From Betaproteobacteria bacterium (GTDB taxonomy: Bacteria > Pseudomonadota > Gammaproteobacteria > Burkholderiales > Burkholderiaceae_C): a DNA stretch of 45,569 bases. The position numbers and the translations under genes are program-made. The first letter of the stretch is position 1. Every line of letters begins with the position of its first letter. Below the pieces are notes generated by a model that saw only the letters and a program-made list of their open reading frames with translations, was not told the origin of the DNA and did no database searches. Location of the stretch: assembly GCA_009925925.1 (NCBI GenBank), contig RFQA01000004.1, positions 1-45,569 of the forward strand, read 5' to 3'. This document shows, piece after piece, positions 1-45,569 of this stretch.

Positions 1-132
1 CGCCGCCTGTCCACTGAGTCGTACACCACGGATGCGCTGGTCGTTGCGGGCGTGGTTTATGGCGCTCTGACCCTGCTGATTTCGGCGGGTGTGCATTTTC
101 TGGAGGGCTACCGCAAAAGTCATGCGGCCTGA
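1..132 (+). CDS. C-terminal end of a probable amino-acid ABC transporter permease (partial)
   Basis: The reading frame is open from the window edge to a TGA at 130-132, giving the last 43 residues of a protein. They contain one hydrophobic stretch (ALVVAGVVYGALTLLIS) followed by a short basic tail (LEGYRKSHAA). This resembles the last transmembrane helix and LExR-type tail of polar amino-acid ABC permeases. That is recognition from a short fragment, so another inner-membrane protein is possible. If correct, it would be the membrane subunit of an uptake system just upstream of a methionine-synthesis gene, which could supply its methyl donor. The start lies outside the window. Confidence 0.4.
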   Translation, partial: RRLSTESYTTDALVVAGVVYGALTLLISAGVHFLEGYRKSHAA

Positions 133-211
133 GCTGCTTGTCTGCACAGAGGCCACGCAAATTGCCGCCGCTGCGCATGCGCTTTGTCTAAGCTCATGCT
201 CGAATTTTTGA

Positions 212-1165
212 ATGATCTCCATGATGCTCAATCCCCTGCATAGTTTTCTCGCCCACGACCGCCTGATGGTGCTGGACGGTGCCTTGGCTACCGAGCTGGA
301 GCGCCGCGGCGCCAACCTGAATGACGCACTGTGGTCCGCCAAACTGCTGATCGAGCAGCCCGAACTCATCCGCGCAGTGCATGCGGACTACTTTGCCGCT
401 GGGGCCGATGTGGCCACCACCGCCAGCTACCAGGCCACCTTTGAAGCCTTTACCCGCCGCGGCATGAGCCGGGCGGAGGCCGCTGATTTGATGCGCCTCT
501 CCGTCACCCTGGCTATGGAGGCGCGTGACGCTTTCTGGGCTGAGCCCGCGAACCGCGTGGGGCGCTTGCGCCCGCTGGTGGCCGCGTCGGTAGGGCCATA
601 TGGCGCCATGCTGGCAGACGGTTCGGAGTACCGCGGCAACTACGGACTGAGCCGTGCCGCGCTGGCCGACTTCCACCGCGAGCGCATGCAAGTGCTGGCT
701 GCATCGGGCGCTGACCTGCTGGCCTGCGAGACCATTCCTTGCTTGGACGAAGCCTTGGCGATTGCCGATGTGCTCGCCGAACAAAACAACATCAGCGCAT
801 GGATCAGCTTCTCCTGTAAGGACGGCGAGCACAACGTGCAAGGCGAGCGCCTCGCCGACTGCGTGGCTGCGCTGGAGGCTTATCCGCACATTGTGGCCAT
901 CGGCGTGAACTGCACGGCCCCGGAACACGTAGCCAGCCTCGTCGAGCAGGCCAAGGCCAGCACCACCAAGCCGGTGCTGGTTTACCCGAACTCTGGTGAA
1001 CACTACGACGCCGAAGGCAAGGTTTGGACCGGTGCTTGCAACCCGGCGGATGCTTACGCAGAGATGGCCGCGCGCTGGCAAGCCAAAGGGGCCCGCATGA
1101 TTGGTGGCTGCTGTCGCACCGGTCCGGACGACATCCGGGCGGTCCGACACATGGCTGCAGCCTAA
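212..1165 (+). CDS. mmuM: Homocysteine S-methyltransferase, MmuM type
   Basis: This cytoplasmic zinc enzyme transfers a methyl group to homocysteine to make methionine, usually from S-methylmethionine. The 317-residue length fits a single homocysteine-methyltransferase domain. The three zinc cysteines are visible: C234 in GVNC and C300-C301 in the C-terminal GGCC motif, which is followed by RTGPDDIRA. The N-terminal VLDGALATELERRG segment is typical of the family. ATGs occur at 212, 221 and 224 with no convincing ribosome-binding site, so the exact start is uncertain. The gene lies 79 bases after a probable amino-acid permease, and its stop overlaps the stop of the convergent cytochrome gene by a few bases. 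Family assignment is secure; the methyl donor is inferred. Confidence 0.9.
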   Translation: MISMMLNPLHSFLAHDRLMVLDGALATELERRGANLNDALWSAKLLIEQPELIRAVHADYFAAGADVATTASYQATFEAFTRRGMSRAEAADLMRLSVTLAMEARDAFWAEPANRVGRLRPLVAASVGPYGAMLADGSEYRGNYGLSRAALADFHRERMQVLAASGADLLACETIPCLDEALAIADVLAEQNNISAWISFSCKDGEHNVQGERLADCVAALEAYPHIVAIGVNCTAPEHVASLVEQAKASTTKPVLVYPNSGEHYDAEGKVWTGACNPADAYAEMAARWQAKGARMIGGCCRTGPDDIRAVRHMAAA

Positions 1166-1701
1166 GGCGCTTGCACCGCGGCGGGCAGCGACATCACCCA
1201 CTGCGCCATTTGCCGCGCTTGCTCTTCGCTGACCTGCGGGTGGCGAGGCATCAGGGCCCGGCCCCACTCCCCGGCGCCCCCGTTGCGTATCTTGCCCACC
1301 AGGTAGTCCACCGCATCGGGTCGGCCCTGGTAGCGGGCAGCGACATGGTTGAATGCGGGGCCGACATAGCGCCTGTCTACCCCGTGGCAGCGCATGCAGT
1401 CCGATGCGTTGACGGCAGCTTGGCCCAGTGCCAGCACTGCAGCGGGGGTAGCCGGTGACGTTGGCGCCACCACACTGCTGGCGCTTTTTGCAGGTACAGC
1501 GGCACTTGGAATCGTTTCGCCTTCGCTGCTGCCGGCCTGCAGCGTGCGCCAGCCCACCATCAGCATGCCTGCAACGACCACCAGCACCGCCACGATAAGT
1601 GCCGCTGCAAGCCAGCGTGGTCGGTGAGGTGGGGTGTCGTCTTGCGGGTGCATGTTGGAGGTCTCTGGAGATGGGGTGCCAGAGTGTGGCGCGAAAGCCA
1701 T
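1162..1701 (-). CDS. Membrane-anchored class I cytochrome c
   Basis: The protein has one heme-c site, CMRCH at residues 102-106, followed by a small helical domain typical of class I (c551/c552-like) cytochromes. The likely axial methionine is in RALMPRHP. A hydrophobic helix at about residues 30-51 is preceded by basic residues and looks like an uncleaved anchor. A linker rich in Ala, Ser and Pro then places the heme domain in the periplasm. It would carry electrons between membrane or periplasmic redox partners, which cannot be named from this window. An internal ATG at 1653 (MHPQDDTPP) is an equally plausible start and neither has a strong ribosome-binding site. The stop overlaps that of convergent mmuM. 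Confidence 0.85.
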   Translation of the reverse strand: MAFAPHSGTPSPETSNMHPQDDTPPHRPRWLAAALIVAVLVVVAGMLMVGWRTLQAGSSEGETIPSAAVPAKSASSVVAPTSPATPAAVLALGQAAVNASDCMRCHGVDRRYVGPAFNHVAARYQGRPDAVDYLVGKIRNGGAGEWGRALMPRHPQVSEEQARQMAQWVMSLPAAVQAP

Positions 1702-1745
1702 GGCATGGTGAGGTGCGGGCCTTTTTAGCGGCCTCTTGCATCAAC

Positions 1746-1773
1746 AAAAACGGCACCCGAAGGTGCCGTTTTT
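1746..1773 (-). terminator. Rho-independent terminator after malate synthase
   Basis: A perfect 12-bp stem, AAAAACGGCACC (1746-1757) with GGTGCCGTTTTT (1762-1773), lies 13 bases beyond the glcB stop. On the minus strand the loop reads TTCG closed by a C-G pair, the very stable UUCG tetraloop, and the stem ends in a T run. The A/T flanks could also let it act on the plus strand. It separates glcB from the cytochrome c gene. Confidence 0.9.
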
Positions 1774-1786
1774 CTGGAAGGCTGGC

Positions 1787-4003
1787 TTACGCCGCCTTCA
1801 CCTTCAAACGCCATGCATGCAACAGCGGTTCGGTGTAGCCGCTGGGCTGTGCCAGGCCCTTGAACACCAGCTCTGTCGCTGCCTGGTACGCCGCGCCCTG
1901 GAAGTTGCCCACCATGGGGGTGTACAGCTTGTCGCCAGCGTTTTGCTTGTCCACCTTGGCGGCCATGCGGGCAAAGGTTTCTTCCACCTGGGCTTTGGTG
2001 ACGACACCGTGGTGCAACCAGTTGGCCATGTGCTGGCTGCTGATGCGCAGCGTGGCGCGGTCTTCCATGAGGCCGATGTCGTTGATGTCTGGCACCTTGG
2101 AGCAGCCCACGCCCTGGTCCACCCAGCGCACCACGTAGCCCAGAATGCCTTGGGCGTTGTTGTCCAGCTCGGCTTGCTTGTCGGCGTCTGTCCAGTTCGG
2201 GGTGGCGGTCACCGGGATTTGCAGCAGGTTGTCGAGGATGCCGGGGCGGGCTTTCTCGTAGTTGGTCTTCTCCAGTTCCTTCTGCACGTCGCTGACCAGC
2301 AGCTGGTGGTAGTGCAGGGCGTGCAGGGTGGCGCCGGTGGGGCTGGGCACCCAGGCGGTGTTGGCACCGGCTTTGGGGTGGCCGATCTTCTGCTCCATCA
2401 TGGCCTTCATCAGGTCGGGCATGGCCCACATGCCCTTGCCGATTTGCGCCTTGCCGCGCAGGCCGGATGACAAGCCCACCAGCACGTTGTTCTTCTCATA
2501 CGCAGCAATCCAGGCGCTGCTCTTCATGTCCGCCTTGCGGATCATGGGGCCAGCTTGCATGGCGGTGTGCATTTCGTCGCCGGTGCGGTCCAGGAAGCCG
2601 GTGTTGATAAAGGCCACGCGGCTTTGGGCGGCGGCAATGCAGGCCTTCAGGTTCACGCTGGTGCGGCGCTCTTCGTCCATGATGCCCAGTTTCACGGTGC
2701 TGTCCGGCAGGCCCAGCATCTGCTCTACACGGGTGAACAGCTCGGCGGCAAACGCCACTTCTGCAGGGCCGTGCATCTTGGGCTTGACGATGTAGACCGA
2801 GCCCTTGCGCGAGTTGCGGATGGCGTCCTTCTTGGTCTTCTTCAGGTCATGCAGCGCGATGGTGGTGGTGACCACCGCATCCATGATGCCTTCGTGGATT
2901 TCTTGGGTGGAGCCATCGGCTGCGGTGTAGGTGATGGCCGGGTTGGTCATCAGGTGGCCCACATTGCGCACAAACATGAGGCTGCGGCCGTGCAGCTTCA
3001 CGTCTTTCTTGCCGTCTGGCGCGGTGTACACGCGGTCGCCGTTCAGGCCACGGGTCAGCGTCTTACCACCCTTGTCAAAGCTCTCGACCAAAGTGCCTTG
3101 AAGAATGCCCAGCCAGTTGCCATAGGCCTGCACTTTGTCTTCGGCGTCCACCACAGCCACGGAGTCTTCCAGGTCCAGGATGGTGGAGAGGGCGGCTTCG
3201 ACCACGAGGTCGCTCACACCGGCTGCATCGGTCTTGCCGATGGGCGTTGCGCGGTTGATGATGATGTCCAAGTGCAGGCCGTTATGAATCACCAGCACGC
3301 TGGAAGGAGCTTTGGCAGAGCCCTGGAAGCCCACGAACTGGGCCTTGTCGGCCAACTTGGAGGTGGAGCCGTCCTTCAGGGTGACCACCAGCTCACCGCC
3401 CTTGATGGCGTATCCGGTGGATCCGACGTGCGAGCCCTTCTTCAGCGGTGCGCAGCGGTCCAGCACGTGGCGTGCGTATTCAATGACCTTCTTGCCGCGC
3501 TTGGGGTTGTAGCCTTTCGGTCCGACTTTTTCGCAGCCCTTGTCTTCGCTGATCACATCCGTGCCATACAGCGCGTCATACAAAGAGCCCCAGCGGGCGT
3601 TGGCGGCATTCAGGGCGTAGCGGGCATTGAGCACGGGCACCACCAGCTGCGGGCCGGCTTGGGTGGCCAGCTCGGCATCTACGTTCTTGGTGGTGATCTT
3701 TACCTTCTTGGGGCTCTCGACCAAGTAGCCGATTTTTTCCAGAAAGGCCTTGTACGCAGGCATATCGGTGATTGGGCCGGGGTTGGCTTTGTGCCAGGTG
3801 TCCAGCTCAGTTTGAAGGCGGTCGCGCTCGGCCAGCAGGGCGATGTTCTTGGGGGCCAGGTCGGCCACGATGGCGTCGAACCCCTTCCAGAACGCCTCGG
3901 GCGCAATGCCGGTGCCGGGCAAAACTTTGTCCTGGATGAAGCTATGCAGGCTGGTTGCTACCTGAAGGCGGTGCTCAGTAGTGCGGGGTGTGGTTATCGT
4001 CAT
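1787..4003 (-). CDS. glcB: Malate synthase G
   Basis: This enzyme condenses glyoxylate with acetyl-CoA to give malate and CoA in the cytosol, in the glyoxylate and glycolate routes. The 738 residues match the large monomeric G form rather than the roughly 530-residue A form. Recognisable conserved blocks are [65 protein letters not shown] (carrying the catalytic aspartate of the family) and the C-terminal [11 protein letters not shown]. The start at 4003 ([11 protein letters not shown]) is chosen because AGAAAGG lies just upstream; an in-frame ATG at 4036 has no such site. The gene is divergent from the Dabb gene and ends at a strong terminator. Confidence 0.97.
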
Positions 4004-4156
4004 GGTGGGCCTTTCTAAGGAAGGGGCGGTCAACAAAGTGAAAACGGGTCGCGCGAGGGGGACTGCCCTCAGGCTATGGATGCACTGTATTCCATCCTTT
4101 GCAGATTACTATATGGAAGAATATCAATCGATTTGTGACTTTTCAGGATGTAGTTC

Positions 4157-4456
4157 ATGCCTATTCGCCATCTGGTGTTGCTGAAGTTCAAAGCCGAGAC
4201 GGCGCCCGCACAGGTGCAGGCCATAGAAGCCGCGTTTGCCGCACTGGCAAGCAAGATCAGCGCCGTGCAGAGCCTGGAGTGGGGCACCAATAACAGCCCT
4301 GAGGGCCTTGCCAAAGGCTTTACCCACTGCTTCAACCTCACCTTCGCGGATGAGGCTGGCCGCGCAAGCTACCTGCCGCATCCCGATCACTTGGCATTTG
4401 TTGAGCAGCTCAAGCCAACGCTGGACGATGTGCTGGTGTTGGACTACACCGTGTAA
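4157..4456 (+). CDS. Dabb-domain (stress-responsive alpha/beta barrel) protein
   Basis: The 99 residues form a single Dabb domain, a ferredoxin-like fold that dimerises into a barrel. The diagnostic pattern is an N-terminal HLVLLKFK strand, then FTHCFNLTFADEAGRASYLPHPDHLAFV in two parts, and a final VLVLDYTV strand. Related proteins range from plant stress proteins to small decarboxylases or cyclases, so the fold does not give a reaction. The gene is transcribed away from glcB and lies 18 bases before the CoA-transferase gene, so the two probably share a transcript. It may act on the same acyl substrate, but that is inference. Confidence 0.85.
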   Translation: MPIRHLVLLKFKAETAPAQVQAIEAAFAALASKISAVQSLEWGTNNSPEGLAKGFTHCFNLTFADEAGRASYLPHPDHLAFVEQLKPTLDDVLVLDYTV

Positions 4457-4474
4457 TTTGTGAAGAAACCCGCC

Positions 4475-5698
4475 ATGACAAGCGCAAACGCAACCCCCAC
4501 TCCCGAACAAAGCGGGCCCGAAGTCCGAACCCTTCCTCTCGCCGGAATCCGCGTTGTCGAATTCACCCACATGGTCATGGGCCCCACCTGCGGCATGACG
4601 CTGGGCGACCTGGGCGCTGAGGTCATCAAGGTGGAACCCCTGGCCGGCGACAGCACCCGCAAGCTGCTGGGCAGCGGCGCCGGTTTCTACCCGCTGTTCA
4701 ACCGCAACAAGAAGAGCATTGCGGTGGACCTCAAAAGCCCGCAGGGCCGCGAGATCGTGCTCAAGCTCATTGCCACCGCCGACATCGTGAGCGAGAACTT
4801 CAAAACCGAGACCATGCAAAAGCTGGGCTTGGATTACGCTTCTCTGAGCAAGCTGGACCCGCGCCTCATTTACGTGAGCCACAAAGGTTTTCTGCCCGGC
4901 CCCTACGACCACCGCACCGCGCTGGACGAAGTGGTGCAGATGATGGGTGGCCTCGCCTACATGACCGGCCGCCCGGGTGACCCTCTGCGCGCGGGCAGTA
5001 GCGTGAATGACATCATGGGCGGCATCTTCGGTGCAGTGGGCGCCATGGCCGCGCTCATGCAGCGCCAGCAAACCGGCAAAGGCCAGGAGGTGCAAAGTGC
5101 CTTGTTCGAGAACAACATTTTCTTGGTGGCCCAGCACATGATGCAGTTCGCGGTGACCGGCAAGGCCGCCGCGCCCATGCCCGAGCGCATCTCGCCCTGG
5201 GGCATTTACGACGTGTTCAGCGTCAAGGACAAAGAGCAGATCTTTCTGGCCGTGGTGGGCGATGGGCAGTGGAAAACCTTTTGCGAGGCCTTTGCCTACG
5301 CCGACCTGTTTGCCGACCCGCGCGTCACCACCAACAACGACCGCGTGCTGGCGCGCAGCTGGCTCATCCCCGAACTGCGCACACGCCTGGCGCAGTTCAG
5401 CCGTGCAGAGCTGTCACAGCGCTTTGAGCACGCAGGCCTGCCCTTTGCCCCCATCACCGATCCGCAGCATTTGTTTGACGATCCGCACCTGCAAGCCACC
5501 GGCGGCTTGGCCCCCATGGAGCTGCCCGACGGCCGCCAGACCCAAGTGCCCTTGTTACCCCTGACGCTGGGTGGTGAGCGCCTGGGCCTTCGCTTGGACC
5601 CGCCCAAGTTGGGCGAGCACACCGACGCGCTGCTGCAGAGCCTGGGGTATACCGCAGACGATGTGGCTGCACTCCATGCGCAAGGCGTGGTGCTATGA
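4475..5698 (+). CDS. Family III (CaiB/BaiF) CoA-transferase
   Basis: Class III CoA-transferases move CoA between carboxylic acids through an aspartyl-CoA intermediate. The 407-residue length fits. Family features include VVEFTHMVMGPTCGMTLGDLGAEVIKVE near the N-terminus (seen in two adjoining blocks), the VDLKSPQGR block and the probable catalytic aspartate D179 in SVNDIMGG. The C-terminal domain carries HLFDDPHLQATGG. The substrate cannot be told; carnitine, oxalate, succinate and aromatic acid users share these motifs. I chose the ATG at 4475; a GTG at 4460 would add five residues. The last codons and the stop (GTG CTA TGA) lie inside the start of a dispersed repeat. A LysR gene follows. Confidence 0.9.
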   Translation: MTSANATPTPEQSGPEVRTLPLAGIRVVEFTHMVMGPTCGMTLGDLGAEVIKVEPLAGDSTRKLLGSGAGFYPLFNRNKKSIAVDLKSPQGREIVLKLIATADIVSENFKTETMQKLGLDYASLSKLDPRLIYVSHKGFLPGPYDHRTALDEVVQMMGGLAYMTGRPGDPLRAGSSVNDIMGGIFGAVGAMAALMQRQQTGKGQEVQSALFENNIFLVAQHMMQFAVTGKAAAPMPERISPWGIYDVFSVKDKEQIFLAVVGDGQWKTFCEAFAYADLFADPRVTTNNDRVLARSWLIPELRTRLAQFSRAELSQRFEHAGLPFAPITDPQHLFDDPHLQATGGLAPMELPDGRQTQVPLLPLTLGGERLGLRLDPPKLGEHTDALLQSLGYTADDVAALHAQGVVL

Positions 5699-5737
5699 AA
5701 AATATAGCTGCTCGCGCATATTCCACGAGCGCCAATG
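5691..5737 (+). repeat. Dispersed repeat A, copy 1
   Basis: The sequence runs TGCTAT, a short A/T-rich spacer, ATAGCTGCTCGCGCATATT, then CCACGAGCGCCAATGG. Four related copies occur in the window at 6811-6862, 32981-33037, 34038-34090 and (minus strand) 42888-42935. This copy begins inside the last codons of the CoA-transferase gene and supplies its stop codon. It runs directly into a large inverted repeat. Confidence 0.85.
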
Positions 5738-5827
5738 GGCTGAAGGGCAGTGCGTTTTACGCAGGTCAAGGAGGAGCCCGCGCAGCGGGCGGGGGACACG
5801 GAGTAAATCGCACTGCCCTTCAGCCCA
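5736..5827. repeat. Large inverted repeat, 25-base arms
   Basis: The left arm, 5736-5760, begins TGGGCTGAAGGGCAGTGCG. The right arm, 5803-5827, is its reverse complement. The outer 19 bases match perfectly and the arms extend to 25 bases with one mismatch. The 42-base centre contains a second hairpin, GCCCGC-GCA-GCGGGC (5776-5790). There is no T run, so it is not a standard terminator. It abuts repeat A on one side and ends 34 bases before the LysR start on the other. It could be a small non-autonomous element or a regulatory cruciform. Confidence 0.85.
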
Positions 5828-5861
5828 TGCGTGGATGCCGAGATTCCATCCGGAGCTAACC

Positions 5862-6797
5862 ATGGACAAGCTCAAGCAACTCGAATCTTTCGTCTCGGTC
5901 GCCACCCGTGGCAGCCTGACCGCAGCCGCCAATGCCGAAGGCGTGGCCCCCGCCATCATGGGCCGTCGGCTTGACGCGCTGGAAGAGCGCCTGGGCGTGA
6001 AGTTGCTGATCCGCACCACCCGTCGCATCACCCTCACGCACGAGGGCAGTGCGTTTCTGGAAGACTGCCAGCGCATCATCGCGGACGTGACCAACGCAGA
6101 GGCCAGCGTGAGCGCCGGTGGCGTGAAGGCGGCGGGCCATTTGCGCATCACGGCGCCTGCTGGTTTCGGCCGCCGCCATGTTGCCCCGCTGGTGCCCAAG
6201 TTCCGCGAGCTGCACCCGGATGTGACGATTTCGCTCAACCTCAGCGACCGCGTGGTGGACATAGCAGGCGAGGGATTTGACTGCGCAGTCCGCGTGGGCG
6301 ACATGCCCGATTCGTCTCTCGTGAGCGTGCGTATGGCCGACAACCGGCGCTTGTGCGTGGCCACACCGGCCTACCTCAAGCGTCATGGCACGCCCAAAAC
6401 GCCGGCGGATTTAAGTCGCTTCCACTGCCTTACGCTGTCCAGCGACGCATCCCAAACCCGGGGCTGGGCCTTCAAGCTGCCCGCTGCCAAGGGCGAGCGC
6501 GCAGACGCGGGCGAGGTGATCTACCTCAAGCCCGCCGGTCCCCTGGACTGCAGCGACGGGCAGGTATTGCACGATTGGTGTCTGGGTGGCTACGGCATTG
6601 CATGGCGCAGTACCTGGGAAGTGGAGAACGAAATCGCCGCCGGCCGCCTGGTCGCGGTGTTGGAAGACTATGCCGCTCCGCCCAACGGCATTTACGCCGT
6701 CTTCCCCCAACGCAAACACATGCCCCTGCGGGTGCGCTTGTGGATCGACTTCATCAAGGAGCGTTACAGCGCGCCGGGCTATTGGAACAAGGCTTGA
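5862..6797 (+). CDS. LysR-family transcriptional regulator, CrgA-like
   Basis: The 311-residue protein has an N-terminal winged helix-turn-helix (about residues 2-60, LESFVSVATRGSLTAAA then RRLDALEERLGVKLL). A periplasmic-binding-type effector domain follows from about residue 90 (GHLRITAPAGFGRRHVAPLV). The pattern is closest to the CrgA-like subgroup, which is often locally acting. The start at 5862 has CGGAG seven bases upstream; reading further upstream would translate the inverted repeat. The gene follows the CoA-transferase on the same strand and is bracketed by two direct copies of repeat A, which may mean it was inserted as a unit. The target genes and inducer are unknown. Confidence 0.92.
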   Translation: MDKLKQLESFVSVATRGSLTAAANAEGVAPAIMGRRLDALEERLGVKLLIRTTRRITLTHEGSAFLEDCQRIIADVTNAEASVSAGGVKAAGHLRITAPAGFGRRHVAPLVPKFRELHPDVTISLNLSDRVVDIAGEGFDCAVRVGDMPDSSLVSVRMADNRRLCVATPAYLKRHGTPKTPADLSRFHCLTLSSDASQTRGWAFKLPAAKGERADAGEVIYLKPAGPLDCSDGQVLHDWCLGGYGIAWRSTWEVENEIAAGRLVAVLEDYAAPPNGIYAVFPQRKHMPLRVRLWIDFIKERYSAPGYWNKA

Positions 6798-6810
6798 GAG
6801 CGAGATTGGT

Positions 6811-6862
6811 TTGCTACTAATTTAATAGCTGCTTGCGCATATTCCACGAGCGCCAGTGGCCA
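6811..6862 (+). repeat. Dispersed repeat A, copy 2
   Basis: It reads TTGCTACTAATTTA, then ATAGCTGCTTGCGCATATT and CCACGAGCGCCAGTGGCC. It has the same orientation as copy 1 and starts 14 bases after the LysR stop, so the LysR gene lies between two direct copies about 1.1 kb apart. Confidence 0.85.
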
Positions 6863-6872
6863 AAAAGACCAA

Positions 6873-6901
6873 AAGCCGGTCCACCCGGGTAGAGCCGGCT
6901 T
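6873..6901 (-). terminator. Probable terminator of the small acidic-protein gene
   Basis: Read on the minus strand, AAGCCGG pairs with CCGGCTT, and the stem continues past a single bulged base to a four-base CCGG loop. T-rich sequence (TTTTGG, then TTTTTGG) follows. It lies 23 bases beyond the stop of the 6924-7220 gene. Confidence 0.65.
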
Positions 6902-6923
6902 CTTCATGGGCGAGACAGGCGAA

Positions 6924-7220
6924 TTACTGGGCGTCGTCTTCCGAAGGAACGTCAAACGGATCGTCCAGGCTGTCACTCTCCATCATGGCGATCTCGGCGC
7001 ACTGCACGCCGTTGAGCTGGTGGCGGTAGGCCAGAAAAGCGTGGCGGGCGTTGGCCTCGTCGTCGCCTTCATCATCAGCTGCGGCAGCGGCCAGATGGTG
7101 TTTGGCGGCGGCCTGGAAGTGGTGTGCTGCCATGCGGTGGTAGTCGCCAATGGTCTCAAAGTCTTCGTCCACCAGATCGTCTGCCACGGCGTCGGCCACG
7201 GGGGAAGTGTCTTGGGTCAT
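6924..7220 (-). CDS. Small acidic hypothetical protein
   Basis: I do not recognise a named family. The 98-residue protein has acidic ends (AVADDLVDEDFETIGDY at the start; ESDSLDDPFDVPSEDDAQ at the end). The middle is a helical segment with spaced histidines and alanines (HRMAAHHFQAAAKHHLAAAA, then ARHAFLAYRHQL). The heptad-like His/Ala spacing suggests one or two amphipathic helices that could bind metal or a partner. There is no signal peptide or membrane segment, so it is probably cytosolic. Its own terminator-like hairpin lies downstream, which favours a real gene. The ribosome-binding site is weak (GCGAG). Confidence 0.65.
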   Translation of the reverse strand: MTQDTSPVADAVADDLVDEDFETIGDYHRMAAHHFQAAAKHHLAAAAADDEGDDEANARHAFLAYRHQLNGVQCAEIAMMESDSLDDPFDVPSEDDAQ

Positions 7221-7329
7221 TCAGGGCTCGCTTTTCTGTGAAACACGGCAACATGCCGCCTGCACAGCGTGCGCTCCGGCCGTGAACCCCTTGTGACAGG
7301 CGCGTGAGACTTTTGCGACGCACCCGGCC

Positions 7330-8553
7330 TCAGACCAGACCCCAGTCGCGGGCCCCCTTGAACCCGGGAAATACGGTTTTGAGTTGGCTGTCGCTTAAGG
7401 CCCACTGGCGCTGGAAGATGCCGCCCAGCACGCTGCGGTATTCGTTCAGCACCGCATAGTCGCGGTTCTGGAACAGGGTGGCCGCCGTCATCTGCACTTG
7501 CTCGCCGACCACTTGCTTGCCGCGCACCGCGCCACCCAGCACCCACATCACGCTGCCATGGCCGTGGTCCGTGCCGCGGTTGCCGTTCTGGCGGAAAGTG
7601 CGGCCGAACTCGCTCATGACCACCACCACGGTGTTGCGCCATGCGCTGCCCATTTCTTGTGAAAAAGCCGCCAGGCCTTGTCCCAGCTCGTCCAAGCGGC
7701 TGGCCAGATAGCCGGTGGCGCCGCCCTGGGCCACATGGGTATCCCAGCCGCCCACATCCACAAAACCCAGTGCGTATTGCTCGCGCATCAGGCGGGCAAT
7801 GCGGCGGGCTTCCAGTTCAAAGCCCTTGGCGGTGATGGCGCCGCGGCTGGCGGCATCCATCTCGGCCGACATTTCGCGCATCACCTGGTCGCGCACCGCA
7901 AAGCCGCTTTGTACCGTGCCCTCCAGGCCCGTGCCTTGGTACATGGCAGCAATGATGCTGCTCTGGCGTGTGTCTACCGACGGCTTGCTCAGGTTGCGCA
8001 GGCTGGTGTTGGGCACCCGCAGGCCCCCTTGCAGGGCGATGGGCAGTTGGTCGGTAAACGCCATGGGCGCGGCAGGTTTGGTGCCTTGCAGCTGCGTGGC
8101 CAGCCGGTTCAAAAAGCCCGAGCCGTACTGGATGCTGCCGTTGTTGAGCTGGCCCAGTTCGATGCTGTCCTGCGTCTCGAAATGGCTGCGCGAGAGGTCG
8201 TCGGTACCGCTGAAAGGCACAAAGGCCAATTCGCCTTGCTGGTAGAGCGGATAGAGCGATTCGCGCAGAGCCGGGTGCAGGCCCCAGTCGGCAGAGAGCG
8301 GCAGGGCGCTGGCCAGGTCGGCAGAGGGCTTGGCAATCGCAATCTCGGGCCGCACTTCGTAATAGAAGCTGCTGCTGGTGGGCACCAGCAGGCTGGCCGC
8401 GTCCATGCCGCCGCGCAGGAAGACGAACAAAAACTTGGGCGCCCCGGTACTTGCCACCGCCGTGGCGGCATGCAGGTGCACGCCGGGAATGCCCAGCGCT
8501 GCAGCCGCTGCGGTGGTGTGCAAGGCTTGGCGTAAAAAGTGACGACGTTGCAT
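7330..8553 (-). CDS. DUF1501 protein with a Tat-like signal
   Basis: DUF1501 proteins have an alkaline-phosphatase/sulfatase-like fold and are exported; their reaction is unknown. The N-terminus MQRRHFLRQAL followed by a hydrophobic alanine-rich stretch is a twin-arginine type signal, which suggests export in folded, perhaps metal-loaded, form. Typical motifs include FLFVFLRGGMDAASLLVP near residue 40, DVGGWDTHVAQGG and VVVVMSEFGRTFRQNGNRG with a downstream DHGHG metal-site-like pattern. The start at 8553 has CGGAG at good spacing; upstream in-frame ATGs lack one. The gene lies 38 bases downstream of the DUF1800 gene on the same strand, the usual pairing. Confidence 0.88.
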   Translation of the reverse strand: MQRRHFLRQALHTTAAAAALGIPGVHLHAATAVASTGAPKFLFVFLRGGMDAASLLVPTSSSFYYEVRPEIAIAKPSADLASALPLSADWGLHPALRESLYPLYQQGELAFVPFSGTDDLSRSHFETQDSIELGQLNNGSIQYGSGFLNRLATQLQGTKPAAPMAFTDQLPIALQGGLRVPNTSLRNLSKPSVDTRQSSIIAAMYQGTGLEGTVQSGFAVRDQVMREMSAEMDAASRGAITAKGFELEARRIARLMREQYALGFVDVGGWDTHVAQGGATGYLASRLDELGQGLAAFSQEMGSAWRNTVVVVMSEFGRTFRQNGNRGTDHGHGSVMWVLGGAVRGKQVVGEQVQMTAATLFQNRDYAVLNEYRSVLGGIFQRQWALSDSQLKTVFPGFKGARDWGLV

Positions 8554-8591
8554 GGCGGACTCCGGTAGGGTGGCCTTGAGCGGGATGGCGC

Positions 8592-10160
8592 TTAGCGGCG
8601 CATGGATTCGGGTGCTGCAAGCAGGAAGGTGTTCCATTCCTGTGGCGAATTGGCCTGGTCCAGCGCAGCGCGCGTGGCCGGGCTCAGGCTGCCCTGAATC
8701 GCCTGGTAATACAGCGCGTTGGCCAACTGGGGAAAGGCAGGTTTTTCAGTGGGTTGCGGGCCGTCCGTCTTGAAGAGGCCGGCACTGCCGGAGCCGATCG
8801 CCTTGGCAATCTCAAAGCGGGTAGTCAGCTGGCCCGCGCTGTCCCAGCCTGAGGCCACCATGGGGTAGCCGTCCGGCGTCTGACGGCCATAGAGCGGCTC
8901 GCCCATGCGGTTGATCCAGTTCAGCATGGGGCCGACATTGAGGATGACCTTGTCGTCATACGCCAGCCGCACCGAGGACACCACGTAACGCACCGGGTCC
9001 TTGAATTTGGCGGGCGGTGCGTTCACAAACTCAGGGGCCGTGAACAGGGTCTCCAATACTTTGGCGATCTGGCCATCGGTCGCTTTCCAGGTGGCCGCCA
9101 TGCGGTCGATCAGGGCTTGGGGCGGGTTGTCCGAAAGCCAGTAGGTGGCGAGCTTGCGGCTGACGAAGCGTGCGGTGGAGGGGTGGCGGGCCAGCGTGTC
9201 CAGCGCGGCGTCTACTTCGGCCAGGCCCTCGCCGGTCACGGGGTTGCCAAGCAGGGTTTTGGGGCCCATGTCGTGGCGCTGCGGGTTGAACTCAAACACG
9301 CCACGGCGCACATAGAGGCGGTTGAGCTCTTTGCGCAGGTTGGGGTTACCGGTGTTCATGTTCACACCGACGCCAGTGAGTACGCGGGCCAGTTCCTGCA
9401 CATCTTTCTGGGTGTAGCCACCATCCACCCCCAGGGTGTGCAGCTCCATCAGCTCTCGCGCAAAGTTTTCGTTGATGCGGCCTGCGGCGTTCTGGTCGTT
9501 GTCCAGGTAGCGCAGCATGGCCGGGTGGTAGGTCACAGCACCCAGCAGTTCGCGGAAGCGCCCCAGTGCGTGCGGCCGCAGGGCGCTGTTCTCATAGTCA
9601 CCCAGCATGGCGCGCAAGTTGTGCTTGTAGAGGTGCACATTGAAGTGGTTCAGCCAGAACCAGGTCATCTGCTCCTGTACCTGGGCCGGGCTGTAAAGCG
9701 CCCGCAGCAGGTGGCGGGTGGCGGATTCGCGGGCCAAGCGGTTGAGCTCCTGCTGGTAAGCCTGCTGGGCGGTTTTCTTCTCGGCGTCGTCTTTGAGCGC
9801 GTCAGAGTCTTTGCGCTGCTGTTCCATTTTGAGGACCAGATCCGTCAAGCTGGTCTGGCTGATGGTCATGCTGCGTACCGCTTCGCGCGCGGGCTCGGGC
9901 AACACAGCGTCCCGGGGCTGGAGTTGCTGCTGCAACCATGTGGCTTGCCCTTGCTGCTCTAGTTGGCGGGCAGTGTGGCTGTTGGCGCCCCAGGTTACCC
10001 GGTTCAGCCACTGGTAGTTCTGCGGGGTGGCCGGCGCTGCTGCGCTGTTGGACGCGGCGGGTGGCAGCGGGGCACAGGCCTGCATGCCGGCCAGTGCAGC
10101 GCACAGCCACAGAGGGGCCAAGGAACGGGCGGAGGGGAGCATGCGTTTCATGCAGTGCAT
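8592..10160 (-). CDS. DUF1800 protein, exported, possibly a lipoprotein
   Basis: DUF1800 proteins are large, mainly helical, exported and of unknown function. This 522-residue copy shows the family's NRVTWG N-terminal motif, the WFWLNHFNVH segment, the NENFARELMELHTLGVDGGYTQ block (seen as two parts) and the HDMGPKTLLG motif. The N-terminus has a hydrophobic stretch ending AGMQAC, an imperfect lipobox, so lipid attachment is possible. Three in-frame ATGs (10160, 10151 and 10142) sit close together and none has a clear ribosome-binding site. It is the upstream member of a DUF1800-DUF1501 pair, so the two products probably act together in the envelope. Confidence 0.88.
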   Translation of the reverse strand: MHCMKRMLPSARSLAPLWLCAALAGMQACAPLPPAASNSAAAPATPQNYQWLNRVTWGANSHTARQLEQQGQATWLQQQLQPRDAVLPEPAREAVRSMTISQTSLTDLVLKMEQQRKDSDALKDDAEKKTAQQAYQQELNRLARESATRHLLRALYSPAQVQEQMTWFWLNHFNVHLYKHNLRAMLGDYENSALRPHALGRFRELLGAVTYHPAMLRYLDNDQNAAGRINENFARELMELHTLGVDGGYTQKDVQELARVLTGVGVNMNTGNPNLRKELNRLYVRRGVFEFNPQRHDMGPKTLLGNPVTGEGLAEVDAALDTLARHPSTARFVSRKLATYWLSDNPPQALIDRMAATWKATDGQIAKVLETLFTAPEFVNAPPAKFKDPVRYVVSSVRLAYDDKVILNVGPMLNWINRMGEPLYGRQTPDGYPMVASGWDSAGQLTTRFEIAKAIGSGSAGLFKTDGPQPTEKPAFPQLANALYYQAIQGSLSPATRAALDQANSPQEWNTFLLAAPESMRR

Positions 10161-10208
10161 GGTAGCGCCGGACCCCGCGCCTCACCAACTGTTACTTTTG
10201 TAAAGTTA

Positions 10209-11024
10209 TCAGGCTTTGCCGAACTCGGCGCCCAGCTCGCCGGCGCGCTTGTGCGCGGCAAACAGGGCCTTGGCAAACAGGTCTTTGACGCCGCTCTCGT
10301 CCATGGACGTGATGGCCGCAAACGTGGTACCGCCCTTGGAAGTGACTTTGGCGCGCAGGGTTTCTGGCGGCTCGGTCGATGCGCGGGCCAGCTCACCAGC
10401 ACCGATGAAGGTGGCCACGGCCAGTTGGTAGGCCTGATCACGCTCAAGACCCAGCTTGGCGCCAGCCTCGGTCATGGCTTCCATGAAATAGAACATATAG
10501 GCCGGGCCTGAGCCGCTGATGGCAGTGACCGCGTCGAGTTGCTCTTCAGCGGTCAACCAAACTGTGGCACCGGTGGTGGCTATGACTTCATTGGCCCAGT
10601 CTTTGTCTGCTTGGGTGACGGCCGGGCGGCCGTACAGCGCGGTAATCCCTTTGCCGATGAGCGCGGGCGTGTTGGGCATGGTGCGGATGATGCGCTCACT
10701 GCCCAGCCACTGGGCGATGCTCTGGCTGGTGATGCCAGCCGCCACGCTCAGGTGCAAGGCATTCTGGTTGTGGGCGCGCACGGAAGCAGCAGCTTCCTTG
10801 AAGGTCTGGGGTTTCACGGCCCAGACGATCATGTCGGCACTTGCCAAGAACGCACCAGCCTCAGCCTGTGGAGAGAGGCCAAAGTCTTTGGCCAAGCGCG
10901 CGCGGGCTTCGTCCCAGGGTTCCACCACGTCAATGTCGGCCACCGAGAAGCCTTGGCGGAGCAGTCCGCCGATGATGGCGCTGGCCATATTGCCGCCGCC
11001 TATGAATGCAATGCGCTTGCCCAT
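10209..11024 (-). CDS. proC: Pyrroline-5-carboxylate reductase
   Basis: This cytosolic enzyme performs the last step of proline synthesis, reducing 1-pyrroline-5-carboxylate with NAD(P)H. The 271-residue length is standard. The N-terminal Rossmann motif IAFIGGGNMASAIIGG, the central VWAVKPQTF, the GSGPAYMFYFMEAMTEAG helix and the SKGGTTFAAI C-terminal signature are all present. The start at 11024 is supported by AGGAC nine bases upstream; a longer in-frame start would run into glpK sequence. The gene follows glpK on the same strand after 38 bases, so it may receive transcription from the glp side, although the pathways are unrelated. Confidence 0.97.
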   Translation of the reverse strand: MGKRIAFIGGGNMASAIIGGLLRQGFSVADIDVVEPWDEARARLAKDFGLSPQAEAGAFLASADMIVWAVKPQTFKEAAASVRAHNQNALHLSVAAGITSQSIAQWLGSERIIRTMPNTPALIGKGITALYGRPAVTQADKDWANEVIATTGATVWLTAEEQLDAVTAISGSGPAYMFYFMEAMTEAGAKLGLERDQAYQLAVATFIGAGELARASTEPPETLRAKVTSKGGTTFAAITSMDESGVKDLFAKALFAAHKRAGELGAEFGKA

Positions 11025-11062
11025 GGTGTGTCCTGTGCGTAGAAAAGTCAGAGCGCCCGAGT

Positions 11063-12637
<1,575 letters not shown>

Positions 12638-12662
12638 GGTTGTCTCCTTCTTGTGGATGGTG

Positions 12663-13427
12663 TCAGTCTGCAATCACCAGGCGGGCGCCCGCTTCTTCCA
12701 GCAGGGCAGGGAAGGGAGCTGGCGGCATGGAGTCGGTGAACAGGCGGTCAATCTGCGCCAGTTGGCCGACTTCGACCATGGCCGGGCGGTTGAACTTGCT
12801 GGTGTCGGCCGCTACCCAGACCTCGCGCGCATGGCTGATGATGGTCTGGGCTACTTTGACCTCGCGGTAGTCGTAATCTCGCAGCGTGCCATCGGCTTCG
12901 ATGCCGGAGATGCCGATGACGGCAATATCCACCTTGAACTGGCGGATGAAGTCCACCGCAGCCTCGCCCACGATGCCCTGGTCCCGCCCGCGCACAACGC
13001 CTCCCACTACGATGACCTCCGATTGGCTATTTGCGCTCAGGATGCTGGCAACGTTCAGGTTGTTGGTGATGACACGCAAACCCGTGTGTTCCAGCAGTGC
13101 CCGCGCCACGGCTTCTGTGGTCGTGCCTATGTTCAAGATCAGGGAGCAATCGTTGGGAATGGCAGCAGCAATGGCGCGGGCGATGCGGTTTTTCTCTGGT
13201 GCGTTGAGTTGTACCCGTTGAAGGTGGGCAATGTTCTCCACCGTGGAGCTGGGAACCCTTACGCCGCCGTGGAAACGGGTCAGCAAGCCCTCGTCCGCCA
13301 GTCTTTGTACGTCGCGACGCACGGTTTGCAAGGTCACACCCAGAGACTCTGCCAAGCGCTCTACGGTGACAGAGCCCTGTTCTTGTACGGTGTGAAGCAG
13401 TTGAAGTTGGCGAGGGTTGGCGGACAT
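12663..13427 (-). CDS. glpR: DeoR-family repressor of the glycerol regulon
   Basis: DeoR-type regulators have an N-terminal helix-turn-helix (about residues 4-58; [20 protein letters not shown]) and a sugar-phosphate-binding domain. In this context the likely effector is glycerol-3-phosphate. The C-terminal domain shows [15 protein letters not shown], the [15 protein letters not shown] block and [18 protein letters not shown], close to GlpR. The length of 254 is standard. AAGGATCC precedes the ATG. The gene is divergent from glpD, sharing a 51-base gap with AACGAA repeats, and lies 25 bases upstream of glpK, so it probably represses both directions including itself. That regulatory role is inferred from position and family. 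Confidence 0.93.
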
Positions 13428-13458
13428 GGGGGTGGATCCTTACGGCGTACGCACTATA

Positions 13459-13505
13459 AACGAACCAAAACGAATCATATGAGTGACAAAAAGAAAAATA
13501 ACGAA
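13459..13505. promoter_or_regulatory. Candidate GlpR operators: three AACGAA repeats
   Basis: AACGAA occurs at 13459-13464, 13469-13474 and 13500-13505. The first two are 10 bases apart and the third 31 bases further on, so all lie on about the same face of the helix. AACGAA(C) resembles the half-site of the E. coli GlpR operator. Two copies are in the glpR-glpD gap; the third is within the first codons of glpD. Binding is inferred. Confidence 0.5.
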
Positions 13506-15149
13506 TACGATTACTGGCTGCACTCTATTTCACCAGACCTCATGACACCCTACGCCCCTCCACTCCCCACGCGCCGGGAAGACCTGTTGAACCGCTTGGC
13601 CGAGCCCAAGGTATACGACATTGCGGTGGTGGGCGGAGGCGCTACCGGCTTGGGCGTTGCGTTGGATGCAGCGGCCCGCGGCTTCAGTGTGGTGTTGATC
13701 GAGTCGCACGACTTTGCCAAAGGTACATCCTCCCGTGCAACAAAACTTTTGCATGGAGGTGTGCGTTATCTGGCACAAGGCAACATTTCCCTGGTACGCG
13801 AGGCCCTGCACGAGCGGACGACGCTCTTACGTAACGCCCCGCACTTAGCGCAACCATTGGCCTTTGTCATGCCCTCCTATAAATGGTGGGAAACGCCGTT
13901 TTACGGCGCCGGGCTGACTGCGTATGACTTGTTGGCGGGGAAGGCGGGTCTGGGCAAAACCGAGTTTCTGGGAGTCGATGACACCAGAAAACTGATTCCG
14001 CAAGTTGCCAGCGAGGGACTCAAAGGGGGCGTCAAGTACTGGGATGGTCAATTTGATGACGCGCGCTTGGCGCTGACTTTGGCGCGTACCGCAGCCGCCA
14101 AAGGTGCTTTGGTCGTGAATTACTGCAAAGCAACCCAGCTGCAGTATGAAGCTGGCAAGGTGTGTGGCGTCATGTGTGAGGACACCATCGGGGGGCGCAA
14201 GTTCTCGATTCAATCGCGCTGCGTTGTCAATGCAACCGGGGTTTGGGTGGACGCTTTGCGTGAGAAAGACGGGGAGGCCAATCCCCACGACGGCCGCAGC
14301 AAGACCAAACCCATGGTGGCACCCAGCCAAGGTGTACATATTGTGGTGGACAGGGAGTTCCTGGGGGGCGATACGGCCCTGATGGTTCCCAAGACCCAAG
14401 ACGGACGCGTACTTTTTGCGGTGCCATGGCTCGGAAAAGTCATTTTGGGCACGACCGATACCCCGCGTCACGATCTGGACCGGGAGCCGAGGCCCTTCAA
14501 GGAAGAGATTGCCTTCATATTAGAAGAGTCTGCCCGCTATTTGAAAAAAGCACCCACCGCCGAGGACATACGGAGCATCTGGGTGGGCTTGCGTCCGCTG
14601 GTGAAGCCCCAAGAGGATGATGGCGAAAACACCAAAGCCATCAGTCGTGAGCATACGGTGCTGGTGAGCCGGAGCGGTTTGGTGACGGTCACGGGCGGAA
14701 AGTGGACGACCTACAGGGCCATGGCAGAGGATGTGCTTGCCAAGTGTGCAGAAAAGAATCTGCTGGAATCCCGTGTTGCGGGTGCTACCGTGCATTTGCG
14801 CCTCCAAGGTGGCGACGGCGAAGGCGTGCAGCAAAGCGCCATGTCCATGCCGCAAGGGGCGCATTCCTACGGCTTGGATTATCCGGCAGTGCATTCGCTA
14901 CCCGGCAGTGAGGTGGAGCTGGCACCGGGCCTGACAGAAGCCATGGTCCGTTTCGCAGCGCGCTATGAATACGCGGTGACGGTTGAGGATGTGCTTGCTC
15001 GCAGGGCGCGTGTATTGTTTCTGGATGCCCGCCTTGCGGCAGGTATGGCGCCCGAAGTGGCCAGAATTCTTGTGGAGGAGACAGGTTTGCCTCCCAAAGA
15101 GGCTGAATTTATCGCTTTGGCGGCTCAATACACGGAAATTCCTGCATAA
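13479..15149 (+). CDS. glpD: Aerobic glycerol-3-phosphate dehydrogenase (FAD)
   Basis: GlpD oxidises sn-glycerol-3-phosphate to dihydroxyacetone phosphate at the inner membrane and passes electrons to quinone. The FAD-binding motif VVGGGATGLGVALDAAARG falls near residues 50-69, followed by the family block KGTSSRATKLLHGGVRYLAQ and, later, GLVTVTGGKWTTYRAMAED. The first 45 residues form a polar extension (MSDKKKNNEYDYW...) longer than in E. coli GlpD. No good ribosome-binding site precedes 13479; an ATG at 13542 (MTPYAPPLP) could be the true start, which would leave the third AACGAA site in the leader. Divergent from glpR; the spc-operon promoter begins 7 bases after its stop. Confidence 0.95.
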   Translation: MSDKKKNNEYDYWLHSISPDLMTPYAPPLPTRREDLLNRLAEPKVYDIAVVGGGATGLGVALDAAARGFSVVLIESHDFAKGTSSRATKLLHGGVRYLAQGNISLVREALHERTTLLRNAPHLAQPLAFVMPSYKWWETPFYGAGLTAYDLLAGKAGLGKTEFLGVDDTRKLIPQVASEGLKGGVKYWDGQFDDARLALTLARTAAAKGALVVNYCKATQLQYEAGKVCGVMCEDTIGGRKFSIQSRCVVNATGVWVDALREKDGEANPHDGRSKTKPMVAPSQGVHIVVDREFLGGDTALMVPKTQDGRVLFAVPWLGKVILGTTDTPRHDLDREPRPFKEEIAFILEESARYLKKAPTAEDIRSIWVGLRPLVKPQEDDGENTKAISREHTVLVSRSGLVTVTGGKWTTYRAMAEDVLAKCAEKNLLESRVAGATVHLRLQGGDGEGVQQSAMSMPQGAHSYGLDYPAVHSLPGSEVELAPGLTEAMVRFAARYEYAVTVEDVLARRARVLFLDARLAAGMAPEVARILVEETGLPPKEAEFIALAAQYTEIPA

Positions 15150-15155
15150 AAGTAG

Positions 15156-15184
15156 TTGACGCCAGAATTGAAGGCTGGCACAAT
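15156..15184 (+). promoter_or_regulatory. Probable sigma-70 promoter of the spc operon
   Basis: TTGACG (15156-15161) and CACAAT (15179-15184) are separated by exactly 17 bases, matching consensus at five and four of six positions. It lies directly after the glpD stop and is the only good candidate before rplN. It implies a leader of about 140 bases. Confidence 0.65.
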
Positions 15185-15262
15185 AGTGGGCTTCGCTTGA
15201 AAAAGCTGAAGGTTCTGCCCAAATAGAAGTCGTGCAAGTGGTTTGTGCGGTGGATAGCGGGC

Positions 15263-15300
15263 CCAAGACTGACTTGGTTTTGTAGTTGCCAGTGTGGCAA
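15263..15300 (+). other. Hairpins in the rplN leader
   Basis: Two short hairpins lie in the untranslated leader before rplN: CCAAG-ACTGA-CTTGG (15263-15277) and TTGCC-AGTGT-GGCAA (15286-15300). Neither is followed by a T run. A structured leader could serve feedback control by a ribosomal protein, but no known protein-binding motif is recognised. Confidence 0.4.
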
Positions 15301-15332
15301 AGCAGCTCCAGGTGCAAGTTGGGAATAATGAA

Positions 15333-15701
15333 ATGATCCAAACTGAATCTCGACTGGAAGTTGCCGACAACACCGGCGCGAAATCCGTTCTCTGCATTAA
15401 GGTGCTGGGCGGGTCTAAGCGTCGCTATGCAAGCGTCGGCGACATCATCAAAGTTTCCATCAAAGAAGCTGCTCCCCGTGGACGCGTCAAAAAAGGCGAG
15501 GTCTATAGCGCTGTAGTGGTTCGTACTGCCAAGGGCATCCGCCGTGGCGACGGTTCTTTGGTGAAATTCGACGGCAACGCAGCTGTGTTGCTCAACGCCA
15601 AGTTGGAGCCTATCGGCACCCGCATCTTTGGACCAGTGACTCGCGAACTGCGCACTGAAAAGTTCATGAAGATCGTGTCCTTGGCTCCTGAAGTTTTGTA
15701 A
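15333..15701 (+). CDS. rplN: 50S ribosomal protein L14
   Basis: L14 binds 23S rRNA at the subunit interface and takes part in bridge contacts with 16S rRNA. The 122 residues match the usual length exactly when the ATG at 15333 ([17 protein letters not shown]) is used; a longer in-frame start at 15294 adds 13 residues absent from the family. Characteristic blocks are [14 protein letters not shown] and FGPVTRELR near the C-terminus. It is the first gene of the spc operon here, preceded by its own promoter and by glpD instead of rpsQ, which normally sits upstream in the S10 operon. The ribosome-binding site is weak (GGGAA), so the leader structure may matter for initiation. Confidence 0.98.
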
Positions 15702-15710
15702 GGACCCGCC

Positions 15711-16031
15711 ATGAACAAGATTCGCAAAGGCGACGAAGTCATCGTTATCGCAGGTCGCGATAAGGGTAAGCGCGGAGTGATCTCCTTGCGCGCTGACGAC
15801 TCTCACGTAGTCGTCGAGGGCATCAACTTGGTGAAAAAGCACACCAAGCCAAACCCCATGAAGGGCACAACCGGCGGCATCGTTGAAAAGACCATGCCTA
15901 TTCACCAGTCCAACGTTGCCATTTTCAATGCGGCAACCGGCAAGGCTGACCGTGTTGGTATCAAGGTGCTGGCTGACGGCAAACGCGTTCGCGTTTACAA
16001 GTCCAGCGGCGAAGAAATCAAGGTGGCATAA
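15711..16031 (+). CDS. rplX: 50S ribosomal protein L24
   Basis: L24 is an early-assembly protein that helps start folding of 23S rRNA and later lies near the exit of the peptide tunnel. The 106-residue length is normal. It contains the KOW motif at the N-terminus ([19 protein letters not shown]) and the [17 protein letters not shown] block. The gene lies 9 bases after rplN with AAGGACC upstream of its ATG, and 2 bases before rplE, so translation of the three is probably coupled. In E. coli, S8 represses this operon by binding near the rplX-rplE junction; whether that applies here cannot be read directly. Confidence 0.98.
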
Positions 16032-16033
16032 AC

Positions 16034-16573
16034 ATGGCACGTCTACAACAACACTACCGCGAAAAAGTGGCGCCTGAGTTGACAGCCAAGTTTGGCTACA
16101 CCTCGCCCATGCAAGTGCCGCGTTTGACTAAGATCACCCTGAACATGGGTGTGAGCGAAGCCGTAGCCGACAAAAAGGTGATGGATCACGCAGTGTCCGA
16201 CCTGACCAAGATCGCTGGCCAGAAGCCCGTGGTGACCAAGTCCAAGAAAGCTATCGCTGGTTTCAAGATTCGCGAAGGCCAGGCGATCGGTTGCATGGTG
16301 ACTTTGCGCGGCGTGCAGATGTACGAATTCCTGGATCGTTTCGTGACCGTGGCTCTGCCTCGCGTCCGTGACTTCCGTGGTATTTCTGGTCGCGCATTTG
16401 ATGGCCGTGGTAACTACAACATCGGCGTCAAAGAGCAGATCATTTTCCCTGAGATTGAATATGACAAGGTTGATGCCTTGCGCGGCCTCAATATCAGCAT
16501 CACCACAACGGCAAAGACCGACGAAGAGTGCAAGGCACTGCTCGCTGGCTTCCGTTTCCCGTTCAAGAACTGA
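16034..16573 (+). CDS. rplE: 50S ribosomal protein L5
   Basis: L5 binds 5S rRNA with L18 and forms part of the central protuberance; its loop contacts P-site tRNA. The 179 residues match the family. Seen are [16 protein letters not shown] near residue 33, the [17 protein letters not shown] block, [14 protein letters not shown] and the [15 protein letters not shown] segment toward the C-terminus. The start at 16034 is only two bases after the rplX stop, so translational coupling is likely. Its position in the order L14-L24-L5-S14-S8-L6 is the standard spc order. Confidence 0.98.
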
Positions 16574-16581
16574 GGTGACCT

Positions 16582-16887
16582 GTGGCTAAAATGGCTTTAA
16601 TCGAGCGCGAGCTCAAACGTGACAAGTTGGCTGCCAAGTACGCAAAAAAATATGCGGAACTGAAGGCAATCGCAGGTGATGCAAAGCGTTCTGAAGAAGA
16701 ACGTGCAGCAGCCCGTCTGGGTCTGCAAAAGTTGCCTCGCAACGCAAACCCCACTCGCCAGCGTAACCGCTGCTCCATCACGGGTCGTCCCCGTGGAACG
16801 TTCCAGCACTTCGGTCTGGGTCGTGCGAAGATTCGTGAAATGGCTTTTGCCGGAGAAATTCCTGGCATTACCAAGGCCAGCTGGTAA
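16582..16887 (+). CDS. rpsN: 30S ribosomal protein S14, zinc-free form
   Basis: S14 sits in the head of the 30S subunit close to the decoding site. The 101 residues match the long, zinc-independent form: no CxxC pair is present, and the conserved C-terminal [20 protein letters not shown] and [17 protein letters not shown] are. The start is GTG at 16582 ([10 protein letters not shown]) with GAGGTGACC just upstream; an ATG three codons later is less well placed. It lies between rplE and rpsH as expected. Confidence 0.97.
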
Positions 16888-16905
16888 GCGATAGGAGAAC
16901 CGAAC

Positions 16906-17301
16906 ATGAGTATGAGTGATCCCATCGCCGATCTGTTGACACGCATCCGCAATGCACAGATGGTTGCAAAAACAACCGTATCTGTGCCTTCTTCCAAAGT
17001 GAAGATTGCGATCGCACAAGTGTTGAAAGAAGAAGGCTATATCGACGGCTTCAAGGTTTCCACTGAAGACGGCAAGTCTGAGCTGCAAATTGCTTTGAAA
17101 TATTACGCCGGTCGCCCTGTGATCGAGCGTATTGAGCGCGTAAGCCGTCCTGGCCTGCGTGTTTACCGCGGCAGCGATGCAATCCCTCAAGTCCAAAACG
17201 GCTTGGGTGTTGCTATCGTTACTACACCCAAGGGTGTTATGACTGATCGCAAAGCGCGCGCTTCCGGTGTCGGTGGCGAAGTGCTGTGCTACGTCGCTTA
17301 A
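16906..17301 (+). CDS. rpsH: 30S ribosomal protein S8
   Basis: S8 binds the central domain of 16S rRNA and is needed for platform assembly. In E. coli it is also the translational repressor of the spc operon. The 131-residue protein begins [18 protein letters not shown] and ends with the [22 protein letters not shown] block, both diagnostic. AGGAGAACC precedes the ATG. It is the natural candidate for autogenous control of this operon, perhaps through the structured leader or the rplX-rplE junction, but I see no clear copy of its rRNA target helix in the mRNA. Confidence 0.98.
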
Positions 17302-17321
17302 CGCTACAGGAGTAAGAAACA

Positions 17322-17855
17322 ATGTCCCGCGTAGGCAAACTCCCCGTCACCGTACCTGCTGGTGTTGAAGTGTCCATCAAGGCTGATCAGATCAGCGTGA
17401 AGGGCACTGGCGGCACTCTGCAATTGGCTCAAAACAGCCTGGTGAATATCCAGAACGAAGCTGGCAAGCTCAGCTTCCAACCTGCTAACGATTCCCGTGA
17501 AGCTGACGCAATGACTGGCACTATTCGCCAGTTGGTCAACAACATGGTTGTTGGCGTAACCAAGGGCTTTGAGCGTAAGCTGAGCCTGATTGGTGTGGGT
17601 TACAAGGCGCAAGCTACAGGCACCAAGTTGAACTTGGCTGTCGGTTACTCGCACCCTGTGAACCTCGAAATGCCTGCTGGCATTTCTGTGGCCACTCCCA
17701 CTCCTACTGAAATCTTGATCAAAGGTGCTGACCGCCAACGCGTAGGTCAGATCGCCGCTGAGATCCGTGCGATTCGTCCTCCTGAGCCCTACAAGGGCAA
17801 GGGCATCCGTTATTCGGATGAGAAGATCACGATCAAAGAAACGAAGAAGAAATAA
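17322..17855 (+). CDS. rplF: 50S ribosomal protein L6
   Basis: L6 lies near the base of the L7/L12 stalk, next to the factor-binding site, and stabilises the sarcin-ricin region. The 177 residues hold two homologous domains. The second carries the [18 protein letters not shown] signature near the C-terminus, and ELTL-type repeats such as [17 protein letters not shown] appear mid-protein. The gene is 20 bases after rpsH with CAGGAGTAAG upstream, and 11 bases before rplR. The ending in KETKKK is ordinary for the family. Confidence 0.98.
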
Positions 17856-17866
17856 GGAGCTGCAAC

Positions 17867-18232
17867 ATGTTGACCAAAAAAGAGCAGCGTCTTCGTCGGG
17901 CACGTCAGACCCGAATCCGCATTGCAACGCAAGGCGTCGCACGTTTGACTGTTACACGCACAAACCTGCACATCTACGCCAGCGTTATTTCCGGCGACGG
18001 CGGCAAAGTTATTGCCTGCGCATCGACTGCTGAAGCAGAAGTTCGCAAGTCCTTGGGTGCAACTGGCAAAGGCGGCAACGTCGCAGCAGCACAAATCATC
18101 GGTAAGCGCGTCGCTGAAAAAGCGAAAGCTGCCGGTATCGAAAAAGTGGCGTTTGACCGCTCCGGTTTCGCCTACCACGGCCGCGTCAAGGCGCTGGCAG
18201 ATGCCGCGCGTGAAGCTGGCTTGCAGTTCTAA
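17867..18232 (+). CDS. rplR: 50S ribosomal protein L18
   Basis: L18 binds 5S rRNA and carries it into the central protuberance together with L5. The 121-residue protein has the basic N-terminus [20 protein letters not shown], the [16 protein letters not shown] strand region and the C-terminal [20 protein letters not shown] motif. AAGGAGCTGCAAC precedes its ATG. Its place between rplF and rpsE is the standard order. Confidence 0.98.
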
Positions 18233-18249
18233 GCAGATCGGAAATTAAG

Positions 18250-18774
18250 ATGGCTAAAGTTCAAGCAAAAATGCAAGGTAAGGCCGAGGGTCCTGAGGAC
18301 GGTCTGCGCGAGAAAATGATCGCGATCAACCGCGTGACCAAAGTCGTGAAGGGTGGCCGTATTCTCGGTTTCGCCGCTCTGACTGTGGTTGGTGACGGTG
18401 ACGGTCGCATCGGCATGGGCAAAGGTAAATCCAAGGAAGTTCCTGCAGCAGTGCAGAAAGCCATGGAAGAAGCCCGTCGCAACATGATCAAAGTCACTTT
18501 GAAGAACGGTTCCATTCACCACAAGGTGATGGGTCACCACGGTGCAGCTAGCGTCATGATGGCGCCAGCTCCAAAGGGTACCGGCATTATTGCTGGTGGT
18601 CCTATGCGCGCTGTTTTCGAAGTTCTGGGCATTACAGACATCGTGGCAAAGAGCCATGGTTCTTCCAACCCTTACAACATGGTTCGTGCGACCTTGGATG
18701 CTCTGTCTGTGTCTACGACACCTGCAGAAGTTGCAGCTAAGCGTGGCAAGACTGTTGAAGAGATCTTCGCTTAA
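18250..18774 (+). CDS. rpsE: 30S ribosomal protein S5
   Basis: S5 lies on the back of the 30S subunit near the decoding centre; alterations in it can change fidelity and spectinomycin response. The 174 residues contain the double-stranded-RNA-like N-terminal domain ([20 protein letters not shown]) with the KVVKGGR loop, and the C-terminal domain ([20 protein letters not shown]). It follows rplR by 17 bases. The A-rich segment before the start gives only a modest ribosome-binding site (GAAATTAAG). Confidence 0.98.
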
Positions 18775-18788
18775 TCGAGGACTTCAAA

Positions 18789-18971
18789 ATGACAACACAA
18801 CAAACTGTGAAGATCCAATTGGTGCGTAGCCCGATTGGAACGAAAGAGTCCCACCGCGCCACCGTGCGTGGCTTGGGTCTGCGCAAGCTCAACAGTGTGA
18901 GCGAATTGCAGGACACACCTGCAGTGCGCGGCATGATTAACAAGATCAGCTACCTGGTCAAGGTGCTCTAA
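18789..18971 (+). CDS. rpmD: 50S ribosomal protein L30
   Basis: L30 is a small 23S-binding protein. The 60-residue length and the pattern [30 protein letters not shown] and [12 protein letters not shown] are diagnostic. The start at 18789 is preceded by CGAGGACTTCAAA. The rplO gene follows after 10 bases. L30 is absent from some bacterial lineages but is expected in betaproteobacteria. Confidence 0.97.
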
Positions 18972-18981
18972 GAGGTTGATG

Positions 18982-19413
18982 ATGGAACTGAATAACATCA
19001 AGCCCGCTGAAGGCGCCAAGCACGCCAAGCGTCGTGTCGGCCGTGGTATCGGATCCGGTTTGGGCAAGACAGCCGGCCGTGGTCACAAAGGTCAAAAGTC
19101 TCGCTCTGGCGGCTACCACAAAGTCGGCTTTGAGGGCGGTCAGATGCCTATGCATCGTCGTCTGCCAAAGCGCGGTTTCAAATCGCACTTGCTCAAGTTC
19201 AATGCTGAAATCACGTTGACTGCATTGGAAGCTCTGGGTTTGGCTGAAGTCAACCTCGTTGCCTTGAAGCAAGCAGGTGCAGTTGGTGAGCTGGCCAAGG
19301 TAGTGAAAGTTATCAATACTGGCGCGATCACTAAAGCAGTGAAGCTGAGCGGTATCGGTGCAACTGCTGGTGCTAAGGCTGCTATTGAAGCCGCTGGCGG
19401 CGCAGTAGCCTAA
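18982..19413 (+). CDS. rplO: 50S ribosomal protein L15
   Basis: L15 is an assembly protein of the 50S subunit that threads deep into 23S rRNA. The N-terminus [20 protein letters not shown] and the glycine-rich [20 protein letters not shown] are diagnostic, as is [15 protein letters not shown]. Two adjacent ATGs (18979, 18982) are possible; I chose 18982 because AGAGG then sits at a usual distance. The length is 143. It ends 22 bases before secY, as in the standard operon. Confidence 0.96.
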
Positions 19414-19435
19414 TTAGTTTTACGAAAGTAAACGA

Positions 19436-20746
19436 GTGGCTACAACTGCAGCTCAAACAGCCAAAGCAGGCAAGTTCGGCGATCTGCGTCGCCGGCTTGT
19501 TTTCTTGTTGTTGGCGCTGGTCGTCTATCGCTTGGGGGCGCATATACCGGTCCCAGGCATTGACCCCGCACAACTGCAACAACTGTTTAAAGGTCAACAG
19601 GGTGGCATATTGAGCTTGTTCAATATGTTCTCCGGTGGCGCCTTGTCTCGCTTCACGATCTTTGCGCTGGGCATCATGCCCTACATCTCTGCTTCGATCA
19701 TCATGCAGCTGTTGACCTATGTGTTGCCAGCTTTTGAGCAGTTGAAGAAAGAGGGCGAAGGCGGGCGTCGCAAGATAACGCAGTACACCCGTTACGGTAC
19801 CTTAGGGTTGGCTTTGTTCCAGTCTTTGGGAATTGCTGTAGCGTTGGAGGCATCTGCAGGCTTGGTGATCTCTCCAGGCTTTGGGTTTCGCATGACTACC
19901 ATCGTGACTCTGACAGCCGGGACCATGTTTCTGATGTGGTTGGGTGAGCAGATTACAGAGCGAGGATTGGGTAACGGGATTTCCATCCTGATATTCGGCG
20001 GCATTGCGGCTGGATTGCCTAATGCTGTCGGTGGATTGCTGGAGCTGGTGCGCACTGGTTCGATGAGTATCATCGTGGCTTTGCTGATTGTGGTCGTCGT
20101 TGCGCTGGTCACGTACTTTGTTGTGTTCGTGGAGCGGGGACAGCGCAAGATTCTTGTGAACTATGCCCGTCGTCAAGTAGGCAACAAGGTGTATGGGGGG
20201 CAATCTTCCCATCTGCCATTGAAGTTGAACATGGCCGGCGTGATCCCTCCGATCTTTGCGTCTTCCATCATTCTGTTGCCTGCAACGATTGCAAACTGGT
20301 TTAGCACTGGCGATTCAATGCGGTGGTTGAAAGACATTGCCAGCACGCTTAGTCCAGGTCAGCCTGTTTATGTGATGCTGTATGCGGCAGCTATTGTGTT
20401 CTTCTGCTTTTTCTACACGGCCTTGGTATTCAACAGTCGCGAAACAGCGGACAACCTGAAGAAGAGTGGCGCATTCATCCCCGGCATTCGGCCAGGCGAC
20501 CAGACTGCCAAATATATTGACAAGATTTTGGTTCGCTTGACGCTTGCTGGTGCAATTTACATCACGTTTGTGTGTTTGTTGCCGGAGTTCTTGATCTTGA
20601 AGTACAACGTTCCGTTCTATTTCGGGGGAACTTCATTGCTGATTATTGTTGTTGTCACCATGGATTTCATGGCTCAAGTCCAGAACTACATGATGTCCCA
20701 ACAGTATGAATCGCTGCTCAAGAAGGCGAATTTCAAGGCTTCTTGA
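19436..20746 (+). CDS. secY: Protein translocase channel subunit SecY
   Basis: SecY forms the inner-membrane pore through which SecA or ribosomes push secreted and membrane proteins, with SecE and SecG. The 436-residue protein shows ten hydrophobic segments. It carries PGIDPAQL in the first periplasmic loop, [20 protein letters not shown] (signature region), [16 protein letters not shown] in the middle and [20 protein letters not shown] in the loop contacting SecA and ribosomes. The start is GTG at 19436 ([17 protein letters not shown]). It is the last gene before a 129-base gap where many relatives carry infA; here rpmJ follows directly. Confidence 0.98.
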
Positions 20747-20875
20747 TACAAGCAAGTCATCGAGGGAATGTGTGCGGTTTGGTTACCAGGCAGCGCGACA
20801 TTCAGATAGCAAGTTAGAGCGCTTGTTCCGCGCGAATCAAAGTCGGGACTGGGCGAAGAGTTTTAGGAGAAGAAA
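20747..20875 (+). other. secY-rpmJ gap with a possible infA remnant
   Basis: Many betaproteobacteria carry infA (initiation factor IF1, about 72 codons) at this place; no such open gene exists here. In frame with the secY stop, the gap reads VIEGMCAVWLPGSATFR before a stop. By eye this resembles the IF1 N-terminal pattern VIxMxGxVxExLPNATFR. No ATG precedes it and the rest of IF1 is not visible. The match is short and may be chance. The end of the gap supplies the rpmJ ribosome-binding site (TTAGGAG). Confidence 0.2.
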
Positions 20876-20989
20876 ATGAAAGTTTCGGCTTCGGTCAAGA
20901 AAATTTGCCGCAACTGCAAAATCATCCGACGCAAAGGCGTTGTGCGCGTGATCTGTACAGATCCACGCCACAAGCAGCGTCAGGGTTAA
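20876..20989 (+). CDS. rpmJ: 50S ribosomal protein L36, zinc-binding form
   Basis: This is the smallest ribosomal protein, 37 residues ([17 protein letters not shown]...). C11, C14, C27 and H32 form the zinc ribbon, so this is the zinc-dependent form. It packs against 23S rRNA near the factor-binding region. TTAGGAGAAGAAA precedes the ATG. It heads the alpha-operon genes, immediately before rpsM. A zinc-free paralogue elsewhere in the genome is possible but cannot be seen. Confidence 0.97.
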
Positions 20990-21013
20990 TTGCAAGAGTT
21001 TTAGAGGACGAAA

Positions 21014-21379
21014 ATGGCACGTATCGCTGGCATCAACATTCCGCCGCACCAACATTCCGAAATTGGCTTGACAGCTATTTTCGGTATCGGACGCACCCGC
21101 GCACGCAAGATTTGCGAAGCCTGTGGCATCGCATACTCGAAGAAGGTCAAAGACTTGACTGACTCCGATCTTGAGAAAATCCGCGACCAAATCGCTCAGT
21201 TTACAATTGAGGGTGATTTGCGCCGTGAGACCACCATGAATATCAAGCGTTTGATGGACATTGGTTGCTACCGGGGGTTCCGTCACCGCCGCGGCCTGCC
21301 GATGCGTGGTCAACGTACTCGCACGAACGCACGTACACGCAAAGGCCCTCGTAAGGCAGCTGCGTCTTTGAAGAAATAA
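21014..21379 (+). CDS. rpsM: 30S ribosomal protein S13
   Basis: S13 lies in the 30S head, contacts the 50S subunit through bridges and touches P-site tRNA with its C-terminal tail. The 121 residues show [20 protein letters not shown], the helix-two-turns-helix [16 protein letters not shown] and the basic C-terminal [30 protein letters not shown] lies before the ATG, 24 bases after rpmJ. In E. coli the S4 repressor binds a pseudoknot at this start; a comparable structure is not obvious here. Confidence 0.98.
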
Positions 21380-21398
21380 TAGGGATTGAGAGACCACT

Positions 21399-21803
21399 AT
21401 GGCAAAGGCTCCCGCAAATAACGCAGCACAGCGCGTTCGCAAGAAGGTTCGCAAGAATGTTGCCGACGGCATCGCTCACGTGCACGCTTCGTTTAACAAC
21501 ACGATCATTACCATTACCGATCGCCAGGGCAACGCGTTGTCTTGGGCATCGTCCGGTGGTCAGGGTTTCAAGGGCTCTCGCAAGTCCACTCCGTTTGCTG
21601 CCCAGGTAGCATCTGAAGTGGCTGGCCGTGCAGCTCTGGAACAAGGCATCAAGAACCTCGACGTTGAGATCAAGGGCCCCGGCCCTGGTCGCGAGTCTTC
21701 GGTTCGCGCCTTGGCTGCGCTGGGTATCCGCATCAATATGATTGCTGATGTAACCCCTGTGCCGCACAACGGTTGCCGCCCGCAAAAGCGTCGCCGCATT
21801 TAA
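21399..21803 (+). CDS. rpsK: 30S ribosomal protein S11
   Basis: S11 sits on the 30S platform and contacts the mRNA exit region with S7 and S18. The 134-residue length is slightly above the E. coli 129 because of N-terminal residues ([19 protein letters not shown]). Conserved blocks are [46 protein letters not shown] and the ending [16 protein letters not shown]. It is followed by an 81-base gap with two hairpins before rpsD. Confidence 0.98.
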
Positions 21804-21820
21804 TTTAAACCAAGCCCACC

Positions 21821-21859
21821 GCCACCAACTTTTGTTGGTGGCTCGCGCGTTTCTACGCG
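21821..21859 (+). other. Tandem hairpins between rpsK and rpsD
   Basis: Two adjacent hairpins: a perfect 9-bp stem GCCACCAAC-TTTT-GTTGGTGGC (21821-21842) and a 5-bp stem CGCGT-TTCT-ACGCG (21846-21859). No T run follows, so termination is unlikely. The position just before rpsD would suit processing, mRNA protection or S4 feedback; none is shown. Confidence 0.6.
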
Positions 21860-21884
21860 TCAGATGACATAAAAGGAAGATCAA

Positions 21885-22508
21885 GTGGCACGTTACCTAG
21901 GCCCCAAGGCCAAACTTTCCCGCCGCGAAGGCACCGACCTGTTTTTGAAGAGCGCACGCCGCTCTATCGCTGACAAGGCAAAATTTGACTCCAAGCCAGG
22001 CCAGCACGGCCGCACTTCTGGTGCCCGTACCTCTGACTACGGTCTGCAATTGCGTGAAAAGCAAAAAGTAAAGCGCATGTACGGTGTGTTGGAACGCCAG
22101 TTCCGCCGCTATTTTGCTGAAGCAGATCGCCGTCGTGGCAATACCGGCGCTAACTTGATGGTTCTGTTGGAATCCCGTCTGGACAACGTTGTGTACCGCA
22201 TGGGCTTTGCTTCTACTCGCGCTGAAGCACGTCAGTTGGTTTCTCACAAGGCCATCACCGTCAATGGCGGTTCTGTAAATATTCCTTCTTACTTGGTTAA
22301 GGCTGGCGACGTGGTCGCCGTCCGCGAGAAGTCCAAGAAACAGAATCGTATTGTTGAAGCCCTGCAATTGGCCCAACAAGTTGGTTTGCCCGCATGGGTT
22401 GAGGTGAGCGTTGAAAAGGCCGAAGGCACTTTCAAGACTGTTCCAGACCGCGACCAATTCGGCGCTGACATCAACGAATCCTTGATCGTTGAATTGTATT
22501 CCCGCTAA
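21885..22508 (+). CDS. rpsD: 30S ribosomal protein S4
   Basis: S4 is a primary 16S-binding protein that starts 30S assembly, forms part of the mRNA entry channel and in E. coli represses the alpha operon. The 207 residues include the N-terminal [16 protein letters not shown], then [20 protein letters not shown] and the S4 RNA-binding domain [20 protein letters not shown] with [18 protein letters not shown]. No N-terminal zinc cysteines are present, so it is the zinc-free form. The start is GTG at 21885 with AAGGAAGATCAA upstream. The gap before it holds tandem hairpins. Confidence 0.98.
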
Positions 22509-22532
22509 TCGTTTCGGGTTTTTGTAATCGTT

Positions 22533-22560
22533 CCTTTGCTGCGGGGCACTGTGGCAAAGG
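22533..22560 (+). other. Hairpin between rpsD and rpoA
   Basis: CCTTTGC (22533-22539) pairs perfectly with GCAAAGG (22554-22560) around a 14-base loop. No T run follows. The 106-base gap is long for a ribosomal operon and otherwise contains only the rpoA ribosome-binding site (GAGAGGAAG). Confidence 0.5.
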
Positions 22561-22614
22561 TACTTCACCAGCCTTACCGATGTAACGAGTCGGGGGTATT
22601 GAGAGGAAGTTTGC

Positions 22615-23604
22615 ATGCAAAACAATTTGTTGAAGCCTAAGTCGATCAGCGTTGAGCAACTTGGTCCGAATCGCGCCAAGGTTGCCTTGGAGCCTTTTGA
22701 GCGTGGATACGGTCACACACTTGGTAACGCGTTGCGTCGAGTGTTGTTGTCCTCCATGCCTGGATTTGCTGCGACTGAGGTGACAATTGCCGGCGTGTTG
22801 CATGAGTACTCTTCTATCGACGGTGTGCAAGAGGATGTAGTTAACATCCTATTGAACCTTAAGGGCGTAGTCTTTAAGTTGCACAACCGCGAAGAAGTTA
22901 CGTTGAGCCTGCGTAAGGACACCGAGGGTGTAGTTACTGCTGCTGACATTCAAACGCCTCATGACGTTGAGATCATCAATCCTGAACACGTGATTGCAAA
23001 CTTGTCGCATGGCGGTAAGTTGGATATGCAGATCAAGGTTGAAAAAGGTCGTGGCTACGTGCCTGGCAGTATGCGCCGTTACGCTGACGAGCCAAACAAG
23101 TCAATCGGCCGCATTGTGCTGGACGCATCGTTCTCTCCGGTTCGCCGTGTGAGCTACACCGTCGAGAGCGCACGTGTTGAACAGCGTACTGACTTGGACA
23201 AGCTGGTTGTTGAGATTGAGACTAACGGTGCAGTGACAGCAGAAGATGCAGTTCGCGCTTCCGCTAAAATCTTGGTCGAACAGTTGGCAGTGTTTGCACA
23301 GTTGGAAGGTAGCGAGTTGGATGCGTTCACCGCACCTGCACCCCGTGGCAACACGCAATTCGATCCGATTCTGTTGCGTCCAGTAGATGAGTTGGAACTC
23401 ACGGTTCGTTCTGCGAACTGCTTAAAGGCCGAGAACATCTACTACATCGGTGATTTGATTCAGCGCACAGAAAATGAGCTGCTGAAGACTCCTAATCTGG
23501 GTCGCAAGTCTCTCAACGAAATCAAAGAAGTGTTGGCCTCCCGCGGGCTGACTTTGGGAATGAAGCTGGAGAGCTGGCCCCCTGCCTCTTTGGAAAAGCG
23601 TTAA
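22615..23604 (+). CDS. rpoA: RNA polymerase alpha subunit
   Basis: The alpha dimer starts RNA polymerase assembly, and its C-terminal domain binds UP elements and activators. The 329 residues match betaproteobacterial alpha. The N-terminal domain (about 1-235) carries [20 protein letters not shown]. After a linker with [20 protein letters not shown], the C-terminal domain carries [20 protein letters not shown] and the [20 protein letters not shown] helices. GAGAGGAAG precedes the ATG at 22615. Gaps on both sides hold hairpins, and rplQ follows, the standard order. Confidence 0.98.
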
Positions 23605-23613
23605 CTCGTATCT

Positions 23614-23664
23614 GAACCCTGTATAGGGTTCCGTGCCACAGGCAGTACCTGATACGGCTGCCTG
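23614..23664 (+). other. Two hairpins between rpoA and rplQ
   Basis: GAACCCT-GTAT-AGGGTTC (23614-23631) is a perfect 7-bp stem with a 4-base loop. CAGGCAG (23639-23645) pairs with CTGCCTG (23658-23664) around 12 bases. Only TTAATAAAA follows, so a terminator is unlikely. The rplQ ribosome-binding site (GAAGGAAA) lies just downstream. Confidence 0.55.
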
Positions 23665-23688
23665 TTAATAAAACTGAAGGAAATTAAT

Positions 23689-24084
23689 ATGCGTCACGGA
23701 CACGGTCTTCGTAAACTTAACCGCACTAGCTCACACCGCTTGGCTATGTTGCGCAACATGATGAATTCGTTGATCGAACACGAAGTCATCAAAACCACTG
23801 TACCCAAGGCCAAGGAATTGCGCCGTGTAGTGGAGCCCATGATCACCTTGGCTAAAGAAGCTACCGTGGCAAACCGCCGCCTGGCATTCGATCGTCTGCG
23901 TGATCGTGACAGCGTCACCAAGTTGTTTGACGTTTTGGGTCCTCGCTTCAAGGCGCGTCCCGGCGGCTACACACGTATTTTGAAAATGGGTTTCCGTGTT
24001 GGTGACAACGCGCCCATGGCATTGGTGGAATTGGTTGAGCGTTCTGAAGAAGTTTCTGCAACTTCTGAAGAAGTGAAGGCTTAA
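23689..24084 (+). CDS. rplQ: 50S ribosomal protein L17
   Basis: L17 lies near the peptide exit tunnel of the 50S subunit. The 131-residue protein begins [20 protein letters not shown], has the [20 protein letters not shown] block and [20 protein letters not shown] near its end. The acidic tail ([16 protein letters not shown]) is common in the betaproteobacterial form. It is the last gene of the alpha operon here; the tRNA-fMet gene starts 22 bases after the stop, with its own -10-like element between them. Confidence 0.98.
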
Positions 24085-24089
24085 TAGGT

Positions 24090-24095
24090 TATAAT
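24090..24095 (+). promoter_or_regulatory. Candidate -10 element for tRNA-fMet
   Basis: A perfect TATAAT lies 11 bases before the first base of the tRNA, the right spacing for transcription starting a few bases upstream of the mature end. No convincing -35 is seen; the region would lie within the last codons of rplQ. Read-through from rplQ could also supply the tRNA. Confidence 0.4.
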
Positions 24096-24106
24096 TCAAG
24101 TCTTGA

Positions 24107-24183
<77 letters not shown>

Positions 24184-24210
24184 ATAGACACGTGGGATTC
24201 CACGACAGTA

Positions 24211-24236
24211 AAGGCTCACCTCGGTGAGCCTTTTTT
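24211..24236 (+). terminator. Terminator after tRNA-fMet
   Basis: AAGGCTCAC (24211-24219), loop CTCG, and GTGAGCCTT (24224-24232) form a perfect 9-bp stem running into TTTTTT. It probably ends both the tRNA transcript and any read-through from the alpha operon. Confidence 0.92.
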
Positions 24237-24367
24237 GTTTGCGGCTCTCACGGTTGATTCAGTAGTTGGCTCAAGTTGCTGCTCCATACCATGCAGCATC
24301 CAGCTTCAATCACTGCTTCGCAGAAGCTGGGCCCCACTTTGTAGCAGGAAGGCCTCTGGGCAATTTG

Positions 24368-25153
24368 CTACGCCTTGTAAGGTAACAGTGCCTTTGCTGC
24401 TTCGATCCGATGTTGTAACGGGAGTTGTACATTCCGCATCACTTGCAAAAGAAACTCCTGAGGTGACAAAGACACTACTTCAGGCGATTCGCTGCAAGTC
24501 ATTCCGACTGAAGAGCTACCCAAATTCGACGACGGAGCAGCTACTCCCTCAACTTCGCGTTCAGTCTTACTGTCGAGTGCGGCCAGTACGGTTGACAGCT
24601 GGTCTGGCTTGATCGATTGCAACTTAGACAAAATGTCAGCCTGTTGGTCCATGTTGGGCGGCATGTCCAGCCAGGGCTCAACGTCAAAAATCGCAGCGAG
24701 ATCAGCGCTTATAAAGGCAGACCAATGTCCTGTGCCATCACGGTCGGCAGGTACCAAGTCCGCATGTTTTTCCCTTGGCACTGAGGAAGCATCTCGCATT
24801 GGAAACAGTCGCAACTGGCTTGGAGGGATCCCAGGAAGATGGCGCAGCTTTAACGCGGTGAAAAAGCGCTCTGCGGTAGTGCTATCGATGTCATTTGCCA
24901 ATGAAAACCAGAGTTGAATGGCATCAGTACCCGAGACAGCGATTGCTGGAGCAGGAAGTCCAAAATCGGTTTGAACCCCGTACCAAGCCTTGGAAAGTGC
25001 CTTCCAACCCAATGGCACAGTGACTTCCACGACGAGCGCGCGCACCAACCCCAATTCGTTGACCAAGCAATCCCCATCACGACCCTCGACCAGGAAGAGT
25101 CGTGAATATTCTTGCTGTAGTCGCGAAGAAATCGTTGAGGTAGCTGAGTTCAT
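24368..25153 (-). CDS. Unrecognised protein downstream of the bicarbonate transporter
   Basis: I do not recognise this 261-residue protein with confidence. It has no signal peptide or membrane segment. The middle reads RALVVEVTVPLGW ... PAPAIAVSGTDAIQLWFSL, which by eye resembles the strand-SG-strand core of archaeo-eukaryotic primase folds. The usual acidic pair and histidine would be replaced (VEVTV; Q before LWF), so any such domain would be degenerate. The end, FLLQVMRNVQLPLQHRIEAA-KALLPY, resembles a helical tail seen in phage small-terminase-like proteins. Base composition is lower in GC than the flanking metabolic genes. It starts 9 bases after the sbtA stop on the same strand, so it is probably co-transcribed. 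Confidence 0.7.
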   Translation of the reverse strand: MNSATSTISSRLQQEYSRLFLVEGRDGDCLVNELGLVRALVVEVTVPLGWKALSKAWYGVQTDFGLPAPAIAVSGTDAIQLWFSLANDIDSTTAERFFTALKLRHLPGIPPSQLRLFPMRDASSVPREKHADLVPADRDGTGHWSAFISADLAAIFDVEPWLDMPPNMDQQADILSKLQSIKPDQLSTVLAALDSKTEREVEGVAAPSSNLGSSSVGMTCSESPEVVSLSPQEFLLQVMRNVQLPLQHRIEAAKALLPYKA

Positions 25154-25162
25154 GGGTCGATG

Positions 25163-26155
25163 TTAAGGCCCTGAAGTACCGACTGCCTGAAACGCGAGCT
25201 GCACATACAGTGGAATGCCGATCACCAAGTTAAGCGGCAAAGTGATCCCGAGTGACATTCCGAAATACAGCGCCGGGTTCGCTTCAGGCATTGAATGTTT
25301 CAACACTGCTGGTACGGCAATGTATGAGGCGCTCGCGGCAAGCACCATTAAAAGCGCCAAGTCCCCAGCGGCCAGACCAAAGGCATATCCCAAGCCCAAG
25401 GCCAGTCCGGCATGAAGCAAAGGGGCAATCACGGCATAAGCGTAGATCCATGGTGTCTGTCCTTTCAATTTGGGAAGGTTCCGGGCCGCACTGAGTCCCA
25501 TATCGAGGAGGAAAAACGCCAGCATTCCCTTGAACAGGCTGCCCGTAAAGGGTTCCATAGCCAGCTTGCCATCCTGCCCTGTCATGAAGCCGATGGCCAT
25601 GGAACCCAGCAAGAGAAACTGCGCACCGTCGGTCAGCGCCTCATGCAGGACACTTTTCAAACTACCTTGTGCAGGCGCATTTGGTGACGCATTGGCCACG
25701 ACAGGCTGGCGCTTACGGAGCTGAGCTGCGATTGCGATGGCAATAATGATGGCAGGCGACTCCATCAACGCCATGGCTGCGGCCATATGGCCACCAAACG
25801 CGTAACCGCGGGACTCCATGTACTGAACGGCGGTGATGAAGGTCACCGCACTCACGGACCCGTAAGTAGCAGCAACCGCTGCTGCGTCAAAAGGTGCCAA
25901 CAGCTTGCGCATCACCAGATATCCAATCCCCGGGATCAAGACGGCCAGTAAGAGTGCGAGCGCCAAAGCCATGGCTACATCCGCGGTAAACCCCGATTTA
26001 GCCAGTGCAAAACCACCTTTCAGGCCCAAAGCCATCAAGAGGTACAGCGCCAGAAAGCGCGAAATTTGGGCGGGGACTTCCAGATTCGATTTGAGAAAAC
26101 CGGCGAGAACGCCCAGAAGAAAGAAAAGGATGGCGGGGTCTAGAAGTGCTTGCAT
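25163..26155 (-). CDS. sbtA: SbtA-type sodium-dependent bicarbonate transporter
   Basis: This 330-residue inner-membrane protein has about ten hydrophobic segments and the features of the SbtA (DUF897) family. They include LDPAILFFLLGVLAGFLKSN at the N-terminus, LALYLLMALGLKGG, YGSVSAVTFITAVQYMESRG and MALMESPAIIIAIAIA in the core, and FGMSLGITLPLNLVIGIPLY at the end. SbtA imports bicarbonate with sodium. The divergent CbbR/CmpR-like regulator supports a carbon-dioxide or bicarbonate role. No PII-like SbtB partner gene is adjacent; the next gene downstream is an unrecognised protein. The symbol reflects family only. Confidence 0.85.
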   Translation of the reverse strand: MQALLDPAILFFLLGVLAGFLKSNLEVPAQISRFLALYLLMALGLKGGFALAKSGFTADVAMALALALLLAVLIPGIGYLVMRKLLAPFDAAAVAATYGSVSAVTFITAVQYMESRGYAFGGHMAAAMALMESPAIIIAIAIAAQLRKRQPVVANASPNAPAQGSLKSVLHEALTDGAQFLLLGSMAIGFMTGQDGKLAMEPFTGSLFKGMLAFFLLDMGLSAARNLPKLKGQTPWIYAYAVIAPLLHAGLALGLGYAFGLAAGDLALLMVLAASASYIAVPAVLKHSMPEANPALYFGMSLGITLPLNLVIGIPLYVQLAFQAVGTSGP

Positions 26156-26244
26156 GTGGGAGTCCTGAAGGATATAGCGATCCTAAAAACAAGCTCTCAT
26201 AAAGTAAAATCAAAAATACTGCAATGCACCATAGGTAAATATCT

Positions 26245-27138
26245 ATGAATATCACTTTCAGGCAGTTGCGGACCTTTCTCGCGTTGGCCGAACAGAAGAG
26301 CATCACCGCCGCCGCACGAACACTGCACGTCACGCAGCCCACCGTTTCCATGCAGCTCAAGGAGATCACTGACACTGTCGGCATGCCCTTGTACGAGGTA
26401 ACGGGCAAGAAACTGCAGTTAACCGAGGCCGGCCGCGACCTCGAGGCCACCGCACGGGCCATGCTCCATGAATGGGACTTGTTCGAACAAGGCATTGCCG
26501 CAAGACGTGGCCTGACTGCCGGTCGCCTCCGGCTGGCAGTGGTGAGCACCGCCAAATACTTCACGCCCCGTTTGTTGGGAGATTTCTGTCGCATGCATCC
26601 AGAGGTGGAAATATCGCTGGAAGTACTGAATCGCGACGGCGTGGTGCAGCGTTTACGCGAGAACGTGGATGATCTCTACATCATGTCCAAGCCACCCGCC
26701 GACATTGATGCAGTCGCTCACGCATTTCTGGCCAATCCCCTCGTGTTGATAGCACCATTGACCCATCCGATGGCGCTGGCAAAAAACATTGCATTGGAAG
26801 ACTTGCTGGCCGAGCGCTTCGTACTGCGCGAAAAAGGATCCGGCACTCGACTCAACACCGACGCCCACTTTGCGTCACACCATTTCATTCCGCGTATCCG
26901 CTTGGAGATGGGAAGTAACGAGGCGCTCAAGCAAGCGGTCGCAGGGGGGCTAGGCTTATCGGTGGTTTCACGGCACGCGTTGGGTCCGGACATCGCAGGC
27001 CAAGGACTCGCCGTACTGGAAGTGAAAGGCTTTCCCATCGTTTCCAACTGGTACACAGTGCATTTACAGGGCAAGCGCCTGTCACCCTTGGCGGAGGCCT
27101 TCATGGGCTACCTGGAGCGCTTCGCTGCGGCGGGGTGA
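26245..27138 (+). CDS. LysR-family regulator, CbbR/CmpR-like
   Basis: The 297-residue protein has a winged helix-turn-helix (about residues 3-62; FRQLRTFLALAEQKSITAAA) and an effector domain. Its motifs STAKYFTPRLLGDF and EVLNRDGVVQRLRENVDDLY are those of CbbR/CmpR regulators, which respond to carbon or redox metabolites and control CO2 fixation or bicarbonate uptake genes. It is transcribed away from sbtA across an 89-base A/T-rich gap, the normal arrangement for a LysR gene and its target. The target and effector are inferred from position and subfamily. Confidence 0.92.
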   Translation: MNITFRQLRTFLALAEQKSITAAARTLHVTQPTVSMQLKEITDTVGMPLYEVTGKKLQLTEAGRDLEATARAMLHEWDLFEQGIAARRGLTAGRLRLAVVSTAKYFTPRLLGDFCRMHPEVEISLEVLNRDGVVQRLRENVDDLYIMSKPPADIDAVAHAFLANPLVLIAPLTHPMALAKNIALEDLLAERFVLREKGSGTRLNTDAHFASHHFIPRIRLEMGSNEALKQAVAGGLGLSVVSRHALGPDIAGQGLAVLEVKGFPIVSNWYTVHLQGKRLSPLAEAFMGYLERFAAAG

Positions 27139-27188
27139 TTACTCAAAGCCACAACCTACAATCCAGCCCTTTTGCGCGCACATTCAGC

Positions 27189-28034
27189 ATGGACATCATC
27201 GTCAACGAAGAGCTCAAGGCTTACATCGATCCACTCACCCCTGAAGAGCATGCTGCGTTGGAGCGAAGCATCCTGAACGAGGGGTGCCGGGACGCCCTCG
27301 TGCTATGGGGTGATGTGCTGGTGGATGGACACAACCGCTATGGCATCTGCCGCAAGCACGGCCTGCCATTCACCACCGTGCAGAGTGCCTTGTTCAAATC
27401 CATGGATGACGTGCACCTTTGGATGATCGACCAGCATCTGGGGCGCCGAAGTGTGTCTGACTTTCAGCGCGGTGTTCTGGCTTTGCGCAAACGCGAAATT
27501 CTGGCGGCGCGCCAACAGCTGGCCCTCGCAGACGCCTTGTCGGCAGAACCTGCGCCGCAGGCGACAAGCGAAAGCACGGTCACCTCAACTCCCATCACAG
27601 ACGCACCGGTTACACCCGCCTTCAAAAGTCGGGAAGACCTTGCCAAGGCCGCACGCCTGAGTAGCAGCCAGGTGGTGATGATTGAAAAAATCCAGAAGCA
27701 AGCGGCTCCAGAGCTGGTGGCCGCCGTGAAGTCAGGTGTCATCTCCATCAATGCAGCCGCAGCAGTGGCTACTTTGCCCGCAGAAGAGCAGGTCGCAGCA
27801 GCGAGCGCCGGCAAAGATGAGCTCAAGCTTGCTGCCAAGCGCGTGCGGGATGCCAAGCGCGCAGCCCGTGAAGCGATGGCTGAACACAGTGTGCCGGCCT
27901 TCGCACCTGACGACGCTGCCACAGAGGGAATAGACCCTGTAGCCACCGTCGCAGCACTTCAACAGCGAGTGGCGGCACTGGAAGCAGAGAATGCGGAACT
28001 GCGCCAGCAGCTGCAAGCCTTGAGAAATCCGTGA
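27189..28034 (+). CDS. ParB-like domain protein with coiled-coil tail
   Basis: The 281-residue protein has a ParB/Srx-like N-terminal domain (about 1-95) with EELKAYIDPLTPEEHAALER and VDGHNRYGICRKHGLPF. A helix-turn-helix-like stretch follows at about 140-165 (SREDLAKAARLSSSQVVMIE). The end is a clear coiled coil (VAALQQRVAALEAENAELRQ). The canonical ParB GERRxxA motif is replaced by DGHNRY, so it is not a chromosome-partition ParB; regulators and plasmid- or phage-derived proteins share this form. It lacks a ParA partner. The start at 27189 avoids overlap with the LysR stop. Its role is unknown. Confidence 0.8.
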   Translation: MDIIVNEELKAYIDPLTPEEHAALERSILNEGCRDALVLWGDVLVDGHNRYGICRKHGLPFTTVQSALFKSMDDVHLWMIDQHLGRRSVSDFQRGVLALRKREILAARQQLALADALSAEPAPQATSESTVTSTPITDAPVTPAFKSREDLAKAARLSSSQVVMIEKIQKQAAPELVAAVKSGVISINAAAAVATLPAEEQVAAASAGKDELKLAAKRVRDAKRAAREAMAEHSVPAFAPDDAATEGIDPVATVAALQQRVAALEAENAELRQQLQALRNP

Positions 28035-28088
28035 CTGGAGTGGTGAGTTCGATAACCCTCGGGGCCACATTGATGTAGCACGGAGTGG

Positions 28089-28149
28089 GCGGATATTGCA
28101 AAATGGAATAACTAAGAGTGCATATCCGCAGTTGCAATAGCAGTTGCAA
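28089..28149 (+). promoter_or_regulatory. Inverted repeat and TTGCAA repeats upstream of livJ
   Basis: GCGGATAT (28089-28096) and ATATCCGC (28122-28129) form a perfect 8-bp inverted repeat with a 25-base centre. The palindrome TTGCAA occurs at 28096, 28132 and 28144; the last two are within AGTTGCAA direct repeats 12 bases apart. These could be regulator sites for the liv operon. No binding protein can be named. Confidence 0.45.
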
Positions 28150-28160
28150 AGGGCGATAGT
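28132..28160 (+). promoter_or_regulatory. Candidate promoter of the liv operon
   Basis: TTGCAA (28132-28137) and GATAGT (28155-28160) are 17 bases apart, each matching sigma-70 consensus at four of six positions. Transcription would begin near 28167, giving a short leader that ends in the strong CAGGAGAC ribosome-binding site of livJ. The match is moderate, and the -35 coincides with one of the TTGCAA repeats. Confidence 0.4.
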
Positions 28161-28200
28161 CGCACGCAGTGTGATTCGAAAAACCGTTCAGGAGACAAAG

Positions 28201-29373
28201 ATGAACAAACGCCACTTCCTCCGCACAACCGCATTGGCCTCGTTGGCAATCGCCGGTTCCACTGTCTTTGCCCAAGACAATGTTTTCAAAATCGGCTTGA
28301 TCCTGCCCATGACCGGACAGCAGGCCACCACAGGTCGCCAGATTGAGGCAGCCGCCAAGCTCTACATGGCCCAAAACGGTGACACCGTTGCCGGCAAGAA
28401 AATCCAGCTCATCATCAAGGACGACACCAGCATCCCTGACGTGACCAAGCGCATGGCGCAAGAGTTGATCGTCAATGACAAGGTCAACGTATTGGCCGGC
28501 TTCGGTATCACCCCCTCCGCACTGGCAACAGCGCCTCTGGCCACCCAGTCCAAGACCCCTCAGGTGGTGATGGCTGCAGCCACTTCCAGCATCACAGAAG
28601 CCTCGCCCTATATCGTGCGCACCAGCTTCACGCTGCCGCAAGCGGCAGTCGCCATTGCGGACTGGGCCCCCAAAAACGGCATCAAGAAAGTCGTGACCCT
28701 GGTGTCTGACTACGGCCCCGGCCTCGACGCGGAAAAGTTCTTCAAGGATCGCCTGACCTTCAATGGCGGCACCATCGTCGACAGCCTGCGCGTGCCCATG
28801 CGCAACCCTGATTTCGCCCCATTCCTGCAAAAAGTGCGCGACCTGAAGCCCGATGCATTGTTTGTGTTCGTGCCCTCCGGCGCAGGCGCAGCGGTGATGA
28901 AGCAGTTCTTGGAGCGCGGCATGGACAAGGCCGGCATCAAGCTCATCGGCCCCGGCGACATCACCGATGACGACCAGTTGAATGACATGGGCGATGGCGC
29001 CTTGGGTGTGGTCACTTCGCACCACTACTCGGCAGCCCACCCCTCTGCCGTCAACAAGAAGTTTGTCGAAGCCTTCAAAAAGGCCAACAACAACTTGCGC
29101 CCCAACTTCATGGCTGTGGGTGGCTACGACGGTATGCGCGTGATCTATGAAGCGCTCAAGGCCACCAAGGGTCAGGGCGGTGGCGATGCCTTGTTGGCCG
29201 CCATGAAGGGCCAGATTTTCGAGAGCCCACGCGGCCCGATCTTCATCGACGCCCAGACCCGCGACATCGTGCAGAACATCTATTTGCGCAAAGTAGAGAA
29301 AAAAGACGGCCAGTTGTACAACGTGGAATTTGATGTGATCAAAGACGTCAAAGACCCAGGCAAAGCCCGTTAA
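28201..29373 (+). CDS. livJ: Branched-chain amino-acid ABC transporter, binding protein
   Basis: This is the periplasmic binding subunit of a HAAT-family transporter. The signal peptide MNKRHFLRTTALASLAIAGS ends near VFA-QD. The mature protein shows KIGLILPMTGQQATTGRQIE, the IIKDDTSIPDVTKR block and GFGITPSALATAPLATQSKT, typical of the LivJ/LivK type. Related proteins also bind amides, urea and aromatic acids, so the ligand is not certain. The 390-residue length fits. GGAGACAAAG precedes the ATG at 28201. It heads the operon livJ-H-M-G-F and is followed by a terminator-like hairpin before livH, which would leave the binding protein in excess over the membrane parts. Confidence 0.93.
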   Translation: MNKRHFLRTTALASLAIAGSTVFAQDNVFKIGLILPMTGQQATTGRQIEAAAKLYMAQNGDTVAGKKIQLIIKDDTSIPDVTKRMAQELIVNDKVNVLAGFGITPSALATAPLATQSKTPQVVMAAATSSITEASPYIVRTSFTLPQAAVAIADWAPKNGIKKVVTLVSDYGPGLDAEKFFKDRLTFNGGTIVDSLRVPMRNPDFAPFLQKVRDLKPDALFVFVPSGAGAAVMKQFLERGMDKAGIKLIGPGDITDDDQLNDMGDGALGVVTSHHYSAAHPSAVNKKFVEAFKKANNNLRPNFMAVGGYDGMRVIYEALKATKGQGGGDALLAAMKGQIFESPRGPIFIDAQTRDIVQNIYLRKVEKKDGQLYNVEFDVIKDVKDPGKAR

Positions 29374-29414
29374 TCGACTTATCTGACCGCTGAGGACCGG
29401 CGGCAGTCTGCAGG

Positions 29415-29447
29415 CAAAAAAGCGATGGCAACCCCCTCGCTTTTTTG
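29415..29447 (+). terminator. Terminator-like hairpin between livJ and livH
   Basis: CAAAAAAGCGA pairs with TCGCTTTTTTG around an 11-base loop, and the descending arm supplies the T run. It lies 41 bases after livJ and 50 before livH. Partial termination here would explain how one operon makes more binding protein than permease. Confidence 0.75.
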
Positions 29448-29497
29448 TTGCCCGGACTCCGCCGATTTCCAGCAAGAACGACCCGGACACCACCAAT

Positions 29498-30373
29498 ATG
29501 CTGACCATCCTCTTTGACGGCATTGCCTACGGCATGTTGTTGTTCATCCTCGCGGTCGGCCTCGCCGTCACCATGGGCTTGATGAACTTCGTCAACCTCG
29601 CACACGGCGCCTTCGCCATGGTTGGCGGCTACGTCACCGTGCTGTTGATGCAGCGCCTGAATGTGCCTTTTCTTGTTTGCCTGCCCATTGCATTTCTAAC
29701 GTCGGCTGTGCTGGGGGCCATCCTCGAGCGCACCTTGTATCGCCCCCTGTACAAACGGCCGCACCTGGACCAGGTGATGTTTTCTATCGGCCTGACCTTC
29801 ATGGCCGTGGCCGCGGTGGACTACTTTGTGGGCTCCACCCAGCAAATCATGCAACTGCCTGAATGGCTCAAAGGACGCACCGAAATCGGTGAGGGTGCCT
29901 GGATGCTGGGCATGGGCCACTACCGCCTGTTCATCATTGCTGTGTGTGCCGCACTGACCATTGCCCTGCAGCACATCCTGACCAAAACCCGCTTCGGCAG
30001 CCGCCTGCGTGCCTCGGTGGACGACCAGCGCGTGGCCGCCGGTTTGGGTATCAATGTGAACGTGGTGTTTCTCGCTACCTTTGCGGTGGGCTCCGGCCTT
30101 GCCGGTCTGGGCGGTGCGCTGGGCGCCGACGTGCTCGGTATGGACCCCACCTTCCCGCTCAAGTTCATGATTTACTTCTTGATCGTCGTGGCCGTGGGCG
30201 GTACCTCTAGCATTACCGGCCCGCTCTTGGCAGCGTTGCTCTTGGGCATTGCTGATGTCGCAGGCAAGTACTACATCCCCAAACTCGGCGCCTTCATTGT
30301 GTACAGCCTGATGATCATCATCCTGGTCTGGCGCCCGCAAGGCCTCTTTGTGCGCAAAGGCGGCAAGGCATGA
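29498..30373 (+). CDS. livH: Branched-chain amino-acid ABC permease LivH
   Basis: One of two inner-membrane channel subunits of the HAAT transporter. The 291-residue protein has about eight membrane segments and the family blocks FDGIAYGMLLFILAVGLAVT at the N-terminus, GLMNFVNLAHGAFAMVGGYV, and GSRLRASVDDQRVAAGLGIN, the loop that contacts the ATPases. The C-terminal FVRKGGKA tail is typical. Its last four bases (ATGA) contain the livM start, so the two are translationally coupled. No strong ribosome-binding site precedes livH itself. Confidence 0.94.
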   Translation: MLTILFDGIAYGMLLFILAVGLAVTMGLMNFVNLAHGAFAMVGGYVTVLLMQRLNVPFLVCLPIAFLTSAVLGAILERTLYRPLYKRPHLDQVMFSIGLTFMAVAAVDYFVGSTQQIMQLPEWLKGRTEIGEGAWMLGMGHYRLFIIAVCAALTIALQHILTKTRFGSRLRASVDDQRVAAGLGINVNVVFLATFAVGSGLAGLGGALGADVLGMDPTFPLKFMIYFLIVVAVGGTSSITGPLLAALLLGIADVAGKYYIPKLGAFIVYSLMIIILVWRPQGLFVRKGGKA

Positions 30374-31377
30374 ACACCCCGGACTCTTCTTCCATGAACA
30401 ACACCAATATCCTGATGCGTGCCGGCCGCTGGCGCTGGTGGGAGCTGCTGCTCTGGGCGGTGGCCCTGTCACTGCCCTGGGTCATGAACACCCATGCACT
30501 GATCATCAACGAGATTGCCATCGTCGCCCTGTTCGCCCTGTCGCTGGACATCATCCTCGGGTACACCGGCATTGTGTCGCTGGGCCATGCGGCCTTCTTC
30601 GGCATGGGCGCGTATACCGCAGCCTTGTTCTCCAAGCACATCAACCCCGACCCCTTGTTCGGCCTGGCAGTGGCCATGGTCGTGTCCACGGTGCTGGGTG
30701 CCATTTGCAGTGTGACCGTGCAGCGCGGTACCGACCTGACCCGCCTCATGGTGACCATGGGCGTGGGCCTGATCCTGATGGAACTGGCCAACAAGCTCGA
30801 CTGGCTCACCGGCGGTGCCGATGGCCTGCAGGGCGTGATGATGGGCCCCTTGCTTGGCCGCTTCGAGTTTGATTTGTACGGCAGCACGGCGGCCACCTAT
30901 TCCATCGTGGTGCTGTTCATCATGTTTGTGTTGGCACGCCGCTTTGTGAACTCGCCTTTCGGCAGCACGCTCAAGGCCATTCACGACAATCGCTTGCGCG
31001 CCATGGCCATCGGCATTCCCGTGGCCAGCCGCATCGCAGTGGCCTACACGGTAGCTGCCGGTGCTGCCGGCATGGCCGGGGCACTGCTGGCGCAGACCAC
31101 CGGCTTTGCATCGCTGGATGTGTTTGAGTTCCACCGCTCTGCGGACCTGGTTCTATTGCTTGTGATCGGCGGCGTGGGCTGGTTGTATGGCGGCGTCATC
31201 GGTGCCATCGTGTTCAAGGTGTTGCAAGACGCTATATCGAGCATCACCCCCCAGTACTGGACCTTCTGGATCGGCCTTTTCCTCGTGGTGCTCATGCTGG
31301 TGGGGCGCGAGCGAGTGGTGCGCCCCTGGACCTGGTTCGGAATATCGTCCTCCAAGAAGAAGGAAGGTGCCGCATGA
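30370..31377 (+). CDS. livM: Branched-chain amino-acid ABC permease LivM
   Basis: The second channel subunit, 335 residues. It has the LivM pattern of NEIAIVALFALSLDIILGYT followed by GIVSLGHAAFFGMGAYTAAL, and the ATPase-contact loop NSPFGSTLKAIHDNRLRAMA. A hydrophilic N-terminus (MNTPDSSSMNNTN) precedes the first membrane helix; an ATG eight codons in is a possible alternative start. It overlaps both livH and livG by four bases (ATGA), which indicates coupled translation of H, M and G. Confidence 0.94.
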   Translation: MNTPDSSSMNNTNILMRAGRWRWWELLLWAVALSLPWVMNTHALIINEIAIVALFALSLDIILGYTGIVSLGHAAFFGMGAYTAALFSKHINPDPLFGLAVAMVVSTVLGAICSVTVQRGTDLTRLMVTMGVGLILMELANKLDWLTGGADGLQGVMMGPLLGRFEFDLYGSTAATYSIVVLFIMFVLARRFVNSPFGSTLKAIHDNRLRAMAIGIPVASRIAVAYTVAAGAAGMAGALLAQTTGFASLDVFEFHRSADLVLLLVIGGVGWLYGGVIGAIVFKVLQDAISSITPQYWTFWIGLFLVVLMLVGRERVVRPWTWFGISSSKKKEGAA

Positions 31378-32252
31378 GCGCCACCTCTAGCCCCATGAAT
31401 TCCAACACCGTACTCAGCGCGCAAGGGCTGGTGATGAAGTTCGGTGGCATTACTGCCACCAACAACGTGACGCTCAACCTGCAAAAAGGTGCGCGTCATG
31501 CACTCATCGGCCCCAACGGCGCCGGCAAAACCACACTCATCAACCTGTTGACCGGCGTGCTCCAACCCACGGAAGGCCGCATCGTGCTCGAGGGTGAGGA
31601 CATCACGCATTTGGCACCGCACCAGCGCGTGCGTCGTGGCATGGTGCGCACTTTCCAAATCAACCAGCTGTTTGACAGCATGAGCCCGATGCAAACCCTG
31701 GCCATGGTGGTCAGCCAGCACAAGGGTTTGGGCGGCAAGTGGTGGCAAGCGTTGGGGGCAGACCGCAGCGTGGTAGAGCGGTGCGAACAGTTGCTTGAGC
31801 AGTTCCACCTCAGCAGCGTCATGCACCAGGAAACCCGGGTGCTGGCCTACGGCAAGCGCCGCTTGCTGGAGATTGCGATTGCGCTGGCCTGCGAGCCGCG
31901 CGTGCTGTTGCTCGACGAGCCGGTGGCCGGTGTGCCTGCCGGCGAGCGCGAAGAGCTGCTGCAAACCGTGGCGGCACTGCCGGCGGATGTGTCCATCCTT
32001 TTGATTGAACATGACATGGATCTGGTCTTCAGCTTTGCAAACCGCATGACGGTGCTGGTCAACGGCACCATGCTCACCGAGGGCAACCCCGAAGAAATTG
32101 CCAATGACCCGCAGGTCAAGGCGGTGTACCTCGGCCACGCCGAAGGCGAAGGAGCGAGCGACGCCGGGCCGCCCCAAGGCGCGAAAGCCCCCCCGGGGGG
32201 CAGCGCAGCACACGCAGTGTCGAGCATGGGGGCAGGAGGTCATCATGACTGA
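31374..32252 (+). CDS. livG: Branched-chain amino-acid ABC ATPase LivG with repeat-encoded tail
   Basis: LivG is one of two cytoplasmic ATPases that drive the transporter. Walker A GPNGAGKTT lies at residues 46-54, Walker B is LLLDEPVAG, and the H-loop is IEHDMDL. The usual LSYGQ signature is altered to AYGKRRLLEIA. LivG proteins usually stop soon after the sequence found here as VKAVYLG. This one continues to 292 residues, and the extra tail (about 264-289, AGPPQGAKAPPGGSAAHAV and onwards) is encoded by dispersed repeat B. It overlaps livF by eight bases. Confidence 0.93.
   Translation: MSATSSPMNSNTVLSAQGLVMKFGGITATNNVTLNLQKGARHALIGPNGAGKTTLINLLTGVLQPTEGRIVLEGEDITHLAPHQRVRRGMVRTFQINQLFDSMSPMQTLAMVVSQHKGLGGKWWQALGADRSVVERCEQLLEQFHLSSVMHQETRVLAYGKRRLLEIAIALACEPRVLLLDEPVAGVPAGEREELLQTVAALPADVSILLIEHDMDLVFSFANRMTVLVNGTMLTEGNPEEIANDPQVKAVYLGHAEGEGASDAGPPQGAKAPPGGSAAHAVSSMGAGGHHD
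32162..32233 (+). repeat. Dispersed repeat B, copy at the livG-livF junction
   Basis: It shares CGCCGGGCCGCCCCAAG, CGGGGGGCAGCGCAGC and GCATGGGGGC with the copy inside glpK. It is read in frame as the tail of LivG and ends directly before the GGAGG that serves livF. Confidence 0.88.
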
Positions 32253-32970
32253 GCTGCTCAAAGTAGAAAACCTGTCCGCCGGTTACGGCGAGGCAGTGGT
32301 GTTACACGGCGTGTCGGTGTCCATCTTTGAGGGCGAAACGCTGGCGCTGCTGGGGCGCAATGGCACCGGCAAAACCACGTTCATGAACACCCTGGCCGGC
32401 GCGACCCGCCAACATGGCGGCACCATCCGCTTAGGGGGCGCCGACTTGCACAAAATGCCCCAGCACGAGCGGGCGGCCGCCGGCATCGGTTGGGTGCCTC
32501 AAGAGCGCAACATCTTCAAGTCGCTCACGGTGGATGAAAACCTCACCGCGGTGGCGCGCCCGGCCCGCGCCGGCCGCAAGGCCGCGATGTGGACCCCCGA
32601 GCGTGTGTACGAGCTATTTCCCCGTCTGGCCGAGCGCAAGACCAACCTGGGCACCCAGCTCTCCGGTGGCGAGCAGCAAATGCTGGCCGTGGGCCGCGCA
32701 CTGGTGCTGAACCCCACGCTTCTGCTGCTGGATGAGCCTTGTGAAGGCCTGGCGCCCATCATCGTGCAGGAGTTGTTGCGTGCCATCCGCCGTATCACCC
32801 GCGAGGAGGGGCTGTCCGCCATCATCGTGGAGCAGCACCCGCAAGCCATTCTTGCCATCAGCGATACCGCTGCGGTGCTGGACCGCGGCACCGTGGTGCA
32901 CAGTGGAACCGCCCAAGGACTGCGCGAGCAGCCTGAGCTGCTCGACAGGCTGCTGGGTGTGGCCCGATAG
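32245..32970 (+). CDS. livF: Branched-chain amino-acid ABC ATPase LivF
   Basis: The second ATPase of the transporter, 241 residues. Walker A GRNGTGKTT begins at residue 37, the Q-loop region is GWVPQERNIF, the signature is LSGGEQQMLAVGRALVLNP and Walker B is LLLLDEPCEGLAP. The ATG at 32245 has GGAGG six bases upstream; reading from further upstream would translate repeat B in another frame. The start lies inside the livG end, so the two are coupled. A copy of repeat A follows the stop by 10 bases. Confidence 0.95.
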   Translation: MTELLKVENLSAGYGEAVVLHGVSVSIFEGETLALLGRNGTGKTTFMNTLAGATRQHGGTIRLGGADLHKMPQHERAAAGIGWVPQERNIFKSLTVDENLTAVARPARAGRKAAMWTPERVYELFPRLAERKTNLGTQLSGGEQQMLAVGRALVLNPTLLLLDEPCEGLAPIIVQELLRAIRRITREEGLSAIIVEQHPQAILAISDTAAVLDRGTVVHSGTAQGLREQPELLDRLLGVAR

Positions 32971-32980
32971 TTGCTGTAAT

Positions 32981-33037
32981 TTGCTATCAAAACAAGAGCT
33001 GCTCGCGCATATTCCGTAGGCGCCAGCGGCTCTTTTT
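32981..33037 (+). repeat. Dispersed repeat A, copy 3
   Basis: It reads TTGCTATCAAAACA, then AGAGCTGCTCGCGCATATT, then CCGTAGGCGCCAGCGGC and a T-rich end. It lies between livF and the TctC-type gene, in the same orientation as copy 4 on the other side of that gene. Confidence 0.85.
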
Positions 33038-33055
33038 GTTCCAAGGAAGACAAGC

Positions 33056-34033
33056 ATGAACCGTTTTACCCGCCGCAGCGCACTCGCTGCCATCGCTGCG
33101 TCTGCACTGACCGCAGCGGTGCCCGCTCTCGCAGACACCTTCCCGAGCAAGCCCATCCGCATCGTGGTGCCTTTCGGCGCCGGTGGTGTGGCCGATCTGA
33201 CGGCTCGCACTGTGGCGCAAAAGCTCTCGGAGTCGCTGGGGCAGCCGGTCATCATCGACAACAAGCCGGGCGCCGGTGGTGTGGGCGCGGGTGAGGCGGT
33301 GGCCAAAGCGGAGCCTGATGGCCATACGCTGCTGCTCATGTCCAATGGCACGGCAGTGAGTTCTGGCCTCTTCAAGAGCCTGCCGTTTGACGCGCAGCAC
33401 GACTTTGCGCCCATCTCCACGCTGGGTTACTTTGACTTGGCGGTGCTCGCATCGGCCAATGCACCCTTTAAGAATCTGGGCGAGCTCATGGCCTATGCCA
33501 AGGCCAACCCCGGCAAGCTCAATGTGGGCACCATCAATATCGGCAGTACCCAGCACCTTGCGGCCGAGTTGTTTAAGTCGCGCACCGGGCTGGACTTCTT
33601 GATCGTGCCCTTCAACGGCACACCCGCCCTCACCACGGCCCTGCGCGGTGGGCAGGTGGATGTGGCCATCGAAATCCTCGGGCCCATGATGGGCCAGGTC
33701 ACCTCCAAGGCAGTGCGCCCGCTGGCCATTCTGGGCGACGAGCGCGCGGCACAGGTGCCCGATGTGCCCACCGTCATGCAAAGTGGCGTAGCCAATTTCG
33801 ACGTGTCGTCCTGGAACGCGCTCGCAGCGCCTGCCAAGACACCCAAGGACGTGATTGCGCGCTTGAACAAGGAAGTGCAAGCCGCCTTGGCAAACCCCGA
33901 GATAAAGAAGAAGCTGTATGAGTTGAACGTGCAAGCCAAAGGTTCCACGCCCGAGAAGTTGGGTGAGCTGCTGGGCAGCGAAATCAAGCGCTGGAGCGAA
34001 GTCATTTCCAAAGCCGGTGTGCCGCGTTTGTAA
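33056..34033 (+). CDS. TctC/Bug-type periplasmic binding protein
   Basis: Bug proteins are periplasmic receptors of the tripartite tricarboxylate transporter family and bind carboxylic acids. The signal peptide begins MNRFTRRSALAAIAASALTA and is cleaved near ALA-DT. The mature protein has FPSKPIRIVVPFGAGGVADL, a family hallmark, then PGAGGVGAGEAVAKAEPDGH and VDVAIEILGPMMGQVTSKAV. The length is 325. AAGGAAGACAAGC precedes the ATG. No TctA or TctB membrane genes are nearby, which is common because such genes are often orphans. It is bracketed by direct copies of repeat A. Ligand unknown. Confidence 0.9.
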   Translation: MNRFTRRSALAAIAASALTAAVPALADTFPSKPIRIVVPFGAGGVADLTARTVAQKLSESLGQPVIIDNKPGAGGVGAGEAVAKAEPDGHTLLLMSNGTAVSSGLFKSLPFDAQHDFAPISTLGYFDLAVLASANAPFKNLGELMAYAKANPGKLNVGTINIGSTQHLAAELFKSRTGLDFLIVPFNGTPALTTALRGGQVDVAIEILGPMMGQVTSKAVRPLAILGDERAAQVPDVPTVMQSGVANFDVSSWNALAAPAKTPKDVIARLNKEVQAALANPEIKKKLYELNVQAKGSTPEKLGELLGSEIKRWSEVISKAGVPRL

Positions 34034-34037
34034 AAGT

Positions 34038-34090
34038 TGCTATGGTTTCAGGAGCTGCTCGTTCATATTGCATGGGCGCTAGCAGCCAAT
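34038..34090 (+). repeat. Dispersed repeat A, copy 4
   Basis: A more diverged copy: TGCTATGGTTTCAGG, then AGCTGCTCGTTCATATTG and CATGGGCGCTAGCAGCC. It starts four bases after the TctC-type gene's stop and is a direct repeat of copy 3, about 1.05 kb away. Confidence 0.75.
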
Positions 34091-34114
34091 TACTTATAAA
34101 TTCAAGGGTGGAAG

Positions 34115-34952
34115 ATGAATCTGTCAGCGAGCCGGCTGGGACTGGTGGGGTATGGCGAAGTCGGGCGCATTTTCAGTGCCGGCTTGTTGCCGCACTGTCA
34201 AAGCGTCAGCGCATGGGACATTCAATTTCATGACGCCGCAGGTGCGGCCACCACGGGCGGCGTGCTGCAAGCGACCTCCATGCAAGCGCTGTGCGATGCG
34301 AGCGATTGGGTCATCAGTGCGGTGACCGCGTCCAACACCCTCGCAGTGGCACAAGCAGCTGCCCCGCACCTTCGCGCGGGCATGGTGTTTCTGGACCTCA
34401 ACTCTGCTTCGCCCGGCACCAAGCAGCAAGCCGCTGCACTGGTGCAGGCCACCGGTGCTCACTATGTGGAGGCCGGCATCATGACCTCGGTGCCACCCTA
34501 TGGCATCCGGGTGCCCATGTTGCTGGGTGGCCCGCAGGCCGCCAGTTTGGCCACCGCTTTGCAGGCGCTGGGCATGGATGCCAAAGCCGTGTCGGTCGAC
34601 ATCGGTGTGGCCTCGGCCATCAAAATGTGCCGCAGTGTCATGATCAAAGGACTGGAGGCCCTGGTCATCGAGAGCTACACCACCGCGCGTGTCTACGGGG
34701 TGGAGGCCCATGTCCTGCCCACATTGGCCGAAACCTTTCCGAGCATCGATTGGGAGAAGCAGGGCGCCTATTTCTACAGCCGCGTTGCCCAAGGGCGAGG
34801 CCGGCTTTGCGCCCACCATGGCCAGCGCCATTGCCGACAAACAGCAGTGGGTGGCTGATCAGGCCCGTGCCGGCGCCTTTGCAAACGTCACCCCCAACGC
34901 CATTTGGCAGGATTACGCCGATGCGCTCCTCGCCCGCCGCACCACTCACTGA
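34115..34952 (+). pseudogene. Broken DUF1932 NAD(P)-binding dehydrogenase
   Basis: The N-terminal part has a Rossmann motif (LGLVGYGEVGRIFSAGLL) and a 6-phosphogluconate-dehydrogenase-like domain. The C-terminal DUF1932 domain begins as IKMCRSVMIKGLEALVIESY. After YFYSRVAQ (near 34786) the first frame goes into nonsense and stops at 34858. Family-like sequence resumes in another frame as GEAGFAPTMASAIADKQQWV and runs to the stop at 34952. The segment that family members have between these points (HGRRRAAEMREV-like, roughly 17-20 residues) is missing. This is therefore a deletion that also shifts the frame. A sequencing error cannot be excluded but would have to remove about 60 bases. Confidence 0.8.
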
Positions 34953-34961
34953 CAGGTTCTG

Positions 34962-35909
34962 ATGCTTGATATCCTGGCCATCACCGGCCCCATTTACCTG
35001 TGCATTGCCATGGGTTACCTCTGCACCCGTACGGGTGTGTTCAGCAAACCGGATTTGCGGGTGCTAGGCAAATTCGTGCTCAACCTGGCCTTGCCTGCGC
35101 TGCTGTTCAATGCCATTGCCCAGCGCCCTCTGCGGGATGTAATGCACATGGATTACCTGCTTGCCTACGGCCTGGGCTCCGGGGTCATGCTGCTGTGCAG
35201 CTACCTGTGGGCCCGATATATGAACCGTAGCACCGGCAGCTACCGCGCCTTCTTTGCCATGGGCACCGCCTGCTCCAACAGCGGCTACATGGGCTACCCC
35301 GTGGCCCAACTGGTGCTGGGCAGCATTGCGCCGGTAGCGCTGGCGCTGAACATGCTGTTTGAAAACCTCATCAAGCTGCCCGTGCTGCTCACTCTGGCCG
35401 ACAACGCCGATGCCGGCGCGCACCGCCCCTGGGGCACCGTGCTGCGGGACATCACCCGGGGCTGGGTGCGCACGCCCATGCTGGTGGTGATTCCGTTGGC
35501 ACTGCTGGTGTCCGTCATGGGCTGGTCCTTGCCCGGCCCATTGGCGCGCACCATCACGCTGTTCTCGCAGGTGACTACCGGCCTTGCGCTGTTTGTCATT
35601 GGCGGGGCTCTCGTCGGTTTGCAGCTCAAGGGCAAGCGCCGGTTGGTGGGGCAAATCACCTTCGGCAAGCTGGTGCTGCACCCGCTGTGCGTGTTTCTCG
35701 CGTTTACCTTTGTGGTGCCGATTGCTGACCCGCAGCTGCGCACCGCAGCCTTGCTGTTTGCCGCCATGCCCATGTTGGGCGTCTACCCCATCCTCGCGCT
35801 GAAGTACGGCCACGAAGAAGTCAGCGCGGCGACCTTGCTGGCCGCGACGGTGGGCTCGTTTTTTACGTTGAATGTGCTGTTGTGGGTGTTGAAGCACTAC
35901 CCCTTGTGA
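34962..35909 (+). CDS. AEC-family (auxin efflux carrier) transporter
   Basis: This 315-residue inner-membrane protein has about ten hydrophobic segments in the two-times-five arrangement of the AEC family, whose bacterial members often carry malate, malonate or other organic acids. Seen are LDILAITGPIYLCIAMGYLC, LGKFVLNLALPALLFNAIAQ, MGTACSNSGYMGYPVAQLVL and FAAMPMLGVYPILALKYGHE. It begins 9 bases after the end of the broken DUF1932 gene. Its substrate is unknown; the neighbouring TctC-type gene also suggests carboxylate use. Convergent with the next LysR gene. Confidence 0.9.
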   Translation: MLDILAITGPIYLCIAMGYLCTRTGVFSKPDLRVLGKFVLNLALPALLFNAIAQRPLRDVMHMDYLLAYGLGSGVMLLCSYLWARYMNRSTGSYRAFFAMGTACSNSGYMGYPVAQLVLGSIAPVALALNMLFENLIKLPVLLTLADNADAGAHRPWGTVLRDITRGWVRTPMLVVIPLALLVSVMGWSLPGPLARTITLFSQVTTGLALFVIGGALVGLQLKGKRRLVGQITFGKLVLHPLCVFLAFTFVVPIADPQLRTAALLFAAMPMLGVYPILALKYGHEEVSAATLLAATVGSFFTLNVLLWVLKHYPL

Positions 35910-35935
35910 GGCCGGGGTCGGGATACGGGCGTGGC

Positions 35936-36817
35936 TTAGCGGGTCGCCAGAGATTGCAAAAAACGCGCTGCCACCGCGCCGGCGGGTGTGTCCCGGTGCC
36001 AGGCCATGAGCCACTCCCGCTCTTTGGGATACCCCGCCACTTGCAGGGCGGCCACTCCAAACCGTTCCAAGGCGGAATGGTCGTCATCGCTGCCCAACGC
36101 TTCTACTGGAATCTCGGCAATTCCCATGCCGGCTGATACACACCGGATGGCCGCCTCAATGCTTTCCATCTGCATGGAAGTCGGGGCGGCTGGTGTCAGC
36201 GCTTCGGTGCGTACCCATCGCTCCCCGGAGAGTTGCTCCAAGGTCAAAACATCCGGGTGCTGTGCCAAGCGGTGTGTCGCGCAAGCGATGATGACCAGCC
36301 GGGAGCGAATGACTGGGTGGGATTCCAGCCCGCTGATGTGCAGGGCGTCCGGGGTGATGAGGCAGTCGATCCGGCCCTGGTTGAATTCTTTGACGACATG
36401 GGGGCCTGACCCCAGCGTGAGGCTGATCATCACATCAGGATGGGCCGATTCAAATTGGCGTATGCAAGCGGGCAGGAAATATTCCGCCCCCGACATGGCA
36501 CCCACATGCAAGCTTCTTTGGTGCTTTTGCACCATGTCGACCAGGTACTGCTCGTAACGCTGCCAGGAGCGACTGATGTCCAGCTCCACCCGCACCAAGG
36601 CCTCCCCCGCCGCTGTCAGCTGAAGGCGATTTCCCTCTTGCGTGAACAGTGCATGCCCCACTTTTTCGGCCAGCTCCCTCAGTTGGACGCTGATAGTGGG
36701 TTGGGTCACGCTCAGTTCCTGCGCCGCCTTGGAAATGGACAAGAGTCTGGCAGTGGCTTCAAAAGCGCGGAGCTGTTGCGGCGTAATGCGTAAAAACCTC
36801 TTGAGCGGGGTGGGCAT
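35936..36817 (-). CDS. LysR-family transcriptional regulator
   Basis: The 293 residues comprise an N-terminal winged helix-turn-helix (about 11-70; QQLRAFEATARLLSISKAA then TQPTISVQLREL) and an effector domain (SLHVGAMSGAEYFLPACIRQ). The lead-in MPTPLKRFLRI is longer than usual. It resembles the CbbR/CysB-like group more than the CrgA group. It is divergent from the chemoreceptor gene across about 95 bases and convergent with the AEC transporter, either of which could be its target. No clear operator was found. Confidence 0.9.
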   Translation of the reverse strand: MPTPLKRFLRITPQQLRAFEATARLLSISKAAQELSVTQPTISVQLRELAEKVGHALFTQEGNRLQLTAAGEALVRVELDISRSWQRYEQYLVDMVQKHQRSLHVGAMSGAEYFLPACIRQFESAHPDVMISLTLGSGPHVVKEFNQGRIDCLITPDALHISGLESHPVIRSRLVIIACATHRLAQHPDVLTLEQLSGERWVRTEALTPAAPTSMQMESIEAAIRCVSAGMGIAEIPVEALGSDDDHSALERFGVAALQVAGYPKEREWLMAWHRDTPAGAVAARFLQSLATR

Positions 36818-36912
36818 AGTGCGGCGTCAATGGGAGCATAAAAAAAATCGTCTTTGCCAGTTTGGCATTGACTCCTACATTCTCCAAATGCTTTTGGTGC
36901 CATGGAGGACTC

Positions 36913-38568
36913 ATGAATTTGACACACATCAAGATTGGCAAGCGTTTGTTCATCGCCTTCGGGCTGGTTACGCTGATTTCCATGGTGACGGACGGACTGG
37001 CCATGCACAAGCTCAGCAGCGTACAGGCCAATCTCGAAAAAATTGTGACCGTGAACAACGTCAAGATGGACGCGCTGTACGACATGGCCAAAGCAGTACA
37101 CATCAAAAACCGCGTGATCCGGACCATGCTGCTGTTGGACGATGCGAACGAAATCAAGCAGCAAAGCGCCAAACTCGATGCAGCCGACAAACTCTATGCC
37201 CAGGCCTGGACTCGTTTGCAAAAGTTTCCGCCCGGTGAAAAGGCCAAAGCACTGCGTGCCCTGACCGATGAGTCGCGGGCCATCACGGAGCCCTTGCTCC
37301 AGAAGCTGACCAACTTTGCATTGCAAAACCAGGACAAAGAAGCACAGCCGCTGTTGATCAACCAGGTGATTCCCGCGGCCAATCGCTGGCTGGACGCGAT
37401 TGACGAAAACATTGAGCTGCAGCAACAGAGCAATGAGGCGGAATACACCGCTGCAGCACTGAGCTACCTGGAGGCGCGCAACACCTTGCTCGCTGCGGCC
37501 CTGGCCTCCGTTCTGCTGTCAGCGCTGCTGGCTTGGGCCATTACCCGCTCCGTGACCCGCCCGGTGGCTACTGCCATCCACGCGGCAGAGCGGGTTACCC
37601 AGGGGGACTTGACCGTCCCCATCCAGAGTCAGGGCGCTGACGAGACGGCCCAGCTGTTGACCACCCTGGGCAGCATGCAAGGTGGCTTGAACACTATCGT
37701 GGGCGGTGTTCGGCAGAACGCGGGAAGCCTGGCGACTGCGAGTGAGCAGATCGCTCAGGGCAATCACGACCTTTCGGCACGCACAGAGCAACAAGCCAGC
37801 GCCCTTGAGCAAACCGCAGCCTCCCTCGAAGAGCTCAGCGCCGCCGTCCACTCGAACGCGGAACACGCCAAAGAAGCCAACCAGCTGGCCATAGACGCCA
37901 GTGCCGTCGCAGTCCAAGGGGGAGAGGTGGTGGCCCAGGTGGTGTCCACCATGAGAGGCATCAACGAGTCCTCGCGCCAGATATCCGACATCATCAGCGT
38001 CATCGATGGCATTGCCTTTCAAACGAACATCCTAGCCCTCAATGCAGCGGTGGAAGCGGCCCGTGCGGGCGAGCAAGGCAGGGGGTTTGCCGTGGTGGCC
38101 ACCGAGGTGCGGACCCTGGCCGGCAAGTCAGCCCAGGCGGCCAAAGAGATCAAGTCGCTGATCAGTGCCAGTGTGGAGCGCGTGGAGCACGGCACCGCGT
38201 TGGTGGACCGGGCCGGCGAGACCATGACCCAGGTGGTGGATTCCATCCAAAAAGTCACCCGTTTGATGGGGGACATCAGCCTTGCCAGCCGGGAGCAGAG
38301 CCAAGGCGTGGCCGAGGTGGATCAGGCCATACAGCAAATGGACCAAGTCACTCAGCAAAACGCAGCCATGGTGGAGGAAATGGCCGCAGCAGCAGCCAGC
38401 TTGAACCAGCAAGCGCAAGACCTGGTTTCCATCGTGGCGGTTTTTCAGCTGCGTGACGAGCCCGCCCACCGCGCAGAGGCAAGGCCGGAACCACAAAGGA
38501 CGAAGTCCCCAGCGAGAGCCCTTCTACGCGCTCCGGCCCGGAGTGCTGCCCCCTTGCTGAGCGCATGA
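36913..38568 (+). CDS. Methyl-accepting chemotaxis protein
   Basis: A membrane chemoreceptor of 551 residues. TM1 lies at about 10-32, a four-helix-bundle periplasmic sensor at about 33-190, TM2 at about 191-212 ([19 protein letters not shown]) and HAMP to about 267. The long cytoplasmic coiled coil has its tip near residues 365-397 ([20 protein letters not shown] then [15 protein letters not shown]), the CheA/CheW contact. The C-terminus ends in a Pro/Ala/Arg-rich tail without a CheR-binding pentapeptide. The ATG at 36913 is chosen for GGAGGACTC just upstream. It lies 11 bases before a GGDEF-EAL sensor gene, so motility and c-di-GMP signalling are probably expressed together. Ligand unknown. 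Confidence 0.95.
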
Positions 38569-38579
38569 AAGGTGTGGCG

Positions 38580-41405
38580 ATGTGGATGCGTTTACGCGGC
38601 ATAGCCCAATCCCTTCGGGTGCGGCTGGCGGCCCTGATCCTGCTGGCGTTTGCCGGGGGCGGTGCGGTGCTGGGGAGCGCAGCATGGCAGGAAATTCAGC
38701 AGCAGATGTCCATACATGGCGTAGATGAGCAGGAACATGCCGCAGTCCAGTTGGCCCAGTCCATCGAGCGTGATGTGGAGTTCAGGAAAAAGTCACTCGA
38801 GCAGGTTGCGACTCTTGTCGCCCCTTTGTTGATCCGCAAGAACCCGGAGGCACTCCAGGACTTCTTGCAAGCCAAACCGGTATTTACAGGGCTGTTCAAC
38901 GGGGGCGTCGTTATGCTGGGGAGCAACGGCACAGCGCTGGCGGCGGTTCCCTCTGTCGCAGGCCGGTTGGGCGCCCATTACGCGGACACCGACTATGTGG
39001 CTGCGGCCTTACAGGGCGGCGGCGTAGCCATCGGAAGCCCGGCAGCCGCCCGTGGCTCCGAGGGCCTCTCCGAAATCGCCATGGCGGCGCCTGTGCGGGC
39101 CTCATCCGGCGCGATTGTGGGCGTAGTGGTGGGGTTTTCTTATCCCGCATCTACCAGTTTTTTGAGCGCCATCCTCGACCACCAGGGGCAGAGTGATCGC
39201 CATGTCAGCCTGCTGGATGCCCGAACCGGGAAAGCCGTGGTACCCGGACGGGCACAAGGCATGGTGCCCGCGGGCCCCCGCGATCCGCTGTCGCTCAAGC
39301 AGCTCTCCACGACTGAGGAGGGTACCAAGCTTGTTACCCGCATGCCGGTGTCCTCGACCTGGGTCCTGGAGTATGTTTCTTCGCGTGAATTTGAGCAGCA
39401 GCAAAGCCTGGCTCTGCGGAACCGCATGCTGGCTGCTTTCGGGGTGGGGCTGGCCGCGGTGGCCTTGCTTGCTGCAGGCGCAAGCCGAATCGCGCTGCGG
39501 CCCCTGCAGCGCGCAGCCTCAGAACTGCAGGATTGGAGCAGCGCCAAGGCTCCAGAAGCTTCTGACCTGGTCAGCAGGGTGGATGACATTGGGGTTCTTG
39601 CGCGCAACTTCTACCGTGTAGCTGAGAGGGTGACCCATGCCACCGAGTCCCTGGCCAAAGCCACCGGGCTGATGGAGCAGGCGGAAACCCTGGCACACGT
39701 CGGCGCCTGGGAATTGGATGTGCGGCAGCAACGACTGCAATGGTCCAGGCAGGCGTACCGCATCCATGACATTGGCGAAACACATGCGCTTCATTGGGAG
39801 CAAGCGGTTCGGGCTTACACCCCGCAAGGTCGCGCCACGTTGGAAAAAGCATTGGGCGAAACCATCCGTTTCGGGGTGGGCATGGATGTGGAGCTTGAGT
39901 TGCACGCCGGGGACGAACCATCCCGTTGGGTCCGGATGGTGGGAAAGCCGGTGCTTGAGAACGGTGAGGTCAGCAAGGTGGTGGGCGCGGTTCAGGATGT
40001 GAGCAAAACCAGGCAGGATGCCCGAACCATAGAGCTTCTGGCGTACCGGGATTCCTTGACCGACTTGCCGAACCGGCGTTTTCTGATCGACAAGCTGGAA
40101 GCCACGCTCGCAGCCAGCGCGTCAAGCGGCAATCAATTTGCGCTGGTGGCGGTGGACTTGGATAACTTCAAATCGCTCAACGACAGCCTGGGCCACTACA
40201 AGGGTGACCTTTTGCTCCAAGCGGTCGCAGAGACTCTACGCCGCTCGCTTGCCGATGGCGACATAGTTGCGCGTGTCGGCCCCGACGAGTTCATGGTGTT
40301 GATCGTCAGCCTGGGGCAGGATGCGGCTCTTGCGAGCGCTCGGGCCGGGCACAGGGCTGAAGACATGTGCCGCAAACTGCGGCAGCGCTATGTACTGGGC
40401 CGTTTGCACTACCACGCCACCGCCAGCGTGGGGGTGGTGACGTTCGGCGGCAAGGGGCTTGCCTCCGAGCTACCCCTCAAGCAGGTGGATCTGGCGTTGG
40501 CGCAAGCCAAGGCTTCCGGAGCCGGCTTGTGCGTGGTGTTCAACCCGCAGATGCAGGTCGCACTGGACAGGCGGGTCGAGTTGGAGGCCGCGATGTACCA
40601 AGGACTGATCAACAGGGAGTTCTCTCTGCATTACCAGGCGCAGGTGGTGGAGCGTGGCCCGGGGGACCGCACCATCGTGGGCGCTGAGGCGCTGATTCGT
40701 TGGACCCATCCCGAAAAGGGCCCCATCAGTCCGGTGGAGTTCATCCCCGTAGCCGAGACCAGCGGCTTGATTCTGGATATCGGCCGCTTCACGCTGCAGC
40801 AAGCGTGCCAGCAGTTGGCGAAATGGTCCCAAGACCAGGTGCTGGCGGGCCTGACTGTGTCGGTCAATGTCAGCGCGCGACAGTTCCATGAAGAGGGGTT
40901 TGTGGAGTCCGTCTTGCAAGTGCTGGCGCACACCGGCGCACCGGCCCGGTGTCTCAAGCTGGAGCTCACTGAAGGCATGCTGGTCACCAACATCGAGGAT
41001 GTCGCCATCAAGATGCAAGCGCTCAAAGCGATAGGCGTGAGCTTCTCGCTGGATGACTTCGGCACCGGCTATTCATCGCTGGCTTACCTCAAGCGGCTTC
41101 CGCTGGATCAGATCAAAATTGATCGAAGCTTTGTCCACGGTGTGTTGGACGACCTGAACGATGCCGCCATTGCCCGCACGATCATTGGTTTGGCCGACAG
41201 CATGGGGCTCTCCATCATCGCCGAGGGGGTGGAGACGCCGGCACAGCGTCAATTTTTGGCGGAGGAAGGGTGCATCGCCTACCAGGGCTACCTGTTCAGC
41301 CGCCCCCTGCCATGCGAGCAGTTTGAAGCGCTGGCTCTTGCTGAGCCCCTGAGACTTGTGTCATCGCACGACCTCAAGGACCTGGGGCGTGTAGTCGCAG
41401 CATGA
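38580..41405 (+). CDS. Membrane sensor with PAS, degenerate GGDEF and EAL domains
   Basis: A 941-residue c-di-GMP protein. A first membrane helix (about 10-30) and a second (about 285-303) frame a periplasmic Cache-like sensor. A HAMP-like linker and PAS domain (about 365-470) lead to GGDEF and EAL. The GGDEF active site reads GPDEF (residues 567-571), with Pro in place of the second Gly, and the RxxD inhibitory site is ADGD. The diguanylate cyclase is therefore probably inactive. The EAL site is intact (EAL at 703-705, ELTEGM, DDFGTGYSSL), so the product is probably a phosphodiesterase, perhaps GTP-stimulated. The start at 38580 has AAAGG upstream; an ATG at 38565 overlapping the chemoreceptor stop is possible. 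Confidence 0.93.
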   Translation: MWMRLRGIAQSLRVRLAALILLAFAGGGAVLGSAAWQEIQQQMSIHGVDEQEHAAVQLAQSIERDVEFRKKSLEQVATLVAPLLIRKNPEALQDFLQAKPVFTGLFNGGVVMLGSNGTALAAVPSVAGRLGAHYADTDYVAAALQGGGVAIGSPAAARGSEGLSEIAMAAPVRASSGAIVGVVVGFSYPASTSFLSAILDHQGQSDRHVSLLDARTGKAVVPGRAQGMVPAGPRDPLSLKQLSTTEEGTKLVTRMPVSSTWVLEYVSSREFEQQQSLALRNRMLAAFGVGLAAVALLAAGASRIALRPLQRAASELQDWSSAKAPEASDLVSRVDDIGVLARNFYRVAERVTHATESLAKATGLMEQAETLAHVGAWELDVRQQRLQWSRQAYRIHDIGETHALHWEQAVRAYTPQGRATLEKALGETIRFGVGMDVELELHAGDEPSRWVRMVGKPVLENGEVSKVVGAVQDVSKTRQDARTIELLAYRDSLTDLPNRRFLIDKLEATLAASASSGNQFALVAVDLDNFKSLNDSLGHYKGDLLLQAVAETLRRSLADGDIVARVGPDEFMVLIVSLGQDAALASARAGHRAEDMCRKLRQRYVLGRLHYHATASVGVVTFGGKGLASELPLKQVDLALAQAKASGAGLCVVFNPQMQVALDRRVELEAAMYQGLINREFSLHYQAQVVERGPGDRTIVGAEALIRWTHPEKGPISPVEFIPVAETSGLILDIGRFTLQQACQQLAKWSQDQVLAGLTVSVNVSARQFHEEGFVESVLQVLAHTGAPARCLKLELTEGMLVTNIEDVAIKMQALKAIGVSFSLDDFGTGYSSLAYLKRLPLDQIKIDRSFVHGVLDDLNDAAIARTIIGLADSMGLSIIAEGVETPAQRQFLAEEGCIAYQGYLFSRPLPCEQFEALALAEPLRLVSSHDLKDLGRVVAA

Positions 41406-41437
41406 TACGCAGGCATCAGCGCGGGTGCCTGGGGGCT

Positions 41438-41944
41438 TTAGCGGACTCCGGCAAGCCCTTCGCCGCCCACCGCCTTCGTGACGGGGCAGTTCACCACGAT
41501 GTCGGTCAGCTCCAGGCGGACTTGTCCCGCCTCTTCGGCGGCTAACAGTTCTTCTTCTGATTTCAGAACGCGCCCGTTGCGCGGCGTGAGCCAGCTGACC
41601 AGGACGAGCCGCCAGAGCGGGCTGTAGTTGGTATCCGCATTGAGTGCGCCCACCGGCCGAGGCGCAGACTGGAAGATGCTGATCTGCTCTTCCGCGCTGA
41701 ACTTGTAAACACGCTCCAGCACGGACTGTGGCGCGCCCAAGGCCTTGCGTAAACGGGGCACATAGTTCACGCCCAATGCTTTGGCCATGGTGGCGTCAGA
41801 GATATCGGTGGTCACATATTCCACCTGCCGGCCATCCACCCAGGCACGGCTCACGGGCAACACCGTTTCGTTGCGCTCCCCTGTGAGGTGGGCGCAGCCT
41901 GAAACCAGCACCGTCAAAAGAAGAAGCGCGCCTCTGCGGTGCAC
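41438..41944 (-). CDS. Small predicted lipoprotein
   Basis: The 168-residue protein has a lipoprotein signal, MHRRGALLLLTVLVSGC, with a clear lipobox VSGC, so it is probably anchored in the outer membrane or periplasm. The rest has no motif I can name with certainty. VLPVSRAWVDGRQVEYVTTD and YSPLWRLVLVSWL, followed by a terminal VVNCPV, recall a conserved exported domain of unknown function. It lies 10 bases after the TctC-type gene on the same strand, so it is probably co-transcribed with it and could be an accessory envelope protein. That link is inference. Confidence 0.75.
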   Translation of the reverse strand: MHRRGALLLLTVLVSGCAHLTGERNETVLPVSRAWVDGRQVEYVTTDISDATMAKALGVNYVPRLRKALGAPQSVLERVYKFSAEEQISIFQSAPRPVGALNADTNYSPLWRLVLVSWLTPRNGRVLKSEEELLAAEEAGQVRLELTDIVVNCPVTKAVGGEGLAGVR

Positions 41945-41954
41945 GTGAGTGTCC

Positions 41955-42953
41955 TCAGTCCGCCTTCACCCGCCCGCCACTGATCACCGGCTTCCAGCGG
42001 GCAATCTCGGAGGCGATCAGTTTGCTGAAATTGGCGGGGGTGTCCGGCGTGGCGATGGCGCCCTCGGTATTCAGACGGGTTTTGAGTTCGGGCGAGTTCA
42101 ACGCCAGATTGATCTGGTTATTGAGCTTGGCCACCACATCTACCGGTGTGCCGGCCGGTGCCACCACGCCGTACCACTGGTCAGCCTCGAAGCCTTGGTA
42201 GCCGCTCTCCGCCACGGTGGGCAGGTCCGGCAACGTGTCCAGGCGTTTAGGACTGGAGACGGCGAGCGCACGCAGTTGCCCGGCCTTGACCTGGTTGATA
42301 ACGGCCGGTGCGCCGGTAAACAACACCTGTATCTGACCGCCGACCAGGTCGGTGACCGCAGGGGCCGTGCCGCGGTAGGGGATGTGCAGCAGCGAGCTGC
42401 CGGTTTGCAGTTTGAAATACTCCGTGGCCAAGTTGGCTGCGCTGCCATTGCCGCCAGAGCCGTAGTTCAGTTGGCCAGGTTTGGACTTGGCCAGAGCCAC
42501 CAGTTCTTTCACGTTCTTGGCCGGCACGCTGGGGTGCACCACCAGGACGTTGGGTACGCGCGCCACCCAGGCCACAGGCGCAAAGCTCTTGATGGGGTCA
42601 TAGGGCAGGTTGGGGTAGAGAGAAGGATTCACTGCCAGTGTGCCGATGTGGCCCATGAGCAGGGTGTAGCCGTCGGCCGGGGCTTTGGCCACACGGTCGG
42701 CGCCGATGGAACCGCCCGCGCCGGGCACGTTGTCGATGACCACCGGCTGGCCCCAGGCTTCGTTGAGCTTCTGGCCGATGGCGCGCGCCAGGATGTCGGT
42801 GGACCCGCCGGGTGTGAACGGCACGACCAGCCGGATGGGTTTGGCAGGGTAGGTGCCAGCAGTCTGTGCCACTGCCGATTGTGATAGAAAAAGGCCGCTA
42901 GCGCCCGTCAATATTGCGCAGGCAGCTATGAATTTGGTAGTGGTTCGGGTCAT
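41955..42953 (-). CDS. TctC/Bug-type binding protein with repeat-encoded signal peptide
   Basis: A 332-residue periplasmic carboxylate receptor. The signal peptide MTRTTTKFIAACAILTGASG, then LFLSQSAVA-QT, leads into YPAKPIRLVVPFTPGGSTDI, the Bug hallmark, then NVPGAGGSIGADRVAKAPAD. GAGGAGACACCC precedes the ATG at 42953. The bases that encode IAACAILTGASGLF match dispersed repeat A. The gene lies next to a LysR regulator, a leaderless binding protein and an oxalomesaconate-hydratase-like gene, so an aromatic or tricarboxylic acid ligand is plausible. No TctA/TctB genes are visible. Confidence 0.92.
   Translation of the reverse strand: MTRTTTKFIAACAILTGASGLFLSQSAVAQTAGTYPAKPIRLVVPFTPGGSTDILARAIGQKLNEAWGQPVVIDNVPGAGGSIGADRVAKAPADGYTLLMGHIGTLAVNPSLYPNLPYDPIKSFAPVAWVARVPNVLVVHPSVPAKNVKELVALAKSKPGQLNYGSGGNGSAANLATEYFKLQTGSSLLHIPYRGTAPAVTDLVGGQIQVLFTGAPAVINQVKAGQLRALAVSSPKRLDTLPDLPTVAESGYQGFEADQWYGVVAPAGTPVDVVAKLNNQINLALNSPELKTRLNTEGAIATPDTPANFSKLIASEIARWKPVISGGRVKAD
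42888..42935 (-). repeat. Dispersed repeat A, copy 5, inside a signal-peptide coding region
   Basis: On the minus strand it reads ATAGCTGCCTGCGCAATATTG, here split as ATAGCTGC and CTGCGCAATATTG, then ACGGGCGCTAGCGGCC and TTTTT. By hand alignment about 30 of 38 positions match copy 2, with one inserted and one deleted base that cancel and keep the frame. Confidence 0.7.
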
Positions 42954-43054
42954 GGGTGTCTCCTCTGAATAGTTCTGTCGGCAGTGTGCGGGCAGTGCCA
43001 GTGGCACAGCAAGCGGCGCACGGAATAGCAGCTATGCAAAAAGCAGTGAGCGTG

Positions 43055-43969
43055 CTACCGGTGAATAGCCTCCAGCACCACCTTGCTCACCACATCCATG
43101 GCCTTGCGTTGGGTCTGGGTGGTGGGGCGGCGGGCCGACCACACCAGCATCAGCTGGCTCATGATGCGCGGGCTGTGAATGGACTGCACCGTGAATGTCT
43201 CGGGGTTGTCAAAGTTACTCAGCGTGTAGCTGGGCAGCACAGCGTGGCCCATGCCTTCTTTCACCAGGTTGAGGATGGCGTTGAGTCCATCGACCTCCAG
43301 CAGCACTTCAGGCCGGCGGCCCAGGGCCATCATCTCGCCCTCCAGCAGGATACGAAAGGCATTGGGCCGGCTCGGCAGGATCAGTGGCAGCGCCGCTACT
43401 TCTTTGAGGCTGATGGCGGGCGCCGTTTTGCCTTTGCCTTTTTTGCCGCCGCTGGGGTTGTGCGAGATAAGCGAGAGCTCGTCTTCATCCAGCGTGCTCA
43501 TTTCCAGATCGGTGCTCTGGCCGGGGTTGTAAAGCACCGCCATGTCGAGGTTGCCCAGGCGCAGGCCTTCGTGCATTTGCACCGAGAAACCCTCGGTCAA
43601 CGTCAGGTGGGCGTGGGGCAGGGCTTCGCGAAAGGCTTTCACCAGCGGCACGGTAATCAGCTTGGACAGGCTGGGCGGCAGGCCTATGGACACCCTCCCG
43701 GCCAGCGCGCCGCGGGCGGCGCCCATCTCTTCGCGGGTGAGTTGCACCTGGTGCAGGATGCCGCGGCCGTGCTCCAGCAACAACTTGCCGGCTTCGGTGG
43801 GCACTGCGCCACGGCCGTTGCGGGTGAGCAGGTTCTGGCGCAGCTCCACCTCCAGCAGGCGAATCTGGCGGCTCAGCGCAGGCTGGGCCACGTCCAGAGA
43901 GATGGAGGCGCGGGTAAAACTGCCCATTTCGGCCACGCGCACAAAGTATTCCAACTGTTTCAAGTCCAT
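43055..43969 (-). CDS. LysR-family regulator, possibly of aromatic-acid genes
   Basis: The 304-residue protein begins MDLKQLEYFVRVAEMGSFTR with the winged helix-turn-helix in about residues 1-60 (DVAQPALSRQIRLLEVEL). The effector domain follows (GRVSIGLPPSLSKLITVPLV). An unusual basic insert, GGKKGKGKT, lies at about residue 175. It is divergent from the leaderless binding protein and the hydratase-like gene across 139 bases that include a dyad, the usual place for its operator. Control of that cluster is therefore likely but inferred. The downstream TctC-type gene on its own strand may be another target. Confidence 0.92.
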   Translation of the reverse strand: MDLKQLEYFVRVAEMGSFTRASISLDVAQPALSRQIRLLEVELRQNLLTRNGRGAVPTEAGKLLLEHGRGILHQVQLTREEMGAARGALAGRVSIGLPPSLSKLITVPLVKAFREALPHAHLTLTEGFSVQMHEGLRLGNLDMAVLYNPGQSTDLEMSTLDEDELSLISHNPSGGKKGKGKTAPAISLKEVAALPLILPSRPNAFRILLEGEMMALGRRPEVLLEVDGLNAILNLVKEGMGHAVLPSYTLSNFDNPETFTVQSIHSPRIMSQLMLVWSARRPTTQTQRKAMDVVSKVVLEAIHR

Positions 43970-44018
43970 AGCAACAAATCCATAGCGGCAATCCGGGATG
44001 AGCGAGTTTCTTCTGAGA

Positions 44019-44056
44019 ATAGCTGCGCGTCAATTATGCCGATATGTGATAGCTGC
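44019..44056. promoter_or_regulatory. Candidate LysR operator
   Basis: ATAGCTGC occurs at 44019-44026 and 44049-44056, exactly 30 bases apart. Between them TCAATTAT (44030-44037) and ATATGTGA (44042-44049) form an imperfect dyad with six of eight matches and a 4-base centre. The position between divergent LysR and target genes suits an operator. ATAGCTGC also belongs to repeat A, so part of this may be repeat debris. Confidence 0.35.
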
Positions 44057-44108
44057 TAGTCGACCCCTCGGCTTATCAAAGCCAGCTTGGCCGAACAGAA
44101 TAGCCAGC

Positions 44109-44831
44109 ATGCAAAGCCCTGCCTCCTATTCCCACGCCCCTGCGGGTTTGACCCTGAAAGCTATCTCTTCGATGGCCACGCGCCAAGTGTTGACGGAGCT
44201 GGCAGAGGCGTATGAGGCCACCACGGGCGTGCACCTCGCGCTGGAGTCTGTGGGCGGAGTAGACGCCGCCAAGCGGGTGCAAGCGGGCGAGGTGTTTGAC
44301 ATCGTGTTTCTGGCGTCGGACGCCATTGACAAGCTGTTGGCGGCAGGCCATCTGGCGGCTGGCAGCCGTGTGGATCTGGTGCACTCCGGCGTAGCCGTAG
44401 CCGTGAAAGAAGGCGCTGCAGCGCCCGACATCGGCTCGGAAGCAGCGGTGCGCGCTGCCGTGTTGGCAGCACCCACCTTGAGTTACTCCACCGGTCCGAG
44501 CGGCGTCGCACTGGCCAAGCTCTTTGAACGCTGGGGCATTGCCAACGAGATCCAAAGCCGCATCGTGCAAGCACCCCCTGGCGTGCCGGTAGGCACGCTG
44601 GTGGCACAGGGTGAGGTGGCGTTGGGCTTTCAGCAGCTCAGCGAATTGATCCACGTGAATGGCATCCGCATCGTGGGACCGCTGCCCGCGGAGATACAGA
44701 TCACTACCACCTTTTCTGCGGGCCTCGGCGTCCATAGCAGCCGAGCCGACGCCGTGCGCGCCCTGCTGGACTACATGGCATCGCCCCAGGCCCATGCCGC
44801 CAAGCTGCGCCAGGGCATGGAGCCCGCATAA
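44109..44831 (+). CDS. ModA-like substrate-binding-domain protein without a signal peptide
   Basis: The 240 residues have the periplasmic-binding fold of the molybdate-binding (ModA) group. Seen are LTLKAISSMATRQVLTELAE, VDAAKRVQAGEVFDIVFLAS, and SYSTGPSGVALAKLFERWGI with the VPVGTLVAQGEVALGFQQLS block. The N-terminus MQSPASYSHAPAG has no hydrophobic signal, and an upstream start at 43998 does not supply a clean one either. It would therefore stay in the cytoplasm. It lies 33 bases before the hydratase-like gene and after a divergent LysR gene, so it probably serves the same pathway, perhaps as a ligand-sensing or enzyme-like protein. No ABC partner is present. Confidence 0.85.
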   Translation: MQSPASYSHAPAGLTLKAISSMATRQVLTELAEAYEATTGVHLALESVGGVDAAKRVQAGEVFDIVFLASDAIDKLLAAGHLAAGSRVDLVHSGVAVAVKEGAAAPDIGSEAAVRAAVLAAPTLSYSTGPSGVALAKLFERWGIANEIQSRIVQAPPGVPVGTLVAQGEVALGFQQLSELIHVNGIRIVGPLPAEIQITTTFSAGLGVHSSRADAVRALLDYMASPQAHAAKLRQGMEPA

Positions 44832-44864
44832 GCACACATACCGACAACATCACCGGAGACTTCC

Positions 44865-45569
44865 ATGATCATTGATTGCCACGGCCACTACACCACGGCC
44901 CCCAAGGCGCTGGAAAACTGGCGTAACGCCCAGATCGCCAACCTGTCCACGCCCGAACTGGGCCCCAAGGTGGCTGACCTGAAGATCAGCGATGACGAGC
45001 TGATCGAAACGATCGAGACCAACCAGCTGCGCCTGATGAAAGAGCGGGGCTCCGACCTCACCATCTTCAGCCCGCGCGCCAGCTTCATGGCCCACCACAT
45101 TGGCGATTTCAACACCAGCGCGACCTGGGCGGCCATCTGCAACGAGTTGTGCTTCCGCGTGAGCCAACTGTTCCCGGACCACTTCATTCCCGCGGCCATG
45201 CTGCCCCAGAGCCCCGGTGTGGACCCCGCTACCTGCATTCCCGAGCTGGTGAAATGCGTGGAGCAATACGGCAACGTGGGCATCAACCTGAACCCTGACC
45301 CCAGCGGCGGCCACTGGACATCGCCCCCTTTGAGCGACAAGCACTGGTACCCCATTTACGAAAAAATGGTGGAGTACGACATCCCCGCGATGATCCACGT
45401 GTCCACCAGCTGCAACGCCTGCTTCCACACCACCGGCGCCCACTACTTGAACGCGGACACCACTGCCTTCATGCAGTGCCTGACCAGTGATTTGTTCAAA
45501 CAGTTCCCCACGCTCAAGTTTTTGATTCCGCATGGCGGCGGTGCCGTGCCTTACCACTGGGGCCGTTTC
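44865..45569 (+). CDS. ligJ: 4-oxalomesaconate hydratase-like amidohydrolase (partial)
   Basis: The first 235 residues of an amidohydrolase-fold protein; the gene runs off the window. MIIDCHGHYTTAPKALENWR carries the metal-binding HxH (H6, H8). AMIHVSTSCNACFHTTGAHY and FLIPHGGGAVPYHWGRF follow, a pattern I associate with LigJ/PmdE. That zinc enzyme hydrates 4-oxalomesaconate in the protocatechuate 4,5-cleavage pathway. CGGAGACTTCC precedes the ATG. Related decarboxylases and dicarboxylate hydrolases share the fold, so the symbol is likely, not certain. Further pathway genes would be expected beyond the window end. Confidence 0.82.
   Translation, partial: MIIDCHGHYTTAPKALENWRNAQIANLSTPELGPKVADLKISDDELIETIETNQLRLMKERGSDLTIFSPRASFMAHHIGDFNTSATWAAICNELCFRVSQLFPDHFIPAAMLPQSPGVDPATCIPELVKCVEQYGNVGINLNPDPSGGHWTSPPLSDKHWYPIYEKMVEYDIPAMIHVSTSCNACFHTTGAHYLNADTTAFMQCLTSDLFKQFPTLKFLIPHGGGAVPYHWGRF

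Follow-up and report, generated by a model that had tools for sequence, protein, structure and literature searches.

A dispersed DNA motif in the signal peptide of a TctC-type solute-binding protein and in further export signals of a Betaproteobacteria bacterium

The gene of a TctC-type solute-binding protein in the genome of a Betaproteobacteria bacterium (contig RFQA01000004.1 of assembly GCA_009925925.1) starts with codons that look like a dispersed DNA repeat, which raises the question whether an export signal was made from the repeat or whether the repeat came to overlie an export signal that existed already. The initial annotation of the locus had favoured the first answer. The gene is part of a stretch of 45,569 nucleotides which was analysed as a whole and is called the window here, and a signal peptide is evident at the N-terminus of its product. 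The features of the window needed in the following are:

41955..42953, minus strand: gene of the TctC-type solute-binding protein (PF03401, E=4.9e-77, 259.6 bits against a cut-off of 27)
42864..42953, minus strand: TctC signal peptide MTRTTTKFIAACAILTGASGLFLSQSAVAQ (from translation and family, cleavage point placed by eye)
42884..42940, minus strand: motif copy in the TctC signal peptide, footprint of the model (48.4 bits, E=2.1e-12)
42916..42929, minus strand: 14-bp core ATAGCTGCCTGCGC in the TctC signal peptide, an exact match to ATAGCTGCYYGCGC
5691..5741, plus strand: motif copy at the end of a gene (47.0 bits by model, 55.3 by matrix)
6811..6868, plus strand: motif copy (59.2 bits by model, 77.2 by matrix)
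32981..33041, plus strand: intergenic motif copy upstream of an open reading frame starting at about 33043 (49.9 bits)
34037..34099, plus strand: intergenic motif copy (50.3 bits by matrix, outside the best 150 of the model)

The motif is about 60 bp long and consists of a strong 14-bp core and a second GCGC block 11 bp further on, with an AT-rich tract at either side. It was described by a sequence-only model of 63 positions built from 24 aligned copies, with the TctC site and the signal copies recognised by then left out, and the information is distributed across most of the columns. When one mismatch was allowed, the core ATAGCTGCYYGCGC yielded 257 matches in the 3.86-Mb draft genome (99 of them exact) and the reversed pattern 5. 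This corresponds to a core density of about one per 15 kb; five copies of the motif lie in the 45.6-kb window. The motif is strongly over-represented in the genome, with hundreds of copies. Among the intergenic copies of the window, the one at 32981..33041 is present in all six relatives aligned and degraded in one of them (G026), and G026 is devoid of the one at 34037..34099 and has a spacer shorter by 66 bp there. A structured RNA was considered and rejected, as the consensus folds only weakly: RNAalifold suggested a hairpin of four pairs with zero compensatory pairs, and GCTAT..ATAGC was noted by eye at the left end. An Rfam family was rejected as well, eight loci searched at E values up to 1 yielding three matches, all to miRNA models and far under the gathering scores. 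At E up to 0.01, window positions 6809-6864 matched two Rhodoferax/Comamonadaceae plasmids once each and no phage. No description of the motif was recognised in the open-access library searched, including passages on repeats, palindromes, and insertions in a Rhodoferax genome paper (PMC2755013). A second, GC-rich repeat family of the CCCCCGGGGGGCAGC...GGGGGC type is found in the window at 32156-32233, 11718-11764, and 32187-32233; it matches relatives at many places over about 80 bp, among them two relatives which are poor in the motif described here (G018 and G032).

On the minus strand the TctC site is made up of the core ATAGCTGCCTGCGC, 11 bases, and GCGCTAGCGGCC. The core is translated as ATA GCT GCC TGC GC(A), that is IAACA, and the footprint extends over 57 of the 90 signal-peptide nucleotides. 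The model without this site found it in the 3.86-Mb genome with 48.4 bits (E=2.1e-12) among the best 150 of 2,824 candidates, and a position matrix gave 57.6 bits as compared to 4.3 or less for 20 shuffled windows. Synonymous recodings of the signal peptide with local codon usage averaged 9.0 bits and reached 42.2 at most, and shuffles of its codons averaged -34 and reached 14.1 at most. Since none of the 20,000 recodings and none of the 5,000 shuffles equalled the score of the site, the claim of the initial annotation that these codons match the repeat, for which scoring against a genome-wide consensus and shuffled codons had been proposed, was upheld. The match is a genuine copy of the dispersed repeat. 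One detail of the annotation had to be given up, namely an inserted and a deleted base compensating each other: this site and the other signal copies align to the consensus in register and without gaps.

Nor is the repeat confined to intergenic regions, as had been assumed. From the best 150 places by the model together with the exact cores, 188 distinct places with at least 14 bits by the matrix were collected, a biased set and no census, and 43 of these were called gene-internal by a codon model trained on the window, with further copies at the starts of genes. By reading frame, 21 of the 43 internal places are antisense (L-APVEYAQAAIK), 12 sense (L-IAARAxSTGA), and 10 fall in four other frames, calls which are imperfect, as one place called antisense (L001) is in the sense frame by homology. 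The peptide APVEYAQAAIK, read from the strand opposite to the motif, occurs in the interior of about 20 proteins. At another locus (L141) an ATG within the motif apparently starts a TPS-domain protein.

At the N-termini of proteins, the motif was found in the same sense frame in ten export signals or first membrane helices, and on the opposite strand in three more. Besides the TctC protein of the window the sense-frame group comprises a cupredoxin (L008), a second TctC protein (L013), a LivK-type binding protein (L016), a transglycosylase/transpeptidase (L055), a GspD-type secretin (L093), an M16 peptidase (L127), a lipoprotein-like protein (L182), an exported-looking protein without family (L031), and the first membrane helix of a LivM-type permease (L015). 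The opposite-strand copies belong to a 7TMR-DISM/GGDEF protein (L056), the TPS-domain protein mentioned above (L141), and a protein without family (L019). Signals were assigned by position, hydropathy, and family; L015, a membrane helix, is no cleaved signal, and L055 may be a membrane anchor instead of one. The commonest reading of the motif, IAARAYSTGARG, is I-A-A-R-A-Y-S-T-G-A-R-G, with arginine at codon 4, tyrosine or histidine at codon 6, and serine at codon 7. For the ten signal copies, a set chosen by eye and compared with groups drawn from the same biased collection, arginine at codon 4 was seen in 2 of 10, whereas the other copies have it in 86 of 149 cases (p=0.04) and the sense-frame copies located outside signals in 11 of 16 (p=0.04). 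A hydrophobic residue was found at codon 6 in 9 of 10 versus 13 of 149 (p=3e-8) and at codon 7 in 7 of 10 versus 23 of 149 (p=4e-4). The mean hydropathy of the 11-residue core was 1.73 in the ten signal and helix copies and 0.41 in those 137 of the 149 other copies which are free of stops. As codons 4, 6, and 7 and the core hydropathy differ, protein function shapes the motif copies residing in signals. The notion of the initial annotation that the reading of the repeat happens to be hydrophobic is at variance with these values; the unmodified repeat would be a poor signal, with an arginine and a tyrosine or histidine inside the would-be core.

The TctC gene itself was followed through 80 distinct loci with a readable start, identity referring to the mature part; the named genomes with the nearest genes are from Rhodoferax sp. 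and unclassified Comamonadaceae. At 88.6% identity or more, the codon position of the motif is identical in all ten relatives (35-64 bits). Among the 37 loci with 75-88% identity, three score at least 30 bits, four 15-30, three 0-15, and 27 below 0, and below 75% none of 32 loci exceeds 0 bits. In the three loci with at least 30 bits the motif is two codons closer to the start (L311 and L313) or near the start codon (L325). The 27 orthologues without the motif have different N-termini which by eye are mostly signal-peptide-like, so export of the protein does not require the motif; this is the outcome of the comparison with repeat-free orthologues which the initial annotation had suggested. With starts set by rule, 31-33 residues precede the mature part in 14 loci with the motif and 20-48 in the 27 without, and as these lengths overlap the motif-bearing proteins are not longer by a constant 20 residues or so. 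Since the footprint covers so much of the signal peptide, insertion into a ready-made TctC signal peptide is no easy reading either. Where the residue was unchanged, its codon was retained slightly more often in the core (0.78) than in the signal peptide outside the core (0.74) or in the mature part (0.68), which is suggestive only. Polaromonas TctC genes (L317, L321, L323, and L325) have a match of 23-37 bits elsewhere, about three codons past the start, possibly an independent occurrence.

Whether the motif replaces protein sequence or adds to it was examined in 37 gene segments with the motif (sets of 10 and 29, two in common) by comparison with relatives lacking it. Thirty were evaluable: KefB, GspD, L050, L115, L096, and L144 had no usable motif-free relative, and the alignment of L021 was unreliable. 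The comparison omitted 12 of the 43 internal places, mostly with low score or doubtful frame, and included some N-terminal copies. Fifteen genes proved to be length-neutral, defined as a difference of 0-2 residues to every motif-free comparator, six insertion-like with gains of 8-22 residues, near the size of the motif itself, and nine small (3-7 residues) or mixed. The length-neutral genes (number of comparators in brackets) are LolD (5), ManC (2), Maf (1), LivK (1), TlyA locally (2), the RlmI-like protein (4), an acyl-CoA ligase (4), a peptide-ABC ATPase (4), the RNA methyltransferase L161 (4), NadE (4), two PutA sites (4 each), DapF (4), L192 (1), and a segment of MetH (1). Insertion-like gains were seen in all comparators for GarD, PurL, and L058, and in some for KdtA, MetG, and L014. 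Twenty protein names were checked against NCBIfam, several matching only under the curated cut-off, and L192 is without a name; CysN, SrkA, EarP, HemD, and others are probable names of further compared proteins. On family profiles, LolD occupies 220 positions of TIGR02211 with 220 residues, residue for residue, and the RlmI-like protein 386 positions of a curated profile with 384, whereas KdtA (450 on 429) and GarD (481 on 461) exceed their profiles by roughly the length of the motif. TlyA is longer in the motif part (147 on 138), and ManC (395 on 382) and NadE (557 on 541) are longer overall, which may reflect an older insertion common to the relatives. For LivK one motif-free comparator (G018) has a signal peptide of equal length and similar residues, LKLIAAAAILICAGSAFAQ as compared to LKLIAACAMLMGASSAFSQ with the motif. 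Base-level alignments revealed native sequence in the middle of the ManC copy with both flanks matching the motif, and a native tyrosine codon kept within the core in TlyA. Synonymous differences within the footprint in 14 genes were 186 towards the motif versus 26, and 692 versus 547 in a displaced control, an excess which is ascertained because the genes were selected for carrying the motif. The LolD tree is unrooted and leaves the polarity of change without a root. What the initial annotation had said of signals and repeat therefore holds for the overlap, found in ten signals or helices; origin from an inserted repeat is not supported as the usual route, given LivK and the 15 length-neutral genes.

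The reading preferred here, to which about an even chance is given, is that of a driven, uptake-sequence-like DNA motif which was accommodated in export signals already present. The motif would spread in place, overlying existing sequence without a change in length, by a drive of the DNA-uptake-sequence kind, that is biased uptake and recombination of motif-bearing DNA. Point changes would gather into the motif under the constraint of the protein. Gene-internal copies are located where one of the readings is tolerated by the protein at that place, and copies in signal peptides carry hydrophobic residues at codons 4, 6, and 7 in place of arginine, tyrosine or histidine, and serine. If LivK and the further genes compared are taken as models, the signal peptide of TctC is then most likely an older export signal which later came to carry the motif rather than one created by the repeat; its precedence would follow from the tolerance-limited gene copies and the hydrophobic codons 4, 6, and 7. 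The six insertion-like genes, the nine small or mixed ones, and the 66 extra bp at one intergenic copy count against a drive in place, and the length of the motif and its low density agree poorly with known uptake sequences.

The same gains of 8-22 residues and the 66 bp in one spacer are what a small non-autonomous mobile element of the MITE or Rickettsia-palindromic type would leave behind, which may have inserted between and within genes in open frames and made or remade the TctC signal, the length-neutral cases being old trimmed insertions. In favour of such an element, two open frames dominate among the internal places, and precedents have been published. This reading is nevertheless considered less likely, though the strongest of the rival explanations, in view of the 15 length-neutral genes, LolD among them without an extra residue on its profile, of the motif flanks around a native middle in ManC, which are hard to obtain by a single insertion, of the four-pair hairpin devoid of compensatory pairs, and of TctC N-termini which are no longer with the motif than without it.

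The distribution of the motif bears on a further alternative. Core matches number 92-343 each in the motif-rich relatives (G007, G034, G015, G001, G020, G030, and G026) and 9-19 each, about background, in the motif-poor ones (G018, G032, G004, G035, and G028), which are also the relatives without the motif in LolD. The core is distributed patchily in the family, with numbers of matches from background to 823 among 299 genomes. Among the matches listed for genomes of other genera of the family (G063, G285, G321, and G354) there are core variants, for example ATAGCTGCYRGCGC, which are possible dialects of the motif. A binding site of a chromosomal or regulatory protein, with functional gene-internal copies under dual selection, would agree with the strong core, the conserved blocks at fixed spacing, and the gain in place within genes. 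Its patchy presence inside one genus and an unclear orientation pattern make this improbable: replichore polarity was not borne out by run tests on the exact matches listed for three contigs of G034 (p=0.003, 0.95, and 0.60), and a polar look in G007 was set aside, 100 of its 246 places being listed, seemingly strand-ordered over a long stretch. A chance likeness of the signal-peptide codons to the repeat can be dismissed by the genome-wide E of 2.1e-12, the shuffled windows, the 20,000 recodings, and the motif in ten orthologues, even if IAACA-type runs suit signal peptides and recodings average 9 bits as compared to -34 for shuffled codons.

Uptake of DNA directs attention to ComEC (PF03772), which was found in the genome studied (E=3.7e-54) and also in motif-poor genomes, and was not found in the motif-bearing genomes G020 (88% complete) and G026 (99% complete). 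Its presence does not track the motif, and it was rejected as a discriminator. Among motif-bearing relatives G026 scores lowest for the motif in LolD, TlyA, and ManC, and only one relative scores lower in KefB; the low-scoring copies at its loci L238, L266, L250, and L282 look as if decaying in a genome with no ComEC detected. Being one genome, this coincidence proves nothing.

On the basis of the sequences it is held with moderate confidence that the motif works like an uptake-type driven motif, and it is not filed as a member of that family. The wider proposal, an uptake-type recognition sequence of Comamonadaceae which is longer than those known, rewrites genes in place, and has left its imprint on about ten export signals as well as on dozens of protein segments in this genome, is tentative and has less than an even chance. 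If it were true, a drive at the DNA level would have produced peptide signatures, LIAxCAxxxGA in export signals and APVEYAQAAIK in helices. If the motif enters genes without change in length, protein sequence would be shaped in part by a force unrelated to protein function, signal peptides, which are tolerant of variation, would be natural sites for it, and a large environmental family would have a candidate sequence for recognising its own DNA during exchange.

Uptake sequences are described as over-represented within and between genes with one orientation preferred in reading frames (PMC2346458), have been suggested to evolve through point changes in pre-existing sequence (PMC1939737), with recombination argued as their origin (PMC2397512), and form dialects among relatives (PMC3630211). 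Like the DUS and USS of Neisseriaceae and Pasteurellaceae the present motif is over-represented in and between genes, and its length-neutral appearance in 15 of the 30 evaluable genes would agree with what has been described for them (PMC1939737, PMC2397512). In contrast to DUS and USS, which have 10-12 bp, about 1,500 to several thousand copies, and a density of about one per 1-2 kb, it has about 60 bp, some hundreds of copies, and a core about every 15 kb, and some of its copies look inserted. At 971-1009 of locus L030 (G000 contig 432) two inverted cores form a near-perfect hairpin followed by a T-run, a terminator-like arrangement which resembles reported paired uptake sequences. With the Rickettsia palindromic and enterobacterial RU/MITE elements the motif shares that a repeat is read in-frame inside proteins in more than one frame. 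Those elements are inserted and about 100-170 bp long, whereas the motif with its 60 bp is length-neutral in half of the 30 evaluable genes and in one genome occupies ten signals or helices at N-termini, several of which belong to conserved families. Within the literature searched, the number of export signals per genome, their occurrence in conserved families, the hydrophobic adjustment, and the evidence for frequent overwriting in place of insertion are new.
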